From: a virus
Length of the DNA stretch: 41,006 nt
IMG/VR virus record: IMGVR_UViG_3300042090_001871
Location: 1 to 41,006 of that record
Reading direction: 5' to 3' (one strand)
Shown here piece after piece: positions 1-41,006 of the stretch; positions within the stretch are counted from its first letter, which is position 1, and every line of letters starts with the position of its first letter. The translations under genes and the position numbers were made by a program. The notes beneath the pieces are model-generated. The model had not been told where the DNA came from, ran no database searches, and worked only from the letters and a program-made list of their open reading frames with translations.

Positions 1-98
1 GAGGAACTGCCACCTTAATTGAAAGTTGGGAACTCCTCCCTTTTAATCTAGTTGCAGGCGCCGGCAACCTAATTACACAATATACTTTAGGCGCCACT
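1..98. repeat. Terminal direct repeat, left copy (contig overlap)
   Basis: Bases 1-98 are identical to 40909-41006. The tail-protein reading frame passes through the junction without a break. This is the usual sign of a circular assembly or a circularly permuted phage genome. The length is typical of an assembly k-mer overlap rather than of a biological long terminal repeat. Unique length is about 40,908 bases. Confidence 0.95.
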
Positions 99-2765
99 TC
101 TTCGATCACTCCTGGAGATATTAGCCTAGTGATTGGCGGTCAAACCTATACAGATTTGTTGATGGATGGGACACTTCAAGGATCTGGAGGGGGAACGGGT
201 ACAATCAATTATGCCACGGGAGCTTTCACGATAGCTGGTGGTGGTACAGATGTTGTCACTGGGACATTCTCCTACTTCCCTGGGCTTCCTGTCATCGGAC
301 TTCAAGATTTTGCGTATATTTCTTCAGCAGGCTTAGCCAATGTTCCAACAATCTATCCATTTTTACTAGCCTTTGACACAGACTATGCTTACCAAGTTAA
401 CCAGTCGACTTCATCTATATTCTTCTATGATGTTAGTTATTACAAGTATACTAATAATCCTGTAATTTGGACAGGGCACGACTATCAACTGTTCTGGACG
501 ACAAATTATCAATCTGCCCTATGGGCTACAAATAATAAGCCAGGATTTAGTTTTAAACCGTTAAGCAATGTAGCAGGGATTTCAGTTACTCAAGTAACCG
601 CAACACAAGTAACTATTACGATTACAGGGCATCAGCTCGTAGTCAATGATGTTATATGGATCAATGAAGTTACTGGAACTATTGCCACAGGATCGGGAGC
701 TACTGCCAATCAAAATATCAATTTACAGACAGGTTATGTAGCTGCTGTTATCGATGCCAATACTATTACTGTTAATTTCGATGGGACAAAAGGCTCAACT
801 CTAGCTAATTTCCAGCCTGGAGCTACAGGAAGCGGAGGAATTGCTCAATATCTCACAAGTGGCGTAATAACAGGTCAAGATGGAATTCGGTGGTATGATG
901 GAGATCCAACTTCTGGAACGGGATTGCCAACCACAACGCTAGTTGGTTGGGTTAATTTTGCTCCTCCACTTACTGGAGCGATTGTTTCCATAGATGATGA
1001 AACACTTGGTAAATATTATTTAGTGGGAGCACTGGCAATTGTTCCTTTCAAAGATCGACTGCTTTTTTTTAGTCCTTGGATACAGACTAGCACTGGAGCC
1101 CCCATTCAATTACAAGATACAGTCATTTGGAGTTGGAATGGGACGCCCTATTATTCATCAGCTACCCCAGTTGCCGAAACCTTTAGTCCTACAGCCTATT
1201 ATGTTGATCAAACAGGGCTTGGTGGGTGGCTTTCAGCAGGTGTTGCGCAGCCCATAAAAACAGTAGCAAACAATGAAGATGTTTTACTAGTAGGTTTCGC
1301 TGGTAGAGGTAGAAAAACTAGGTTTGTATACACAGGTAATGATCTTCAACCATTTCTGTTTTTCAATATTAACTCAGAGCTTCCTTCCGACTCGACATTC
1401 TCATCTGTCGTACTGGATAAAGGAGCAATAGATATTGGAGTCTATGGTATTGCCATGACTGACCAACAATCTTCTCAACGAGTGGATCTTGATATTCCAG
1501 ATTCTGTATTCCAGATTCAAGCGCTGAATAATGGAGTTCTTAGGGTAAATGCTATTAGAGATTTCTTTAAAGAATGGATCTATTTTGCTTATCCAGTGAA
1601 TAGCAGCGCTTGGCGATTCCCGACTCAGACTTTCTTGTTTAACTATCGAGACAATACGTGGGCTGTTCAGTATGAAAACTTCACAGTTCATGGCACATTC
1701 CGTCCACAAATGAAGAAAAGCTGGCTAACCACGGGCTTCCATTCATGGAATACATGGAGAGAGGCTTGGAATTCTGGATCTAGTTCGGCTCTATTCCCTA
1801 ATATCGTGGCAGGAAACCCTCAGGGTTATGTACTAATCAAAGGACAAGGGACTGGGGAATCGATATCTGGAACTATTCAGGCTATTGCAAATAATGCTGG
1901 AGAAACTCAAATCACATCAATCGACCATTGCGTCGCAGTAGGTGACTATCTTTTTATTTCTGGCGTTTTAGGCCTTTTGACTTCCACTATTACTGCGATT
2001 ACGCAAGCCTCTCAAGCCATTATTTCAACTGTAAACACATTCGTTGTTGGAGACTCAGTAACCATTTCCGGTGTTTTAGGGATGACAGAGCTTAATGGAA
2101 ACACATACACCATTGTGGCAGCAACTGGTGCTAACATAACTATCGATGTTAATTCTACTAACTTTACTGCATATATATCGGGAGGAACTGTTACATCGGC
2201 CATCAATGGCTTAATAGGAGCTGTCCGAACCGTCATAGATGCAAATAACTTTGTGATTGATCTTCCAGTTCCCACATTTAGCACAGTATATTTAGGACTT
2301 GGTAAATTCACTCGCCTTTCTCAACCCCTTCTACAAACCAAACAATTCAATCCATACTGGGAACAAGGACGACAACTCAGACTTTCCGTACAGAAGTACT
2401 TAATGGACTTTACGGCCAATGCTCAGGTAACTGTTAATATTTATTTGAGCCAAGATCCAGATGATGCATGGAATAATGTACTCAATAATCCACCTCCAAA
2501 TGGCCTTGTTTATAGCCAGCTGATGTATACTTGTCCAGAATCTACTAATATTGGCCTGACACCTGCTAATACAAACTTGCAAATGCCAACAGCAGAGGGT
2601 CAGTATCAGATTTGGCATAGGTTTAATACTAGTATGATAGGAGATTCAGTACAGGTTGGAATAACGCTCAATGATGCGCAGATGAGGAATTTGACTTATG
2701 CGACGAGTGAGATTACACTCCATGGTATACATTTAACCGTGGATAGGAGTAGTCATTTAGCATGA
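1..2765 (+). CDS. Tail/neck stabilisation-like protein, C-terminal part (gene begins at 40518)
   Basis: This is the downstream part of a 1051-aa virion protein whose start codon is at 40518. Joined across the 98-base overlap, 173 residues precede the methionine at 129. The beta-rich sequence with Trp/Tyr-rich blocks resembles large P22 gp10-like packaged-DNA stabilisation or tail-hub proteins that follow the neck gene in podoviruses. It contains several copies of a short module of the type 'VGDSVTISGVLGM..LNGNTYTI', like the E1 FCCH-type modules often seen in phage tail proteins. Copies lie near 600-790, 1915-2000 and 2020-2190, with another before the junction. The stop at 2763-2765 overlaps the next ATG by 4 bases. 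Role as a virion tail component is well supported; the exact homolog is inferred. Confidence 0.8.
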   Translation, partial: GTATLIESWELLPFNLVAGAGNLITQYTLGATSSITPGDISLVIGGQTYTDLLMDGTLQGSGGGTGTINYATGAFTIAGGGTDVVTGTFSYFPGLPVIGLQDFAYISSAGLANVPTIYPFLLAFDTDYAYQVNQSTSSIFFYDVSYYKYTNNPVIWTGHDYQLFWTTNYQSALWATNNKPGFSFKPLSNVAGISVTQVTATQVTITITGHQLVVNDVIWINEVTGTIATGSGATANQNINLQTGYVAAVIDANTITVNFDGTKGSTLANFQPGATGSGGIAQYLTSGVITGQDGIRWYDGDPTSGTGLPTTTLVGWVNFAPPLTGAIVSIDDETLGKYYLVGALAIVPFKDRLLFFSPWIQTSTGAPIQLQDTVIWSWNGTPYYSSATPVAETFSPTAYYVDQTGLGGWLSAGVAQPIKTVANNEDVLLVGFAGRGRKTRFVYTGNDLQPFLFFNINSELPSDSTFSSVVLDKGAIDIGVYGIAMTDQQSSQRVDLDIPDSVFQIQALNNGVLRVNAIRDFFKEWIYFAYPVNSSAWRFPTQTFLFNYRDNTWAVQYENFTVHGTFRPQMKKSWLTTGFHSWNTWREAWNSGSSSALFPNIVAGNPQGYVLIKGQGTGESISGTIQAIANNAGETQITSIDHCVAVGDYLFISGVLGLLTSTITAITQASQAIISTVNTFVVGDSVTISGVLGMTELNGNTYTIVAATGANITIDVNSTNFTAYISGGTVTSAINGLIGAVRTVIDANNFVIDLPVPTFSTVYLGLGKFTRLSQPLLQTKQFNPYWEQGRQLRLSVQKYLMDFTANAQVTVNIYLSQDPDDAWNNVLNNPPPNGLVYSQLMYTCPESTNIGLTPANTNLQMPTAEGQYQIWHRFNTSMIGDSVQVGITLNDAQMRNLTYATSEITLHGIHLTVDRSSHLA

Positions 2766-2998
2766 AGTGGATAAGCGTAAAAAATAGATTGCCCGAGGAG
2801 AGTGTTTCGGTTCTGGGATTTGGTTTTTCCGGAAGTTCTTCTGACGAAAATCGTTCTGTAAAATGTTTGATAGTCTCTTGTCATTCATTTTATAAGGACG
2901 AAAAACATTGGCGTGTTGAATGTCAATGTTACGAAATTGGAGGAGAGTTAGGATTTGAAGTCACTCATTGGATGCCCTTACCAGAGGCTCCCAAATGA
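2762..2998 (+). CDS. DUF551 family protein
   Basis: A 78-aa protein that begins MKWISVKNRLPEE and ends THWMPLPEAPK, the two end motifs that define the DUF551 family. This family of small proteins of unknown function is frequent in phages and prophages. It overlaps the tail protein stop by 4 bases (ATGA) and its own stop overlaps the next ATG, so it is translationally coupled inside the late operon. A second, divergent DUF551 gene lies in the early block at 26895-27116. Family assignment is strong; function is unknown. Confidence 0.85.
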   Translation: MKWISVKNRLPEESVSVLGFGFSGSSSDENRSVKCLIVSCHSFYKDEKHWRVECQCYEIGGELGFEVTHWMPLPEAPK

Positions 2999-3462
2999 CT
3001 CTTCAACAGTCACCATATCTTCGCGAACAACGCCAATTCCCCAACGATGACCTACAAGAGCTATCCAACCAAGTCGATCATGCTTATATCGATATCGCAT
3101 CTAAAGTGAATGCACGTTCGGTTGGTCTTTATGCCAACAACTTTCAGATTGTCACTGGAAATAGCTGGTTTCTGAATGGTTCAGCCCAACGTCAACAAAC
3201 TTTGCGACAAGTCTATCAATTCACAGCAGCGGGAAATATCCCTCATGGTATTAACTTTGCGACCTTGACTTCCATTCCTATTGGATTCGGGGGATATACA
3301 GACGGGACTAATTGGTACGGAGTAATCTATGCAACAAGTGTGGCAATACCAGGTCAAATTAGTTTTTATGTAACTCCTACTAATATTGTAGTATTATTAG
3401 GCGGAGGCGCACCAGCGATTACTTCGGGAAGTATTGTGCTCGAGTGGTTGAGTCAGTATTAG
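2995..3462 (+). CDS. Tail protein with C-terminal beta domain
   Basis: A 155-aa product. I chose ATG at 2995, which overlaps the previous stop (ATGA), over an upstream in-frame start. Residues 1-60 contain a short helix-rich segment (DDLQELSNQVDHAYIDIASKVNARSVGLY), as found where podoviral tail appendage proteins attach. The rest is a beta-rich domain ending in VLEWLSQY, similar in style to small distal tail or neck-appendage proteins. Its place between the tail stabilisation-like and ejection-like genes supports a virion role. The function is inferred from context and general sequence character. Confidence 0.7.
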   Translation: MTLQQSPYLREQRQFPNDDLQELSNQVDHAYIDIASKVNARSVGLYANNFQIVTGNSWFLNGSAQRQQTLRQVYQFTAAGNIPHGINFATLTSIPIGFGGYTDGTNWYGVIYATSVAIPGQISFYVTPTNIVVLLGGGAPAITSGSIVLEWLSQY

Positions 3463-3526
3463 CATGTCTTCTTTTATATCCCCCTCGAGGCGCTGTTCGT
3501 TTATACTGTCTGAAATAGGAGTGCAA

Positions 3527-4201
3527 ATGAGCAGAAGGAAATATTGTTTAGACGGTCAGATTTTTGGAAAATTGACGGTCATTCGAATGGAAAAAGGTAA
3601 AAACCTTTGTAGGTGTGAGTGTGGAAACGAAAAGCTCATTTTGTCATGCGATTTGATTAGAGGGAAGTATGTTACTTGTGGTTGTGAGAAACATACTATT
3701 TCTAATATTCCTTATGATGATAGATTCAAAAAGAAGCTATATTCTCGAATAAGAATAGATGCCAATGGGTGTTGGAATTGGCTAGGATCTAAAACTAAAG
3801 AAGGATATGGAACTGTGGCATATCGGGGGCGCGCAAAAAAAGCGACTCGAATGTCATGGGTAATGACGTATGGTGAGATTCCAGACGATTTATTAGTGTG
3901 TCATAAATGTGATAACCCCTCTTGCATAAATCCACAGCATTTTTTCTTAGGTACAGATAAAGATAATACGCATGACTCAATTGCTAAGGGAAGAAAACCC
4001 GGTTTTCCAGTTGGACAAGATAGGCCCCAATCTAAGCTTAACGATGAAAAAGTGAAAATGATAAAGATTTTAATTCAAAACGGCGTTAGTGTGAGGAAAA
4101 TAGCCCGTGATTATGGGATGGGCGCTACAACTATACGCCACATAAAAACTGGACGTTGTTGGAAGCATGTTAAAATTGAGGAGGACGAATGTCATCGCTA
4201 A
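3527..4201 (+). CDS. HNH homing-type endonuclease (free-standing)
   Basis: A 224-aa protein. The start at 3527 is preceded by AGGAG at good spacing; an upstream start at 3464 lacks one. Residues 1-60 form a zinc-ribbon-like segment with CRCECG and CGC. Residues about 75-145 are an HNH_3-type nuclease domain: CWNW..., then RMSW, LVCHKCDNPSCINPQHFFLG and the trailing DN. The C-terminus (about 180-215) is a helix-turn-helix (VRKIARDYGMGATTIRHI), typical of DNA targeting in phage homing endonucleases. It interrupts the run of structural genes and overlaps the next gene by 13 bases. It looks like an inserted mobile gene rather than a virion component. Confidence 0.85.
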   Translation: MSRRKYCLDGQIFGKLTVIRMEKGKNLCRCECGNEKLILSCDLIRGKYVTCGCEKHTISNIPYDDRFKKKLYSRIRIDANGCWNWLGSKTKEGYGTVAYRGRAKKATRMSWVMTYGEIPDDLLVCHKCDNPSCINPQHFFLGTDKDNTHDSIAKGRKPGFPVGQDRPQSKLNDEKVKMIKILIQNGVSVRKIARDYGMGATTIRHIKTGRCWKHVKIEEDECHR

Positions 4202-4707
4202 GCGGTAGTCGCGGATCAGCAGGCAATAATATTCCAAAAGGATATGCGGCGGGAAAAATACAGCAATATACTCCTGAAGCCATGAACCTGTATAGGCAAC
4301 AATTTGGATTAGTTGGCCCTGGAAGTCATCTTTATGAACAAGCAATGGGCAGTGATCAGGGTTTTGCTCCTTATGAAGATTATGCAAGACGACAATTCCA
4401 AGAGTTTTCCGGACAGAATGCTTCCCGATTTAGTGGACTTGGGATGGGTGCACGCCATGGAAGCGGTTTTCAGAATCAACAGACTCAAGGAGCTCAAGAT
4501 TTTGCTTCAACATTAGCTATGCAGAGACAGGGATTGCAAAGGCAGGCGTTGATGGACTTGATGGGGATTAGTGAGTCTCTTCTGGGCCAAAGACCTCAAG
4601 AACAATTCTTAGTCCCTAAGAAAAAACCATTCTGGCAAGAGCTTTTGACTGGCGCAGCTGGTGGTTTAGGACAAGCAGCAGGATCAGTCCCCTTCATGTT
4701 TATATAG
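4189..4707 (+). CDS. DNA ejection/internal virion-type protein
   Basis: A 172-aa, Gln/Gly-rich protein. It has a pattern common in podoviral genomes: KGYAAGKIQQYTPEAMNLY near the N-terminus, then ASRFSGLGMGARHGSGFQNQ, then LLGQRP, with a C-terminal KKKPFWQELLTGAAGG. Such proteins sit directly before the larger ejection proteins and are treated as DNA pilot or injection proteins (compare P22 gp7 by position). The C-terminal small and glycine-rich tail could be membrane-active. The ATG lies inside the end of the inserted HNH gene. The assignment rests on gene order and sequence pattern. Confidence 0.6.
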   Translation: MSSLSGSRGSAGNNIPKGYAAGKIQQYTPEAMNLYRQQFGLVGPGSHLYEQAMGSDQGFAPYEDYARRQFQEFSGQNASRFSGLGMGARHGSGFQNQQTQGAQDFASTLAMQRQGLQRQALMDLMGISESLLGQRPQEQFLVPKKKPFWQELLTGAAGGLGQAAGSVPFMFI

Positions 4708-4715
4708 GATAAATT

Positions 4716-5774
4716 ATGGTTCAAATTTTACCTGAATCTCCTTCTTTTGGAAGCCAACTTGGAAGAAACTTAGGAACTGGTTTGTCTCAAGGGATAAGCA
4801 GTGGAGTCGACTTTGCCAGTAAATTGGGTGTAGAGAAAGAGAAAAGTAAACTCATTATAAACGCTTTAATCGAAAAAGGTGTTTCTCCTGAAGATGCACA
4901 ACTTTATTCTCGTCTGACTAAAGGCGGACAAACGGCCTTTGTTAAGGATGTGCTTGAATCAGAGAAAAGGAAAAAAGATCTTTCTCCCTTCAATCCATTA
5001 AAGCGGCAAAAAGATCTTTTGGGTTCGGAACAGAAAACTGAAACAGAAGAACAACTTTCTCCTGAGGAGATGGTAGACAGAGAAATAGAACAAGAAAATT
5101 ATATTCAGGATCTAGGCCTAACTCCTGCTGAAAGAGTAAAAAGAGAAAAAGAACGTTTTGATACCGGATATAAGAAATACGAAGAATCAGGAGCAAAACT
5201 CCGGGGAATGACTAGGGACAAGGAAAGACTCGATATACTTGAGAAGCTTAACTCTAGTGACAAACTTCCTCAAAACATGGGACGGCTTAATGTTGATAAA
5301 GAAGGAAACTTAAGATTTCCCTTTGCGTCTACGCCTGAAGCCGAAAGATTTATTAAAACACTTAATGAATTTTCGGCTGGAGCCAAAGACACCTATGGTT
5401 CCCGTGTTACTAATTTCGATTTGCAGCAATACATGAGAAGGTATCCTACGCTTGTGAATTCAAAAGAAGGAAGACGTCAAATTCTTCAGCAAATGAAAAT
5501 CGTCAACCAGATCAACTCCACATATTATAAGAACCTTAAAGATGCTTATGATAAAGCTGGCGGCGTACGAAAGATTGATGCTGATAGAGCTGATATGCTT
5601 GCAGAGAAAAAATCGGAACCTAAAATTCAAGAATTAGTCAAAAAATTCGACCAAATAGGTCAGTTTCCAACTCTCCCGAATGCCGCCGAATTTAAAGGAT
5701 CAAAGATTCGAAATAAAGAGACTGGAGAAATCATGGTAAGTGATGGAAAAAACTGGATCCCTGAGGAAAAATAA
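4716..5774 (+). CDS. Ejection-type virion protein, helical
   Basis: A 352-aa, strongly charged, largely alpha-helical protein, rich in Lys, Glu and Gln. It starts MVQILPESPSFGSQLGRNLGTGLSQGISSGVDF, a small-residue N-terminus frequent in podoviral internal proteins, followed by long helices (about 60-260). Its stop overlaps the ATG of the next gene (TAATG). Its location between two other ejection-type genes suggests an internal virion protein released with DNA (compare P22 gp20 by position). I recognise no enzymatic motif. Confidence 0.55.
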   Translation: MVQILPESPSFGSQLGRNLGTGLSQGISSGVDFASKLGVEKEKSKLIINALIEKGVSPEDAQLYSRLTKGGQTAFVKDVLESEKRKKDLSPFNPLKRQKDLLGSEQKTETEEQLSPEEMVDREIEQENYIQDLGLTPAERVKREKERFDTGYKKYEESGAKLRGMTRDKERLDILEKLNSSDKLPQNMGRLNVDKEGNLRFPFASTPEAERFIKTLNEFSAGAKDTYGSRVTNFDLQQYMRRYPTLVNSKEGRRQILQQMKIVNQINSTYYKNLKDAYDKAGGVRKIDADRADMLAEKKSEPKIQELVKKFDQIGQFPTLPNAAEFKGSKIRNKETGEIMVSDGKNWIPEEK

Positions 5775-7093
5775 TGCCCTGGGAATTAGTAGAAAATGCA
5801 TCCGAAGAATCTGGTGGTTTTAAGAAATTTGTCCAAGGAACCCAAAGAAATTTGGCTAGAACCGGAGCACGAGTTGTAGAACAGGGACTTGGGCTTCCGG
5901 GTGATATTTTAGACACTTTGGTTGGAGCCGGTCAGTGGGGACATGAAAAATTAGGAATGAGTAGCCCGGAACAAGAAAAGGGCATAGCTCAGGTACGAAA
6001 ATATATTCCTACAACTGAAAAGATAAGAAAATTGCATGAACCTTACACGGATGAGTATCTACAACCACAAAATAAAGTGGAAGCTTTCGCAGATGATGTA
6101 GTTCAAGACGCAACGGCTCTTTTGTCTCCTTCGGGAAGAGCTAAACTTGCTGAAAAATATTCCGCTAAATTATTTAAAAAGCTGGCGATTTCTACGGGTG
6201 CAAACCTTGCTGGAGAAGGTATTGAACAAGTAACGGGAAGTAAAGAAGCTGGAACCTATTCTAAAATAGGATCTTTGTTTATTCTTTCCTTAATCGATAA
6301 AAGAAGCGCATCTAAACAGATCGGGGATTTGTATCAAAAAGCAGAAGCGAATCTTCCTCAAGGCGCAACTGGAAATTCAATCAAGTTAGATAAAAATCTC
6401 AGCAATCTAAAAACTACAGTGACAAAAGGAAGACCTCCGGAAAATCTGGCGCCTTCCGAAAAGTTTGTTCTAGATGAAATTCAAAAGTTTGAACGCCTTT
6501 CTCAAGAGGGAAAAATTCCAATAGAACAGTTAGTAGCTCAAAAGAGAAGCCTAAACGAAGAATTGACGAAATTGTATCAAACGATTCCTGGGAAAAAGGG
6601 ACAGGCAAGAGCTAGAGATTTAGCGAAACAAATCAATCATTTTGCCAATGATGCAATCGAAGATTACGGTAAAACAAATCCTCAATTTATGATCCCTTAT
6701 AGAGAGGCTAATCAAGCTTTTGGAACAATGGCTCAGTCCAATTGGATTGCAAATTGGGCAGAAAAAAATATTAAGCAAACCCCAATGACGTCAGGGCTTA
6801 TGCACCTATTTCTGGGGCCGACAACTACAACGATGATCGGCGGAATCGCTTTCCCTTATCAAGGTTATAAATTAGCCTATAGAATTGGAAAATCACCAAC
6901 TCTCGCCAAAATATATGGAAAAACATTAAAAGCCGCTGCTAAAGAAGACGCTGTTGCTTTTAATAAGTATCTCAAAGAATTAGACAATGCGATTCAAGAA
7001 GAGGAGGGCAAAGATCAGTGGGAATTTATAGATCAAGGATCAAATATAGATTCGCTAGAATCTTTGGGCTTGTCTGCAGTTAACGAAGAATAA
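5774..7093 (+). CDS. Large ejection/internal virion protein
   Basis: A 439-aa protein with an amphipathic N-terminus (GGFKKFVQGTQRNLARTGARVVEQGLGLPGDIL), helical repeats, and a more hydrophobic stretch at about 335-375 (LMHLFLGPTTTTMIGGIAFPYQ) that could insert into membranes. It ends with an acidic tail. It is the last gene of the late plus-strand block. Size, composition and position match the largest ejection protein of P22-like phages (gp16 by position). No lytic transglycosylase motif is visible. Function inferred from context. Confidence 0.55.
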   Translation: MPWELVENASEESGGFKKFVQGTQRNLARTGARVVEQGLGLPGDILDTLVGAGQWGHEKLGMSSPEQEKGIAQVRKYIPTTEKIRKLHEPYTDEYLQPQNKVEAFADDVVQDATALLSPSGRAKLAEKYSAKLFKKLAISTGANLAGEGIEQVTGSKEAGTYSKIGSLFILSLIDKRSASKQIGDLYQKAEANLPQGATGNSIKLDKNLSNLKTTVTKGRPPENLAPSEKFVLDEIQKFERLSQEGKIPIEQLVAQKRSLNEELTKLYQTIPGKKGQARARDLAKQINHFANDAIEDYGKTNPQFMIPYREANQAFGTMAQSNWIANWAEKNIKQTPMTSGLMHLFLGPTTTTMIGGIAFPYQGYKLAYRIGKSPTLAKIYGKTLKAAAKEDAVAFNKYLKELDNAIQEEEGKDQWEFIDQGSNIDSLESLGLSAVNEE

Positions 7094-7173
7094 ATCGCAA
7101 AAATTAATCCAAAAAGACACAGCGTCAACCAAATAATTAAAAATCCCATCCTACAACCACAGGCTCCAATCAT
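7033..7173 (-). CDS. Possible small single-pass membrane protein
   Basis: A 46-codon frame whose ATG overlaps the end of the zinc-ribbon gene at 7151. An internal ATG at 7149 would give 38 aa. The protein has one clear transmembrane segment (GFLIIWLTLCLFGLIFAIY) and a short polar tail. It runs antisense through the last 61 bases of the ejection-protein gene, which lowers confidence. If real, it belongs to the small minus-strand operon with scaffold and RHH genes and is a candidate lysis or membrane accessory protein. Confidence 0.3.
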   Translation of the reverse strand: MIGACGCRMGFLIIWLTLCLFGLIFAIYSSLTADKPKDSSESIFDP

Positions 7174-7321
7174 TTTTCATTTCACATAGGTCACATTCGC
7201 CGCCTTCGATCTCTTCAACGATAAACTTATCAAACTCGACTGCCATCTCGTCTTGAACACAGCCGCAACCTGAGCACATAATTTTTACGATCATTTCGTC
7301 TTGCATGATATTATTTTTCAT
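7151..7321 (-). CDS. Small zinc-ribbon-like protein
   Basis: A 56-aa protein with CSGCGC and CDLC cysteine pairs, giving a likely four-cysteine zinc site. It otherwise has an acidic body and a Trp-rich C-terminus. The ATG at 7321 overlaps the end of the RHH gene by 11 bases, so the two are probably co-translated. Function unknown. It is one of several tiny CxxC proteins in this genome. Confidence 0.6.
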   Translation of the reverse strand: MKNNIMQDEMIVKIMCSGCGCVQDEMAVEFDKFIVEEIEGGECDLCEMKNDWSLWL

Positions 7322-7547
7322 GATTTTTCTCTCTTTCTTCAAGCAAAACAGCCATTTTGGCTTCTAAAATCAAAATCCTTTTTTCTAAAGATCCATCAAA
7401 ATCTTTGGATCTATATGCAGGTTTTTCATAAGCTAAATATTTGACAAAAGAAGCCAAAGACTGACCTCTTTTTTTGCTCCAGAAATTTAAAATTTCGAAT
7501 TCATCCTCGGTAAATGTGACATTTACTCTGTGACCTTTTCCAGCCAT
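7311..7547 (-). CDS. Ribbon-helix-helix (CopG/MobC-like) DNA-binding protein
   Basis: A 78-aa basic protein. Residues 7-45 read RVNVTFTEDEFEILNFWSKK followed by RGQSLASFVKYLA, the strand-helix-helix pattern of ribbon-helix-helix regulators. A short coiled tail (ILILEAKMAVLLEE) follows. Such proteins dimerise and bind palindromic DNA, usually repressing their own promoter. A near-perfect 15-base palindrome lies 19 bases upstream of its start (7566-7580). It is co-directional with the scaffold gene and overlaps the next small gene. Confidence 0.7.
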   Translation of the reverse strand: MAGKGHRVNVTFTEDEFEILNFWSKKRGQSLASFVKYLAYEKPAYRSKDFDGSLEKRILILEAKMAVLLEEREKNHEK

Positions 7548-7565
7548 AATAACCTCACTATGTGC

Positions 7566-7580
7566 TTAGTGTAACACTTA
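7566..7580. promoter_or_regulatory. Putative operator of the RHH regulator
   Basis: The plus-strand sequence TTAGTGTAACACTTA is an inverted repeat with a single mismatch, centred on 7573. It lies just upstream of the RHH gene start at 7547. On the minus strand it contains TACACT, a plausible -10 box. The layout fits an autoregulatory operator; binding is inferred. Confidence 0.4.
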
Positions 7581-7611
7581 TGCGTCATTATGGCTATATA
7601 GAATCTTTCTT

Positions 7612-8301
7612 TTATATTCTCAATCTTTTCTTTAATTCCTGCATCTTAGCGTAAGCGCTTTTTTGACCGCTGTCACTAAAATCAGAGGCCGAAGCGTATG
7701 GAGCTGCCCCAACTCCAGATGGTTGGTAATAAGGACTTCTTCTATTCGCGTCGATTTTCTCTTGAACTGATGGCCCTTTTTGTTCAGGCTTATCGATTCC
7801 GAGGGTTTTGATTGTTTCATAAACAAGTTTTTGTCTCTCAAAAGTATTTGGCATCTTCAAGATATTATCCGCAAGATTTTTATGCTTCATTGCGAATTTC
7901 TCAAGTAGCTCTTCGTCTTTCATGACTTTTTCGAAATCCGAGTTTTGGTTTAAAAATGAATCTCTTCTCTCTTGCTCAATCATAGATGCAGCCTTGGCTT
8001 CGGCTTTTTGATCGATGGTTTGCTCTATGTTCTTTTGAAAGTTGTTAAGTTCTCGACGCAATTTTTTACGATCGACATAAGGTTCATCGTCTTCTTGATC
8101 GTCTCCATCATCTGAGGCAGTTGTTCGGGATTTTTCTTGAGCAAGTCTTTCAAGAGCTGCAATTCTCTCCTCGGCTTGTTTTCTTGCAATTCGTTCTTCT
8201 TCAAGCTTTCGCTCGTACATTTTACGCTGTTGAGAAAGATTCTTTTCAACGTCATCATTTTTTATTTCCTGTGCTTGGAGTACTTGATTTTCTTCTGACA
8301 T
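7612..8301 (-). CDS. Capsid scaffolding protein
   Basis: A 229-aa protein. ATG at 8301 is chosen because an AGGA lies at proper distance; upstream in-frame starts lack one. It is a long Lys/Glu/Gln-rich coiled coil (about 10-60), followed by an acidic Asp/Glu stretch (about 65-80), more helices, a Pro/Gly/Ser linker, and a basic helix at the C-terminus (SAYAKMQELKKRLRI). This is the classic layout of phage scaffolding proteins, where the basic C-terminal helix contacts the coat protein. Unusually, it is far from, and opposite in strand to, the major capsid gene at 35061. Confidence 0.8.
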   Translation of the reverse strand: MSEENQVLQAQEIKNDDVEKNLSQQRKMYERKLEEERIARKQAEERIAALERLAQEKSRTTASDDGDDQEDDEPYVDRKKLRRELNNFQKNIEQTIDQKAEAKAASMIEQERRDSFLNQNSDFEKVMKDEELLEKFAMKHKNLADNILKMPNTFERQKLVYETIKTLGIDKPEQKGPSVQEKIDANRRSPYYQPSGVGAAPYASASDFSDSGQKSAYAKMQELKKRLRI

Positions 8302-8321
8302 ATATGACATCCTATTTAGTC

Positions 8322-8349
8322 TTGACGCCGACTCGCGGTTGGATATACT
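8322..8349 (+). promoter_or_regulatory. Sigma70-type promoter
   Basis: TTGACG at 8322-8327 and TATACT at 8344-8349 are separated by 16 bases. Transcription would start near 8356 and reach the gene at 8386. It sits in the divergent spacer between that gene and the scaffold gene (start 8301). Confidence 0.6.
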
Positions 8350-8385
8350 GTCATGTAGCATAAAAAAATATTGACGGCAACTATT

Positions 8386-8904
8386 ATGAAAATCTCACGT
8401 ACTGATGCTCACGATCGGTTCTCTTATTTCCAGAAACAAGGCTTCGATATTGCGGAGTGCTGCCAAGATTTAATCAATAAGCGTCCATTTGGTGATCACC
8501 CTTTTTATATCTTTGCGCACGCAAGAACGCTTGGTCTCGATGAAAAGATCAAACTATATTCGACTGGAAAATATGAAACTCTGGATTTAGTTCCCGAAAA
8601 AACAATTATCTGGCAACCTAGATTGACTAAACCGAAAGCGCAATCGAATTCCATGCTTTTTAAGGCTTATCCTGGATCAGATAACATAAGAATCATATGG
8701 ATTATTCCTCCAAGAGAGTTATGGGATCAGTTCAAAAAAGGCAACATGACAGAAAATCCAACGGTCTGGATGAGTATTCATGATTTTGAGCATAATCGAG
8801 AGCAGCTTGAGGCGAGGGAAGATGATGATTTGCCGGATGAAGAAATTGATCAGATTTACAGAGAAATAAGTAGAACCGCAAAAAAGGTTGATGATGTTCG
8901 TTGA
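8386..8904 (+). CDS. Conserved phage protein of unknown function
   Basis: A 172-aa protein with ATG at 8386; an upstream TTG at 8371 is less likely. It carries motifs that I recall from many uncultured podoviral genomes, close to structural genes: HPFYIFAHARTL, then IIWQPRLTKPKAQSNSMLFKAYPG, then RIIWIIPPRELW, then an acidic LEAREDDDLPDEEID region. It has no recognised catalytic motif. It is transcribed from the promoter at 8322-8349, opposite to the genes on both sides. Likely a virion-related or assembly accessory protein, but unproven. Confidence 0.6.
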   Translation: MKISRTDAHDRFSYFQKQGFDIAECCQDLINKRPFGDHPFYIFAHARTLGLDEKIKLYSTGKYETLDLVPEKTIIWQPRLTKPKAQSNSMLFKAYPGSDNIRIIWIIPPRELWDQFKKGNMTENPTVWMSIHDFEHNREQLEAREDDDLPDEEIDQIYREISRTAKKVDDVR

Positions 8905-9112
8905 AATTACCGATATAGCTATGAATCAGCCCTGCAAAAGTTGTGGAAGAATAACTAATAACTTGGTTGCTGAGAATATGAAGATTGTCAAGAGTTCAAT
9001 ATTTGTTCACTTGCAATGCATGTGCGAAGGATGTGAATCGAATAAAGCAGTAACACCCATGAGCTTTTTAGATGCAAGTGGGCTTCAAGAGGATAATGGA
9101 GTATCAGGCTAA
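8891..9112 (+). CDS. Small CxxC (zinc-binding) protein
   Basis: A 73-aa frame overlapping the end of the preceding gene by 14 bases; the start may be 8891 or 8894. It has CKSCG near residue 15 and C-x-C-x2-C near residue 45 (QCMCEGC), so a zinc knuckle or ribbon is likely. Function unknown. Its tail overlaps the convergent gene at 9104 by 9 bases. Confidence 0.55.
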   Translation: MMFVEITDIAMNQPCKSCGRITNNLVAENMKIVKSSIFVHLQCMCEGCESNKAVTPMSFLDASGLQEDNGVSG

Positions 9113-9274
9113 AGTCTTCGGAGGCTTTCGTAAATTCTTCGGAGAAGCAGGATTGACACCAGGCGCATAAACATCTCGAATCTTCCCAATCTTCGCTGGA
9201 AGAGCTTGGCCGTAATAGTCACCCATTCCGAACTTCTTATTGGCTGAATGTGCTTCAAGTCGTTTCTTGCTCAT
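9104..9274 (-). CDS. Small basic virion-cluster protein
   Basis: A 56-aa basic protein beginning MSKKRLEAHSANKKFGMGDYYGQ and rich in Lys, Pro and Gly. Small proteins of this style are common beside portal and capsid genes in uncultured podoviruses. Its ATG lies inside the preceding zinc-ribbon gene (19-base overlap), so the two are probably coupled. Function unknown. Confidence 0.6.
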   Translation of the reverse strand: MSKKRLEAHSANKKFGMGDYYGQALPAKIGKIRDVYAPGVNPASPKNLRKPPKTLA

Positions 9275-9407
9275 AGTCCTCTTTATCCATTTCGATGATC
9301 TCCCAGCAATGAGGACAAGTTAGAGCTTTCAGGGGTAGATCTTTTTGCAGTTTTATTATTTGGCTGCAAATAGGACATTGTTTCCCCAGGGTTCTTGTTT
9401 CGTTCAT
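9255..9407 (-). CDS. Zinc-ribbon mini-protein
   Basis: A 50-aa protein with CPICSQ and CPHCWE cysteine pairs about 21 residues apart, a typical zinc ribbon. The ATG overlaps the stop of the upstream gene (ATGA at 9404-9407) and the end overlaps the next gene. This compact overlap pattern supports a real gene. Partner and role are unknown. Confidence 0.65.
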   Translation of the reverse strand: MNETRTLGKQCPICSQIIKLQKDLPLKALTCPHCWEIIEMDKEDYEQETT

Positions 9408-9667
9408 TCTCTCGCTTCGAATGGAATATTTTTCATACCAACATCATCATCTTTCATGGTTTTAACTCTTCCTTTGGGAAGAACTGGAGATGTTGATTTA
9501 GGGTTTTCTTTATGGCCAACAGGCTGTCTATGGCCTACGCCATAATGAGATCCAGCATTAACATAGCAACTTGATCGTTCATCATAGTCAGGGCATGTGA
9601 AATCCCATGGAGATTTCATCTTTTTGCCTTCTTTTGGAGCAATAGGATCTTTAAAACCTGTTTTCAT
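9404..9667 (-). CDS. Small conserved virion-cluster protein
   Basis: An 87-aa, Pro/Lys/Gly-rich protein with CPDYDERSSCYVNAGSHYGVGHRQPVGH in its middle, giving two Cys and several His residues. It has a good AAGAGG ribosome-binding site. Similar short proteins follow the portal in related uncultured phages. It may be structural or a packaging accessory; no domain is recognised. Confidence 0.6.
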   Translation of the reverse strand: MKTGFKDPIAPKEGKKMKSPWDFTCPDYDERSSCYVNAGSHYGVGHRQPVGHKENPKSTSPVLPKGRVKTMKDDDVGMKNIPFEARE

Positions 9668-9768
9668 ATTTACCTCTTAAAAGACGCATTTGGCTGGGCG
9701 GCCTTTTGGATCAACACGTAAATCTCCATTCAGTCGATCAGGTTGTCCCGATCACTTGCCCACTGAAA

Positions 9769-9990
9769 TTAATTTCTGTAACCAGACTTAGTAGGATGTC
9801 CTTTCGCTTTAGCAGCGTTGGCATCTTGCATCTTCTTGATAGCTTGGGTTGTGTCTTCGTATTCAGTTTCAGCGCCAGCGTGTTCAGCAGAAGCTTCATT
9901 TTTAGTCTTTACGCCTTCAGGGAATACGGAACCTTTAGATTTTCCGCCCGCCCAGAAAGAATGGTCATCAATTCTTTGGCCACCAGCCAT
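9769..9990 (-). CDS. Small conserved protein downstream of portal
   Basis: A 73-aa protein preceded by a strong GGAGG site. It starts MAGGQRIDDHSFWAGGKSKG and continues as an Ala/Glu/Lys-rich helix (TQAIKKMQDANAAKAKG). The style is common among small proteins of podoviral head clusters. It lies about 70 bases downstream of the portal stop in the same operon. Function unknown. Confidence 0.65.
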   Translation of the reverse strand: MAGGQRIDDHSFWAGGKSKGSVFPEGVKTKNEASAEHAGAETEYEDTTQAIKKMQDANAAKAKGHPTKSGYRN

Positions 9991-10014
9991 AATTACCTCC
10001 AGGTAATTTTGTTG

Positions 10015-10068
10015 TTATGTCTTCTCAATAGCATTATAACAATATTCGTTCAATAAATCTTTAGCCAT
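10015..10068 (-). CDS. Possible 17-codon peptide overlapping the portal stop
   Basis: A short frame (MAKDLLNEYCYNAIEKT) whose ATG overlaps the last codons of the portal gene. It fills most of the gap to the next gene. The overlap resembles other coupled starts here, but the length gives little statistical support. Confidence 0.2.
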   Translation of the reverse strand: MAKDLLNEYCYNAIEKT

Positions 10069-12069
10069 TTTGTTGTGGCCCTAGACCATTCATCATTTTA
10101 GTGACGAATTCATCGGACGCGGCATCGCTATGAGATTGTTGTTTTTCTCGATCTTCCATCACGGCAGATTGATAATCAAATGATTGAATTTCATTCATCT
10201 TAAGAGCTGTTTCAATCTCTCCATACTTACCGATAACATCGACCATCTTCTCCAAGGCTTCCATCTTAGCTTTGGTAGAAAGTGCACGATTTTTTGAGAC
10301 TTCGGCCATGCGTTCTTCCAATAAACCAATATTACTTTCGAATCGACCATAGCGTTCTTTAGCCATCGCAATTTGATTAGCTGTTTTAGCATAGAGTTCT
10401 TTCAACTTGCCTTCCTCAACTGCATGCTGAAGATTGGTGGTGTGTTCTTGAGCAGCCGCCATCTGACCTTCTTGTTGCTTGAGGAAGTTGATGATTTCAG
10501 CCTTACCAGTGATGTTGAGTTTGGGTATGATCATCGAAGCAGGGAAGATTTCCCGTCCAAAAACTTGGTTCATATCGAGCATTTGCTGAGCTTGGAGGTT
10601 ACTTTGTGTAGGTGTTAGGTCGCTTTCTTCTACTAATACATTATATTTGGCGAATACCTTTGAGTAGAAAAACGGACTCGGTTCTTCACCGATGATTTGT
10701 CCTACCTTTTCAGCGCTCCAGTTATTTAGAACAATCTGAAGGAGTCTATCTCCGAGTGTCTTTAATGATAGATCCCACTGATCGAAGTATTTCTGGAACA
10801 CCATCAGGTTGGCAGCTTGTTTCAGGAGTACAGTCAAGCTAGAAGTCTGCTTGTCTTGCTGGCCTGACCAGTTCTCTAGATTGATACCCGATGTTTTGTA
10901 CATCAGGTCTTCCATCTGTTGAGCTAAGGCTAGATCAGATTCGGGGACAGCAGACGGAATGATCTTTTCGCAATCAGCCATTTCAAAGCCATCATTAATA
11001 ATAACGTCCCAACCTTGGCCAGATTTCTTTAGGTTGTCTTCATTTGCTACTGCCCCGACTTTGCGTTTCCATCCAGCATTGATTGTTGCGGCTGCGATGT
11101 CATTGTTCTGAATCACTTTATGATTGAAAAGGAATTGTGGTGAACGCATAGTTCTAATAAGACCGCGCACCCTAAGGTCGTAGTAGTTGATATGCGGCTC
11201 GTAGTTCCATACAACAGGAATGAACGGACAACCATCAAAACCTAGGGGATTCTCTCCCAAGAACATCATTTGATCGTTTAATACAACAGCCAGCTTCCAT
11301 GTGGGGACTTCAACAGTGACTTCTTCCAGATCGGGTATGTTTTGAACCAGCATGTCCATATTTCCATCGCCACCGGCAAAGTCAAAGAACTGATTTCTTG
11401 TTTTGGAATAGAGTCTTTTCTTCTTTCGTTTCCATTTATACCAAACATAGCTGACGACCATAAGATCGTTACGAGCCATGTTGTAGTTTTCAGGAAGGAA
11501 GTAGAAGTTTCCGTACCGTTGAGGAGTTCCAGACATTGGAAGAATCGATTCAATTTTATCTGGGAATCTAGCTTCAGCCTCGCTTTTAGATATGTATTCC
11601 TGACACCATATAAACTGAGCATCTTCGAACGTCATGGAGCGGGCGTATGGATCACAGAGGAAACTATTATATTCCCAAAGTTTGAGCTTTAACTCGCCCT
11701 GAGCCTGATCTCCATTGGTATAGTCGAGATAGGGTTGTAATAGACACATTCCAGTAATGGCGGCTTGCTCGCACGCGCGCGAGAACTGCTCATGGATCTG
11801 GTGTCTATTAGCTTCCAAAGTAATAAGCTTTGTATATTGATCTGTGGTCTGTGGATCTGATCCCTCAGAGGCCGTAAAGTTGAAGTTCTTACGGTGTTGC
11901 CGTTGATATCCAGTCAGCATGTTTACTGGCTGTTGGCAGATATTGAAGTAGTAGTTAGAGTTAGTGGTATTGGTACCGGTATTAAAATATCGGTTTAAGA
12001 ACGATTGCTCGCCCGCATAAAAGAGGGTCAAAGTTGTTACGCACCTTCCGGCGGGATTGGTCATTTCTG
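10061..12069 (-). CDS. Portal protein, downstream exon
   Basis: This exon encodes nearly all of the portal, the dodecameric ring through which DNA enters the head. The ORF as read opens at 12088, but the first bases of that ORF fall in the predicted intron hairpin P9. The predicted 3' splice site is after 12070. Hallmarks are LFYAGEQSFLNRYF, NICQQPVNMLTGYQRQHRKNF and a long body with ITGMCLLQPYLDY, followed by a C-terminal coiled region and a Gln-rich end. Without the upstream exon the usual N-terminal helix before the YAGEQ motif is missing. Joined to 13216-13300 it gives 697 aa in frame. The gene is downstream of the large terminase, as usual. Confidence 0.85.
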
Positions 12070-13215
12070 CCAACCTCTGCAATTTCATTCTATAGTTGCA
12101 GATCGGACTATCACATACTCTTTCGAGTCTCTAGGGTTTAGTCTCTCAGGCTGTATTTAAACTTGCCCCTTGTTACCCCGTCGGGCTTCCAAGTCAATTA
12201 CCTAAAGTTTATCATCGACTCACTTTTAATCGATGTTAGACTGATTCCAGCGCGTTTACAGTCTAATAACAGGCCCGCTTAAGCCTGCTCAATGGGCATA
12301 AATTTCGAAAAAAGATTATTAAGCCACTGTCTTACGTTGCCTTGATTCGGCTCTATGTCCGAATTCCATGGCGGGTAGTAAAATGTCAAGTTGCCCTCCC
12401 TTAATAAGGTTGATAATTAAAATTTCACCTTACATTAAAGGGGTTATAGGGTCAAGTAGGGGCGATATTAATAGAAAAGAGGTCTAATTGTCTTGCATGG
12501 ATCTTTAAAAGATCACTAACTTGCTTTCGCGTCATATTAAGCGTTTCTGCAATATCTTGATAGGCATATCCTTTTTTTCTCAAATCAACAGCAACAGGTG
12601 CAAGATTATTTCTGATATTGATTAAGCAATCTTGACCGCAGCGTGTCTGTTTCGAATATTTATTTACAAAGAATTTTTTTGAACATATTTTACAAGTTCT
12701 TTCTTCGTTATCTATACCACTAGCTCGTCTTGCAGCAGCTTTACACTTATTGGAGCAAAAGGCTTGGTGGTATACTTTTGTGCGAGCTTTTTTTCCGCAT
12801 TGGGAGCAAGTTATTTCGAACTCTTCTCTTTTTTCCCATCCTAAGATTCCATGTTTTTTATGCCATTCTCTGCCTTCTTTACTTCGATGCCAATCTTTAG
12901 TAAGAGCACGAATTCTTTCAGCATGTTTTCTTTGGGCTTCCAATCTGATTGGATCGCTCATTAATTCATTTGCATGTAAACTTAAATGAATCCGTCCTTC
13001 AAGGATCTCTAAATTTTCTGGAGAGTTATTTGATTTATTGCCATCTTTGTGATGAACATGATAACCCGCTGGAACCGCACCTTTTATATTGCACCACACC
13101 CATTTATGAGCACGAATACGTGGATAGTCAGTAGAAATCCAATAGCCTGTTTTTTTATCTTGGTAAAACTTTCTTCCATAGTGAATTTGATGTTCAATCA
13201 TAGGATAGCATGTTA
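12070..13215 (-). ncRNA. Group I self-splicing intron in the portal gene
   Basis: About 1146 bases, read on the minus strand. P1: exon end GATGTTT (13222-13216) pairs with GAACATC (13195-13189), with a U-G pair at the splice site. P3: CTTTAGG (12207-12201) with CCTAGAG (12135-12129). P4: ACTTG with CAAGT. P7: GACTA (12143-12139) with TAGTC (12110-12106), in the classic R and S sequence contexts. P8: ACTC-GAAA-GAGT (12128-12117). P9: TCTGCAA (12102-12096) with TTGCAGA (12082-12076), then GGTTGG ending in the terminal G at 12070. Splicing there restores the portal frame. An HNH ORF fills the 5' part; the 380 bases 12070-12451 hold the RNA core with further hairpins. No convincing P10 was found. 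Confidence 0.8.
12452..13201 (-). CDS. Intron-encoded HNH homing endonuclease
   Basis: 249 aa from ATG 13201; the frame is open back to 13300 through portal exon 1. Residues about 20-75 carry the HNH domain: RAHKWVWCNIKGAVPAGY, then HVHHKDGNKSNNSPENLE. Two zinc-binding pairs follow (CSQC/CSNKC and CKIC/CGQDC), then a C-terminal helix-turn-helix (YQDIAETLNMTRKQVSDLL). This is the usual make-up of phage intron endonucleases that cut an intronless allele and spread the intron. The start codon lies in the P1 loop and the coding region runs through the guide sequence. No good ribosome-binding site precedes it, so a fusion read from unspliced portal mRNA is possible. Confidence 0.85.
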   Translation of the reverse strand: MIEHQIHYGRKFYQDKKTGYWISTDYPRIRAHKWVWCNIKGAVPAGYHVHHKDGNKSNNSPENLEILEGRIHLSLHANELMSDPIRLEAQRKHAERIRALTKDWHRSKEGREWHKKHGILGWEKREEFEITCSQCGKKARTKVYHQAFCSNKCKAAARRASGIDNEERTCKICSKKFFVNKYSKQTRCGQDCLINIRNNLAPVAVDLRKKGYAYQDIAETLNMTRKQVSDLLKIHARQLDLFSINIAPT

Positions 13216-13300
13216 AAACATCGATGAATTTTTCGTGAAGGGAAAAAGTTAGTTTAGAAGTTGCTTGAAAATCTACTGTTGATATATTTATTCGGATCAT
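13216..13300 (-). CDS. Portal protein, upstream exon (predicted)
   Basis: 28 codons plus one base. The exon begins with ATG at 13300, overlapping the last 47 bases of the large terminase gene. It encodes a helix-like N-terminus (SKLTFSLHEKFIDV). The junction T|CA gives Ser and continues EMTNPAGRC...LFYAGEQ, supplying the N-terminal segment expected before the portal core. No clear ribosome-binding site precedes the ATG, so coupling to terminase translation is likely. The exon rests on the P1 and P9 splice-site predictions and on frame agreement. Confidence 0.65.
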
Positions 13301-14537
13301 GTTTATATGGTTGATATGGAGTTATTTTATGTGTTAAACTATATCTTAAAGCGTCCAAACAATGGTCGTCCTTCTTAATGGGAGCATCCTCTCCTCTCTC
13401 TGATTTTTTAACATCCCACACATATGTTTCTATTTCTTTTATTAAATTTGGACAACTCTCGCAAACAAAGAGATTTCCCTTCGCCATTTCTGAAGTCATA
13501 AACGTGATACCGTCAAAAACATCGTTCTCGGCGTCTATAACCGTGATTCCCCTTTTTCTGAGTTCTACCTTGAACGAAGCTGCGGAAGGGTCAACATACA
13601 CCCCTTTAATCGAATAAGGTTCAAGAAATTGCTGTACATCGTCTGCATATTCGCTATTTGTCTTCTGTCTTCCTTTTTTATGAGAATCCCAGACATATTC
13701 CTTTTCAACCCATCGGCAGATACCTTGTTGAGTTGTATGTCCAGTATTAATTCCTACAAGCTCACAAGCAAAGTTATTGGATACTCCATAATCGATACCG
13801 GCAATCCAATATTGAGCTGCGCGAGGAGGCCTTTTGACTACATGAATATTCTTATCGAAAAAGTCAAATATCGCTCCTTCTGCAAGACACCATATGCCCA
13901 TATAATTGCGTTTATAGAATAGTCCGGAAAGGCTGTTTCTTATCCTGTCTTTGTAATCTTCTGGAACGTATGGATTATCGTCCAAAGTAAAACTGAGAGC
14001 ATAATACTGCTTGTCTCCTCCTTCTGCTTTATCAATCCATTGTTTAATTTTATGCGTAGGATGCGATGGGTTGCATGAACAAAATAGCATTGAATGTGGG
14101 TTCGATAGGCGAGTATCGATCATATCGATGATGCTTTCGGGATATAGAGTAATCTCATCGCAATAACACAAGGAAAAGGTTTTACCTTGTATGGCACCGA
14201 TAGCGCCTTCATCTTTTGCTCCAAGTGTTGAAATCGTCTTGTCCTTAAATTTAAGTTGGCGTTTACCAGGATGCCATGTTAAAAAAGGGTGAAAGATACC
14301 TAAAGGATTGTCAGGAGTATTGGCTTCCATGAGAAGGCGGACAGCATTATGATAGATGGTTTCTTGAGAGTGACCAATCATCCATATTTGACTGTCAGGA
14401 CAATTATTAACAGCCTGCATGAATCTAAACAGGGTACTGACAGTCTTTCCAGATCGTACCGAACCATGAGCAATATTGATCTTTTTTGTGGAATCAAGGA
14501 TAAACTCCATTTGACGTGGTGCAAGTAAATTTTGCAT
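13254..14537 (-). CDS. terL: Terminase large subunit
   Basis: A 427-aa packaging motor and nuclease. The ATPase domain shows Walker A GSVRSGKT (residues 25-32), a Walker B-like FSLCYCDEITLYPE, and the coupling motif CSCNPSHPTH. The nuclease domain has IAGIDYGVSNNF, GVYVDPSAASF and a C-terminal DDHCLDALRYSL, the expected RuvC-like acidic residues. Length and motifs match PBSX-type large terminases. It starts only 14 bases from a divergent gene at 14552 and shows no strong ribosome-binding site. The small subunit gene lies 19 kb away on the other strand. Confidence 0.95.
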   Translation of the reverse strand: MQNLLAPRQMEFILDSTKKINIAHGSVRSGKTVSTLFRFMQAVNNCPDSQIWMIGHSQETIYHNAVRLLMEANTPDNPLGIFHPFLTWHPGKRQLKFKDKTISTLGAKDEGAIGAIQGKTFSLCYCDEITLYPESIIDMIDTRLSNPHSMLFCSCNPSHPTHKIKQWIDKAEGGDKQYYALSFTLDDNPYVPEDYKDRIRNSLSGLFYKRNYMGIWCLAEGAIFDFFDKNIHVVKRPPRAAQYWIAGIDYGVSNNFACELVGINTGHTTQQGICRWVEKEYVWDSHKKGRQKTNSEYADDVQQFLEPYSIKGVYVDPSAASFKVELRKRGITVIDAENDVFDGITFMTSEMAKGNLFVCESCPNLIKEIETYVWDVKKSERGEDAPIKKDDHCLDALRYSLTHKITPYQPYKHDPNKYINSRFSSNF

Positions 14538-14551
14538 ATTAATAGGACAAT

Positions 14552-14701
14552 ATGAAAAAAAAGTCTAAAAGTAAAATAATTAAATCCGTTTGGAAGGTTA
14601 GAAATGGAAAGACCGTCATTGAACTACAACGTTGGGTTTTCGAAAAACTTAATAAGCAAATGGGTGTAAAATCTTTGATGAAATCACTGGTGGATAAATA
14701 A
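14552..14701 (+). CDS. Small basic protein, first gene of the fibre block
   Basis: A 49-aa Lys-rich protein (MKKKSKSKIIKSVWKVRNG...) with AGGA upstream. Its stop touches the next ATG. A possible short helix-turn-helix-like C-terminus is not clear enough to call. It is divergent from the large terminase with a 14-base gap, so each gene's promoter must lie within the other's coding region. Confidence 0.55.
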   Translation: MKKKSKSKIIKSVWKVRNGKTVIELQRWVFEKLNKQMGVKSLMKSLVDK

Positions 14702-14956
14702 ATGGAGTGGAATCCTCAAAAAGAATATGGTTTATGTCTTCCTTATGGTGAAGATGATTACAATATAGTTCTATCGTGGGTACTTAAATGGCAGGATTTC
14801 GAATGTTTTAAACTGAATACAGAAGAATTTGTCCATTTTGCGACTGATGTTGGAATTAAAATCGAGGAAAATATTACAGGACATCCTTATGTAAAAAATA
14901 CACTAGCGATGAAGTTTAAAATAGGAAGAAGACCTAGGAGTCAAAGGTATCCATGA
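14702..14956 (+). CDS. Hypothetical protein
   Basis: An 84-aa protein with many aromatic and acidic residues in its first half and a basic GRRPRSQRYP C-terminus. It overlaps the next gene by 4 bases (ATGA). I recognise no family. Its tight packing with neighbours supports a real gene. Confidence 0.6.
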   Translation: MEWNPQKEYGLCLPYGEDDYNIVLSWVLKWQDFECFKLNTEEFVHFATDVGIKIEENITGHPYVKNTLAMKFKIGRRPRSQRYP

Positions 14957-15342
14957 AAAATCGAGCTAAATGTAAACTCTGTAATGATGTTCTCGAGAGC
15001 TTCCATGAATTTGACTATGTAACTTGTAAATGTGGCGAAATCTCTATTTCAGGTGGAAGTATAAGATTGGAGTGTTCTGCTAAGGATTGGAAAAACTTTG
15101 TCAGAATTGATGATCAGGGTAATGAAATATCAGTCAAAGTCCTCCAACAAGGTGAAGTAAATGAACAAAAAGACGAAGAAAGCCAAGACATGACAAGAGA
15201 TGAGAAGATTGAAATGCTCGAAACCATGGTCAAAAATATCGAAAGTTTGCCAAAAGCTGCATTGTTAGCCTCTATTAATCATTATGACTTGTATTCTTAT
15301 TTGATTTTAGTCGTTTCGATCTTGAAGTCTGAATCGAAATAA
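14953..15342 (+). CDS. Zinc-ribbon protein with C-terminal helices
   Basis: A 129-aa protein. The N-terminus MKNRAKCKLCNDVLESF, then CKCGEISISGGS, is a zinc ribbon that I recall as a widespread small phage and plasmid family, with a DYVTCKCG core. The remaining part is acidic and helical (MTRDEKIEMLETMVKNI). Function unknown. It is the last small gene before the fibre array. Confidence 0.65.
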   Translation: MKNRAKCKLCNDVLESFHEFDYVTCKCGEISISGGSIRLECSAKDWKNFVRIDDQGNEISVKVLQQGEVNEQKDEESQDMTRDEKIEMLETMVKNIESLPKAALLASINHYDLYSYLILVVSILKSESK

Positions 15343-15392
15343 TCAGTATAAAATAATTCGTATATCTCGCATATAGAAATTATAGGTGAGAT

Positions 15393-15602
15393 ATGTCCGT
15401 GCAGCCTCCAGCCAATCTTTATACACAGGGATTCGGATCAAGACCGGAAAGCGTCGAAGTTCCAGTTATTGAGACACGTGCTCCAACTCCTGGTGATGTG
15501 AATTATCCAATTGGTAAGAGATGGATCGATAGACTAACTAATGTTGAGTATACGTTAACATCTCAATCTACGGCTGGTGGAGTTTTAACTTCTACTTGGA
15601 TA
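15393..15602 (+). repeat. Anchor-module coding repeat (first of five copies)
   Basis: About 210 bases coding for the fibre anchor recur at 18856-19065, 20343-20558, 20571-20780 and, more diverged, 23870-24085. Stretches such as AATCTTTATACACAAGGATT are nearly identical between copies, giving short homologies suited to recombination and domain exchange. Confidence 0.75.
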
Positions 15603-17690
15603 TCAGGTGGTAGTGGATCAGGAAATTTAAATCAACTAACGCCTGATATTGGCGGTCCCGTTCTTCCAGTTAGTGGGAATATTAATATAAATGGAATAGG
15701 TGGTCTACAGACCATTAATGCTGGAAATCCTACAATGCAAGTCAACGATCTTCGTTGGCTTACTCAATTCACCGTAGATCCAAATGCTTCTGCTGGTTCA
15801 GATGCTGAATTTACTACTATTACAGCAGCTGTAGCAGCCGCTTCTGCTGCTGGAGGCGGAACCGTATTCGTTAGAACTGGAACATATAACGAATCATTTA
15901 CATTGCCTCCAAAAGTGATTTTAACAGCTTTCCCTTCTGCTCCTTCTGTTTTTGGATCTGCTATCGGAGCAATCATTAATGGAACTGTAACATATGCAGG
16001 GCCAGGAGAATCAAGGATTAATGGCATCTCTTTAACAAATTCTGGTGCGTCTCCAGCTTTATTATTGAATGGTGCAGGAAGTGGGCTGTTGGCAATAAAT
16101 GATTGTTTTTTTGAAGGAGGAACTGTAGCAATTATTGAATCCTCCAATGCTAACATGACGTCAATATTTTTCAATTGTATTCTCATAGCTGAGACATCAG
16201 ATTTAATTAATAACACTGGTGGCTCTTTTATGTTTACCGATTGTTTGCTTCCAAATATTGGAGGAACAGTCAACATCTTCATCAACGGAATGTCTGCTGG
16301 TGCCCAGTTTATTGGTTGTAGCATTGGTGGCCCAATTACTTTATCAAATGGTGCCGGAGTACAATTAGAAAATTCTAACGCTCAGTTAGTAACTCTTAAT
16401 GATACAACGGGACTAAAAGCGCTGTATTCTTCTTTTAATAACAATAATGGATCTGTGTTAATATTAAATGATTTATCACAGGCTAACTTAAATCAATGCA
16501 TAGTGAATGCTCAAACTCCAGCAATTACGGTCGCTGTTGGAGCAAACATAACAATAGATCAGGCAAGCATAAGTTCGAGTGGGGCTGGTTTTGCTATAAC
16601 GGGTACAGGTGGTTTGTTTTATGGACTTTTAGAATTTAATAATGGAGCAAATACTCTTGATCCAGGATTATCTATTTCTCTTTTTTCAGTTAGACCATTC
16701 TCAACAGCCGGAGCGTCTTCTGCTTTCGCAGATAGAGGATTGGCCTCATTTAATAGTTCTGATTTCACAGTAGATACTAATGGATTCGTGAGTTTGGCTG
16801 GAGGCATATCGACAATTTATGATGGCGATACTGGTACTGCTGCTCCTTCAGGAGGTGTATTAGATATAATTGCGGGAAATGCAAGTTTAAATTGCGGTTC
16901 CTCCGTTCAATTTCAAGCATCTGGAAGTCAGGTTGAATTATTTGTCACAGATGGTGCAAGCAATACTATTATCGGTTCAGATTCAGGAACTTTGGTTTCA
17001 CCAGGAACTGGTAATGTCGTATTGGGATCAGCAAGCTTAAATAGCAGCCCCACAACCAATTTCAACACTATTTCAATCGGCAATAACTGTTTGCGTGCTG
17101 CAACAGCTGCGATGAACCATATAGCAATTGGAAGCGAAGCTTTAAGTTTTATTACTTCAGGAAACAATAACATTGCGATAGGAATTCTTGCGGGATCTTC
17201 TTATACAGCTGCCGAGAGTGCGAATATTTGCATAGGTGCGGATGGGACAGGAGGAGAAAGTCAAGTCACTAGAATTGGTACTTCGCAAACTACTTGTTAC
17301 ATAGCTGGGATTGCTGGAAATTCGGTTTCCACTCCTCAATATGTAACGATTGATCCTGCTACTGGACAACTTGGATCATCTAATACAAATGTTTTTAATT
17401 ATAAAAATGTCAATTTCGGGCTTTCACCTTATACAGTTTTATCAACCGATTATTATATTTCAGTTGATTCAAGTGGTGGCCCCATAACTTTAAATTTCCC
17501 GAATGTTCCATCTTCCGATCAAGTTTGGATTGTAAAAGATAGAACAGGAACATCGGCTACTAATAACATTACAATAACAACAACAGGAGGTTCTGTCACA
17601 TTTGATGGTGCTACTTCTTATGTTATTGCTACCCACTATCAAGCAATAAACTTGCTTGCAAATGCAACACCAACATATGAGGTATTCTAA
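15393..17690 (+). CDS. Modular fibre/tailspike: anchor, beta-helix, YadA-like, C-terminal beta domain
   Basis: A 765-aa protein with AGGTGAG before its ATG. Residues 1-70 are the shared anchor module (ANLYTQGFGSRPE, then DVNYPIGKRWIDRLTNVEYTL). Residues about 120-420 start with the pectate-lyase-fold entry pattern FTTITAAVAAA...GTVFVRTGTYNES and continue as Gly/Asn/Ser/Thr repeats, as in tailspike beta-helices. Residues about 470-640 are YadA-head-like repeats (SGNNNIAIGILAG type). Residues about 665-765 are a domain (SPYTVLSTD...) also found at the end of the next gene. Such proteins bind, and sometimes degrade, surface glycans. A catalytic site cannot be identified. Confidence 0.75.
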   Translation: MSVQPPANLYTQGFGSRPESVEVPVIETRAPTPGDVNYPIGKRWIDRLTNVEYTLTSQSTAGGVLTSTWISGGSGSGNLNQLTPDIGGPVLPVSGNININGIGGLQTINAGNPTMQVNDLRWLTQFTVDPNASAGSDAEFTTITAAVAAASAAGGGTVFVRTGTYNESFTLPPKVILTAFPSAPSVFGSAIGAIINGTVTYAGPGESRINGISLTNSGASPALLLNGAGSGLLAINDCFFEGGTVAIIESSNANMTSIFFNCILIAETSDLINNTGGSFMFTDCLLPNIGGTVNIFINGMSAGAQFIGCSIGGPITLSNGAGVQLENSNAQLVTLNDTTGLKALYSSFNNNNGSVLILNDLSQANLNQCIVNAQTPAITVAVGANITIDQASISSSGAGFAITGTGGLFYGLLEFNNGANTLDPGLSISLFSVRPFSTAGASSAFADRGLASFNSSDFTVDTNGFVSLAGGISTIYDGDTGTAAPSGGVLDIIAGNASLNCGSSVQFQASGSQVELFVTDGASNTIIGSDSGTLVSPGTGNVVLGSASLNSSPTTNFNTISIGNNCLRAATAAMNHIAIGSEALSFITSGNNNIAIGILAGSSYTAAESANICIGADGTGGESQVTRIGTSQTTCYIAGIAGNSVSTPQYVTIDPATGQLGSSNTNVFNYKNVNFGLSPYTVLSTDYYISVDSSGGPITLNFPNVPSSDQVWIVKDRTGTSATNNITITTTGGSVTFDGATSYVIATHYQAINLLANATPTYEVF

Positions 17691-18184
17691 TGGCTTACAC
17701 AGGCCCGTTTCCTATAACAGTTCCCGATGGAGGAACAGATAATACAACCTTTACAGCTTATTCTTTAATCTGTGCAGGTACAACAGCAACAGGTGCTTTC
17801 CAAAACGTTTCCGGCGTTGGAACAGCTGGACAGGTTTTAACATCAAATGGAGGAGCAGCTTTACCAACTTGGCAAAGCGGAGCGTCAATCCTGTCAATTA
17901 CTTCTGTGGCACATGGAGCTTCTCCTTATACAGTATTAAGCACGGATGAGTTCCTGGCTTGTCAGAGCTCTGGTGGCGTAATCACCATCAAATTACCCAA
18001 TGCTCCAACCACTGGAAGAGTAATTTATATAAAAGATTCTACAGGAGCCGCTGCAACAAGCAATATTAGTGTTACAACTGTTGGTGGAACTGTCACAATC
18101 GATGGGCAGACCACTTATACTGTAAGCACGAACTATGAATCTATCAGCGTTATTTTTGATGGGACAAACTACGAGGTTTTCTAA
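17690..18184 (+). CDS. Tail fibre-type protein with shared C-terminal beta domain
   Basis: A 164-aa protein. It starts PFPITVPDGGTDNTTFTAY with ICAGTTATGAFQ and GTAGQVLTSNGGAALPTWQ, a motif series well known in phage tail-fibre stalks. Residues about 70-164 match the C-terminal domain of the preceding protein (SPYTVLSTDEF, then KDSTG, then GTNYEVF). It overlaps both neighbours by one base. It lacks the anchor module, so it may assemble on its neighbour or be a separate tip protein. Confidence 0.7.
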   Translation: MAYTGPFPITVPDGGTDNTTFTAYSLICAGTTATGAFQNVSGVGTAGQVLTSNGGAALPTWQSGASILSITSVAHGASPYTVLSTDEFLACQSSGGVITIKLPNAPTTGRVIYIKDSTGAAATSNISVTTVGGTVTIDGQTTYTVSTNYESISVIFDGTNYEVF

Positions 18185-18837
18185 TGTCATATATAGGTCC
18201 ATTATCAATAAATATTCAAGAATTCACAACATCTGGGACCTATACTCCTACAGCAGGAATGAGCTATTGCATCATTGAATGTTTAGGAGGCGGAGGAGCA
18301 GGTGGAAGTTCGGCGGCATCTGGTGGATTGTCTTATGCCGGTGGAGGGGGAGCTGGATCTTATTCCAGGATTGTCTCTTCAGCCACAATATTGGGTTCCT
18401 CTCAAGTTGTATCAATTGGAGCTGGAGGTACTCCTGGATCTGCTGGAAATAATCCAGGTGGTAACGGAGGCGATACTTCTGTTGGTGCTATCTGTATAGG
18501 AAAAGGAGGAACAGGAGGGGGGGGAGCCGCTGGCAATGGCACAGGTGCTGGGGGCGCAGGCGGAGTAGCTGGAACAGGAACTGTTAGAATCGTAGGAGGA
18601 TCTGGATCTGCAGGGGTGGGAGGAAGTATAACAACTCTTTTTGTTACTTCCGGTTCTGGTGGAAATTCAGTATTCGGATCTGGAGCGGAATCATCTAATA
18701 GTCCAGGCACAGGAACAGCTGGTGCTGGTTACGGATCTGGAGGCGCAGGTGGATCTAGTTACAACAGTAGTGGATCTTCTCAGGGGGGAGCAGGAGCAGC
18801 AGGAATTATTATTATAACGGAATATATAATCGCATAA
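18184..18837 (+). CDS. Glycine-rich fibre tip protein
   Basis: A 217-aa protein. After MSYIGPLSINIQEFTTSGTYTPTAGM, the sequence is dominated by glycine-rich runs (GGGGAGGSS, GTGGGGAAGNG and others), ending in a hydrophobic IIIITEYIIA strand. This is the glycine-rich domain of phage fibre tips and adhesins, comparable in composition to gp38-type adhesins with polyglycine helices. A near-twin domain forms the C-terminus of the protein at 23870. No anchor module is present. Likely a receptor-contacting tip; specificity unknown. Confidence 0.7.
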   Translation: MSYIGPLSINIQEFTTSGTYTPTAGMSYCIIECLGGGGAGGSSAASGGLSYAGGGGAGSYSRIVSSATILGSSQVVSIGAGGTPGSAGNNPGGNGGDTSVGAICIGKGGTGGGGAAGNGTGAGGAGGVAGTGTVRIVGGSGSAGVGGSITTLFVTSGSGGNSVFGSGAESSNSPGTGTAGAGYGSGGAGGSSYNSSGSSQGGAGAAGIIIITEYIIA

Positions 18838-18855
18838 ATAAAACAAGGATATTAT

Positions 18856-20268
18856 ATGACAACCCAACCAGGAGCTAATCTTTATACACAAGGATTCGGA
18901 AGTCGTCCCGAAAACGTGGAAGTTCCAGTTATATCAACAGTTGCTCCAGCTCCTAGCGACGTTAATTATCCGATTGGTAAGAGATGGATCAATAGATTGA
19001 CCAATATTGAATATACTCTTACTTCTCAGTCCACTCAGGGAGGGGTTTTATCTTCAGTTTGGACAGCTGGGGGTGGAGCTTCCGGAGCTACACAATTTAC
19101 TGGTAATACAGGCATAGCAATGCCGTCCGGTGGCAATCTTAATGTTATCGGTACAGATACAATGAATGTTGTTGGATCTGGGAGTACATTAACTTTGAGT
19201 CCAACGACTGCTGGATTCCCGATTACTCCATTTGTGGTAGGTCCACCTGGTTTAGCAGGCTATCAGACTATTCAGTCAGCGATTAATGCAGCTGAAGCAG
19301 CAGCTTCTGTTGATCCTATTTATATTCAGCCAGGAACCTATACTGAAAATCTAGTTGTGACAGGGAATATTATGCTGGTAGGAACCCCTGGTTTCGGCAT
19401 TCCAATGATTGTAAGTCTAGTAGGGACACATAGCGTTGGAGCGGCATCAAACATTTTTTCAATCAGGGGTATCAATCTATCAAGTTCTGGAGACATCATA
19501 TCGACAACTGCCGCGGGAGCAGGAACGATTTTACTGAATGAATGTTTTACCAATTGCGTTGGATATACTTTCAATGTCCCAAATTGGACAGGAGCACTTG
19601 TAACTTTCTTCTGTTTAAATCCTGGAAGCGGCGATGATGGATTCGTAAATAATGCTGGGGGAGCTAATGCGATTGTTTATTTTAGCGAAGTAGGAATGGG
19701 ATCAACTTTTACGGCTGCAATCTCAGGAGGACTTAATTCATTTAATGCAGGAATACAATGTCCAATTACAGTTTCCGGAACTGGAAATCTACAGGCGGCC
19801 TCGGATACTTTATTTCAAGGAACCATTACCATGGCGGGGGCTTCACAACTTGACTTGAATGAGTGCAATGTAAGCACATCTACGACTTCAGCAATTATTT
19901 TCAATTCGTCCAGTGGAGGTTTCATTGGTAACACCACCATAAATAGTTCCGGAAGTCCCGTACTGGCTGGTACAGGTACAGGAACCTTAGTGTTGAGTAA
20001 TATTTTTTGTCCTTTCAATTTTACCTATGCTAACACATTGACTATTGCTTGGTCTGGTTCAAATATGGCAGCAGGTAATATTGCTCTGGGGGACATCCAG
20101 GTTGTCGGTGGAACTACTATGACTAATGTGAATGATACCACAATTTCTTCTGGAACTGGTTCCATTGCCATGTCTTCAACTAATCCAGCCACAAATGCTG
20201 TTTGGATTAAGATTAATGTCGGGACTACGCCTTATTGGATACCCGCATGGACGACCAATTCTCCATAA
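18856..20268 (+). CDS. Modular tailspike-like protein: anchor plus beta-helix
   Basis: A 470-aa protein. Residues 1-70 are the anchor module (PGANLYTQGFGSRPENVEVPVI, then DVNYPIGKRWINRLTNIEYTLTSQST). Residues about 125-160 show the pectate-lyase-fold entry pattern YQTIQSAINAAEAA...IYIQPGTYTE. A long region of small-residue repeats ends near 380, followed by a short beta-rich C-terminus. The protein resembles the ones at 15393 and 20571 but has no YadA-like part. Role: receptor binding or glycan cleavage at the tail tip, by family resemblance. Confidence 0.75.
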   Translation: MTTQPGANLYTQGFGSRPENVEVPVISTVAPAPSDVNYPIGKRWINRLTNIEYTLTSQSTQGGVLSSVWTAGGGASGATQFTGNTGIAMPSGGNLNVIGTDTMNVVGSGSTLTLSPTTAGFPITPFVVGPPGLAGYQTIQSAINAAEAAASVDPIYIQPGTYTENLVVTGNIMLVGTPGFGIPMIVSLVGTHSVGAASNIFSIRGINLSSSGDIISTTAAGAGTILLNECFTNCVGYTFNVPNWTGALVTFFCLNPGSGDDGFVNNAGGANAIVYFSEVGMGSTFTAAISGGLNSFNAGIQCPITVSGTGNLQAASDTLFQGTITMAGASQLDLNECNVSTSTTSAIIFNSSSGGFIGNTTINSSGSPVLAGTGTGTLVLSNIFCPFNFTYANTLTIAWSGSNMAAGNIALGDIQVVGGTTMTNVNDTTISSGTGSIAMSSTNPATNAVWIKINVGTTPYWIPAWTTNSP

Positions 20269-20342
20269 ATAAAATTTATTCTTATTTACTTTCAAAAAAT
20301 CTCTCGTCGTTGTAGATAGAGAATTAAGTCTAGGAGAGAAAC

Positions 20343-20561
20343 ATGTCCGTTCAACAAGGCGCTAATCTTTATACACAAGGATTCGGATCAAGACCAGAAG
20401 GTGTTGAAGTTCCTGTCATAGCCAGCGTTAATCCCACAGCCCAGAATGTGAATTATCCTCAAGGTAAGCAATGGGTTAACGAACATAATAATACAGTTTG
20501 GTTTTTGACGAGTTTTGCAAGTTCTCAAGGAGTCACAACGGCTACTTGGACACAAGTTTAA
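20343..20561 (+). CDS. Stand-alone fibre anchor module
   Basis: A 72-aa protein made only of the shared N-terminal module. It has ANLYTQGFGSRPEGVEVPVI, NVNYPQGKQWVNEHNNTVWFLTSF and a final ATWTQV, ending exactly where the longer paralogs continue into linkers. The AGGAGA site is strong, so it is likely expressed. It may be a remnant whose receptor domain was lost, a separate plug for unused attachment sites, or an acceptor for new domains. The module is clear; the role is speculative. Confidence 0.7.
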   Translation: MSVQQGANLYTQGFGSRPEGVEVPVIASVNPTAQNVNYPQGKQWVNEHNNTVWFLTSFASSQGVTTATWTQV

Positions 20562-20570
20562 AGAGGTAAC

Positions 20571-22307
20571 ATGACGATACAACCAGGTGCTGTTTTAAAT
20601 ACGCAAGGATTTGGGAATCGGCCTGAAAATGTCGAGGTTCCTGTTATCGAAACAAGAAATCCAACTATTGCTGATGTAAATTATCCACTCGGAAAGCGTT
20701 GGATCAATCGGATTGCGAATTCAGAATATACTCTCACATCTCAATCTACTCTTGGAGGAGTTTTAACCTCAACCTGGACAACTGGAAGCGGAGCCGCTGG
20801 TCTTACTAAACTGACAGGAAACTCAGGAACAGCCATTGAATCAGCAGGAAATATCAATGTTCTTGGAACAGGCGCTATTAATATCACAGGATCTGGAGAT
20901 ACTCTAACAGTTTCAACAAGCGCAACAACTCTTTTCCCTATTACACCGTTCGTGGTAGGAACAGGCGGACAGGCTGACTATACAACCATTCAAGCAGCTA
21001 TTACAGCATCGGCAGGCGGACCAGCGGCGATCTATATCCAACCAGGCGCATATACAGAAAGCCTATCTTTTAACGCGGGACAGGCCATTTCATTGGTCGG
21101 TGTGGGCGCTGAAGGTGGTTTGAACTCTTCAGTTAGCATTATCGGCATTCATGCTCTTCCAAGCACGGGAGAACTTAGTTTCCAAGATTTGAATTTTTCA
21201 AATGCTACAAGTATTTTTAGTGCGGGTGGAGCAGGATCAAGCAACCTTCAGTTTACTAACTGCACTGGAGGAGCAACTAATGGATACTTCCTTAATATCG
21301 GAAGCTGGACTGGTCCCGTTCTGGTCCAAAACTGTGTATTAGATCAAGGAACGACAGATGGATTCATCAGTAATGGAAGTGGCTCATCGCGTGTTACCAT
21401 TCTTCAATCTTTTGTAGGCGCTGGAACTGGGAATTCATTAACTACTGGAGGTGGAGCGATACAAGTCGATTTCTCGGAGGTAGTATGCCCTGTTTCATTA
21501 GGTGCTGCGGGAGGAGAGGCGGCTTATTCAGCTTTTCAATCGACAATGCTAGCGGCTGCTGGTGGATGGGTATCGGTAAAGAATATTTATACTGGAAGTT
21601 GGACTGTTGTAGGAACATTTAACGCAAGTTTTGTTAATGATATTTTTAATACTAGCCCAGCTGCGATTATGAATATGGGTACCAGCGGTGCTGTTACATT
21701 TACAAATTGTACTACTATAACTTCCGCTGCTGATGTAATTTTTGGAACTGGAACTGGAACTGTAAACTTCTCAAATTTTATGCACAGCTTGAGTTCAACA
21801 ATTTCGGGATCGTTTACCATTACTGAAACAGGCTCTGCTCAAGGAAATGGTCTTAATTATATTGGAGATGTCATTCTATCGAGTGAAAGTGGAGCGGATG
21901 CGACTGTTGGAAATCTCGGAGGCGGCGCTGCTACTACGATCAATGCTGGTACAGGTGGGCTTGCATTCTTAACTCCTGGTGGCCAAGTAAAAATGTTTCC
22001 AGGAACCGTAAGTTCAGGAACAGATGCCGCAACGCTCAATACTCAATATGGAGTAGTTAGATTTACTGGTCAAACAACTGCTTCAGGCTCTCCACAAACT
22101 TTGTCAATAACAAATTCCAACTTTGGGCCTGATAAAGCTGTCATCTGTACTGTTTACAATCTTAACGCTTCCGGACTAGATGCAGCTGTAGCTTTGACAG
22201 GCATGCGTTTAACGGGAACAGTAATGGACGTCATTTACACAAACAATGGGGCTGGATCTTTAAGCACGGGCGATGACGTATTAGTAACATTTTGGGTAAC
22301 TAACTAG
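20571..22307 (+). CDS. Modular tailspike-like protein: anchor, beta-helix, C-terminal domain
   Basis: A 578-aa protein. The anchor module spans residues 1-70 (GAVLNTQGFGNRPENVEVPVIE, DVNYPLGKRWINRIANSEYTL). The beta-helix entry pattern YTTIQAAITASAGGPAAIYIQPGAYTES is near residue 140. Glycine-, Ser-, Thr- and Asn-rich coils run to about 480, then a C-terminal domain holds GVVRFTGQTTASGSPQTLSITNSNF. This is the third anchor-plus-beta-helix paralog in the locus. Likely a receptor-binding or depolymerising spike. Confidence 0.75.
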   Translation: MTIQPGAVLNTQGFGNRPENVEVPVIETRNPTIADVNYPLGKRWINRIANSEYTLTSQSTLGGVLTSTWTTGSGAAGLTKLTGNSGTAIESAGNINVLGTGAINITGSGDTLTVSTSATTLFPITPFVVGTGGQADYTTIQAAITASAGGPAAIYIQPGAYTESLSFNAGQAISLVGVGAEGGLNSSVSIIGIHALPSTGELSFQDLNFSNATSIFSAGGAGSSNLQFTNCTGGATNGYFLNIGSWTGPVLVQNCVLDQGTTDGFISNGSGSSRVTILQSFVGAGTGNSLTTGGGAIQVDFSEVVCPVSLGAAGGEAAYSAFQSTMLAAAGGWVSVKNIYTGSWTVVGTFNASFVNDIFNTSPAAIMNMGTSGAVTFTNCTTITSAADVIFGTGTGTVNFSNFMHSLSSTISGSFTITETGSAQGNGLNYIGDVILSSESGADATVGNLGGGAATTINAGTGGLAFLTPGGQVKMFPGTVSSGTDAATLNTQYGVVRFTGQTTASGSPQTLSITNSNFGPDKAVICTVYNLNASGLDAAVALTGMRLTGTVMDVIYTNNGAGSLSTGDDVLVTFWVTN

Positions 22308-22314
22308 GAGATTT

Positions 22315-22644
22315 ATGGGTTCACTATCAACAGCATTATATCCAGAGCCTTTGAGACTTATTGATTCCTCTACACTAGCTGGAGTCTATGCGCCTGTAGG
22401 AAGTCCCTTTTTACATCCTATACGAATAATGAAGATTACAAATAATTCAGATGTCGATGTGACTGTTTCATGGGATGGCTCTACAGATCATGAAATTGTT
22501 GTGGCAGGATCTTTTCTTCTCTTAGATGTATCAACTAACAAAGAAGCCGCTTTAGCTTTTGAAATTTCCCAGAATACTCAGATATCCGTCAAAGGAGCAT
22601 CTGGTACTGGAAATATTTATTTAAGTGCATATTATGGCAAATAG
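22315..22644 (+). CDS. Small beta-rich fibre-cluster protein
   Basis: A 109-aa protein with a good TAGGAG site. The sequence has IRIMKITNNSDVDVTVSWDGSTDHEIV and ends QISVKGASGTGNIYLSAYYGK. This pattern is common in small phage virion proteins next to tail genes and suggests a compact beta-sandwich. Possibly a fibre or spike accessory, or a decoration protein. Function inferred from location. Confidence 0.6.
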   Translation: MGSLSTALYPEPLRLIDSSTLAGVYAPVGSPFLHPIRIMKITNNSDVDVTVSWDGSTDHEIVVAGSFLLLDVSTNKEAALAFEISQNTQISVKGASGTGNIYLSAYYGK

Positions 22645-22655
22645 AGAGGTGGGTT

Positions 22656-23873
22656 ATTTCACAGTCAGGACCAAATAAATTTACAGGTGGTAGTAGTACA
22701 GGCATTACTACAATAGATGGCGATATTGGATCCGTTACAGGCGCTGTTGTAACGATCTTTGCTGATAATTCCGCACTGAATTGTGGATCATCCGTTTTGT
22801 TCAATGCATCTGGAAGCGTATCTACATTAAATGTAACCGATGGAAGTGGCAACACTATAATCGGTGAAGGCGCTGGAAATGCTACGATTTCAGGAACTAA
22901 TAATACGGGCTTAGGCCTTGACTGTATGACTGCTTTGACTACTGGAAGCAATAACGTAGCTATTGGATATTTCACCTTAAATACTAGTAACTCTGATAGT
23001 GGAAATACAGGCTTAGGATGGGGATCTCTAACATTTTTGAACGGTGGAAGCAATAATACCGCCGTTGGATTCCAATCTATGAATGGGTCGGGTTCTGGAA
23101 GTAATAATACTGCATTAGGAGTTAACTCCTTACTTAGTGTTGGAACAGCCAACCAAAATACTGCTATTGGAGGTTCTGCATTAGAAACGCTGACAGGAGG
23201 CACTAACAATGTTGCCCTAGGTTACGAATCGATGCTCGATGCAACTGGGTCTTTTTATAACACTGCTATAGGAACTTTAAGTCTTAATCAAATTTTGACG
23301 GGACAATATAATACTGCATTGGGTTACATAGCTGGCGGAAACTATACTGGATCAGAAACAAGCAACATTTGTATTAATGCTCAAGGTGTCGTCGGTGATA
23401 ACAATATTCTGAGGATTGGAGATACGACAGGCGGTGGTTTTAACGGAATAAATGCTGCTTATATACAAGGAATACATAACAACACTCAAACGGGATCCGC
23501 TGTAACAATAAATCCTTCTACTGGGAGAGTTGGTGTGGCTGGTGGGATTATAACCGCTCCCGTAGATTCACACACTGCCACTATAGGATTTGGAACAAGT
23601 CTAACTGCTGGCACATCTATACAGAATACTCTAGGCTATGATGTTCTAGTTAATATTTCCGTCTCTGCTTCAAGCGCTACAGGAGCAACTGTAGTTCTAG
23701 GAATAGGACCCACTAATACTCCCACAACAGATGCCGTAAACGCCAGCTTCACTGCCGTAAGTTTCGCCCCAATTACATTTACGGCGATTGTTCCCAATAC
23801 TTACTGGTTGCTTGTTAATACTACAGGCACCATTACTGTTTCTTCAATAACAACACAGGTTTGTCCATTATGA
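22656..23873 (+). CDS. YadA-like repeat fibre protein, probable AUU start
   Basis: A 405-aa frame with no ATG at its proper 5' end. Homology to the protein at 15393 begins at about residue 17 (TTIDGDIGSVTG, then LNCGSSV), 36 codons before the first later start-like codon (TTG at 22797). An ATT at 22656 lies 6 bases after GAGG, so AUU initiation is the best guess. The body is a series of about 15-residue YadA-head-like repeats (NNTALGVNSLLSVGTANQNTAIGGSAL type), expected to form a trimeric left-handed beta-roll. The C-terminal domain (about 270-405) is beta-rich. No anchor module is present. Confidence 0.65.
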   Translation: MSQSGPNKFTGGSSTGITTIDGDIGSVTGAVVTIFADNSALNCGSSVLFNASGSVSTLNVTDGSGNTIIGEGAGNATISGTNNTGLGLDCMTALTTGSNNVAIGYFTLNTSNSDSGNTGLGWGSLTFLNGGSNNTAVGFQSMNGSGSGSNNTALGVNSLLSVGTANQNTAIGGSALETLTGGTNNVALGYESMLDATGSFYNTAIGTLSLNQILTGQYNTALGYIAGGNYTGSETSNICINAQGVVGDNNILRIGDTTGGGFNGINAAYIQGIHNNTQTGSAVTINPSTGRVGVAGGIITAPVDSHTATIGFGTSLTAGTSIQNTLGYDVLVNISVSASSATGATVVLGIGPTNTPTTDAVNASFTAVSFAPITFTAIVPNTYWLLVNTTGTITVSSITTQVCPL

Positions 23874-25570
23874 CCCAACCTACGCCTAACATTCTTTATC
23901 CTGTAGCAAATGGAACGACCTCTAGTCTTCCTTTCATTGAAGTTTTCAAAAATAGAAATCCTAGTACAAACGACGTTAACTATCAAATCCAACAACGTTG
24001 GTGGAATACTAACACAAATGTAGAGTATGTATTAGTAGGTTTCATTTCCACAGGTGGAGAACTGCAAGCCAATTGGCAAGCTGTTTCAACGGGTTCAATT
24101 ATTCCTGTTGAGACCTTCACTGCTGATACTGGTGGGGCTGTGAGTCCTATTGCCAACAATATTAACCTATTCAGCGGTGATGGCGTGATTACTACCGCGG
24201 GAGACCCAGTTTCTGCTACTCTTACAGTCGAATTAACAGGAATTGTCACTCCTGCTCATGGTGGAACTGGCGTTGTTAATCCTCCTGCGCATACAATTCC
24301 GATCGCTGAAGGATCATCCAATTTCAATTTCCTTGGACCAATGATGTCCGGACAGGTACTAATAGGATCCACTGGAGTTGATCCTGTCGTTGCGAATTTG
24401 ACTGCGGGCGCTGGTGTGATGATCACAAATGGACCTGGATCTATTACGATTGCCTCCACATCCTCTGGTATGGGAATTCAGACTGAAACCGGAAATTCTG
24501 GTGGGCCAGTTGGTCCTGATGGATCAAACAATTTAAATGTGATTGGCGATGGAACTACGATTGAGGTAGTTGGAACTCCATTAACGAACACTCTGACCAT
24601 ATCTACCACCGATACTGTTGCCACAACATATGACGCAAATGCTGGCTCAGCTGTTCCTGCTGGAGGCGTTTTGCATGTAGTGGGATCTGGAAATATTACA
24701 ACTACAGGTGCAGGAAATACGATAACTGCAGAACTTACTGGATTAACAGATCATTCACTTATTATTGGCAGAACTGCAAATACATTCGCAAATCTTGGTG
24801 TGGCAACAAACGGCCAGCTTCCTATTGGTTCAACAGGCGCAGATCCCGTTTTGTCTACACTAACAGCCGGTTCTAATATCTCTATTACTAACGGGGCTGG
24901 ATCAGTTACGATTGCTGCTCCTAGTGTGTTTTCGTCAATCAATAATCAAGTTTTTACAACTTCTGGCACCTATACTCCCACAGCAGGTATGTTATACTGT
25001 TATATTCAATGTATTGGCGGGGGCGGAGCAGGAGGAGGGGCTGCGCTCACGGGCGGAGGATCTTACTCTGCTTCTGGTGGTGGTGGTGGTGGTGAATATT
25101 CAGCGGGCATATTCTCGGCTGCTGAAATAGGAGCGTCAGTTGTAACAATTGGAGCTGGAGGTACTGCTCATAGTGGAACTACAGGAGGGGCAGGAGGAAC
25201 AACAAGCGTAGGATCTTTAATTTCTTCTGGTGGTGGTTCAGGGGGTGGCAGCACTGGAGCTACGTCTATATTATCCATAGCGGCAGGAGGCAATGGGGGG
25301 GCAGGAGGTAGTGGGGGAGATTATAGATCCTCAGGAGTAATTGGTGGCTATGGAATCGCAGCTTTCCCTCTGACAATGTCTTACGCTGGAGGTGGCGCTT
25401 CATCGTTCTTGGGAGGAGGTTCTCAAATCAATGGATCATCTGGAACACCTGGACATGCTGCTATTGGATATGGTACAGGAGGCGGAGGCTCTGCCAATGA
25501 AATTAATACAGCCGCCCAGTTGGGTGGTGTTGGAGCTTCTGGCTTAGTTATCATTACGGAATACATCTAA
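23870..25570 (+). CDS. Modular fibre: diverged anchor, stalk repeats, glycine-rich tip
   Basis: A 566-aa protein; ATG at 23870 overlaps the previous stop (ATGA). Residues 1-75 are a diverged anchor (FIEVFKNRNPSTNDVNYQIQQRWW, then NVEYVLVGF). Residues about 120-350 contain two repeats of a stalk unit (GQVLIGSTGVDPVVANLTAG and GQLPIGSTGADPVLSTLTAG), known from phage and giant-virus fibres. The C-terminus (about 365-566) is a glycine-rich domain closely similar to the protein at 18184, entering with FTTSGTYTPTAGM and ending VIITEYI. It is the last gene of the fibre block. Confidence 0.75.
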   Translation: MTQPTPNILYPVANGTTSSLPFIEVFKNRNPSTNDVNYQIQQRWWNTNTNVEYVLVGFISTGGELQANWQAVSTGSIIPVETFTADTGGAVSPIANNINLFSGDGVITTAGDPVSATLTVELTGIVTPAHGGTGVVNPPAHTIPIAEGSSNFNFLGPMMSGQVLIGSTGVDPVVANLTAGAGVMITNGPGSITIASTSSGMGIQTETGNSGGPVGPDGSNNLNVIGDGTTIEVVGTPLTNTLTISTTDTVATTYDANAGSAVPAGGVLHVVGSGNITTTGAGNTITAELTGLTDHSLIIGRTANTFANLGVATNGQLPIGSTGADPVLSTLTAGSNISITNGAGSVTIAAPSVFSSINNQVFTTSGTYTPTAGMLYCYIQCIGGGGAGGGAALTGGGSYSASGGGGGGEYSAGIFSAAEIGASVVTIGAGGTAHSGTTGGAGGTTSVGSLISSGGGSGGGSTGATSILSIAAGGNGGAGGSGGDYRSSGVIGGYGIAAFPLTMSYAGGGASSFLGGGSQINGSSGTPGHAAIGYGTGGGGSANEINTAAQLGGVGASGLVIITEYI

Positions 25571-25729
25571 AGACTTGAGGCTCTCTTTAAAGGCTTTGCT
25601 TATGTTTTTCGCCTCTTCGATCGTCTTACAATCTTCAATTGAAGCAATTAAGCCTTCCAAACATCCGTCTAAGAATTTTACATATGCGTCGCTTTGAATC
25701 CTTTTCTTCCTAAAAACTTCATTTTCCAT
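25544..25729 (-). CDS. Small helical protein
   Basis: A 61-aa charged helical protein (FLDGCLEGLIASIEDCKTIEEAKNISKAF) convergent with the fibre block and overlapping its last gene by 27 bases. ATG at 25729 or 25741 could be used; neither has a strong ribosome-binding site. No family recognised. Confidence 0.45.
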   Translation of the reverse strand: MENEVFRKKRIQSDAYVKFLDGCLEGLIASIEDCKTIEEAKNISKAFKESLKSLDVFRNDN

Positions 25730-25852
25730 TTTTAAACCCATTTTTCAATTGGTGTTAGCAAATACTTCTTGAAATGACATGGCAAATACTATATCAGAAG
25801 AAAAAAGACATGGCAATAAATTCTGAAAATATACGACCCAAGCTCAGGAAAT

Positions 25853-26053
25853 ATGGAAAACGATCAGTTTGATTTCAAAGAAAAGCTTTCCTTCTATATT
25901 TTCTTATTAGCCGCTCTCATTTTCGTCTCACTTTCAACTCTCTATCTGGTATCATGCGCTCCAAAGTATGATGAGCCATGTTTAAAAATATTTGTAGAAC
26001 AAGACGGCGAGTTATATCCGGTCAACGAACAAATGTTGCTTCCACCCCTTTAA
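25853..26053 (+). CDS. Small membrane or lipoprotein-like protein
   Basis: A 66-aa protein preceded by AGGA. A charged N-terminus (MENDQFDFKEK) is followed by a hydrophobic segment (LSFYIFLLAALIFVSLSTLYLV) and SCAP. The Cys after LVS resembles a lipobox, although the N-terminus is acidic for a signal peptide. A polar periplasmic-type tail of about 30 residues follows. Candidate inner-membrane or lipid-anchored accessory protein, for example spanin or exclusion type; inferred. Confidence 0.55.
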   Translation: MENDQFDFKEKLSFYIFLLAALIFVSLSTLYLVSCAPKYDEPCLKIFVEQDGELYPVNEQMLLPPL

Positions 26054-26205
26054 ATAAAGAGCACGTAAAGATTGATTGGTGCTATTATAATTTTTATATG
26101 TTTTGTAATAAATAGTTTATGTCCAAAAAGTTCTTATCATAAATAGATGGACGCTCACACAACATAATTAATAATTATCAGACCATAATATTTAAGGGGT
26201 TATGT

Positions 26206-26211
26206 TATAAT
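26206..26211 (+). promoter_or_regulatory. -10 box of a probable leaderless promoter
   Basis: TATAAT at 26206-26211 ends 6 bases before the ATG at 26218, which places the transcription start at or next to the start codon. No Shine-Dalgarno sequence precedes the ATG and no good -35 box is seen. The 164-base gap 26054-26217 is AT-rich and shows nothing else clear. Confidence 0.4.
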
Positions 26212-26217
26212 ATCCTA

Positions 26218-26634
26218 ATGGATAGATTTATTGAAATACCTGAATTTATTGATCGCGCTAAAAAGGCTACCGTACGTCAAGCTGAAGAAAACGAATTTGA
26301 AAATTATTTGAAGAAAAAAAAATATGAAGACGGTCGCAGAAAAACTCCTCGATTTAAGGAGCAATACAAAAAATATGAACGAAGTGAAAAAGGAAAAGCA
26401 GTAAGGAACAGAAGAAATTCACTTTTTAAGATTGGTAAAATCAAAGATTTTTATGAAAATCGGCCAGAAGGTTATCACGTAGATCATATCATACCTTTGG
26501 GTCTGGGTGGGAAACACGATCTAGAAAACCTTCAATATTTATCACCTAGTGAAAATCAAAGAAAGTCTAGAAGCAGGATAACAACAGATATGAAAGTTCA
26601 GCTTATGAGAAATCGTTTTATTCGGGTGCTTTAA
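26218..26634 (+). CDS. HNH endonuclease (third, compact type)
   Basis: A 138-aa basic protein. The N-terminal two thirds are Lys/Arg-rich helix (FENYLKKKKYEDGRRKTPRFKEQ). The nuclease motif is at about 82-120: YHVDHIIPLGLGGKHDLENLQYLSPSENQRK, the H, N and H/K residues of the HNH fold. It differs from the two other HNH genes here in lacking zinc pairs and a helix-turn-helix. It is probably a free-standing mobile endonuclease, transcribed as a leaderless mRNA. It overlaps a convergent gene by 17 bases. Confidence 0.8.
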   Translation: MDRFIEIPEFIDRAKKATVRQAEENEFENYLKKKKYEDGRRKTPRFKEQYKKYERSEKGKAVRNRRNSLFKIGKIKDFYENRPEGYHVDHIIPLGLGGKHDLENLQYLSPSENQRKSRSRITTDMKVQLMRNRFIRVL

Positions 26635-26815
26635 CTTCGGTTGGTGGAATCCACCAGCCCCAAGTTTCTTCGCCAGTTTCTTGATTGGTTGACATTAACC
26701 ATCTTGATCCGGGACACGGAGGTTCGTTTAGGTGGTTTTCAACTAAACATCCGGCATGGGCAATTACAACAAAGGCCAAAAGAACCCACAAACCAAGCTT
26801 AATTTCTGGTGTCAT
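26618..26815 (-). CDS. Small membrane/lipoprotein-like protein
   Basis: A 65-aa protein; ATG at 26815 overlaps the upstream stop (ATGA). A hydrophobic segment LGLWVLLAFVVIAHAGC near the N-terminus ends in Cys, resembling a lipobox, followed by a Trp-rich C-terminus (GEETWGWWIPPTE). It is the last gene of the early minus block. Possibly a membrane-anchored accessory. Confidence 0.5.
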   Translation of the reverse strand: MTPEIKLGLWVLLAFVVIAHAGCLVENHLNEPPCPGSRWLMSTNQETGEETWGWWIPPTEVKAPE

Positions 26816-26898
26816 TTCGGCAACTTCCAATTCAAGCCCTTCTTTTCAGGCTTTTTATTGGTAAAAAGACATTTGATTAAAGTAATCAGTTTTTTCAT
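26812..26898 (-). CDS. 28-aa basic peptide
   Basis: MKKLITLIKCLFTNKKPEKK followed by eight more residues. Both ends overlap neighbours by ATGA, which argues for coupled translation and for a real gene despite the small size. Amphipathic or basic; function unknown. Confidence 0.45.
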   Translation of the reverse strand: MKKLITLIKCLFTNKKPEKKGLNWKLPK

Positions 26899-27116
26899 TT
26901 TGGCATCTCCGGTAATGGCATCCAGTGTGTTATTTTTTGCAAATTTTCAGGATGAAAATATATAAACCATCCGAACATTCTGTTAAATTTTCCTTCAAAA
27001 ATCCAATATCCTTTTTTTTGTTTTAAATTGTTGTCTTCCGGAATACAAATCTCGCTAAGAACGAGTATTTTAATGTCATCTTCAGGCAATCTATCCTTAA
27101 CGCTAATCCATTCCAT
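26895..27116 (-). CDS. DUF551 family protein (second copy)
   Basis: A 73-aa protein beginning MEWISVKDRLPEDD and ending THWMPLPEMPK, the defining ends of DUF551. GGAGA precedes the ATG. It is clearly diverged from the copy at 2762 in its middle part, so it is not a recent duplication. It belongs to the early minus-strand operon. Function unknown. Confidence 0.85.
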   Translation of the reverse strand: MEWISVKDRLPEDDIKILVLSEICIPEDNNLKQKKGYWIFEGKFNRMFGWFIYFHPENLQKITHWMPLPEMPK

Positions 27117-27220
27117 CTTCTCTCCAAATGCCCTCGCCTCAGTGCTTTTCTTATCAGCGGATATAGAAACACCCTTAGTGATGCATTCGCTGTAAAAAGC
27201 TTAAGCGACGAGGGACAAAG

Positions 27221-27499
27221 TTATAGTTTCTGTCTGTATGGTTCAACATATTTGCGTTCCCATTCGTCATCGCTCATCGGTTTGGAACCGACCTTGATCG
27301 TCCGCTTAGTCTTATCAAAGTCCATCAAAGCTTGATCTGCCATGTTACACATTAATGCTGCGCAAGCGATCATCGTTTGATCGATTTTACCTTTCTGAGC
27401 ATCGGCAAACACTCTGTCCCATACCTGATCGGCTGTTTTCTTTTTGCTAAAAAGCTCTAGAAAAACCTTATTATCATTTTTAAGTAATTTATCAGACAT
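27221..27499 (-). CDS. Hypothetical early protein
   Basis: A 92-aa helical protein; the ATG at 27499 overlaps the upstream stop (TAATG). It has a central Ala/Met-rich helix (TMIACAALMCNMADQALMDFD) and a charged C-terminus (SDDEWERKYVEPYRQKL). Small proteins of this kind are common in early phage operons. I do not recognise the family. Confidence 0.6.
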   Translation of the reverse strand: MSDKLLKNDNKVFLELFSKKKTADQVWDRVFADAQKGKIDQTMIACAALMCNMADQALMDFDKTKRTIKVGSKPMSDDEWERKYVEPYRQKL

Positions 27500-27786
27500 T
27501 AACCCCACTCCCCTCCACCTTGGAAGTAATGATTTCCTCCATCGTTATCAGTAGAGATGTGGAGATCATCATCATGAGTTGAGTCTTCCCGAGCTTCTTG
27601 TTGTTTTTGAAAATCGCTCTTTTTGTCTTCGGGGTCGTTTCTTGGGAAATGCTCAACTTCCACATTCGGGGCAAAGCCTCCTAAACATTCGGCTCTAATG
27701 GTCAAAAATAGAAAAATCGCCGCGGCAATTCCAATTACAACGAATCTCGCCACGTTCCAATAGTGTGTAAATCTCTGCGCATTCAT
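27499..27786 (-). CDS. Single-pass membrane protein with acidic tail
   Basis: A 95-aa protein. ATG at 27786 has AAAGGA at good spacing; an ATG 6 bases upstream does not. A transmembrane segment (ARFVVIGIAAAIFLFLTI) lies near residues 14-31. It is followed by a highly acidic, His- and Gly-containing tail. Membrane topology is predicted with a cytoplasmic N-terminus. Could be a lysis-timing or exclusion factor; unproven. Confidence 0.55.
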   Translation of the reverse strand: MNAQRFTHYWNVARFVVIGIAAAIFLFLTIRAECLGGFAPNVEVEHFPRNDPEDKKSDFQKQQEAREDSTHDDDLHISTDNDGGNHYFQGGGEWG

Positions 27787-27847
27787 ATGCATTCCTTTTT
27801 TTAATTTTACCTAGATCAAAAATTCCAGTCGAGCTATACAAGGCTCT

Positions 27848-28045
27848 ATGAAGATATCGATAGGCGACATAATATTTTATTCTTTCCTAACTATAATATT
27901 CATACTTCTTTGCGTCATGACATCCTGTAACATTACCGAGATCATAGTTCGCAATGAGAACGGATCTACATGCACTATAGATGCCAGCATTACAGGAAAT
28001 CCTCAAGTCGATCCCAATATTTCAGGATCGGTCTCTAAACCATAA
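27848..28045 (+). CDS. Small lipoprotein candidate
   Basis: A 65-aa protein with a signal-peptide-like N-terminus (MKISIGDIIFYSFLTIIFILLCVMTSC), in which the Cys after VMTS fits a lipobox. A short polar region (CTIDASITGNPQVDPNISGS) follows. It is on the plus strand, inside the minus early block, and overlaps the convergent gene at 28003 by 43 bases. AAGG precedes the ATG. Possible outer-membrane lipoprotein such as an o-spanin or a conversion factor; inferred. Confidence 0.5.
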   Translation: MKISIGDIIFYSFLTIIFILLCVMTSCNITEIIVRNENGSTCTIDASITGNPQVDPNISGSVSKP

Positions 28046-28266
28046 AAATGATCGGAGGCTTTAGTATATAATTCTTCCAGCCGATCAAGGTCTCTTTTTA
28101 CAAGCATGCTAAATTTTGGCAAATGGTTGTCCATTTCGACTAATTTGTTTTTTTCTTCACGCATCCATTTACACAATTCGGACATGGAATTAAATTCGAG
28201 ATGATCATAAATTACACCTCCTTTTTTATCGAACGTGACATTAGAAACTTTGAATGGACTTGTCAT
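28003..28266 (-). CDS. Hypothetical early protein next to RecT
   Basis: An 87-aa protein with GAGGAG upstream. It starts MTSPFKVSNVTFDKKGGVIYDHLEF, then becomes helical and charged (WMREEKNKLVEMDNHL). It follows the RecT gene by 10 bases and so belongs to the recombination operon. Function unknown. Confidence 0.6.
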   Translation of the reverse strand: MTSPFKVSNVTFDKKGGVIYDHLEFNSMSELCKWMREEKNKLVEMDNHLPKFSMLVKRDLDRLEELYTKASDHFYGLETDPEILGST

Positions 28267-28276
28267 TTAACACTCC

Positions 28277-29140
28277 TCAAACCAATGTCGCTTGTTCAAG
28301 ATTCATATGCTGAGTCTCTTCAGTTTTCTCTTCAGTCCATTTCAAATAAGACTTTGCAAACTTCTCAGGACTCTCCAAAGCTTGTCTAACTATCTCCTGA
28401 TGACTGAACTTTTTACTCTTGCTCGTAATATACATCAAGAAATCAGTCAGGTCATGATCCAAGTTCTCAATCGGCTTGAATCTGTCTTTAAAGGCTGCAA
28501 GCTCTTCTTCCATAGAAGGAGCTTTTGCAGCTGTTCTTTCTTCAATTTCTTGCGGTTTTTTTTCTTCTTCATAGTTTTTCGCTTGCGCCATTTCATCAAA
28601 AGTATAAATGTTTGACAAATCTCCTGGAAAGCCTTTTCTTAAAGCGAGGGCTTCCGCACATTTAGAAAGTTGATTGTGTTCAGAATTTTTCCAAAATTTT
28701 GTCGGTTCATACTCTCCGGTTTTTCTATTTTTAAAAGTTTGGACATATTCATTGTAGAAAGCTGTAGCTGCAACTTCATGCCACGTTCCATCTGCTGTCA
28801 TTTTTTTTACGTATGATGTAGCAGAGACCAATTTTCCTTCCTTATTATAGGTAAAAGTAGGTTCTCTTCCTGGAGCATATTTTCCTGTTCTGTCTGCCAT
28901 AAGTCTATAGCCATCTATAGAAACTTGAAGAGTGTATGTGATTTTTTTAGTTTCCCAATCTTCCCTAGGAATGGCGTGAATTTGTCTTAATTCAGGGCTT
29001 AATCCTGTTCTTTTGCAGACGCTTTCGAACAATAGCATTTCATCATCCGAAGCTCCCTTCATGTAGGTTCTTTTCCAAAGCTCTATTTTTTCTTTCCATT
29101 CTTCGTCTGATCTATTTTTCTCTATAAGTTCTCTACTCAT
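28277..29140 (-). CDS. recT: RecT/Bet single-strand annealing protein
   Basis: A 287-aa protein. ATG at 29140 has AGGAG six bases upstream; an earlier in-frame start lacks it. Conserved Bet-family features include DDEMLLFESVCKRTGLSP near residue 37, ITYTLQVSIDGYRLMADRTGKY near 70, and a late KCAEALALRKGFPGDLSNIYTFDEM. The C-terminus is a Glu/Lys-rich variable region. The protein anneals complementary single strands during phage recombination and works with a 5'-3' exonuclease, here most likely the gene at 30039. Confidence 0.9.
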   Translation of the reverse strand: MSRELIEKNRSDEEWKEKIELWKRTYMKGASDDEMLLFESVCKRTGLSPELRQIHAIPREDWETKKITYTLQVSIDGYRLMADRTGKYAPGREPTFTYNKEGKLVSATSYVKKMTADGTWHEVAATAFYNEYVQTFKNRKTGEYEPTKFWKNSEHNQLSKCAEALALRKGFPGDLSNIYTFDEMAQAKNYEEEKKPQEIEERTAAKAPSMEEELAAFKDRFKPIENLDHDLTDFLMYITSKSKKFSHQEIVRQALESPEKFAKSYLKWTEEKTEETQHMNLEQATLV

Positions 29141-29303
29141 TTTCATCTCCTTCTGCAAGTTCTGCTTGTATCTTTTCTAAACTTCCTTGAATTCTTCCTA
29201 AGTTGGAGGAAAATGAGGCTAGATCTGAAATGATCTCGTCTAACCTAAATGTCATCTCATGAATCCTGTTTCTGATCCTTACGAGCTCGAACTCTGGGTC
29301 CAT
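29133..29303 (-). CDS. Small coiled-coil protein in the recombination operon
   Basis: A 56-aa acidic helix (ELVRIRNRIHEMTFRLDEII, then LGRIQGSLEKIQAELAEG) with heptad-like hydrophobic spacing. Its ATG overlaps the stop of the 214-aa gene (TAATG) and its end overlaps the start of recT. This strict packing supports a real, co-translated gene. Possibly an oligomerisation partner of the recombinase; inferred. Confidence 0.65.
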   Translation of the reverse strand: MDPEFELVRIRNRIHEMTFRLDEIISDLASFSSNLGRIQGSLEKIQAELAEGDENE

Positions 29304-29947
29304 TACTTTCTCCTCACAACGAACTTCTTATCTTTCACGATTTTAACCCCCGGAATCTCTGTCTTTCCGAGATCTATGTGCTTCTGGAGAAGCTTTTCAT
29401 CGACAACCCAATACTCCTCGGGGATTAGGTTCTTGTCTTCGATCTCAAAGCTCAATGTTTCCTTGAAGTAAGTCGAGGCCTTGGCGCTGCTAATATTATT
29501 TGTAGCCTCTGGTAACGAGATCTCTATACCGAAAGATTCGGAGAGCTTCCTGACGACCTCTTCATGTTCTCTGGCCTTTTCTTGTTCTTTCTGCTGGAAC
29601 GTCGCCATTTTAATTTTGATGTCGTATTCGATGCGATTGAGCTGTTCTTGCAGGGTCTTAGCGCAATCATTAATGGCTCCAACCATCCGTCTCATAGGCT
29701 CGATAGACACCTTACGGTGCTCTTCAATGGATTTGTATAACCCTTTAACGTCAGAGGTAAGGTCCAGGGCTCTCTTACAATTGTTCATATCTTCGATGAC
29801 AAGCATTCTGGCTAGATCTGACATTCGGGAAATAGACGGAAGATGAGCTTCGATTGTGCGTATCGCAGGATGACGTTCATCCTCCAGGACTTCAATTTCA
29901 TCTTTCAAGAAATCTAAAAATTCTGTATCTTCTTTCGTATCTTGCAT
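29303..29947 (-). CDS. Coiled-coil accessory protein of RecT/exonuclease operons
   Basis: A 214-aa protein: an N-terminal helical half, a long coiled coil (about 85-135; QEQLNRIEYDIKIKMATFQQKEQEK broken by Ala/Glu), and a C-terminal domain with LIPEEYWVVDEKLLQKHIDLG and IPGVKIVKDKKFVVRR. That C-terminal signature recurs in phage proteins encoded between RecT/Bet and the RecB-like nuclease. GAGG lies upstream. Its function in recombination is not established. A palindromic operator-like element at 30023-30043 lies upstream of its start. Confidence 0.75.
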   Translation of the reverse strand: MQDTKEDTEFLDFLKDEIEVLEDERHPAIRTIEAHLPSISRMSDLARMLVIEDMNNCKRALDLTSDVKGLYKSIEEHRKVSIEPMRRMVGAINDCAKTLQEQLNRIEYDIKIKMATFQQKEQEKAREHEEVVRKLSESFGIEISLPEATNNISSAKASTYFKETLSFEIEDKNLIPEEYWVVDEKLLQKHIDLGKTEIPGVKIVKDKKFVVRRK

Positions 29948-29986
29948 GAGGTTATCTCCCTCTTGTTGGATTTTACACTTCTTTAG

Positions 29987-30011
29987 CCCGTCGTTACAGC
30001 GGCGGGTTTTT
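29987..30011 (+). terminator. Rho-independent terminator (plus orientation)
   Basis: CCCGTCG and CGGCGGG form a 7-bp stem (one G-U pair) with a 6-base loop, followed by TTTTT. It is oriented against the local minus-strand genes, with no plus-strand gene just upstream. It may block antisense transcription entering the regulatory region. Confidence 0.55.
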
Positions 30012-30022
30012 CATATGCACAC

Positions 30023-30043
30023 TAATATAACTGAACGTTCAAT
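30023..30043. promoter_or_regulatory. Putative regulator operator, site 1
   Basis: Contains the palindrome TGAACGTTCA preceded by TAATATAA. Of its 21 bases, 19 match 30649-30669. It lies between the exonuclease stop and the start of the 214-aa gene, where it could control transcription of the RecT genes. The nearby XRE-type protein is the likely binder, by inference. Confidence 0.5.
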
Positions 30044-30626
30044 TATTCGTCAAGTACCGATATAAATTATATGTGGAAATCGCTACAGACGTCAGTTCTT
30101 TCGTGATCTCATATTGATGAATCTTAGGGAATCCTCCTAGCTTATCTAGTTGAACAAAGATCGCCATTTTATCTACTTTTATCCCATTCGTTTGGCACAG
30201 GAACTCATAAAGAGCTGCCTGAAGTGGCCATTTTTTCACATCTTCGCTAGCGGTGCATTTAAAGTCTACGATCTGATGTTTGCCGTCCGTCCCTAGTTCC
30301 GCGATCATATCGACGCATCCAGTTAGATTCATGGGCTCGTAGAACAGGCGCATCTCAGAATGTATGGTCTTCAGGCCTACTTCTTTTTCCCACCGATGAA
30401 AAGACCTGAGATACCCCATTTCGTGGGGGTCGGATAGAGGAAAGAACTCTCCTTTAGTGTGAGCGTTTATGGCTTCATGGACCCTTGTGCCCCTGTCAGC
30501 GGCGTTCTGAAGAACCCATGGATTAATGCTATTTATGGGGAATGTCCATTTTCCGTCGATTCCTAGATAAGGAACGAGAGCCAGAACGCTGCTTACTCGA
30601 ATCCACTTGGGGTCTAAGTTTTCCAT
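30039..30626 (-). CDS. PD-(D/E)XK (RecB/Cas4-like) exonuclease
   Basis: A 195-aa protein. The nuclease core shows DMIAELGTDGKHQIVDFKCT (Asp and the D-x-K pair) followed by WPLQAALYEFLCQ, the Q-x3-Y helix of RecB-family nucleases. The N-terminus has RVSSVLALVPYL and RGTRVHEAINAHTKGEF, as in phage-encoded Cas4/RecB-like enzymes. It would produce single-stranded 3' ends for the RecT protein in the same operon. It starts at the divergent operator region. Confidence 0.85.
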   Translation of the reverse strand: MENLDPKWIRVSSVLALVPYLGIDGKWTFPINSINPWVLQNAADRGTRVHEAINAHTKGEFFPLSDPHEMGYLRSFHRWEKEVGLKTIHSEMRLFYEPMNLTGCVDMIAELGTDGKHQIVDFKCTASEDVKKWPLQAALYEFLCQTNGIKVDKMAIFVQLDKLGGFPKIHQYEITKELTSVAISTYNLYRYLTNN

Positions 30627-30648
30627 GATGACCTTTTCTATAGCATTT

Positions 30649-30669
30649 TAATATAATTGAACGTACAAT
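30649..30669. promoter_or_regulatory. Putative regulator operator, site 2
   Basis: Contains TTGAACGTACAAT preceded by TAATATAA, matching site 1 at 19 of 21 bases. It lies in the 63-base divergent spacer between the exonuclease (start 30626, minus) and the XRE regulator (ATG 30690, plus). This is the standard place for an autoregulatory operator. Confidence 0.55.
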
Positions 30670-30689
30670 ACAAGCAAAACTGGACGTCT

Positions 30690-30893
30690 ATGAAATTAAA
30701 GGAATGGCTTGAAAGAAACAATCTTACGATGTACATGATCGCTCAGATGGCTGGAGTCAGTCGCGGGACAATAAAAAACCTGATTCTGGGGAGGCCTGCG
30801 AGATCTGGAACCGCGAAGAAGATTATTAGGGCTACGCTATCTATGAAAGACCCCATCAAGAAAGAGATGTTCGATAAGATTCTCCGAGACTAG
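30690..30893 (+). CDS. XRE/Cro-like helix-turn-helix regulator
   Basis: A 67-aa protein; ATG at 30690 is preferred to a TTG start at 30657, which lies in the operator. It contains LKEWLERNNLTMYMIAQMAGVSRGTIKNLIL, a compact five-helix XRE/Cro-type DNA-binding fold with the recognition helix at about residues 25-36. It is divergent from the recombination operon, with the palindromic element between the two. Likely a repressor of early genes and of itself. Size is Cro-like, with no oligomerisation domain. Confidence 0.75.
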   Translation: MKLKEWLERNNLTMYMIAQMAGVSRGTIKNLILGRPARSGTAKKIIRATLSMKDPIKKEMFDKILRD

Positions 30894-30940
30894 AAATAAA
30901 ACAAGGGCCCATGGACTGAGCCCCTGAAAGGAGTATTTGG

Positions 30941-31003
30941 ATGCATGTAAAAGAGCTTGCGCTCTGCCTTCACATTATATCTGTCAAAACTTTTATGCAA
31001 TAA
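30941..31003 (+). CDS. Possible 20-codon leader peptide
   Basis: ATG at 30941 has GAAAGGAG eight bases upstream. The frame encodes MHVKELALCLHIISVKTFMQ and stops at 31001-31003, five bases before a hairpin. It contains its own small hairpin (AGAGC-TTGC-GCTCT at 30952-30965). The arrangement resembles a translated leader in front of an attenuator. It is too short to be sure. Confidence 0.3.
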   Translation: MHVKELALCLHIISVKTFMQ

Positions 31004-31007
31004 AAAA

Positions 31008-31029
31008 GAGCCCCCCATTGGAAGGGCTC
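31008..31029 (-). terminator. Hairpin, terminator-like on the minus strand
   Basis: GAGCCC pairs with GGGCTC (6 bp). On the minus strand the stem is followed by TTTTTT (31007-31002), as in an intrinsic terminator. On the plus strand it is preceded by AATAAAAAA. Two other GC-rich hairpins with the same AATAAA-AAGGGCC flank occur at about 30903 and 31153. Confidence 0.45.
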
Positions 31030-31152
31030 CCAAAGCTGTCTTGTTTATGGACGATTCTAATTTTAATTTGTCGTTTCATTTGTAAGCAACTGAAAAAGAA
31101 GGCTGGACAATTTTAGATTTGAGTAAGTAGGATTGGGTCTAGAAATAAAGAA

Positions 31153-31220
31153 GGGCCCCCGGAAGAAGGCCCCAGACAAAGATACAGTGCGTTGATATGC
31201 TCAGTATCTTAAGTCTGGGG
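31153..31220 (+). promoter_or_regulatory. Alternative-pairing RNA leader element
   Basis: Two exclusive structures share the bases 31168-31177. Structure 1: GGGCC (31153-31157) with GGCCC (31168-31172). Structure 2: CCCCAGAC (31170-31177) with GTCTGGGG (31213-31220), extended by AGATAC (31180-31185) with GTATCT (31204-31209). This is the form of an attenuator or riboswitch expression platform, placed 67 bases before the gene at 31287. The surrounding 393-base gap 30894-31286 holds no other clear gene. Confidence 0.45.
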
Positions 31221-31286
31221 ATTATTTTCAAGCAATAGGAAATAATATTTTAATGCGGGGGCTCTTCCTAAACTAAGGAAGTAGCA

Positions 31287-31961
31287 ATGTCACACCAAGT
31301 TCAACTCAGCGGATTCGTAGCACAATATCTAGCTCTCAGCCGAGGCCGTCGGCGCATCTTTCAGTTCTTAAGATGGTATCAGTCGAGATATCCCAAAGCT
31401 TACCCTAAAGTTTCAAGAATAGCGAAATGGGCTGGAGTGTCGGAACGAGCGATCCAAAAATTCTTCAATCTTTTGAAAAAGAAAGGATATTTAAATAATT
31501 ACTTAACAATACACGGACGTAAAAACAAATGGGGTGGTGATTCAAGCAACCAATACGTATTAAATAATAATTTTAAAATGGCTATGGATTGGCTTTCGAT
31601 TCACAGTTACCTCAACGCCCCTAGGCATAAGAACAAACACATCATTTCCTCTATAGAAAAACAAGAAATAGTTCACCCCCCCTCCCATCAAAAGTTCACC
31701 CCTTCTAGTATTAATCCTCTTAGTAGAAATCAACATACAAAGGATAGGCCCGTTTGGATCCATCCGAAGCTAAAAAATCTTGGAATCGACATGCAGGCTA
31801 AGATTTTTGCATCAAGATATGCCACTGAATTCCAGATCATTGACACTTTAGAGGCTTGTCTGTATCAGGAAAAGAAGAAGAAAATACCGAACCCATCGGC
31901 TTATTTTATAGGAACACTAAGGAACAAGATGAATGGCGCTAAGTTGACAAAAAATATTTGA
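31287..31961 (+). CDS. Winged-helix protein, candidate replication initiator
   Basis: A 224-aa basic protein. Residues about 20-70 form a winged helix: RRRIFQFLRWYQSRYPKAYPKVSRIAKWAGVSERAIQKFFNLLKKKGYL. A Ser/Pro/His-rich linker follows, and the C-terminus (about 155-224) has MQAKIFASRYATEFQIIDTLEA and PSAYFIGTLRNKM, seen in phage and plasmid replication-related helix-turn-helix proteins. Its position after the regulator, like lambda O or replisome organisers, suggests binding at the origin. No helicase or polymerase is encoded here, so it would have to recruit host factors. Inferred. Confidence 0.6.
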   Translation: MSHQVQLSGFVAQYLALSRGRRRIFQFLRWYQSRYPKAYPKVSRIAKWAGVSERAIQKFFNLLKKKGYLNNYLTIHGRKNKWGGDSSNQYVLNNNFKMAMDWLSIHSYLNAPRHKNKHIISSIEKQEIVHPPSHQKFTPSSINPLSRNQHTKDRPVWIHPKLKNLGIDMQAKIFASRYATEFQIIDTLEACLYQEKKKKIPNPSAYFIGTLRNKMNGAKLTKNI

Positions 31962-31990
31962 TATCATATGTCTGAAAAAAAGGAAACCTT

Positions 31991-32137
31991 ATGTCCAAAC
32001 CTAAGCTGTTCTCTAAAGAAGGCAAGCGTAGCATGGTTAGATGGCTTAAAGCCGTCTTCCTTCGCAAAGCCACTTGCCCCTTTTGCAAGAAACTTTATCA
32101 CAACCACAAAGTCCAATCCAGAAGAGCGAGGGCTTAA
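31991..32137 (+). CDS. Zinc-finger mini-protein
   Basis: A 48-aa basic protein with AAAGGA upstream. ATCPFCKKLYHNHK gives a C-x2-C plus His pattern that could bind zinc. Its stop is followed directly by the next ATG. A longer frame on the same strand (31968-32153) and one on the opposite strand are less credible. Function unknown. Confidence 0.6.
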   Translation: MSKPKLFSKEGKRSMVRWLKAVFLRKATCPFCKKLYHNHKVQSRRARA

Positions 32138-32308
32138 ATGGATCGTAAAATGAGAAAAGTCTCCCGTGAGCTTCGTAAGGGAGAAAGAGTTATAGAAAAG
32201 GCTGCCCGTAAAAACGACAAACTCGCCAACTATGACGAGAAAGTCCGCGACCCAGCCATTAAAAAACTGCATAAACTCGAAAAAAAGGGGGTATGCAGAA
32301 AAAAATGA
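32138..32308 (+). CDS. Small basic helical protein
   Basis: A 56-aa Lys/Arg-rich helix (MRKVSRELRKGERVIEKAARKNDKL) starting right after the previous stop, with GAGGG upstream. It may start four codons later. No family recognised. It ends 9 bases before the beta-barrel gene. Confidence 0.55.
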   Translation: MDRKMRKVSRELRKGERVIEKAARKNDKLANYDEKVRDPAIKKLHKLEKKGVCRKK

Positions 32309-32317
32309 GGTAATAAT

Positions 32318-33340
32318 ATGAAAATAGTAAAGTTCACCCTGATCTCCTTTGCAGCCATATCCAGTCTGCTGTCTCACGAACATTACCAGTCTTTGAGCTG
32401 GTCTTCTGATTATAACGATTTAAGTTCTTCCCAATTCCACTTAGAAAGCCAATCTCATTTGGTGTTTAGAGACGACAACTTCATTGTTGCCCATGCAGCT
32501 TACCGCCCCAATCTCAATAAAGTTCACCACTTTGAGGCGGGCTATGGCTTCAGAAAATTCTTTTGCGACACTACAGGCTTTGGACTTAATCTATTCCACG
32601 AGGCTTCAACCAGGCCAGATTTTCTTATCCACCAGTTTTCACCTGGAATCGAACTCTTCTATGGAAGATTTCAACTCAGTGCCAATGCTTATATTCCTCT
32701 TAAAAAGGAAATTGTTAGATCCACAGGATCTGTATTTCATCACACCATATCTGAATACGGTCTTACCTTCCGTCCTTCTTCAAGACTTGAATTTGGAATA
32801 TTCCCGTTTTTTGACCATAAGTCTAGACATTGGGGATACAACGGAAATGCTATGCTAACAGTCGCGGATTCAGTGACATTCGGTCTTAATCCCTTTTACA
32901 AAGAGGGAAATCACGGATGCACGCTTTCAATGGGGGTCTATCTGGGAGGCAAAAAGTTCAAAAGAACTCAACCCATCAGAAAAACCAGCATGTTTTTATT
33001 CCACGAAGTTGCAAGAAAAAAATCAATTGCAGCACCCATCCCACCCATCAAAGTACCGACAGTTGATCCCGTTGTTGTTCCTCCAATTATTAGCCCTCCT
33101 GCTCCGGTCGATCCAGGGATGTTTATAGTTCCCGTACCTATTCCTCTTCCTTACAATAATGGTAAGCCTGCGGAAGAATCTCAAAGCTGGAAAGACTGGT
33201 TCTTTAGTCGATTTAGAAAGCCAACGGCGACAGAAGCGGCAGCCGCAGTAACAGGAGTAATTACTTTTGAAGAGCTAATGTGGCAAAAGGCGCTCCTAGA
33301 GTCTAGTAACCATGTGACGGCAAAGGTGGTAACTTCGTAA
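32318..33340 (+). CDS. Exported beta-barrel protein, inverse-autotransporter-like
   Basis: A 340-aa protein with GAGG before its ATG. Residues 1-19 form a signal peptide (MKIVKFTLISFAAISSLLS). Residues about 25-210 alternate polar and hydrophobic strands: HHFEAGYGFRKFFCDTTGFG, NLFHEAS, GIELFYGRFQLSANAYIPL, RLEFGIFPFFDH. This matches the inverse-autotransporter/intimin-type barrel pattern. A Pro/Val-rich linker (about 240-285) follows, then a short C-terminal segment (SWKDWFFSRFRK, then helical). No adhesin repeats follow, so it is a barrel with a short passenger. A product of this kind would reach the host outer membrane and could mask receptors or change the surface. Confidence 0.65.
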   Translation: MKIVKFTLISFAAISSLLSHEHYQSLSWSSDYNDLSSSQFHLESQSHLVFRDDNFIVAHAAYRPNLNKVHHFEAGYGFRKFFCDTTGFGLNLFHEASTRPDFLIHQFSPGIELFYGRFQLSANAYIPLKKEIVRSTGSVFHHTISEYGLTFRPSSRLEFGIFPFFDHKSRHWGYNGNAMLTVADSVTFGLNPFYKEGNHGCTLSMGVYLGGKKFKRTQPIRKTSMFLFHEVARKKSIAAPIPPIKVPTVDPVVVPPIISPPAPVDPGMFIVPVPIPLPYNNGKPAEESQSWKDWFFSRFRKPTATEAAAAVTGVITFEELMWQKALLESSNHVTAKVVTS

Positions 33341-33496
33341 GCTCGATCTCTGTTACGATTTGATCGGTTCGGATATTGAGAAGTTTGAGTTGATACCAGA
33401 TCTCATGCAGAAATGTTATGGTGATGATAAAGCCAATCATTATGCAGATAAATCTGGTATTGACTTTGTTTTTCATAAAGGTGATATAGTATTATT

Positions 33497-33928
33497 ATGG
33501 GTAGACCAAAAGCAGAAATCAACTGGAAAGTTGTCGACGAGTATTTAGAAGCGGGTTGTACAGGAACAGAAATTGCAGCCAAATTAGGCATATATCCTGA
33601 TACACTTTATAATCATTGTGAAACAGAGTTTAACACCACTTTTTCTGCTTATTCACAACAAAAGAAACAAAGTGGTGAAGTTTTATTAAAAAAAGCTCAG
33701 TTTGATAAAGCAATTGGAAGAACAGATGTAGGAGATAATACTCTTTTAATTTGGCTTGGTAAAGTTCGCTTAGAACAGAAGGAAACCACTGAGCACATCG
33801 TCACTCCAGAAACCGTCAAAACTTTCAATACCATAATAGATCAGCTTGATAATATGCAGAAAAACAGGCAAAATGCATCCTTAGAGCAAAAAAAGGATGG
33901 CGATGATGTACAGCTGGCAAGTTCTTGA
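33497..33928 (+). CDS. terS: Terminase small subunit
   Basis: A 143-aa protein. The N-terminus MGRPKAEINWKVVDEYLEAG, then CTGTEIAAKLGIYPDTLYNHCE, is the helix-turn-helix DNA-recognition domain of a common TerS type. It is followed by a helical oligomerisation region with DNTLLIWLGKVRLEQKET. It would recognise phage DNA and feed it to the large terminase. It lies at the start of the late plus block, 19 kb from terL. Upstream, TTGACT and TATAGT are 19 bases apart and the -10 box ends 6 bases before the ATG, so the promoter is weak or the mRNA is leaderless. Confidence 0.85.
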   Translation: MGRPKAEINWKVVDEYLEAGCTGTEIAAKLGIYPDTLYNHCETEFNTTFSAYSQQKKQSGEVLLKKAQFDKAIGRTDVGDNTLLIWLGKVRLEQKETTEHIVTPETVKTFNTIIDQLDNMQKNRQNASLEQKKDGDDVQLASS

Positions 33929-34271
33929 CTTCGAAGTAACGGCGATAATGGTATTCGTGTTCATGTTCTTCATTCTGTCTGGGTTTACTATTTACCATCA
34001 ATTTAGGGTGAGAAGAAGAGTGAGAGGGCTTGAAGAGTTGTTTATGGACATGGATGATAAGCTCGACTTGCTTCTTGAATATCGAAATAGTTCGGACGTA
34101 GCTGTCACTGAATGTCTAGATCATATCATGGAAATTAAAGACCGAATGGCATTTCTAGAAGCTACAAGCATCATGTCAATGGCTTCTGACTCATCAGCAA
34201 ACGCAAGATCTCAAGGAGCCAAAGAGATGTGGAAGAGAAGAAGAATGGGAATGATGGAGAGAAAAGAATGA
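33903..34271 (+). CDS. Membrane-anchored coiled-coil protein
   Basis: A 122-aa protein; the start at 33903 has AAGG at good spacing (33897 is an alternative). A strong transmembrane segment (TAIMVFVFMFFILSGFTIY) lies at about 12-31, followed by basic residues and a coiled coil (RGLEELFMDMDDKLDLLLEY). A basic tail ends in KRRRMGMMERKE. It overlaps both neighbours. Candidate for a holin-like or inner-membrane spanin protein, or a membrane factor of packaging; uncertain. Confidence 0.55.
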   Translation: MMYSWQVLDFEVTAIMVFVFMFFILSGFTIYHQFRVRRRVRGLEELFMDMDDKLDLLLEYRNSSDVAVTECLDHIMEIKDRMAFLEATSIMSMASDSSANARSQGAKEMWKRRRMGMMERKE

Positions 34272-34483
34272 CACCGAAAGAAGAAGACGAAAAAGATCTT
34301 TATGATGAACTTACGAAAGAAGATGGACTTACGAAAGAAAAAATTCGGGAATACTTGCACTTAAGAATGAGCCACATGAAGTCATCATATGCAGGATTCG
34401 AATGTGGATGCGGAAGTTTTGTTCCGGAAGATCCCGGTCAAGGAACTCATTATTGCATGGATTGTAAGAAGAAGATTCGATAA
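34268..34483 (+). CDS. Zinc-ribbon mini-protein
   Basis: A 71-aa protein; ATG at 34268 overlaps the previous stop (ATGA). An acidic N-terminus (TPKEEDEKDLYDELTKEDG) leads to CGCGSFVPEDPGQGTHYCMDCKKKIR, a four-cysteine zinc ribbon. Function unknown. It is one of six or more such mini-proteins here. Confidence 0.6.
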   Translation: MTPKEEDEKDLYDELTKEDGLTKEKIREYLHLRMSHMKSSYAGFECGCGSFVPEDPGQGTHYCMDCKKKIR

Positions 34484-34501
34484 ATCTTGATGGAGGGGTT
34501 G

Positions 34502-34696
34502 ATGATGGATAAAGTTTACGAAGATGATATCATAACAATTTATGCCAATGACCACGAAATACGCAAAGACTATAAAGCAGGTGGTCGGATAACGAGCCTA
34601 ATGTATAAAGAATTTAAAAGCGAAATCGCCGCATTGGTGGCCGAACAAAACAAAAGCAAATCACCGGAGGTTCCTGGCGGGCGTGAAGATGTTTAG
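34502..34696 (+). CDS. Hypothetical small protein
   Basis: A 64-aa protein. The start at 34502 follows GGAGGGG. It reads MMDKVYEDDIITIYANDHEIRK with a helical C-terminal half (KEFKSEIAALVAEQNKSK). The last 35 bases overlap a tRNA-like element, which is unusual. Possibly a small regulatory or packaging accessory; no family recognised. Confidence 0.5.
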   Translation: MMDKVYEDDIITIYANDHEIRKDYKAGGRITSLMYKEFKSEIAALVAEQNKSKSPEVPGGREDV

Positions 34697-34730
34697 GCAT
34701 TTTCAGTGGGGTTCGATTCCCCTTCTGGTG
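34662..34730 (+). other. tRNA-like element, possibly a degenerate tRNA
   Basis: CACCGGA (34662-34668) pairs with TCTGGTG (34724-34730) as a 7-bp acceptor stem. A four-pair T-stem GGGG/CCCC encloses a canonical loop TTCGATT (34712-34718). A hairpin in the anticodon position has a 6-base loop (34692-34697) and the D-arm is poor. No CCA is encoded. The 69-base size is right. This may be a decayed tRNA, a captured tRNA 3' end (attachment-site type), or chance. Confidence 0.3.
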
Positions 34731-34793
34731 CGCTTGATGATAAAAAATGAACCAATTTCGCTACGTCTGCCCACATTGTAACCGAACCTCCTA

Positions 34794-34822
34794 TTGACTC
34801 TAAATAAATCATTATATATATC
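34794..34822 (+). promoter_or_regulatory. Promoter of the major capsid operon
   Basis: TTGACT at 34794-34799 and TATATC at 34817-34822 are 17 bases apart. An overlapping TATATA at 34815 is a second choice for the -10. Transcription would start near 34829 and give a leader of about 230 bases before the capsid ATG at 35061. The 364-base gap 34697-35060 contains the tRNA-like 3' end, a 16-codon fragment (34747-34797), this promoter and the structured leader. Confidence 0.6.
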
Positions 34823-34848
34823 CCAAATTACGGTAGCAACGTTATAGC

Positions 34849-35035
34849 TATGACGAGTCTAGGAACGCTATAGGTTTCGACTTATAGTCTGCAGATTTCC
34901 CCTAGAAGCGCCATTTTCGTTGGCAACGTAAGGCCACATTCGCTGAGTTGCGTTACGCTCAACCGATGTCATTGAAAACGGACTGTAGTAGGTCTGGGAT
35001 ATAGAGTCCCTTCGTCCACCGATCAATACGTCATA
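34849..35035 (+). ncRNA. Candidate structured RNA in the capsid leader
   Basis: A multi-branched fold closed by TATGACG (34849-34855) with CGTCATA (35029-35035), 7 bp. Inside: TCTAGG (34858-34863) with CCTAGA (34901-34906), holding the hairpin CTATAGG/CTTATAG (34868-34887); GCCA/TGGC (34910-34924); GTTG/CAAC (34947-34963); GGACT (34980-34984) with AGTCC (35005-35009). It is not a tmRNA and is too short around the last stem for a group I core. It could be a regulatory leader or a packaging RNA. Hand-folded only. Confidence 0.45.
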
Positions 35036-35060
35036 AACTTTCAACCATTTTAGGTTTGAA

Positions 35061-36029
35061 ATGTCTATTACGACAACTGGTAATTTAGGCCCGTTGATTC
35101 TCCAGAGCTTAGCTCCTGCGATGCTTTACGTGCCTACTCCTACCATGAACTATATTACAATTTGCGACAAAGTCAGCATGCCATCTAACGGTGGTACAAC
35201 TTGCCGCTTTATGCGCCCACGCGCACTACAACCGCCTACCATTCAACTTGGTAACAGCGGTATTGATCCTCCAGCACAAGTCCCACAACGGGACATCATC
35301 GACGCTCAAATGGCGTTCTTTGGTACTGGTTGCATCATTAACGAACAAGTAATTCTTCAAGACCAAGAAGGCGTTCTCGCTTGGGTATCTGAGCGTCTCG
35401 CCGTTGCTATGCGTCAAGCTGAAGACTTAATCCTCCGTGACTACATTATATCGGCAGCGTCTGATATCAATGCTGGCGGCGGATCTAACGGAGACAACCC
35501 AACTAACCTTGGACTCTCTGATTTCAGCTTAGTTGCTACAACTCTTGATACCAACAACGCCTACAAATTTATGTCGGGTATTGAGGGGATGGATAGATTT
35601 GGTACTGGCCCTATTCGTTCTTCTTATTTCATGTTGAGCTCTACCGAGCTTCAATCTGACTTTGATGGACTCGTAGGATCTGGTGTACTCAACAATTGGA
35701 ACTATCCGACAAATGCGTCGGCTCTTCCTTCAGAATGGGGATCGGTGTTCAACCTCCGTATTCTTACATCTTCTGAAGCTCCAGTTGCTAGAGGCGCTTC
35801 TGCTAACGGAAACGATGTTTATTACAACACTGTTACCGGTAAACAAGGCGTTACCCACATCAACCAAGACGGATATTCGATGAACCTTATTTATCGCGAT
35901 CCTTATTATTCTGGCATGCTTGCTCAGAACGCGACACTCGCTGTCAAGTTCGCACAAGCACAAGCCCTAACTCAAGATACGGCTGTCCGCAATTTACTTT
36001 GCACACGCCTATCTAACCTGGGGGTGTAA
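35061..36029 (+). CDS. Major capsid protein (N4-gp56-like)
   Basis: A 322-aa protein forming the head shell. The N-terminal region PTPTMNYITICDKVSMPSNGG, then TCRFMRPRAL, the central WVSERLAVAMRQAEDLILRDYI, and the C-terminal YYNTVTGKQGVTHINQDGYSM and YYSGMLAQNATLAVKFA match the N4 gp56 family of coat proteins. It shows an HK97-type composition. AGG lies six bases upstream. It has a dedicated promoter and a long structured leader. The scaffold is on the opposite strand, 26 kb away by window coordinates (about 14 kb around the circle). Confidence 0.85.
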   Translation: MSITTTGNLGPLILQSLAPAMLYVPTPTMNYITICDKVSMPSNGGTTCRFMRPRALQPPTIQLGNSGIDPPAQVPQRDIIDAQMAFFGTGCIINEQVILQDQEGVLAWVSERLAVAMRQAEDLILRDYIISAASDINAGGGSNGDNPTNLGLSDFSLVATTLDTNNAYKFMSGIEGMDRFGTGPIRSSYFMLSSTELQSDFDGLVGSGVLNNWNYPTNASALPSEWGSVFNLRILTSSEAPVARGASANGNDVYYNTVTGKQGVTHINQDGYSMNLIYRDPYYSGMLAQNATLAVKFAQAQALTQDTAVRNLLCTRLSNLGV

Positions 36030-36030
36030 C

Positions 36031-37164
36031 ATGACTGAATATTCAAGAATGGCAAAAGGGGTTTTTACTTCTACTGGCGCACTGCAAGTTATTAACTTGC
36101 CTTTCGTTCCTGATAGAGTAGAAATCGAAAACATTACTGCTTATTCCAACTTCGCCGTGTCAGATGTGCCATGGGCTAGATGGGATAACGATGCTCCTCA
36201 AGGATTTGCTTGGTGCGGATACGTCGGCACTGGCCCTGTCCTTCAAGTAGGGGTTATCAATAGCGGCGGTATTAGTACTTTCCAAGGCGGATTATCACAA
36301 CAATTTGGTGCAAAACAACAAATCGTTGCAATCCCCAAGGCAAGTCCTACTGTCGTACAAGTAACAGCTCACGGATATTCTGTGGGTGATACCGTTATTA
36401 TGGGCGGATTATATCAGTCTCCTACTACCGGTATGCAGCAGATTGCTGGTATTCCTTTCACGATCACAGCGGTTGGCGATGCTAACCACTTCACGATCAA
36501 TTGGGATACTACAGGATCTAATTACACTGCTCTAGCGGCTTCGCCTGCTGGCGCTTTCGTAATGAAGGTGCTCTATCCATTCCTTTATCTTCCTGAAGAT
36601 AACTACGTGGATGCGATCACTCTGGGGACAACAACTACTGTCCAAACTACGATGTATCATAACTTCCAAGTTGGACAAGAGATTGCTTTCCGTATTCCTC
36701 AGCCTTATGGAACGACACAACTTAACTCATTGCCGAACGTGGTAATCCCAGGTTCTCCAATTTACGGTTATGTTGTATCAGTTACAGACAACTGGACATT
36801 CGTTTGCTCTATAAACTCTTCAGCTTATACAGCATTCAATGTTAACCAGCCGTTTGCTAACTTCCCAGGTCTCCAGCACCCACAAGTGCTTGGAGTTGGC
36901 GATGTGAATACTGGAGGTCAAACGATCTATCCTGGTAGTCCATTGTATCCTTCTCCGTTGTTTCCAACATCTACTAATAGAGTGCCTACTATTAACGGCC
37001 CTGCTATTCAAGGTGCTTTTGTGAACAACACGAGCCAAGGATTCATTATCGGAACTGGCAGCGTTTCTGTTGCTGGCGGCGGTGCTGATGCTTCTTCTCA
37101 CTTAGTGGGAGAAAGCATGGATATTATCGAGTGGGTCGCTTATCTCGACGATATTTCGATGTAA
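36031..37164 (+). CDS. Head-associated protein with FCCH-like modules
   Basis: A 377-aa protein starting right after the capsid stop, with GGGGGTG upstream. It has a beta-rich N-terminus, then a module with TAHGYSVGDTVIMGG..., NHFTINWDTT (about 115-170) and a second with YHNFQVGQEIAFRIPQPYGTTQLN, NWTFVCSIN (about 210-270). The C-terminus (SSHLVGESMDIIEWVAYLDD) resembles decoration or vertex proteins. The next protein (37235) matches its second module. Probably a head decoration or head-completion protein. A terminator follows. Confidence 0.65.
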   Translation: MTEYSRMAKGVFTSTGALQVINLPFVPDRVEIENITAYSNFAVSDVPWARWDNDAPQGFAWCGYVGTGPVLQVGVINSGGISTFQGGLSQQFGAKQQIVAIPKASPTVVQVTAHGYSVGDTVIMGGLYQSPTTGMQQIAGIPFTITAVGDANHFTINWDTTGSNYTALAASPAGAFVMKVLYPFLYLPEDNYVDAITLGTTTTVQTTMYHNFQVGQEIAFRIPQPYGTTQLNSLPNVVIPGSPIYGYVVSVTDNWTFVCSINSSAYTAFNVNQPFANFPGLQHPQVLGVGDVNTGGQTIYPGSPLYPSPLFPTSTNRVPTINGPAIQGAFVNNTSQGFIIGTGSVSVAGGGADASSHLVGESMDIIEWVAYLDDISM

Positions 37165-37200
37165 TATCGACTTGTAAAAAAAAGTTGATATCTGCATTTT

Positions 37201-37231
37201 GAGGGTGAGGGCCAAAACTCACCCTCTTTTT
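37201..37231 (+). terminator. Strong intrinsic terminator
   Basis: A perfect 9-bp stem, GAGGGTGAG (37201-37209) with CTCACCCTC (37218-37226), has an 8-base loop and is followed by TTTTT (37227-37231). It ends the capsid-head gene pair. The next ATG (37235) lies only 3 bases later. Confidence 0.85.
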
Positions 37232-37234
37232 ATT

Positions 37235-37666
37235 ATGTCAGGTGTTGTATCATTCCCGACTCCCCCTTACAGCAATCCACCAATAGAACCACAATACTTC
37301 GCACCATGGAGTTTTGTGATATCTAACATTACGCTTGGATATATAACGACCGTCACGATGATCATTCCTGCGATTACTCAATTAAACTATGTGGTTGGTC
37401 AGCAAGTGAGATTACTCGTTCCTCAGCAATATGGTTGTAGTCAGCTGAACGAACAAACAGCTTATGTTCTCCAAGTGAATCCTCCCAACCAAGTGGTGCT
37501 TGATTTAGATTCACATGGAGGCAACCCCTTCATCGCATCATCCTATCGCACACAGCCTCAGATTGTGGCTATTGGCGATATTAGCAGTGGACCCATTAAC
37601 AACCAGGGAAGAGCGCCTACATCGACGATCATTCCTGGTTCATTCATAAACATTTCACCCAACTAG
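37235..37666 (+). CDS. Small virion protein with one FCCH-like module
   Basis: A 143-aa protein. ATG at 37235 follows the T-run of the terminator; an upstream start at 37199 would translate through the hairpin and is unlikely. Residues about 15-110 match the second module of the preceding protein (LNYVVGQQVRLLVPQQYGCSQLNEQTAYV against FQVGQEIAFRIPQPYGTTQLN), then QIVAIGDISSG. A likely paralog and head or tail component. No Shine-Dalgarno sequence precedes the ATG. Confidence 0.6.
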   Translation: MSGVVSFPTPPYSNPPIEPQYFAPWSFVISNITLGYITTVTMIIPAITQLNYVVGQQVRLLVPQQYGCSQLNEQTAYVLQVNPPNQVVLDLDSHGGNPFIASSYRTQPQIVAIGDISSGPINNQGRAPTSTIIPGSFINISPN

Positions 37667-37674
37667 AGGAAAAC

Positions 37675-38265
37675 ATGGTAGATAAACCAAAGAATGTGAA
37701 TTCATCAGCAGAGAGAGAAATAGAGAAGGTCGGCAAACAATTCGACGAGTTCGATCGCCAAGTCAAAGAGATGACTATGGATCGTATGAATCTTGCGCCT
37801 AAAGAAGAGTCCGAACCACAAACGAAACTTTCACAAAAAGAGATCGCTGCAAAGAAAGATAATTACCTTAAGCCTCATAGGACTCTTGGAGTTCCTCACA
37901 AAGAGAAGTTCAATGAAGCCTTCAGAGAAGAGTATAATTTCCGAACCGAATACGTACAATTCATTGCTGAAAATAAAGAGCTTATCGGCGAAACCATAGA
38001 AATGTGGACTAAACCATTTCCTGGTGTACCTGCTGAATTCTGGCAAATCCCCACTGGAACACCTGTCTGGGGGCCGCGACATTTGGCCGAACAACTTAAA
38101 AAGAAAATCTATCATAGACTTGTTATGAAAGAAGAGGTAATTACTGAGAGAAGTGGTGCAGGTGCCATGTACGGTAAAATGGCAGCCGACACCACAATAC
38201 AAAGATTAGATGCCCAACCTGTATCGTCTAGAAAGTCGGTATTCATGGGCGAAGATAAGTTTTAA
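37675..38265 (+). CDS. Conserved virion-cluster protein
   Basis: A 196-aa helical protein with AGAGGAAA upstream. It contains a Lys/Glu-rich N-terminus, then YLKPHRTLGVPHKEKFNEAFREEYNF, and IEMWTKPFPGVPAEFWQIPTGTPVWGPRHLAEQLKK. I recall this pattern from uncultured podoviral genomes next to small basic proteins. Its C-terminus is polar. Probably a packaging or head-assembly accessory; no direct evidence. Confidence 0.6.
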   Translation: MVDKPKNVNSSAEREIEKVGKQFDEFDRQVKEMTMDRMNLAPKEESEPQTKLSQKEIAAKKDNYLKPHRTLGVPHKEKFNEAFREEYNFRTEYVQFIAENKELIGETIEMWTKPFPGVPAEFWQIPTGTPVWGPRHLAEQLKKKIYHRLVMKEEVITERSGAGAMYGKMAADTTIQRLDAQPVSSRKSVFMGEDKF

Positions 38266-38289
38266 ACCATAAACCAAAAAGGAAACATT

Positions 38290-38394
38290 ATGGCTAAGAA
38301 AGCAAAGAAAATGGAAAAGCATCACGACAAGAAAGAGATGATGAAAGGCAAGATGCCGATGATGAAAAAAGACATGAAAAAGAAGTGTAAGTAA
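38290..38394 (+). CDS. Met/Lys-rich mini-protein
   Basis: A 34-aa protein of almost only Lys, Met, His and Asp (MAKKAKKMEKHHDKKEMM...). AAAAGGAAA precedes the ATG. The stop overlaps the next ATG (TAATG). Possibly DNA-binding inside the head; a small gene of this type often precedes DUF6496 genes. Confidence 0.55.
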   Translation: MAKKAKKMEKHHDKKEMMKGKMPMMKKDMKKKCK

Positions 38395-38576
38395 TGGCTA
38401 AAGAAAGCAAGAAAGCACAAAAGAAAGTCAAAAAGGTTATGAAAGAGTTTAAAAGTGGCAAGTTGCATAGCGGTTCTAAAAAAGGACCAGTGGTGACAAA
38501 TCCCAAACAAGGCATCGCTATTGCTCTTTCTGAAGCACGAAAAAAAGGCTTAAAAGTAGGAGCAAAACGTGGCTAA
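38394..38576 (+). CDS. DUF6496-like small basic protein
   Basis: A 60-aa protein with KKVMKEFKSGKLHSGSKKGPVV and QGIAIALSEARKKG, the signature of DUF6496, common in phage and prophage head regions. It overlaps the next ATG by 8 bases. Likely nucleic-acid binding or a virion accessory; function not established. Confidence 0.75.
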   Translation: MAKESKKAQKKVKKVMKEFKSGKLHSGSKKGPVVTNPKQGIAIALSEARKKGLKVGAKRG

Positions 38577-38754
38577 GAGATTTATTCAGGAAGCTATTAA
38601 GCATCCAGGAGCTCTCCGCAAGTCTTTAAAAGTTAAAGAAGGCGAGACAATTCCTGAATCTAAGCTAAAAAAGGCTGAGCATTCTAAGAATCCAACTCTT
38701 AGAAAGCGCGCGAATTTAGCTGAAACTTTAAAGAAGCTGCGACATAAGAAATGA
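38569..38754 (+). CDS. Small basic protein, conserved phage family
   Basis: A 61-aa protein, MAKRFIQEAIKHPGALRKSL, then KVKEGETIPESKLKKAEHS, then NPTLRKRANLAETLKKL. This series recurs in phage genomes next to structural genes. It is highly basic and helical. The stop overlaps the next ATG (ATGA). Possibly packaged with DNA; role unknown. Confidence 0.75.
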   Translation: MAKRFIQEAIKHPGALRKSLKVKEGETIPESKLKKAEHSKNPTLRKRANLAETLKKLRHKK

Positions 38755-39962
38755 ACCTTCTTTCAGATGTCATTACTTATGTTCGACGCATCATTAAGTC
38801 GCCGTCTGATGCGGTCATAACCGATAATCTTATTATTGATTATATCAACCGATTCTGGCTGCTCGATATGGACGCTCGTTTACAGCTTTTTGATTTGAAA
38901 TCTATTTATCAGTTTCAAACGGTTCCAGGGGTAGACCAATATAATATGCCCCTATATAACGTCCAAGTTGAGGGGTCAAATCCTACAACCTCGATTGCTA
39001 TGTATCCTGTTTATCAAGGATTCATGCCTTATGCCAGGATTGCTGGAGTCAGCGTTGGTTTTTATACCCAGCGCAATGAGTTCTTCCAATATTGGGACAA
39101 TTACATTCAGCCTTATGAAACCGTAGGCATTGGAAACGGTGGCTCAAACTATACCGTTCAAATTCCTTTTGCACCTTCTGTTCAACAAACGGTTAATCAA
39201 ATCCCTAGCGGAATCCTTCGAGGGCATGTTGATATTACGGGGATTATTGCGACAGGCGTTAACGTCGATCCACCAACCGGAACGACTATTAATCAAGCTA
39301 TCCCCTATACAAGTATTTTTCCTGCTGTTTATTTTACTTCAATTGATTCAACTGGAGCTTCGCGGGTAATTCAGGATTCTGGCCAGTTTCTTGATAGCAA
39401 TGCGAATCAGGGACTGCTAATGACGCAGGGAACGGCGCCTTTTGGTTATCAGCCATTAAATGGCGGCTATAATGCAACACTGAATACGATCAACTACAAT
39501 ACGGGAGTTGCCAACATTACGTTTACCGATCCAAATACTGGACTGCCGATTAACATTCCGTCTGGTCAACAGATCAATGCACAATGTTATTACTTCAACC
39601 CTGGCATACCTCGTTCAATGCTTTATTTTAACAACATCATCACTCTTAGAACTGTTCCAGATACTCAATACCTAGTTGAACTCACAGGTTATTTATCTCC
39701 AGCAGCATTTTTAAATGGCGGACAAGCTCTTCAGTTTGCTTATATGAGCGAATATATCGCAAGAGGAGCAGCCAGAAAGATACTTGCTGATACCGGCGAT
39801 ACTGAACAGTTCAACTTTTATGAGCCACTTTTTAGAGAACAAGAAATGCTCGTATGGAAACGAAGCCAACGACAATTTACATCGACTCGAACATATACAA
39901 TCTATAGCCAAGGAAATAACCAAGGCGGTATAGGAAATAATACAAGCACGGGGTTACCATGA
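38751..39962 (+). CDS. Head-to-tail connector / neck protein
   Basis: A 403-aa protein. Residues 1-70 (LLSDVITYVRRIIKSPSDAVITDNLIIDYINRFWL, then YQFQTVPGVDQYNMP) form the helical N-terminus typical of P22 gp4/T7 gp11-like adaptor proteins. A large beta-rich middle follows, with one FCCH-like region, and a C-terminal helical part (YMSEYIARGAARKILADTGDTEQF, then FREQEMLVWKRSQRQ) that is well conserved in connectors. It directly precedes two tail genes. It joins portal to tail. Confidence 0.75.
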   Translation: MNLLSDVITYVRRIIKSPSDAVITDNLIIDYINRFWLLDMDARLQLFDLKSIYQFQTVPGVDQYNMPLYNVQVEGSNPTTSIAMYPVYQGFMPYARIAGVSVGFYTQRNEFFQYWDNYIQPYETVGIGNGGSNYTVQIPFAPSVQQTVNQIPSGILRGHVDITGIIATGVNVDPPTGTTINQAIPYTSIFPAVYFTSIDSTGASRVIQDSGQFLDSNANQGLLMTQGTAPFGYQPLNGGYNATLNTINYNTGVANITFTDPNTGLPINIPSGQQINAQCYYFNPGIPRSMLYFNNIITLRTVPDTQYLVELTGYLSPAAFLNGGQALQFAYMSEYIARGAARKILADTGDTEQFNFYEPLFREQEMLVWKRSQRQFTSTRTYTIYSQGNNQGGIGNNTSTGLP

Positions 39963-40516
39963 CATGGCCTTATAATCCAGCGATCCCTAATCCTCCGAAC
40001 GATCCAGCTGATGACGTTGCCGGCATGCAGACAAATGCAAGTTCGATTGCGAGTCTTATAGCAGTCGATCACGTAAAATTCAATGTTCCGGGTGGCGGAC
40101 AGCATAATCAGGTCACATTTAACTCTAATAATGTTCCTGGAGTCTTTCCTGTGAGCCCTCCAGTAGCGTTTACCAATGCAATCACAGGCGGAAATAATGG
40201 TCTGTTTTTCTATTCAGGATCTGCGGTTCAAAGCGCCAATCAATATGTTGCAAGCGGTAATGGTAGCACAATGCTGCTTGGGGGAATTATTCTGAAATGG
40301 GGGACAGTAACCTACAACGGTACAGGTGGAGCGCAATCCTTTAATTTTACCCCAGCGTTTCCAAATAATGCATATTCGGTCGTTGTGCAATCAACATCTA
40401 ATAGTGGTTTAGCATTTGCACAAGCAAACATAATAAGCCAAAGTTCTTTTCAAATTGCCTCGAACGGAAACGTTGGACATACTGTAAATTATTACTATAT
40501 CGCTATAGGCAACTAA
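39959..40516 (+). CDS. Tail fibre/neck appendage protein with gp53-like C-terminus
   Basis: A 185-aa protein; the ATG at 39959 overlaps the previous stop (ATGA). The N-terminus MTWPYNPAIPNPPNDPADDV, then MQTNASSIASLIAVDHVKF, is typical of small podoviral tail proteins. Residues about 95-185 (GGIILKWGTVTYNGTGGAQ, SFNFTPAFPNNAYSVVVQ, then NYYYIAIGN) match the phage tail-fibre gp53-type C-terminal beta domain. A likely receptor-contacting or tail appendage protein, next to the large tail protein. Confidence 0.75.
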   Translation: MTWPYNPAIPNPPNDPADDVAGMQTNASSIASLIAVDHVKFNVPGGGQHNQVTFNSNNVPGVFPVSPPVAFTNAITGGNNGLFFYSGSAVQSANQYVASGNGSTMLLGGIILKWGTVTYNGTGGAQSFNFTPAFPNNAYSVVVQSTSNSGLAFAQANIISQSSFQIASNGNVGHTVNYYYIAIGN

Positions 40517-40517
40517 C

Positions 40518-41006
40518 ATGCCCGAGCAAATCTACATTGGCAACTACTCTAAGGGCCAAATCACTAGTAGATTGCCTTTTGTCATCGATAATGATGCATT
40601 CCCTACCATGTACAACTTCTATAGTTGGCGGGGAAGAGCTAAGAGGAAAAGAGGCACGATCTTTCTTGGACAATTAGAGTTTCAAGAAGAAATAACCTCT
40701 GGAGCATCGGTTACAATTACAGCGGCAACTCAAGCAAATCCTGCTGTTTTAACGGCAGTTAATGGTTTTTCTGCGGGAGAACAGGTTTATATTTCTGGAG
40801 TTGTTGGGATGACACAACTCAATGGAAATGTATATAGTATTGTATCTGCAAACGCCGGTTCAATAACTATCGCAGTTGATTCAACGGGTTTTACTCCTTA
40901 CATTAGCGGAGGAACTGCCACCTTAATTGAAAGTTGGGAACTCCTCCCTTTTAATCTAGTTGCAGGCGCCGGCAACCTAATTACACAATATACTTTAGGC
41001 GCCACT
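40518..41006 (+). CDS. Tail/neck stabilisation-like protein, N-terminal part
   Basis: The frame opens with ATG at 40518, two bases after the upstream tail-fibre stop, and runs off the window in the frame that continues at base 3. It begins MPEQIYIGNYSKGQITSR, followed by an FNDNDAFP-like stretch (here IDNDAFPTMYNFYSWRG) and a basic RGRAKRKRG segment. This matches N-termini of large podoviral tail stabilisation proteins. One FCCH-like module occupies about residues 70-120. Together with 1-2765 it makes a 1051-residue protein. The window edge is the only interruption, so this is not a true truncation. Confidence 0.8.
   Translation, partial: MPEQIYIGNYSKGQITSRLPFVIDNDAFPTMYNFYSWRGRAKRKRGTIFLGQLEFQEEITSGASVTITAATQANPAVLTAVNGFSAGEQVYISGVVGMTQLNGNVYSIVSANAGSITIAVDSTGFTPYISGGTATLIESWELLPFNLVAGAGNLITQYTLGAT
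40909..41006. repeat. Terminal direct repeat, right copy (contig overlap)
   Basis: Exact second copy of bases 1-98. It lies inside the tail stabilisation-like gene that begins at 40518, so one copy should be removed when the genome is circularised. Confidence 0.95.

What the first reader, a model, noticed from the sequence alone, without database searches (positions are those of the whole stretch)
12070..13300. Portal gene split by a group I intron, with frame-restoring splice
A portal ORF that opens abnormally late is preceded by a recognisable group I core (P3, P4, P7, P8 with GAAA loop, P9) and by an ORF whose first 28 codons plus one base, joined to 12069, give one 697-codon frame. The 5' site comes from P1 with a U-G pair and the 3' site from P9 and the terminal G, and both agree on phase. 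Phage introns are known mostly in terminase, polymerase, nucleotide-metabolism and lysis genes; a portal insertion just before the conserved YAGEQ region is unusual.
Basis: partly seen in the sequence, partly recalled or inferred. Interest (0 to 1): 0.85.

Follow-up and report, generated by a model that had tools for sequence, protein, structure and literature searches.

The report
Coreless mini-intron beside group I intron
A phage portal gene is broken by a normal self-splicing (group I) intron and, just upstream, by a 29-letter "mini-intron" that carries only the splice-site guide sequences and no catalytic core; dozens of related phages show the same pair, so one ribozyme probably cuts out two introns, which I have not found described in nature.

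Summary
Intronless homologs show exon 1 = 12389-12282 (after the HNH gene), then a 29-nt insert (12281-12253), a 24-nt microexon RWNQSNID (12252-12229), a 200-nt group I intron (12228-12029) and the rest of the portal (12028-10061); joined, this is one 699-aa frame, 81% identical to an intronless portal from residue 1. The 29-nt insert has a P1 (U.G at the 5' site), a P10 and a terminal G, but no core. Such core-less minis (28-59 nt) recur in portal and major-capsid genes of uncultured phages, always 5' of a full intron (60 of 60 assessable capsid cases). P10 covaries with silent exon changes (wobble base 61/61, four pair types). The mini's tail forms a third helix of about 9 bp with the exon directly 5' of the full intron's P1, at fixed spacing (354/396 cells paired; best of 20,000 permutations 300). 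Best reading: the full intron's core splices the mini first, then itself. Splicing was not observed; the mechanism is inferred from covariation and strict co-occurrence. The literature held describes only engineered equivalents (trans-excision, spliceozymes).

The parts
12393..12400 (-). Shine-Dalgarno-like GGGAGGGC of the portal gene
   Evidence: sequence; same position as GGAGG in intronless relatives
12282..12389 (-). portal exon 1, TTG start, MTFYYPPWNSDIEPNQGNVRQWLNNLFSKFMPIEQA
   Evidence: homology to 70 intronless portals; spliced protein aligns from residue 1
12253..12281 (-). 29-nt core-less mini-intron TAAGCGGGCCTGTTATTAGACTGTAAACG
   Evidence: absent from intronless homologs; an in-frame TAA directly after exon 1 if retained; P1, P10 and terminal G
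12276..12279 (-). P10 guide AGCG of the mini, pairs with exon 2 start CGCT (12252-12249)
12268..12275 (-). internal guide of the mini GGCCTGTT, pairs with exon 1 end AGCAGGCT (12289-12282), U.G at the splice site
12259..12266 (-). bridge strand in the mini tail TTAGACTG, pairs with CAGTCTAA (12243-12236)
   Evidence: covariation in relatives
12229..12252 (-). microexon 2, CGCTGGAATCAGTCTAACATCGAT = RWNQSNID; holds the P10 segment 12252-12249, bridge strand 12243-12236 and P1 strand of the full intron 12235-12229
12029..12228 (-). full group I intron, 200 nt, no ORF
   Evidence: spliced alignment; core covariation
12213..12219 (-). internal guide of the full intron GTCGATG, P1 with CATCGAT, U.G at the splice site
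   Evidence: sequence; MFE hairpin
12201..12207 (-). P3 5' strand CTTTAGG, pairs with CCTAGAG 12135-12129
12139..12143 (-). P7 5' strand GACTA, pairs with TAGTC 12110-12106 (pseudoknot with P3)
12117..12128 (-). P8 hairpin ACTC-GAAA-GAGT
10061..12028 (-). portal exon 3 (P22-like portal), starts TLFYAGEQ
   Evidence: Pfam P22_portal E 2.6e-54; phrog_156 portal
12452..13300 (-). free-standing HNH endonuclease gene between terminase and portal; the HNH protein proper probably starts at 13202; not inside the intron
   Evidence: HNH_3 E 1.2e-12; relatives at the same place in intronless genomes

Best explanation
The portal transcript carries two introns that share one ribozyme. The downstream 200-nt intron is a complete group I ribozyme. 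The upstream 29-nt mini-intron has no core but carries, on one continuous strand, three guides: a P10 guide for the start of exon 2, an internal guide for the end of exon 1 (P1 with U.G at the splice site), and after about 3 nt a bridge segment that pairs with exon 2 directly next to the full intron's P1. The bridge hangs the mini's P1 at the base of the full intron's P1, and its loop presents the mini's 3' splice site (terminal G, P10 segment). I infer that the full intron's core first takes the mini's P1, cuts after the U and joins exon 1 to exon 2, releasing the mini. Loss of the bridge strand then frees the full intron's own P1 and it splices itself out. Shown: positions, exon identity, group I core, P1, P10 and bridge by covariation, strict co-occurrence and 5' order. 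Inferred: that removal happens in RNA, that the neighbouring core does it, and the order of the two steps.
For: Intronless homologs lack both inserts and match the joined exons. Full intron: P3/P4/P5/P6/P7/P8 96.1% paired over 26 introns, covariation 0.547 against 0.186 shuffled. Minis at four portal sites and at the capsid FYG|TYV site all have a P1 ending in U.G, a P10 guide (full WC/GU in most, one mismatch in a few) and a terminal G. P10: 140 of 152 Watson-Crick, 0 of 20,000 within-site permutations as high; P1 4 of 20,000. A capsid pattern that left both bases free gave 61 unique minis, wobble base and guide base Watson-Crick in 61/61 with four pair types; the four states need about 18 changes on the exon 1 tree, at least several on supported branches. 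Bridge helix in 78 mini/full pairs, most often 3 nt after the internal guide and 7-8 nt from the full 5' splice site; 354/396 cells against a permutation maximum of 300; 88.5% paired, covariation 0.600 against 0.176, and all slid versions 0.129 or below. MFE of the window RNA shows P1 of the mini, bridge and P1 of the full intron side by side. No orphan mini: 57/61 capsid minis have a full core 3' by HMM, two more have a divergent full intron, one an intron broken by an ORF, one contig ends at the site; all 17 non-redundant portal mini loci too.
Against: No RNA evidence; no cultured phage with the pair was found. How the mini's terminal G reaches the core (a P9.0 equivalent) is not identified; only L127 has a GTAAC-like motif. 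Some full introns of the same family lack a mini (portal L073, L077; 17 of 56 capsid loci without a mini), so co-occurrence could partly reflect co-conversion during homing. P10 of the window's full intron looks weak.
Confidence: 0.83

Rival explanations
1. The mini is removed in trans by excised full introns (or any group I core in the cell) rather than by the neighbour in cis; the link to the neighbour is only co-inheritance by homing co-conversion.
For: Group I ribozymes can be engineered to excise short segments in trans (PMC6155759). Mini and full intron are close enough for co-conversion.
Against: The bridge helix ties the mini to the exon next to the full intron's P1 at fixed spacing with covariation; the mini is always 5' of the full intron; no mini without one.
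Confidence: 0.1
2. Exon skipping: mini + microexon + full intron form one large intron, with the microexon as part of its P2, so the protein lacks RWNQSNID.
For: The bridge folds the microexon into a P2-like hairpin; in the window, skipping keeps the frame (24 nt).
Against: P10 covaries with the start of the microexon, not with exon 3. The microexons (RWNQSNID, TYVQINEQ..) keep the amino acids of intronless homologs. In the capsid class with 26-nt exon 2, skipping would break the frame unless the mini site phase compensated.
Confidence: 0.03
3. Translational bypassing: the ribosome hops over the mini as in T4 gene 60 or the mitochondrial byp elements.
For: Similar length (28-59 nt), hairpin, stop codon directly after the take-off point in many.
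Against: No matched take-off and landing codons (GCT against ACG in the window; GGT against NNG in capsids). A P10 that spans the junction, U.G and terminal G are group I splice-site marks with no role in hopping, and the strict need for a full intron 3' is unexplained.
Confidence: 0.03
4. The mini is a decayed remnant of a full intron and the portal gene is inactive.
For: Full introns occur at the same site A in L001 and L173.
Against: Guides covary with silent exon changes over at least 61 distinct inserts; exons remain conserved; the same state recurs in many phages and genes.
Confidence: 0.01

Closest known systems
Group I introns (phage and bacterial)
   Same: U.G at the 5' splice site, internal guide, P10, terminal G, P3-P8 core in the full intron
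   Different: The mini has no core at all, is 28-59 nt long, and pairs by a third helix with the exon beside another intron's P1
Engineered trans-excision-splicing ribozymes and spliceozymes (PMC6155759, PMC4094466, PMC4509937)
   Same: A group I core removes a short internal segment that it is not part of, recognised by P1 and P10 (trans-excision)
   Different: Natural, in cis; the guide lies in the excised piece and not in the ribozyme; a bridge helix replaces designed contacts
Trans-spliced group I introns of mitochondrial cox1 (Isoetes, Trichoplax, Helicosporidium; PMC2813288)
   Same: Group I parts not on one continuous intron
   Different: There one intron is broken in two and reassembles; here the full intron is intact and serves a second intron
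Twintrons and twin-ribozyme introns (own knowledge)
   Same: Two splicing units close together, ordered splicing
   Different: Those are nested or both catalytic; the mini is outside the full intron and non-catalytic

Membership tests
Group I intron (full intron 12228-12029) | P3/P7 pseudoknotted core with P4, P5, P6, P8 | tested here: met
   26-sequence alignment including the window, 96.1% paired, 24 of 29 pairs with two-sided changes
Group I intron (full intron 12228-12029) | P1 with U.G at the 5' splice site and terminal G | tested here: met
   CATCGAT|..GTCGATG and ..CTTTG| with homolog-defined exon borders
Group I intron (full intron 12228-12029) | match to an Rfam covariance model | tested here: not met
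   no group I hit for the window or relatives, gathering or E up to 10; the library may lack this subgroup, so core covariation is the better test
Group I intron (full intron 12228-12029) | self-splicing | not testable with these tools
   needs RNA
Group I intron (29-nt mini 12281-12253) | P1 with U.G, P10, terminal G | tested here: met
Group I intron (29-nt mini 12281-12253) | own catalytic core P3-P8 | tested here: not met
   29 nt; nothing beyond guides and tail. It works like a group I intron but is not one
Translational bypass element | matched take-off and landing codons | tested here: not met
   GCT against ACG in the window; none in capsid minis
Trans-spliced (split) group I intron | one core broken over two transcripts | tested here: not met
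   core intact in one piece
Twintron | one intron inserted inside another | tested here: not met
   a conserved coding microexon separates mini and full intron
Trans-excision-splicing (engineered) | core removes a separate short segment using P1, P10 and terminal G | tested here: inconclusive
   recognition elements present and covarying; the reaction was not observed
   HNH gene lies upstream of exon 1; same gene in intronless relatives

The most novel reading that the evidence does not exclude
A natural one-ribozyme, two-intron system: non-catalytic mini-introns that carry their own guides are removed by the neighbouring group I core in an ordered, bridge-gated two-step splicing, widespread in structural genes of uncultured phages. 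It would be a natural counterpart of the engineered spliceozyme and an intermediate between self-splicing introns and guide-dependent introns served by a shared catalyst.
Probability: 0.8. Interest if true: 0.95.

Novelty: categorically new. Interest (0 to 1): 0.92.

Why it matters
Group I introns are understood as self-contained: each carries its own core. Core-less introns that depend on a neighbour's ribozyme would be the smallest introns of this chemistry (28 nt) and a natural case of a ribozyme serving a second intron, which is the kind of step proposed for the origin of the spliceosome (many introns, one catalyst). It is directly testable with one in vitro transcript. It also means that phage capsid and portal genes in metagenomes are systematically mis-annotated: inserts of about 30 nt with a stop codon look like frameshifts or pseudogenes. 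The guide-bridge design suggests a way to program cis-acting spliceozymes.

Tried and rejected
Rfam as classifier: no hit at all. Bypass reading of the mini: no matching codons. Counting minis near introns in other genes with P1+P10 alone: 22 upstream hits against 4.8 in shuffles and 8 downstream, too noisy by itself; adding the bridge gave 74 hits (52 unique) in 7.36 Mb against 0 in 2.54 Mb of shuffled sequence, but most loci had been fetched for introns, so this is specificity, not frequency, and 3 of the 7 hits outside the known sites look like chance. A first regular expression for the downstream core failed and was replaced by a profile HMM. First spliced-alignment script timed out. A search for the capsid mini in bacterial genomes gave 9 hits in unrelated taxa that I did not follow. 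Cultured phages with related full introns (Roseobacter phage CRP-118, Desulfovibrio phage 7757) and uncultured ctn9Y15 show no mini.

Full report
What was claimed.

What is there. The window is an IMG/VR virus record. The downstream ORF is a P22-like portal (Pfam E 2.6e-54; phrog_156). Eighty relatives were fetched from viral contigs. Most have an uninterrupted N-terminus M[ST]FYYPPWNNALEPNQGNVRQWLDNLYSKFQPIEQ[SA]RWNQSNID followed by TLFYAG. In the window this N-terminus lies after the HNH gene: exon 1 at 12389-12282 (TTG start, GGAGG upstream), then 29 extra bases, then CGCTGGAATCAGTCTAACATCGAT (RWNQSNID, 12252-12229), then 200 bases with a group I core, then ACCCTC.. (TLFYAG, 12028).

The full intron. 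Twenty-six introns of this family (portal and capsid) were aligned. P3, P4, P5, P6, P7 and P8, with the P3/P7 pseudoknot, are 96.1% paired; 24 of 29 pairs change on both sides; covariation 0.547 against 0.186 in shuffles and 0.12 or below when slid. It is a group I core by structure. Rfam gave no group I hit in any sample. The HNH gene is not in the intron; relatives of it stand at the same place in intronless genomes.

The mini. The 29-nt insert has no room for a core. It has an internal guide GGCCTGTT that pairs with the end of exon 1 (AGCAGGCT) with U.G at the splice site, directly preceded by AGCG that pairs with the first bases of exon 2 (CGCT), and ends in G. A spliced alignment of all portal loci found the same kind of insert (29-55 nt) in 17 non-redundant loci at four different sites, each with guides fitted to its own site. 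In each of these loci a full intron follows in the same gene. Of the other portal loci only L073 and L077 carry a full intron without a mini; 70 are intronless.

Independent replicate. A scan for minis near introns of this family led to a second gene, an N4-gp56-like major capsid protein. Eighty capsid loci fetched by exon 1 similarity were aligned in the same way: 24 carry a 28-53-nt mini at FYG|TYV and all 24 have a full intron 3' of it; of the 56 without a mini, 17 have one. A pattern that fixed only TACGGT, GTGCCGTA and ACNTAYGT returned, from 2.9 million viral contigs, 80 scorable inserts, all in this capsid gene at this site, 61 of them distinct. The third base of the threonine codon and the opposing guide base, both free in the pattern, are Watson-Crick in 61 of 61 (C-G 42, T-A 9, A-T 6, G-C 4). 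The state changes about 18 times on the exon tree, although the tree is poorly resolved. Lengths fall in all three frames. A core HMM finds a full intron downstream in 57; the other four are two divergent introns at GVS|LRQ, one intron broken by an ORF and one contig that ends at the site.

The bridge. Right after the internal guide, the mini's tail pairs with the exon stretch that lies directly 5' of the full intron's P1. In the window this is TTAGACTG with CAGTCTAA, next to CATCGAT|. In 78 mini/full pairs the best helix is mostly 8-13 bp, starts about 3 nt after the guide and ends 7-8 nt before the full intron's 5' splice site; total score 1381 against at most 1058 with tails permuted within class. 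About ten capsid cases have only 5-6 uninterrupted bp, some through a single mismatch. With fixed geometry in the largest class, 354 of 396 cells pair, against a maximum of 300 in 20,000 permutations; on 32 distinct rows 88.5% pair, covariation 0.600 against 0.176, slid versions 0.129 or below. By eye the same geometry also holds in L226 (another capsid gene, 46-nt mini) and in L107 (capsid QDQEG|VLA, 33 nt). The window RNA folds, without guidance, into mini P1, bridge and full-intron P1 in a row.

Mechanism. P1, P10 and terminal G are what a group I core needs of a substrate. The bridge puts this substrate at the base of the full intron's P1, next to the one core available, and always from the 5' side. 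The simplest reading is that the core serves the mini first and itself second; release of the mini removes the bridge strand. That the reaction occurs, that it is in cis, and the order are inferences. What the mini uses in place of P9.0 is unknown.

Comparison. Engineered group I ribozymes excise short segments (trans-excision) or 100-nt introns (spliceozymes) (PMC6155759, read; PMC4094466 and PMC4509937 listed). [quoted passage not shown] Eight searches of the held literature found no natural core-less group I intron; unheld papers and preprints may differ.

Verdict. The finding is real in part and its most interesting component was not noticed. The mini fails the defining test of a group I intron (its own core), so it is not filed as one; it works like one by borrowing.

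Noticed in passing
L027, L030, L048, L064, L072, L075, L086, L103, L110, L122, L126 (portal, between EQ[SA] and WNQ): A different 47-54-nt insert at the same site as the window's mini: a CGG codon, then a near-perfect GC-rich hairpin (about 14-18 bp, arms changing in step), an A-rich linker, and usually a CGN codon before TGG. No P1, P10 or core and no intron nearby; lengths in all frames. Possibly a translational bypass element or another excised insert.
   Followed up: partly
L323 and L357, capsid gene, CTCCGT-TACG-CAAACTGAAGA: Both carry the same frame-breaking 4-nt insertion about 80 nt 5' of a full group I intron at VNG|D; exon sequence GCGGAGT downstream could pair with ACTCCGT before the insertion. 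Perhaps an extreme mini or a shared error.
   Followed up: partly
window 12452-13300 (-): HNH endonuclease gene between terminase and portal, overlapping the terminase 3' end; relatives stand at the same place in intronless and intron-bearing genomes, so a free-standing homing gene beside an intron hotspot is likely.
   Followed up: partly
L039:3374-4045: One portal gene with four interruptions in about 670 bases: mini, full, mini, full.
   Followed up: yes
L293 (minus strand, about 5160-5345): An HK97-like capsid gene with one mini (37 nt, NIV|YAK) and a probable second one (ESP|DGFAGKY) 5' of a single full intron; no clear bridge found for the first.
   Followed up: partly
L489 (ctn9Y15, P22-like coat gene): A full intron of the same family with an extra P2-like hairpin between P1 and P3, similar in place to the bridge helix of mini/full pairs.
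   Followed up: no
L042:2818-2880: int-alpA RNA (RF02996, 45.8 bits) in a phage contig that also carries the mini/full pair.
   Followed up: no
window 35061-35504 (+): The window's own capsid gene (47% identical to the L206 type) is on the opposite strand to portal and terminase and has no intron at the mini site.
   Followed up: partly

Follow-up and report, generated by a model that had tools for sequence, protein, structure and literature searches.

The leader of the major capsid gene in the viral sequence analyzed here, IMG/VR virus record IMGVR_UViG_3300042090_001871 (41,006 bases, taken whole and hereafter called the window), belongs to a real, apparently undescribed family of structured RNAs that has strong comparative support. 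Comparison with related phages shows an RNA structure that is conserved, lies on the plus strand and is linked to the start of the capsid gene. Its core consists of a stem, P1, that encloses an H-type pseudoknot, and further small H-type pseudoknots occupy the region between the promoter-like sequence and the core (Table 1). In the loci examined, the family has so far been seen only before one gene, that of the capsid, in a widespread group of uncultured phages for which IMG/VR contains no fewer than 239 stretches with the capsid gene. With tandem pseudoknots that apparently begin where an abundant phage mRNA itself begins, such a leader would be a natural mRNA stabilizer or a translational switch.

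Table 1. Elements of the capsid leader and flanking features, in positions of the window.
Feature	Position	Strand	Basis
Promoter-like hexamers TTGACT and TATATC, spacer 17	34794-34799, 34817-34822	+	sequence; placement supported by relatives
First pseudoknot unit: S1 34830-34832/34840-34842, S2 34834-34837/34847-34850	34830-34850	+	by eye; missed by motif scan; no close homolog seen
Window-specific nested hairpins: 34858-34863/34901-34906, 34868-34874/34881-34887	34858-34906	+	in fold
Pseudoknot unit: S1 34918-34920/34926-34928, S2 34921-34924/34933-34936	34918-34936	+	motif scan; similar in L004, L028, L166 (by eye)
Pseudoknot unit: S1 34941-34943/34950-34952, S2 34944-34947/34958-34961	34941-34961	+	motif scan; similar in L004, L028, L166 (by eye)
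Core	34965-35032	+	covariance model R1, 52 bits, E 2.7e-10 (window in training set); pair counts; fold
Core P1	34965-34969/35028-35032 and 34971-34975/35023-35027	+	
Core S1	34980-34983 and 34985 with 35013-35017	+	
Core S2 (crossing)	34991-34993/35018-35020	+	
Extra hairpin in core loop	34996-34999/35007-35010	+	
Ribosome-site hairpin: 35039-35046/35053-35061	35039-35061	+	fold; relatives
Major capsid gene, N4-gp56 family	35061-36029	+	TIGR04387, 64.8 bits (cut-off 60); phrog_1357

The capsid locus

The capsid gene starts at 35061, and a promoter-like pair of hexamers lies about 230 bases upstream. A reading of this DNA from its letters alone (hereafter the sequence-only reading) had proposed a sigma70-type promoter at 34794-34822 that gives the gene a 230-base leader. 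The hexamers and their spacing are indeed present, and relatives support the placement, but the pair is absent from the output of an automated promoter scan of the window, and the assignment of the window promoter therefore rests on the relatives. The further claims that the leader harbors no ORF and that the downstream gene encodes the major capsid protein were borne out by an ORF search of the window, in which none of at least 80 aa covered the leader, and by the family match of the gene. A tRNA-like stretch at 34661-34731 scored 18.8 bits with the tRNA-Sec model, far under the cut-off of 47; its 3' part is similar to phage tRNA-Asp genes (E 0.1), and ARAGORN found no tRNA there. It sits upstream of the promoter-like sequence and was rejected as a part of the leader.

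Structure and covariation of the core

A capsid search of viral contigs yielded 239 relatives, 80 of which were kept in the first scan. The leader set comprised 129 sequences, reduced to 93 by removal of those that exceeded 90% identity over their final 200 nt or fell short of 60 nt. Seventeen capsid proteins aligned with that of the window are 84-93% identical to it, and the letters of the leaders vary widely. Most relatives' leaders have in common a core directly before the start codon (e.g., GATATGATCGAGAACTGACGTAACTAGGCTCGTCTACCGATCATCATATC). A covariance model of the core, R1, matched 86 of 94 capsid sources, once each, including 27 that were not in its training set; L024 and L064 fit it best.

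P1 was initially placed at columns 8-10 and 64-66 of alignment A3; this placement was dropped after a tree test had indicated the pair 14-66, and the stem was then corrected. A3 was fitted to the covariance model, and the corrected P1 was scored on the alignment that prompted it, so that the following numbers lean towards the structure: over 13 nested pairs and 86 rows, 92.3% of the cells are paired, compared with 85.4% after shuffling, and 58 cells are changed on both sides, compared with 8.3, with two-sided change at 11 pairs; none of 500 shuffles was as high on any measure. An unfitted MAFFT alignment, A1, gave 44 two-sided cells against 10.1; its 59 rows leave out loci with a misread guide pattern (10 named), without a pattern match or with a duplicate core. 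Pair 14-66 is kept in 86 of 86 rows as A-U, C-G, G-C or U-G, and pair 21-58 in 85 of 85 as A-U, G-C or C-G. In all 86 rows, two pairs of the crossing stem S2 are Watson-Crick, the outer one being G-C in 63, C-G in 20 and A-U in three. When its 3' strands were permuted, the count fell to 53 on average and 66 at most; on 54 distinct combinations it was 54 against at most 40, any of three offsets being allowed in real and permuted data alike.

The sequence-only reading had proposed looking for covariation among homologs, and it is present. A tree-based count found 23 compensatory double changes where 3.7 were expected (maximum 10) and 42 broken pairs where 81 were expected (minimum 64), neither value being reached in any of 500 simulations. 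In a stricter test over all column pairs, only 21-58 fell under an E of 0.05; 14-66 stood at 0.125 and the others at about 1 or above. RNAalifold predicted no pairs on the raw alignment A1. U-G pairs are found 15 times at 4-73 and 14 times at 22-57; because they would be A-C on the other strand, they place the RNA on the plus strand, and a DNA palindrome was rejected on the same pairs. Letters GUA and UCG are nearly invariant in the core pseudoknot. A mini-ORF in the core, AUG AUC GAG AAC UGA, was rejected by eye, since its stop is lost in many relatives.

The structure initially drawn over 34849-35035 did not withstand this comparison. Its 7-bp closing stem, which was to span 187 bases, is present as letters only (34849-34855/35029-35035). 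No equivalent was found in the five relatives examined (L003, L004, L028, L054, and L057). In relatives, the 3' strand of the drawn stem forms P1 with 34965-34969, so that the two helices compete, and P1 prevails in folds of the core as well as of the entire leader; the 7-bp stem was therefore rejected. The interval had also been expected to fold at an energy lower than shuffled controls, but it reached -48.9 kcal/mol against -47.1 (z -0.42, with 62 of 200 shuffles as good), and the whole leader gave a z of -0.48. The energy z-score was set aside as a test, because pseudoknots are not modeled by the folding, which renders it uninformative here; used as the sequence-only reading had intended, it leads to a wrong refutation of the structured RNA. 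Single-sequence folding energy can thus overlook a conserved pseudoknotted RNA. That reading was right that an unclassified structured RNA lies in the capsid leader, as is well supported by covariation, by the absence of an Rfam match and by the position before capsid genes in the loci examined, and wrong about the closing stem.

Upstream pseudoknot units

The small pseudoknots between promoter and core occur in two mirror forms, UUCGC...GCGUUA and GCGUUA...UUCGC; they are alike in kind, and their stems differ between phages. As judged by eye, the units have common loop letters but differing stems, also in L129, a contig from a MAG labelled Simkania, in which several units of the form GACGUA...CGUC stand in a row. 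In the unit adjacent to the core, the arms pair over at least 4 bp in 66 of 70 leaders, forming 44 distinct stems, compared with 49% when arms are swapped between leaders (at most 63% in 1000 permutations). The arms of the next unit pair in 29 of 41 leaders, compared with 28% when swapped (at most 51%). These samples, and the 83 leaders used below for the spacing to the -10 box, are those of the 93 in which the guide pattern was found.

Generic pseudoknots amount to 2.03 per 190 nt in 92 full-length leaders vs. 0.67 in dinucleotide shuffles, and the window itself has no such excess (1 vs. 1.05 shuffled). By motif, leaders contain 8.5 units per kb, compared with 0.11 per kb for the window when both of its strands are counted, the latter figure including the window's own two leader units (34918-34936, 34941-34960). 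The nested hairpins at 34858-34906 are absent from L003, L004, and L028 (by eye) and are without comparative support.

Ends of the leader and linkage to the capsid gene

Of 83 leaders, 40 have the first pseudoknot 5-6 bases downstream of the best-scoring -10 box, compared with 0 of 83 shuffled controls; in the other 43, this spacing was not seen with simple scoring. A distance of 5-6 bases past the -10 box is about where transcription begins, and we infer from the sequences that transcription probably starts at the first pseudoknot or a few bases from it. At the downstream end, 77 of 93 leaders have a hairpin of at least 5 bp in the 32-base stretch that leads up to and includes the start codon, against 40% in single-base shuffles, and this hairpin overlaps the ribosome-binding site. 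The core precedes the capsid start by 18-237 nt (median 24), all 86 matches of R1 lie within 340 bases before a capsid start, and a terminator scan of the window leader found no terminator between core and gene.

Loci matched by R1 had mostly been gathered by their capsid, and their position before that gene is thus partly by construction. An exact-pattern scan of the viral collection found the core in 32 contigs, with a capsid gene downstream in 31, the remaining contig (L100) ending 29 bases past the motif; in a second pattern scan, the capsid gene followed in 12 of 12 contigs. Of the 44 contigs from both scans, 43 have the core ahead of a capsid gene and the last one ends before such a gene could be reached, many of these contigs having already been gathered by capsid. 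Fifty whole phage records contain one strong core match each; second matches occur in five of them, reach at most 19.4 bits, and the best has surroundings unlike a leader (by eye). No recognizable copy of the core was seen by eye upstream of capsid relatives at 54, 38, and 23% identity, with only about 54 upstream bases judged for the 38% relative and only a 12-base gap to the preceding gene in the 23% relative.

Comparison with known RNAs

The sequence-only reading had proposed a search of Rfam with cmscan, and this yielded no family for the leader: no match to Rfam 15 reached gathering in the window, and up to an E of 10 the leader region gave only chance-level ones. Four relatives (L101, L110, L118, and L168) searched up to the same E gave one match, to mir-873 (19.3 bits against a cut-off of 95), and 23 further loci searched at gathering gave tRNAs only. 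No description of the leader was found in the open-access papers searched.

The nearest architecture is that of the STAXI RNA (RF01728), which is described as two or three tandem copies of a pseudoknot near genes of DNA-binding or DNA-handling proteins (PMC2864571). Both RNAs are tandem pseudoknots, UUCG occurs in the STAXI repeats, and the function of STAXI is given there as unknown; the capsid leaders do show the tandem repetition on which its definition rests, but STAXI has other consensus letters and lies near DNA-handling genes (PMC2864571), in contrast to the capsid gene here. The STAXI cut-off of 40.5 bits was exceeded in none of the 18 records searched, window included, and there was no match on the leader. 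Membership was rejected, as score and gene context both fail. Two sub-threshold STAXI matches were found in the 18 records, neither at a capsid leader. The better one, at 1501-1623 (-) of L172 (29.2 bits, E 0.001), lies apparently opposite a reading frame that is upstream of a terminase gene, and is probably due to chance.

Two other systems share some of these traits. The gene 32 operator of T4 and RB69 likewise places a pseudoknot ahead of the ribosome-binding site, in the 5' leader of a phage mRNA that is abundant (PMC535899). That operator has a single pseudoknot, after which comes a UUAAA stretch with less structure, and belongs to the gene of a single-strand-binding protein, whereas the capsid leader has several pseudoknots, a stem-enclosed core, a hairpin at the ribosome-binding site and an N4-gp56 capsid gene. 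The type III antitoxin RNAs ToxI and CptI are also tandem H-type pseudoknots upstream of a gene; they repeat a single sequence, carry a terminator and precede an endoribonuclease toxin gene (PMC5086642), whereas the units of the capsid leaders, as judged by eye, have differing stems, the window leader yielded no terminator and a capsid gene follows.

Possible functions of the leader

Among the roles first suggested, a regulatory leader is the best reading, and coat-protein feedback is one of its two main options. The other, which we tentatively favor, is a cis-acting 5' leader whose 5'-terminal pseudoknots protect the capsid mRNA and whose core and hairpin set ribosome access. Transcription would start at or near the first H-type pseudoknot, leaving almost no single-stranded 5' end, and the message would then run through the row of pseudoknots, the stem-enclosed core pseudoknot and the hairpin over the ribosome-binding site. 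The 5'-terminal pseudoknots might fold while being made and shield the message from 5'-end-dependent decay, which involves a pyrophosphohydrolase plus RNase E or RNase J. A message structured from about its first base would therefore be protected, which could give the most needed structural mRNA a long life, and the core and ribosome-site hairpin would set translation initiation. Stem-loop stabilizers such as that of ompA likewise have their structure at the extreme 5' terminus of a message that is abundant, a position deduced here from the predicted -10 spacing, but they are simple hairpins of single genes and not a conserved pseudoknot family. A 5'-terminal stem-loop can reportedly stabilize mRNA in E. 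coli (works cited in PMC3997798). Protection is consistent with the conserved core and upstream units, the first unit at the likely transcription start, the frequent ribosome-site hairpin and the tight linkage of the leader to the capsid gene. It fits less well with the 43 leaders that lack the 5-6 base spacing, with the window, which has no generic pseudoknot excess and whose promoter the automated scan missed, and with the unit signature GCGUUA / UUCGC, which recurs beyond the apparent need of pure protection.

A shared signature with changing stems would suit repeated binding by one protein, as in the main rival, a translational operator, which is possible, if somewhat less probable than protection, and comes close behind it. 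The capsid or another phage protein would bind the repeated pseudoknots, reach the ribosome-binding hairpin and stop capsid synthesis when free protein accumulates. The short distance from core to start, the hairpin and the finding of the leader only before the capsid gene in the loci examined point the same way, and there is a precedent in the T4 single-strand-binding protein gp32, which represses translation of its own mRNA (PMC535899). The capsid relatives without a recognizable copy argue against an operator, in that the capsid fold alone does not require the leader. The recurring signature favors the operator and the placement at the start favors protection; both may hold. We regard as rather unlikely a multivalent RNA platform through which a dsDNA phage would match the synthesis of capsid protein to the assembly of its shell, and in which each pseudoknot would bind capsid protein, the array would count free subunits and full occupancy would close the ribosome-site hairpin. 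If such a platform existed and the 5' end were protected as well, the capsid message would have its stabilizer and its off-switch in a single leader. Tandem pseudoknots at the likely start of the message would make the setting of capsid dosage in a dsDNA phage directly testable with reporters.

Other explanations have little to recommend them. The size and complexity of the leader had led the sequence-only reading to suggest a small RNA, possibly for packaging, which would be processed from the capsid mRNA or end before it; this is improbable and without support, given that no terminator was found in the window leader and that the core lies close before the start codon and is followed by the ribosome-site hairpin. 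A ligand-sensing riboswitch, with the core as aptamer and the hairpin as switch, would account for a compact pseudoknot, its GUA and UCG letters almost invariant, ahead of that hairpin, but the single downstream gene is a structural one in all cases examined and the upstream tandem units would be left unexplained, which makes it, by a little, more improbable still. That there is no RNA at all, but a DNA-level repeat or chance helices, is largely refuted and hardly credible: the window energy alone is not significant and RNAalifold found no pairs on the raw alignment, but the compensatory changes are tree-aware, the U-G pairs are sensible on one strand only, one unit has 44 distinct complementary stems and the crossing pairs are kept throughout.

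Variant leaders and other observations

The core match is missing in eight of the 94 sources (L017, L042, L060, L063, L067, L070, L081, and L129). Four of them (L042, L060, L063, and L070) have a variant core, GGCGUAA..GUCC..CGCC..GGUCA, before the capsid gene, with the same kind of pseudoknot and lacking the P1 stem that the main form has; it was also seen by eye in L153, L155, and L158. By eye, the core of L017 has diverged, and L129 has tandem units and no P1; L067 yielded no usable leader, and L081 was left unclassified.

Six MAG contigs (L126-L131) carry capsid relatives. Their labels (Nitrospiraceae, Chlamydiia, Patescibacteria, Simkania, Pseudomonadota, and Peregrinibacteria) conflict and so give no host, binning errors being likely.

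The capsid gene of the window is uninterrupted, in contrast to those of many relatives: in 43 of 168 loci (including L071-L073, L083, L085, L104, L116, L119, L130, L154-L156, L158, L161, and L163), it is interrupted by between one and five insertions, each some 200 to 1,700 bases long, which occupy many sites. Some of these insertions resemble group I introns by eye, and that of L072 had no Rfam match at an E of up to 1. HNH homing endonucleases are often linked to introns, and the window carries two HNH endonuclease genes of such a kind (PF13392), at 3464-4201 (+) and 12452-13300 (-), the latter adjoining the terminase gene at 13254-14537.
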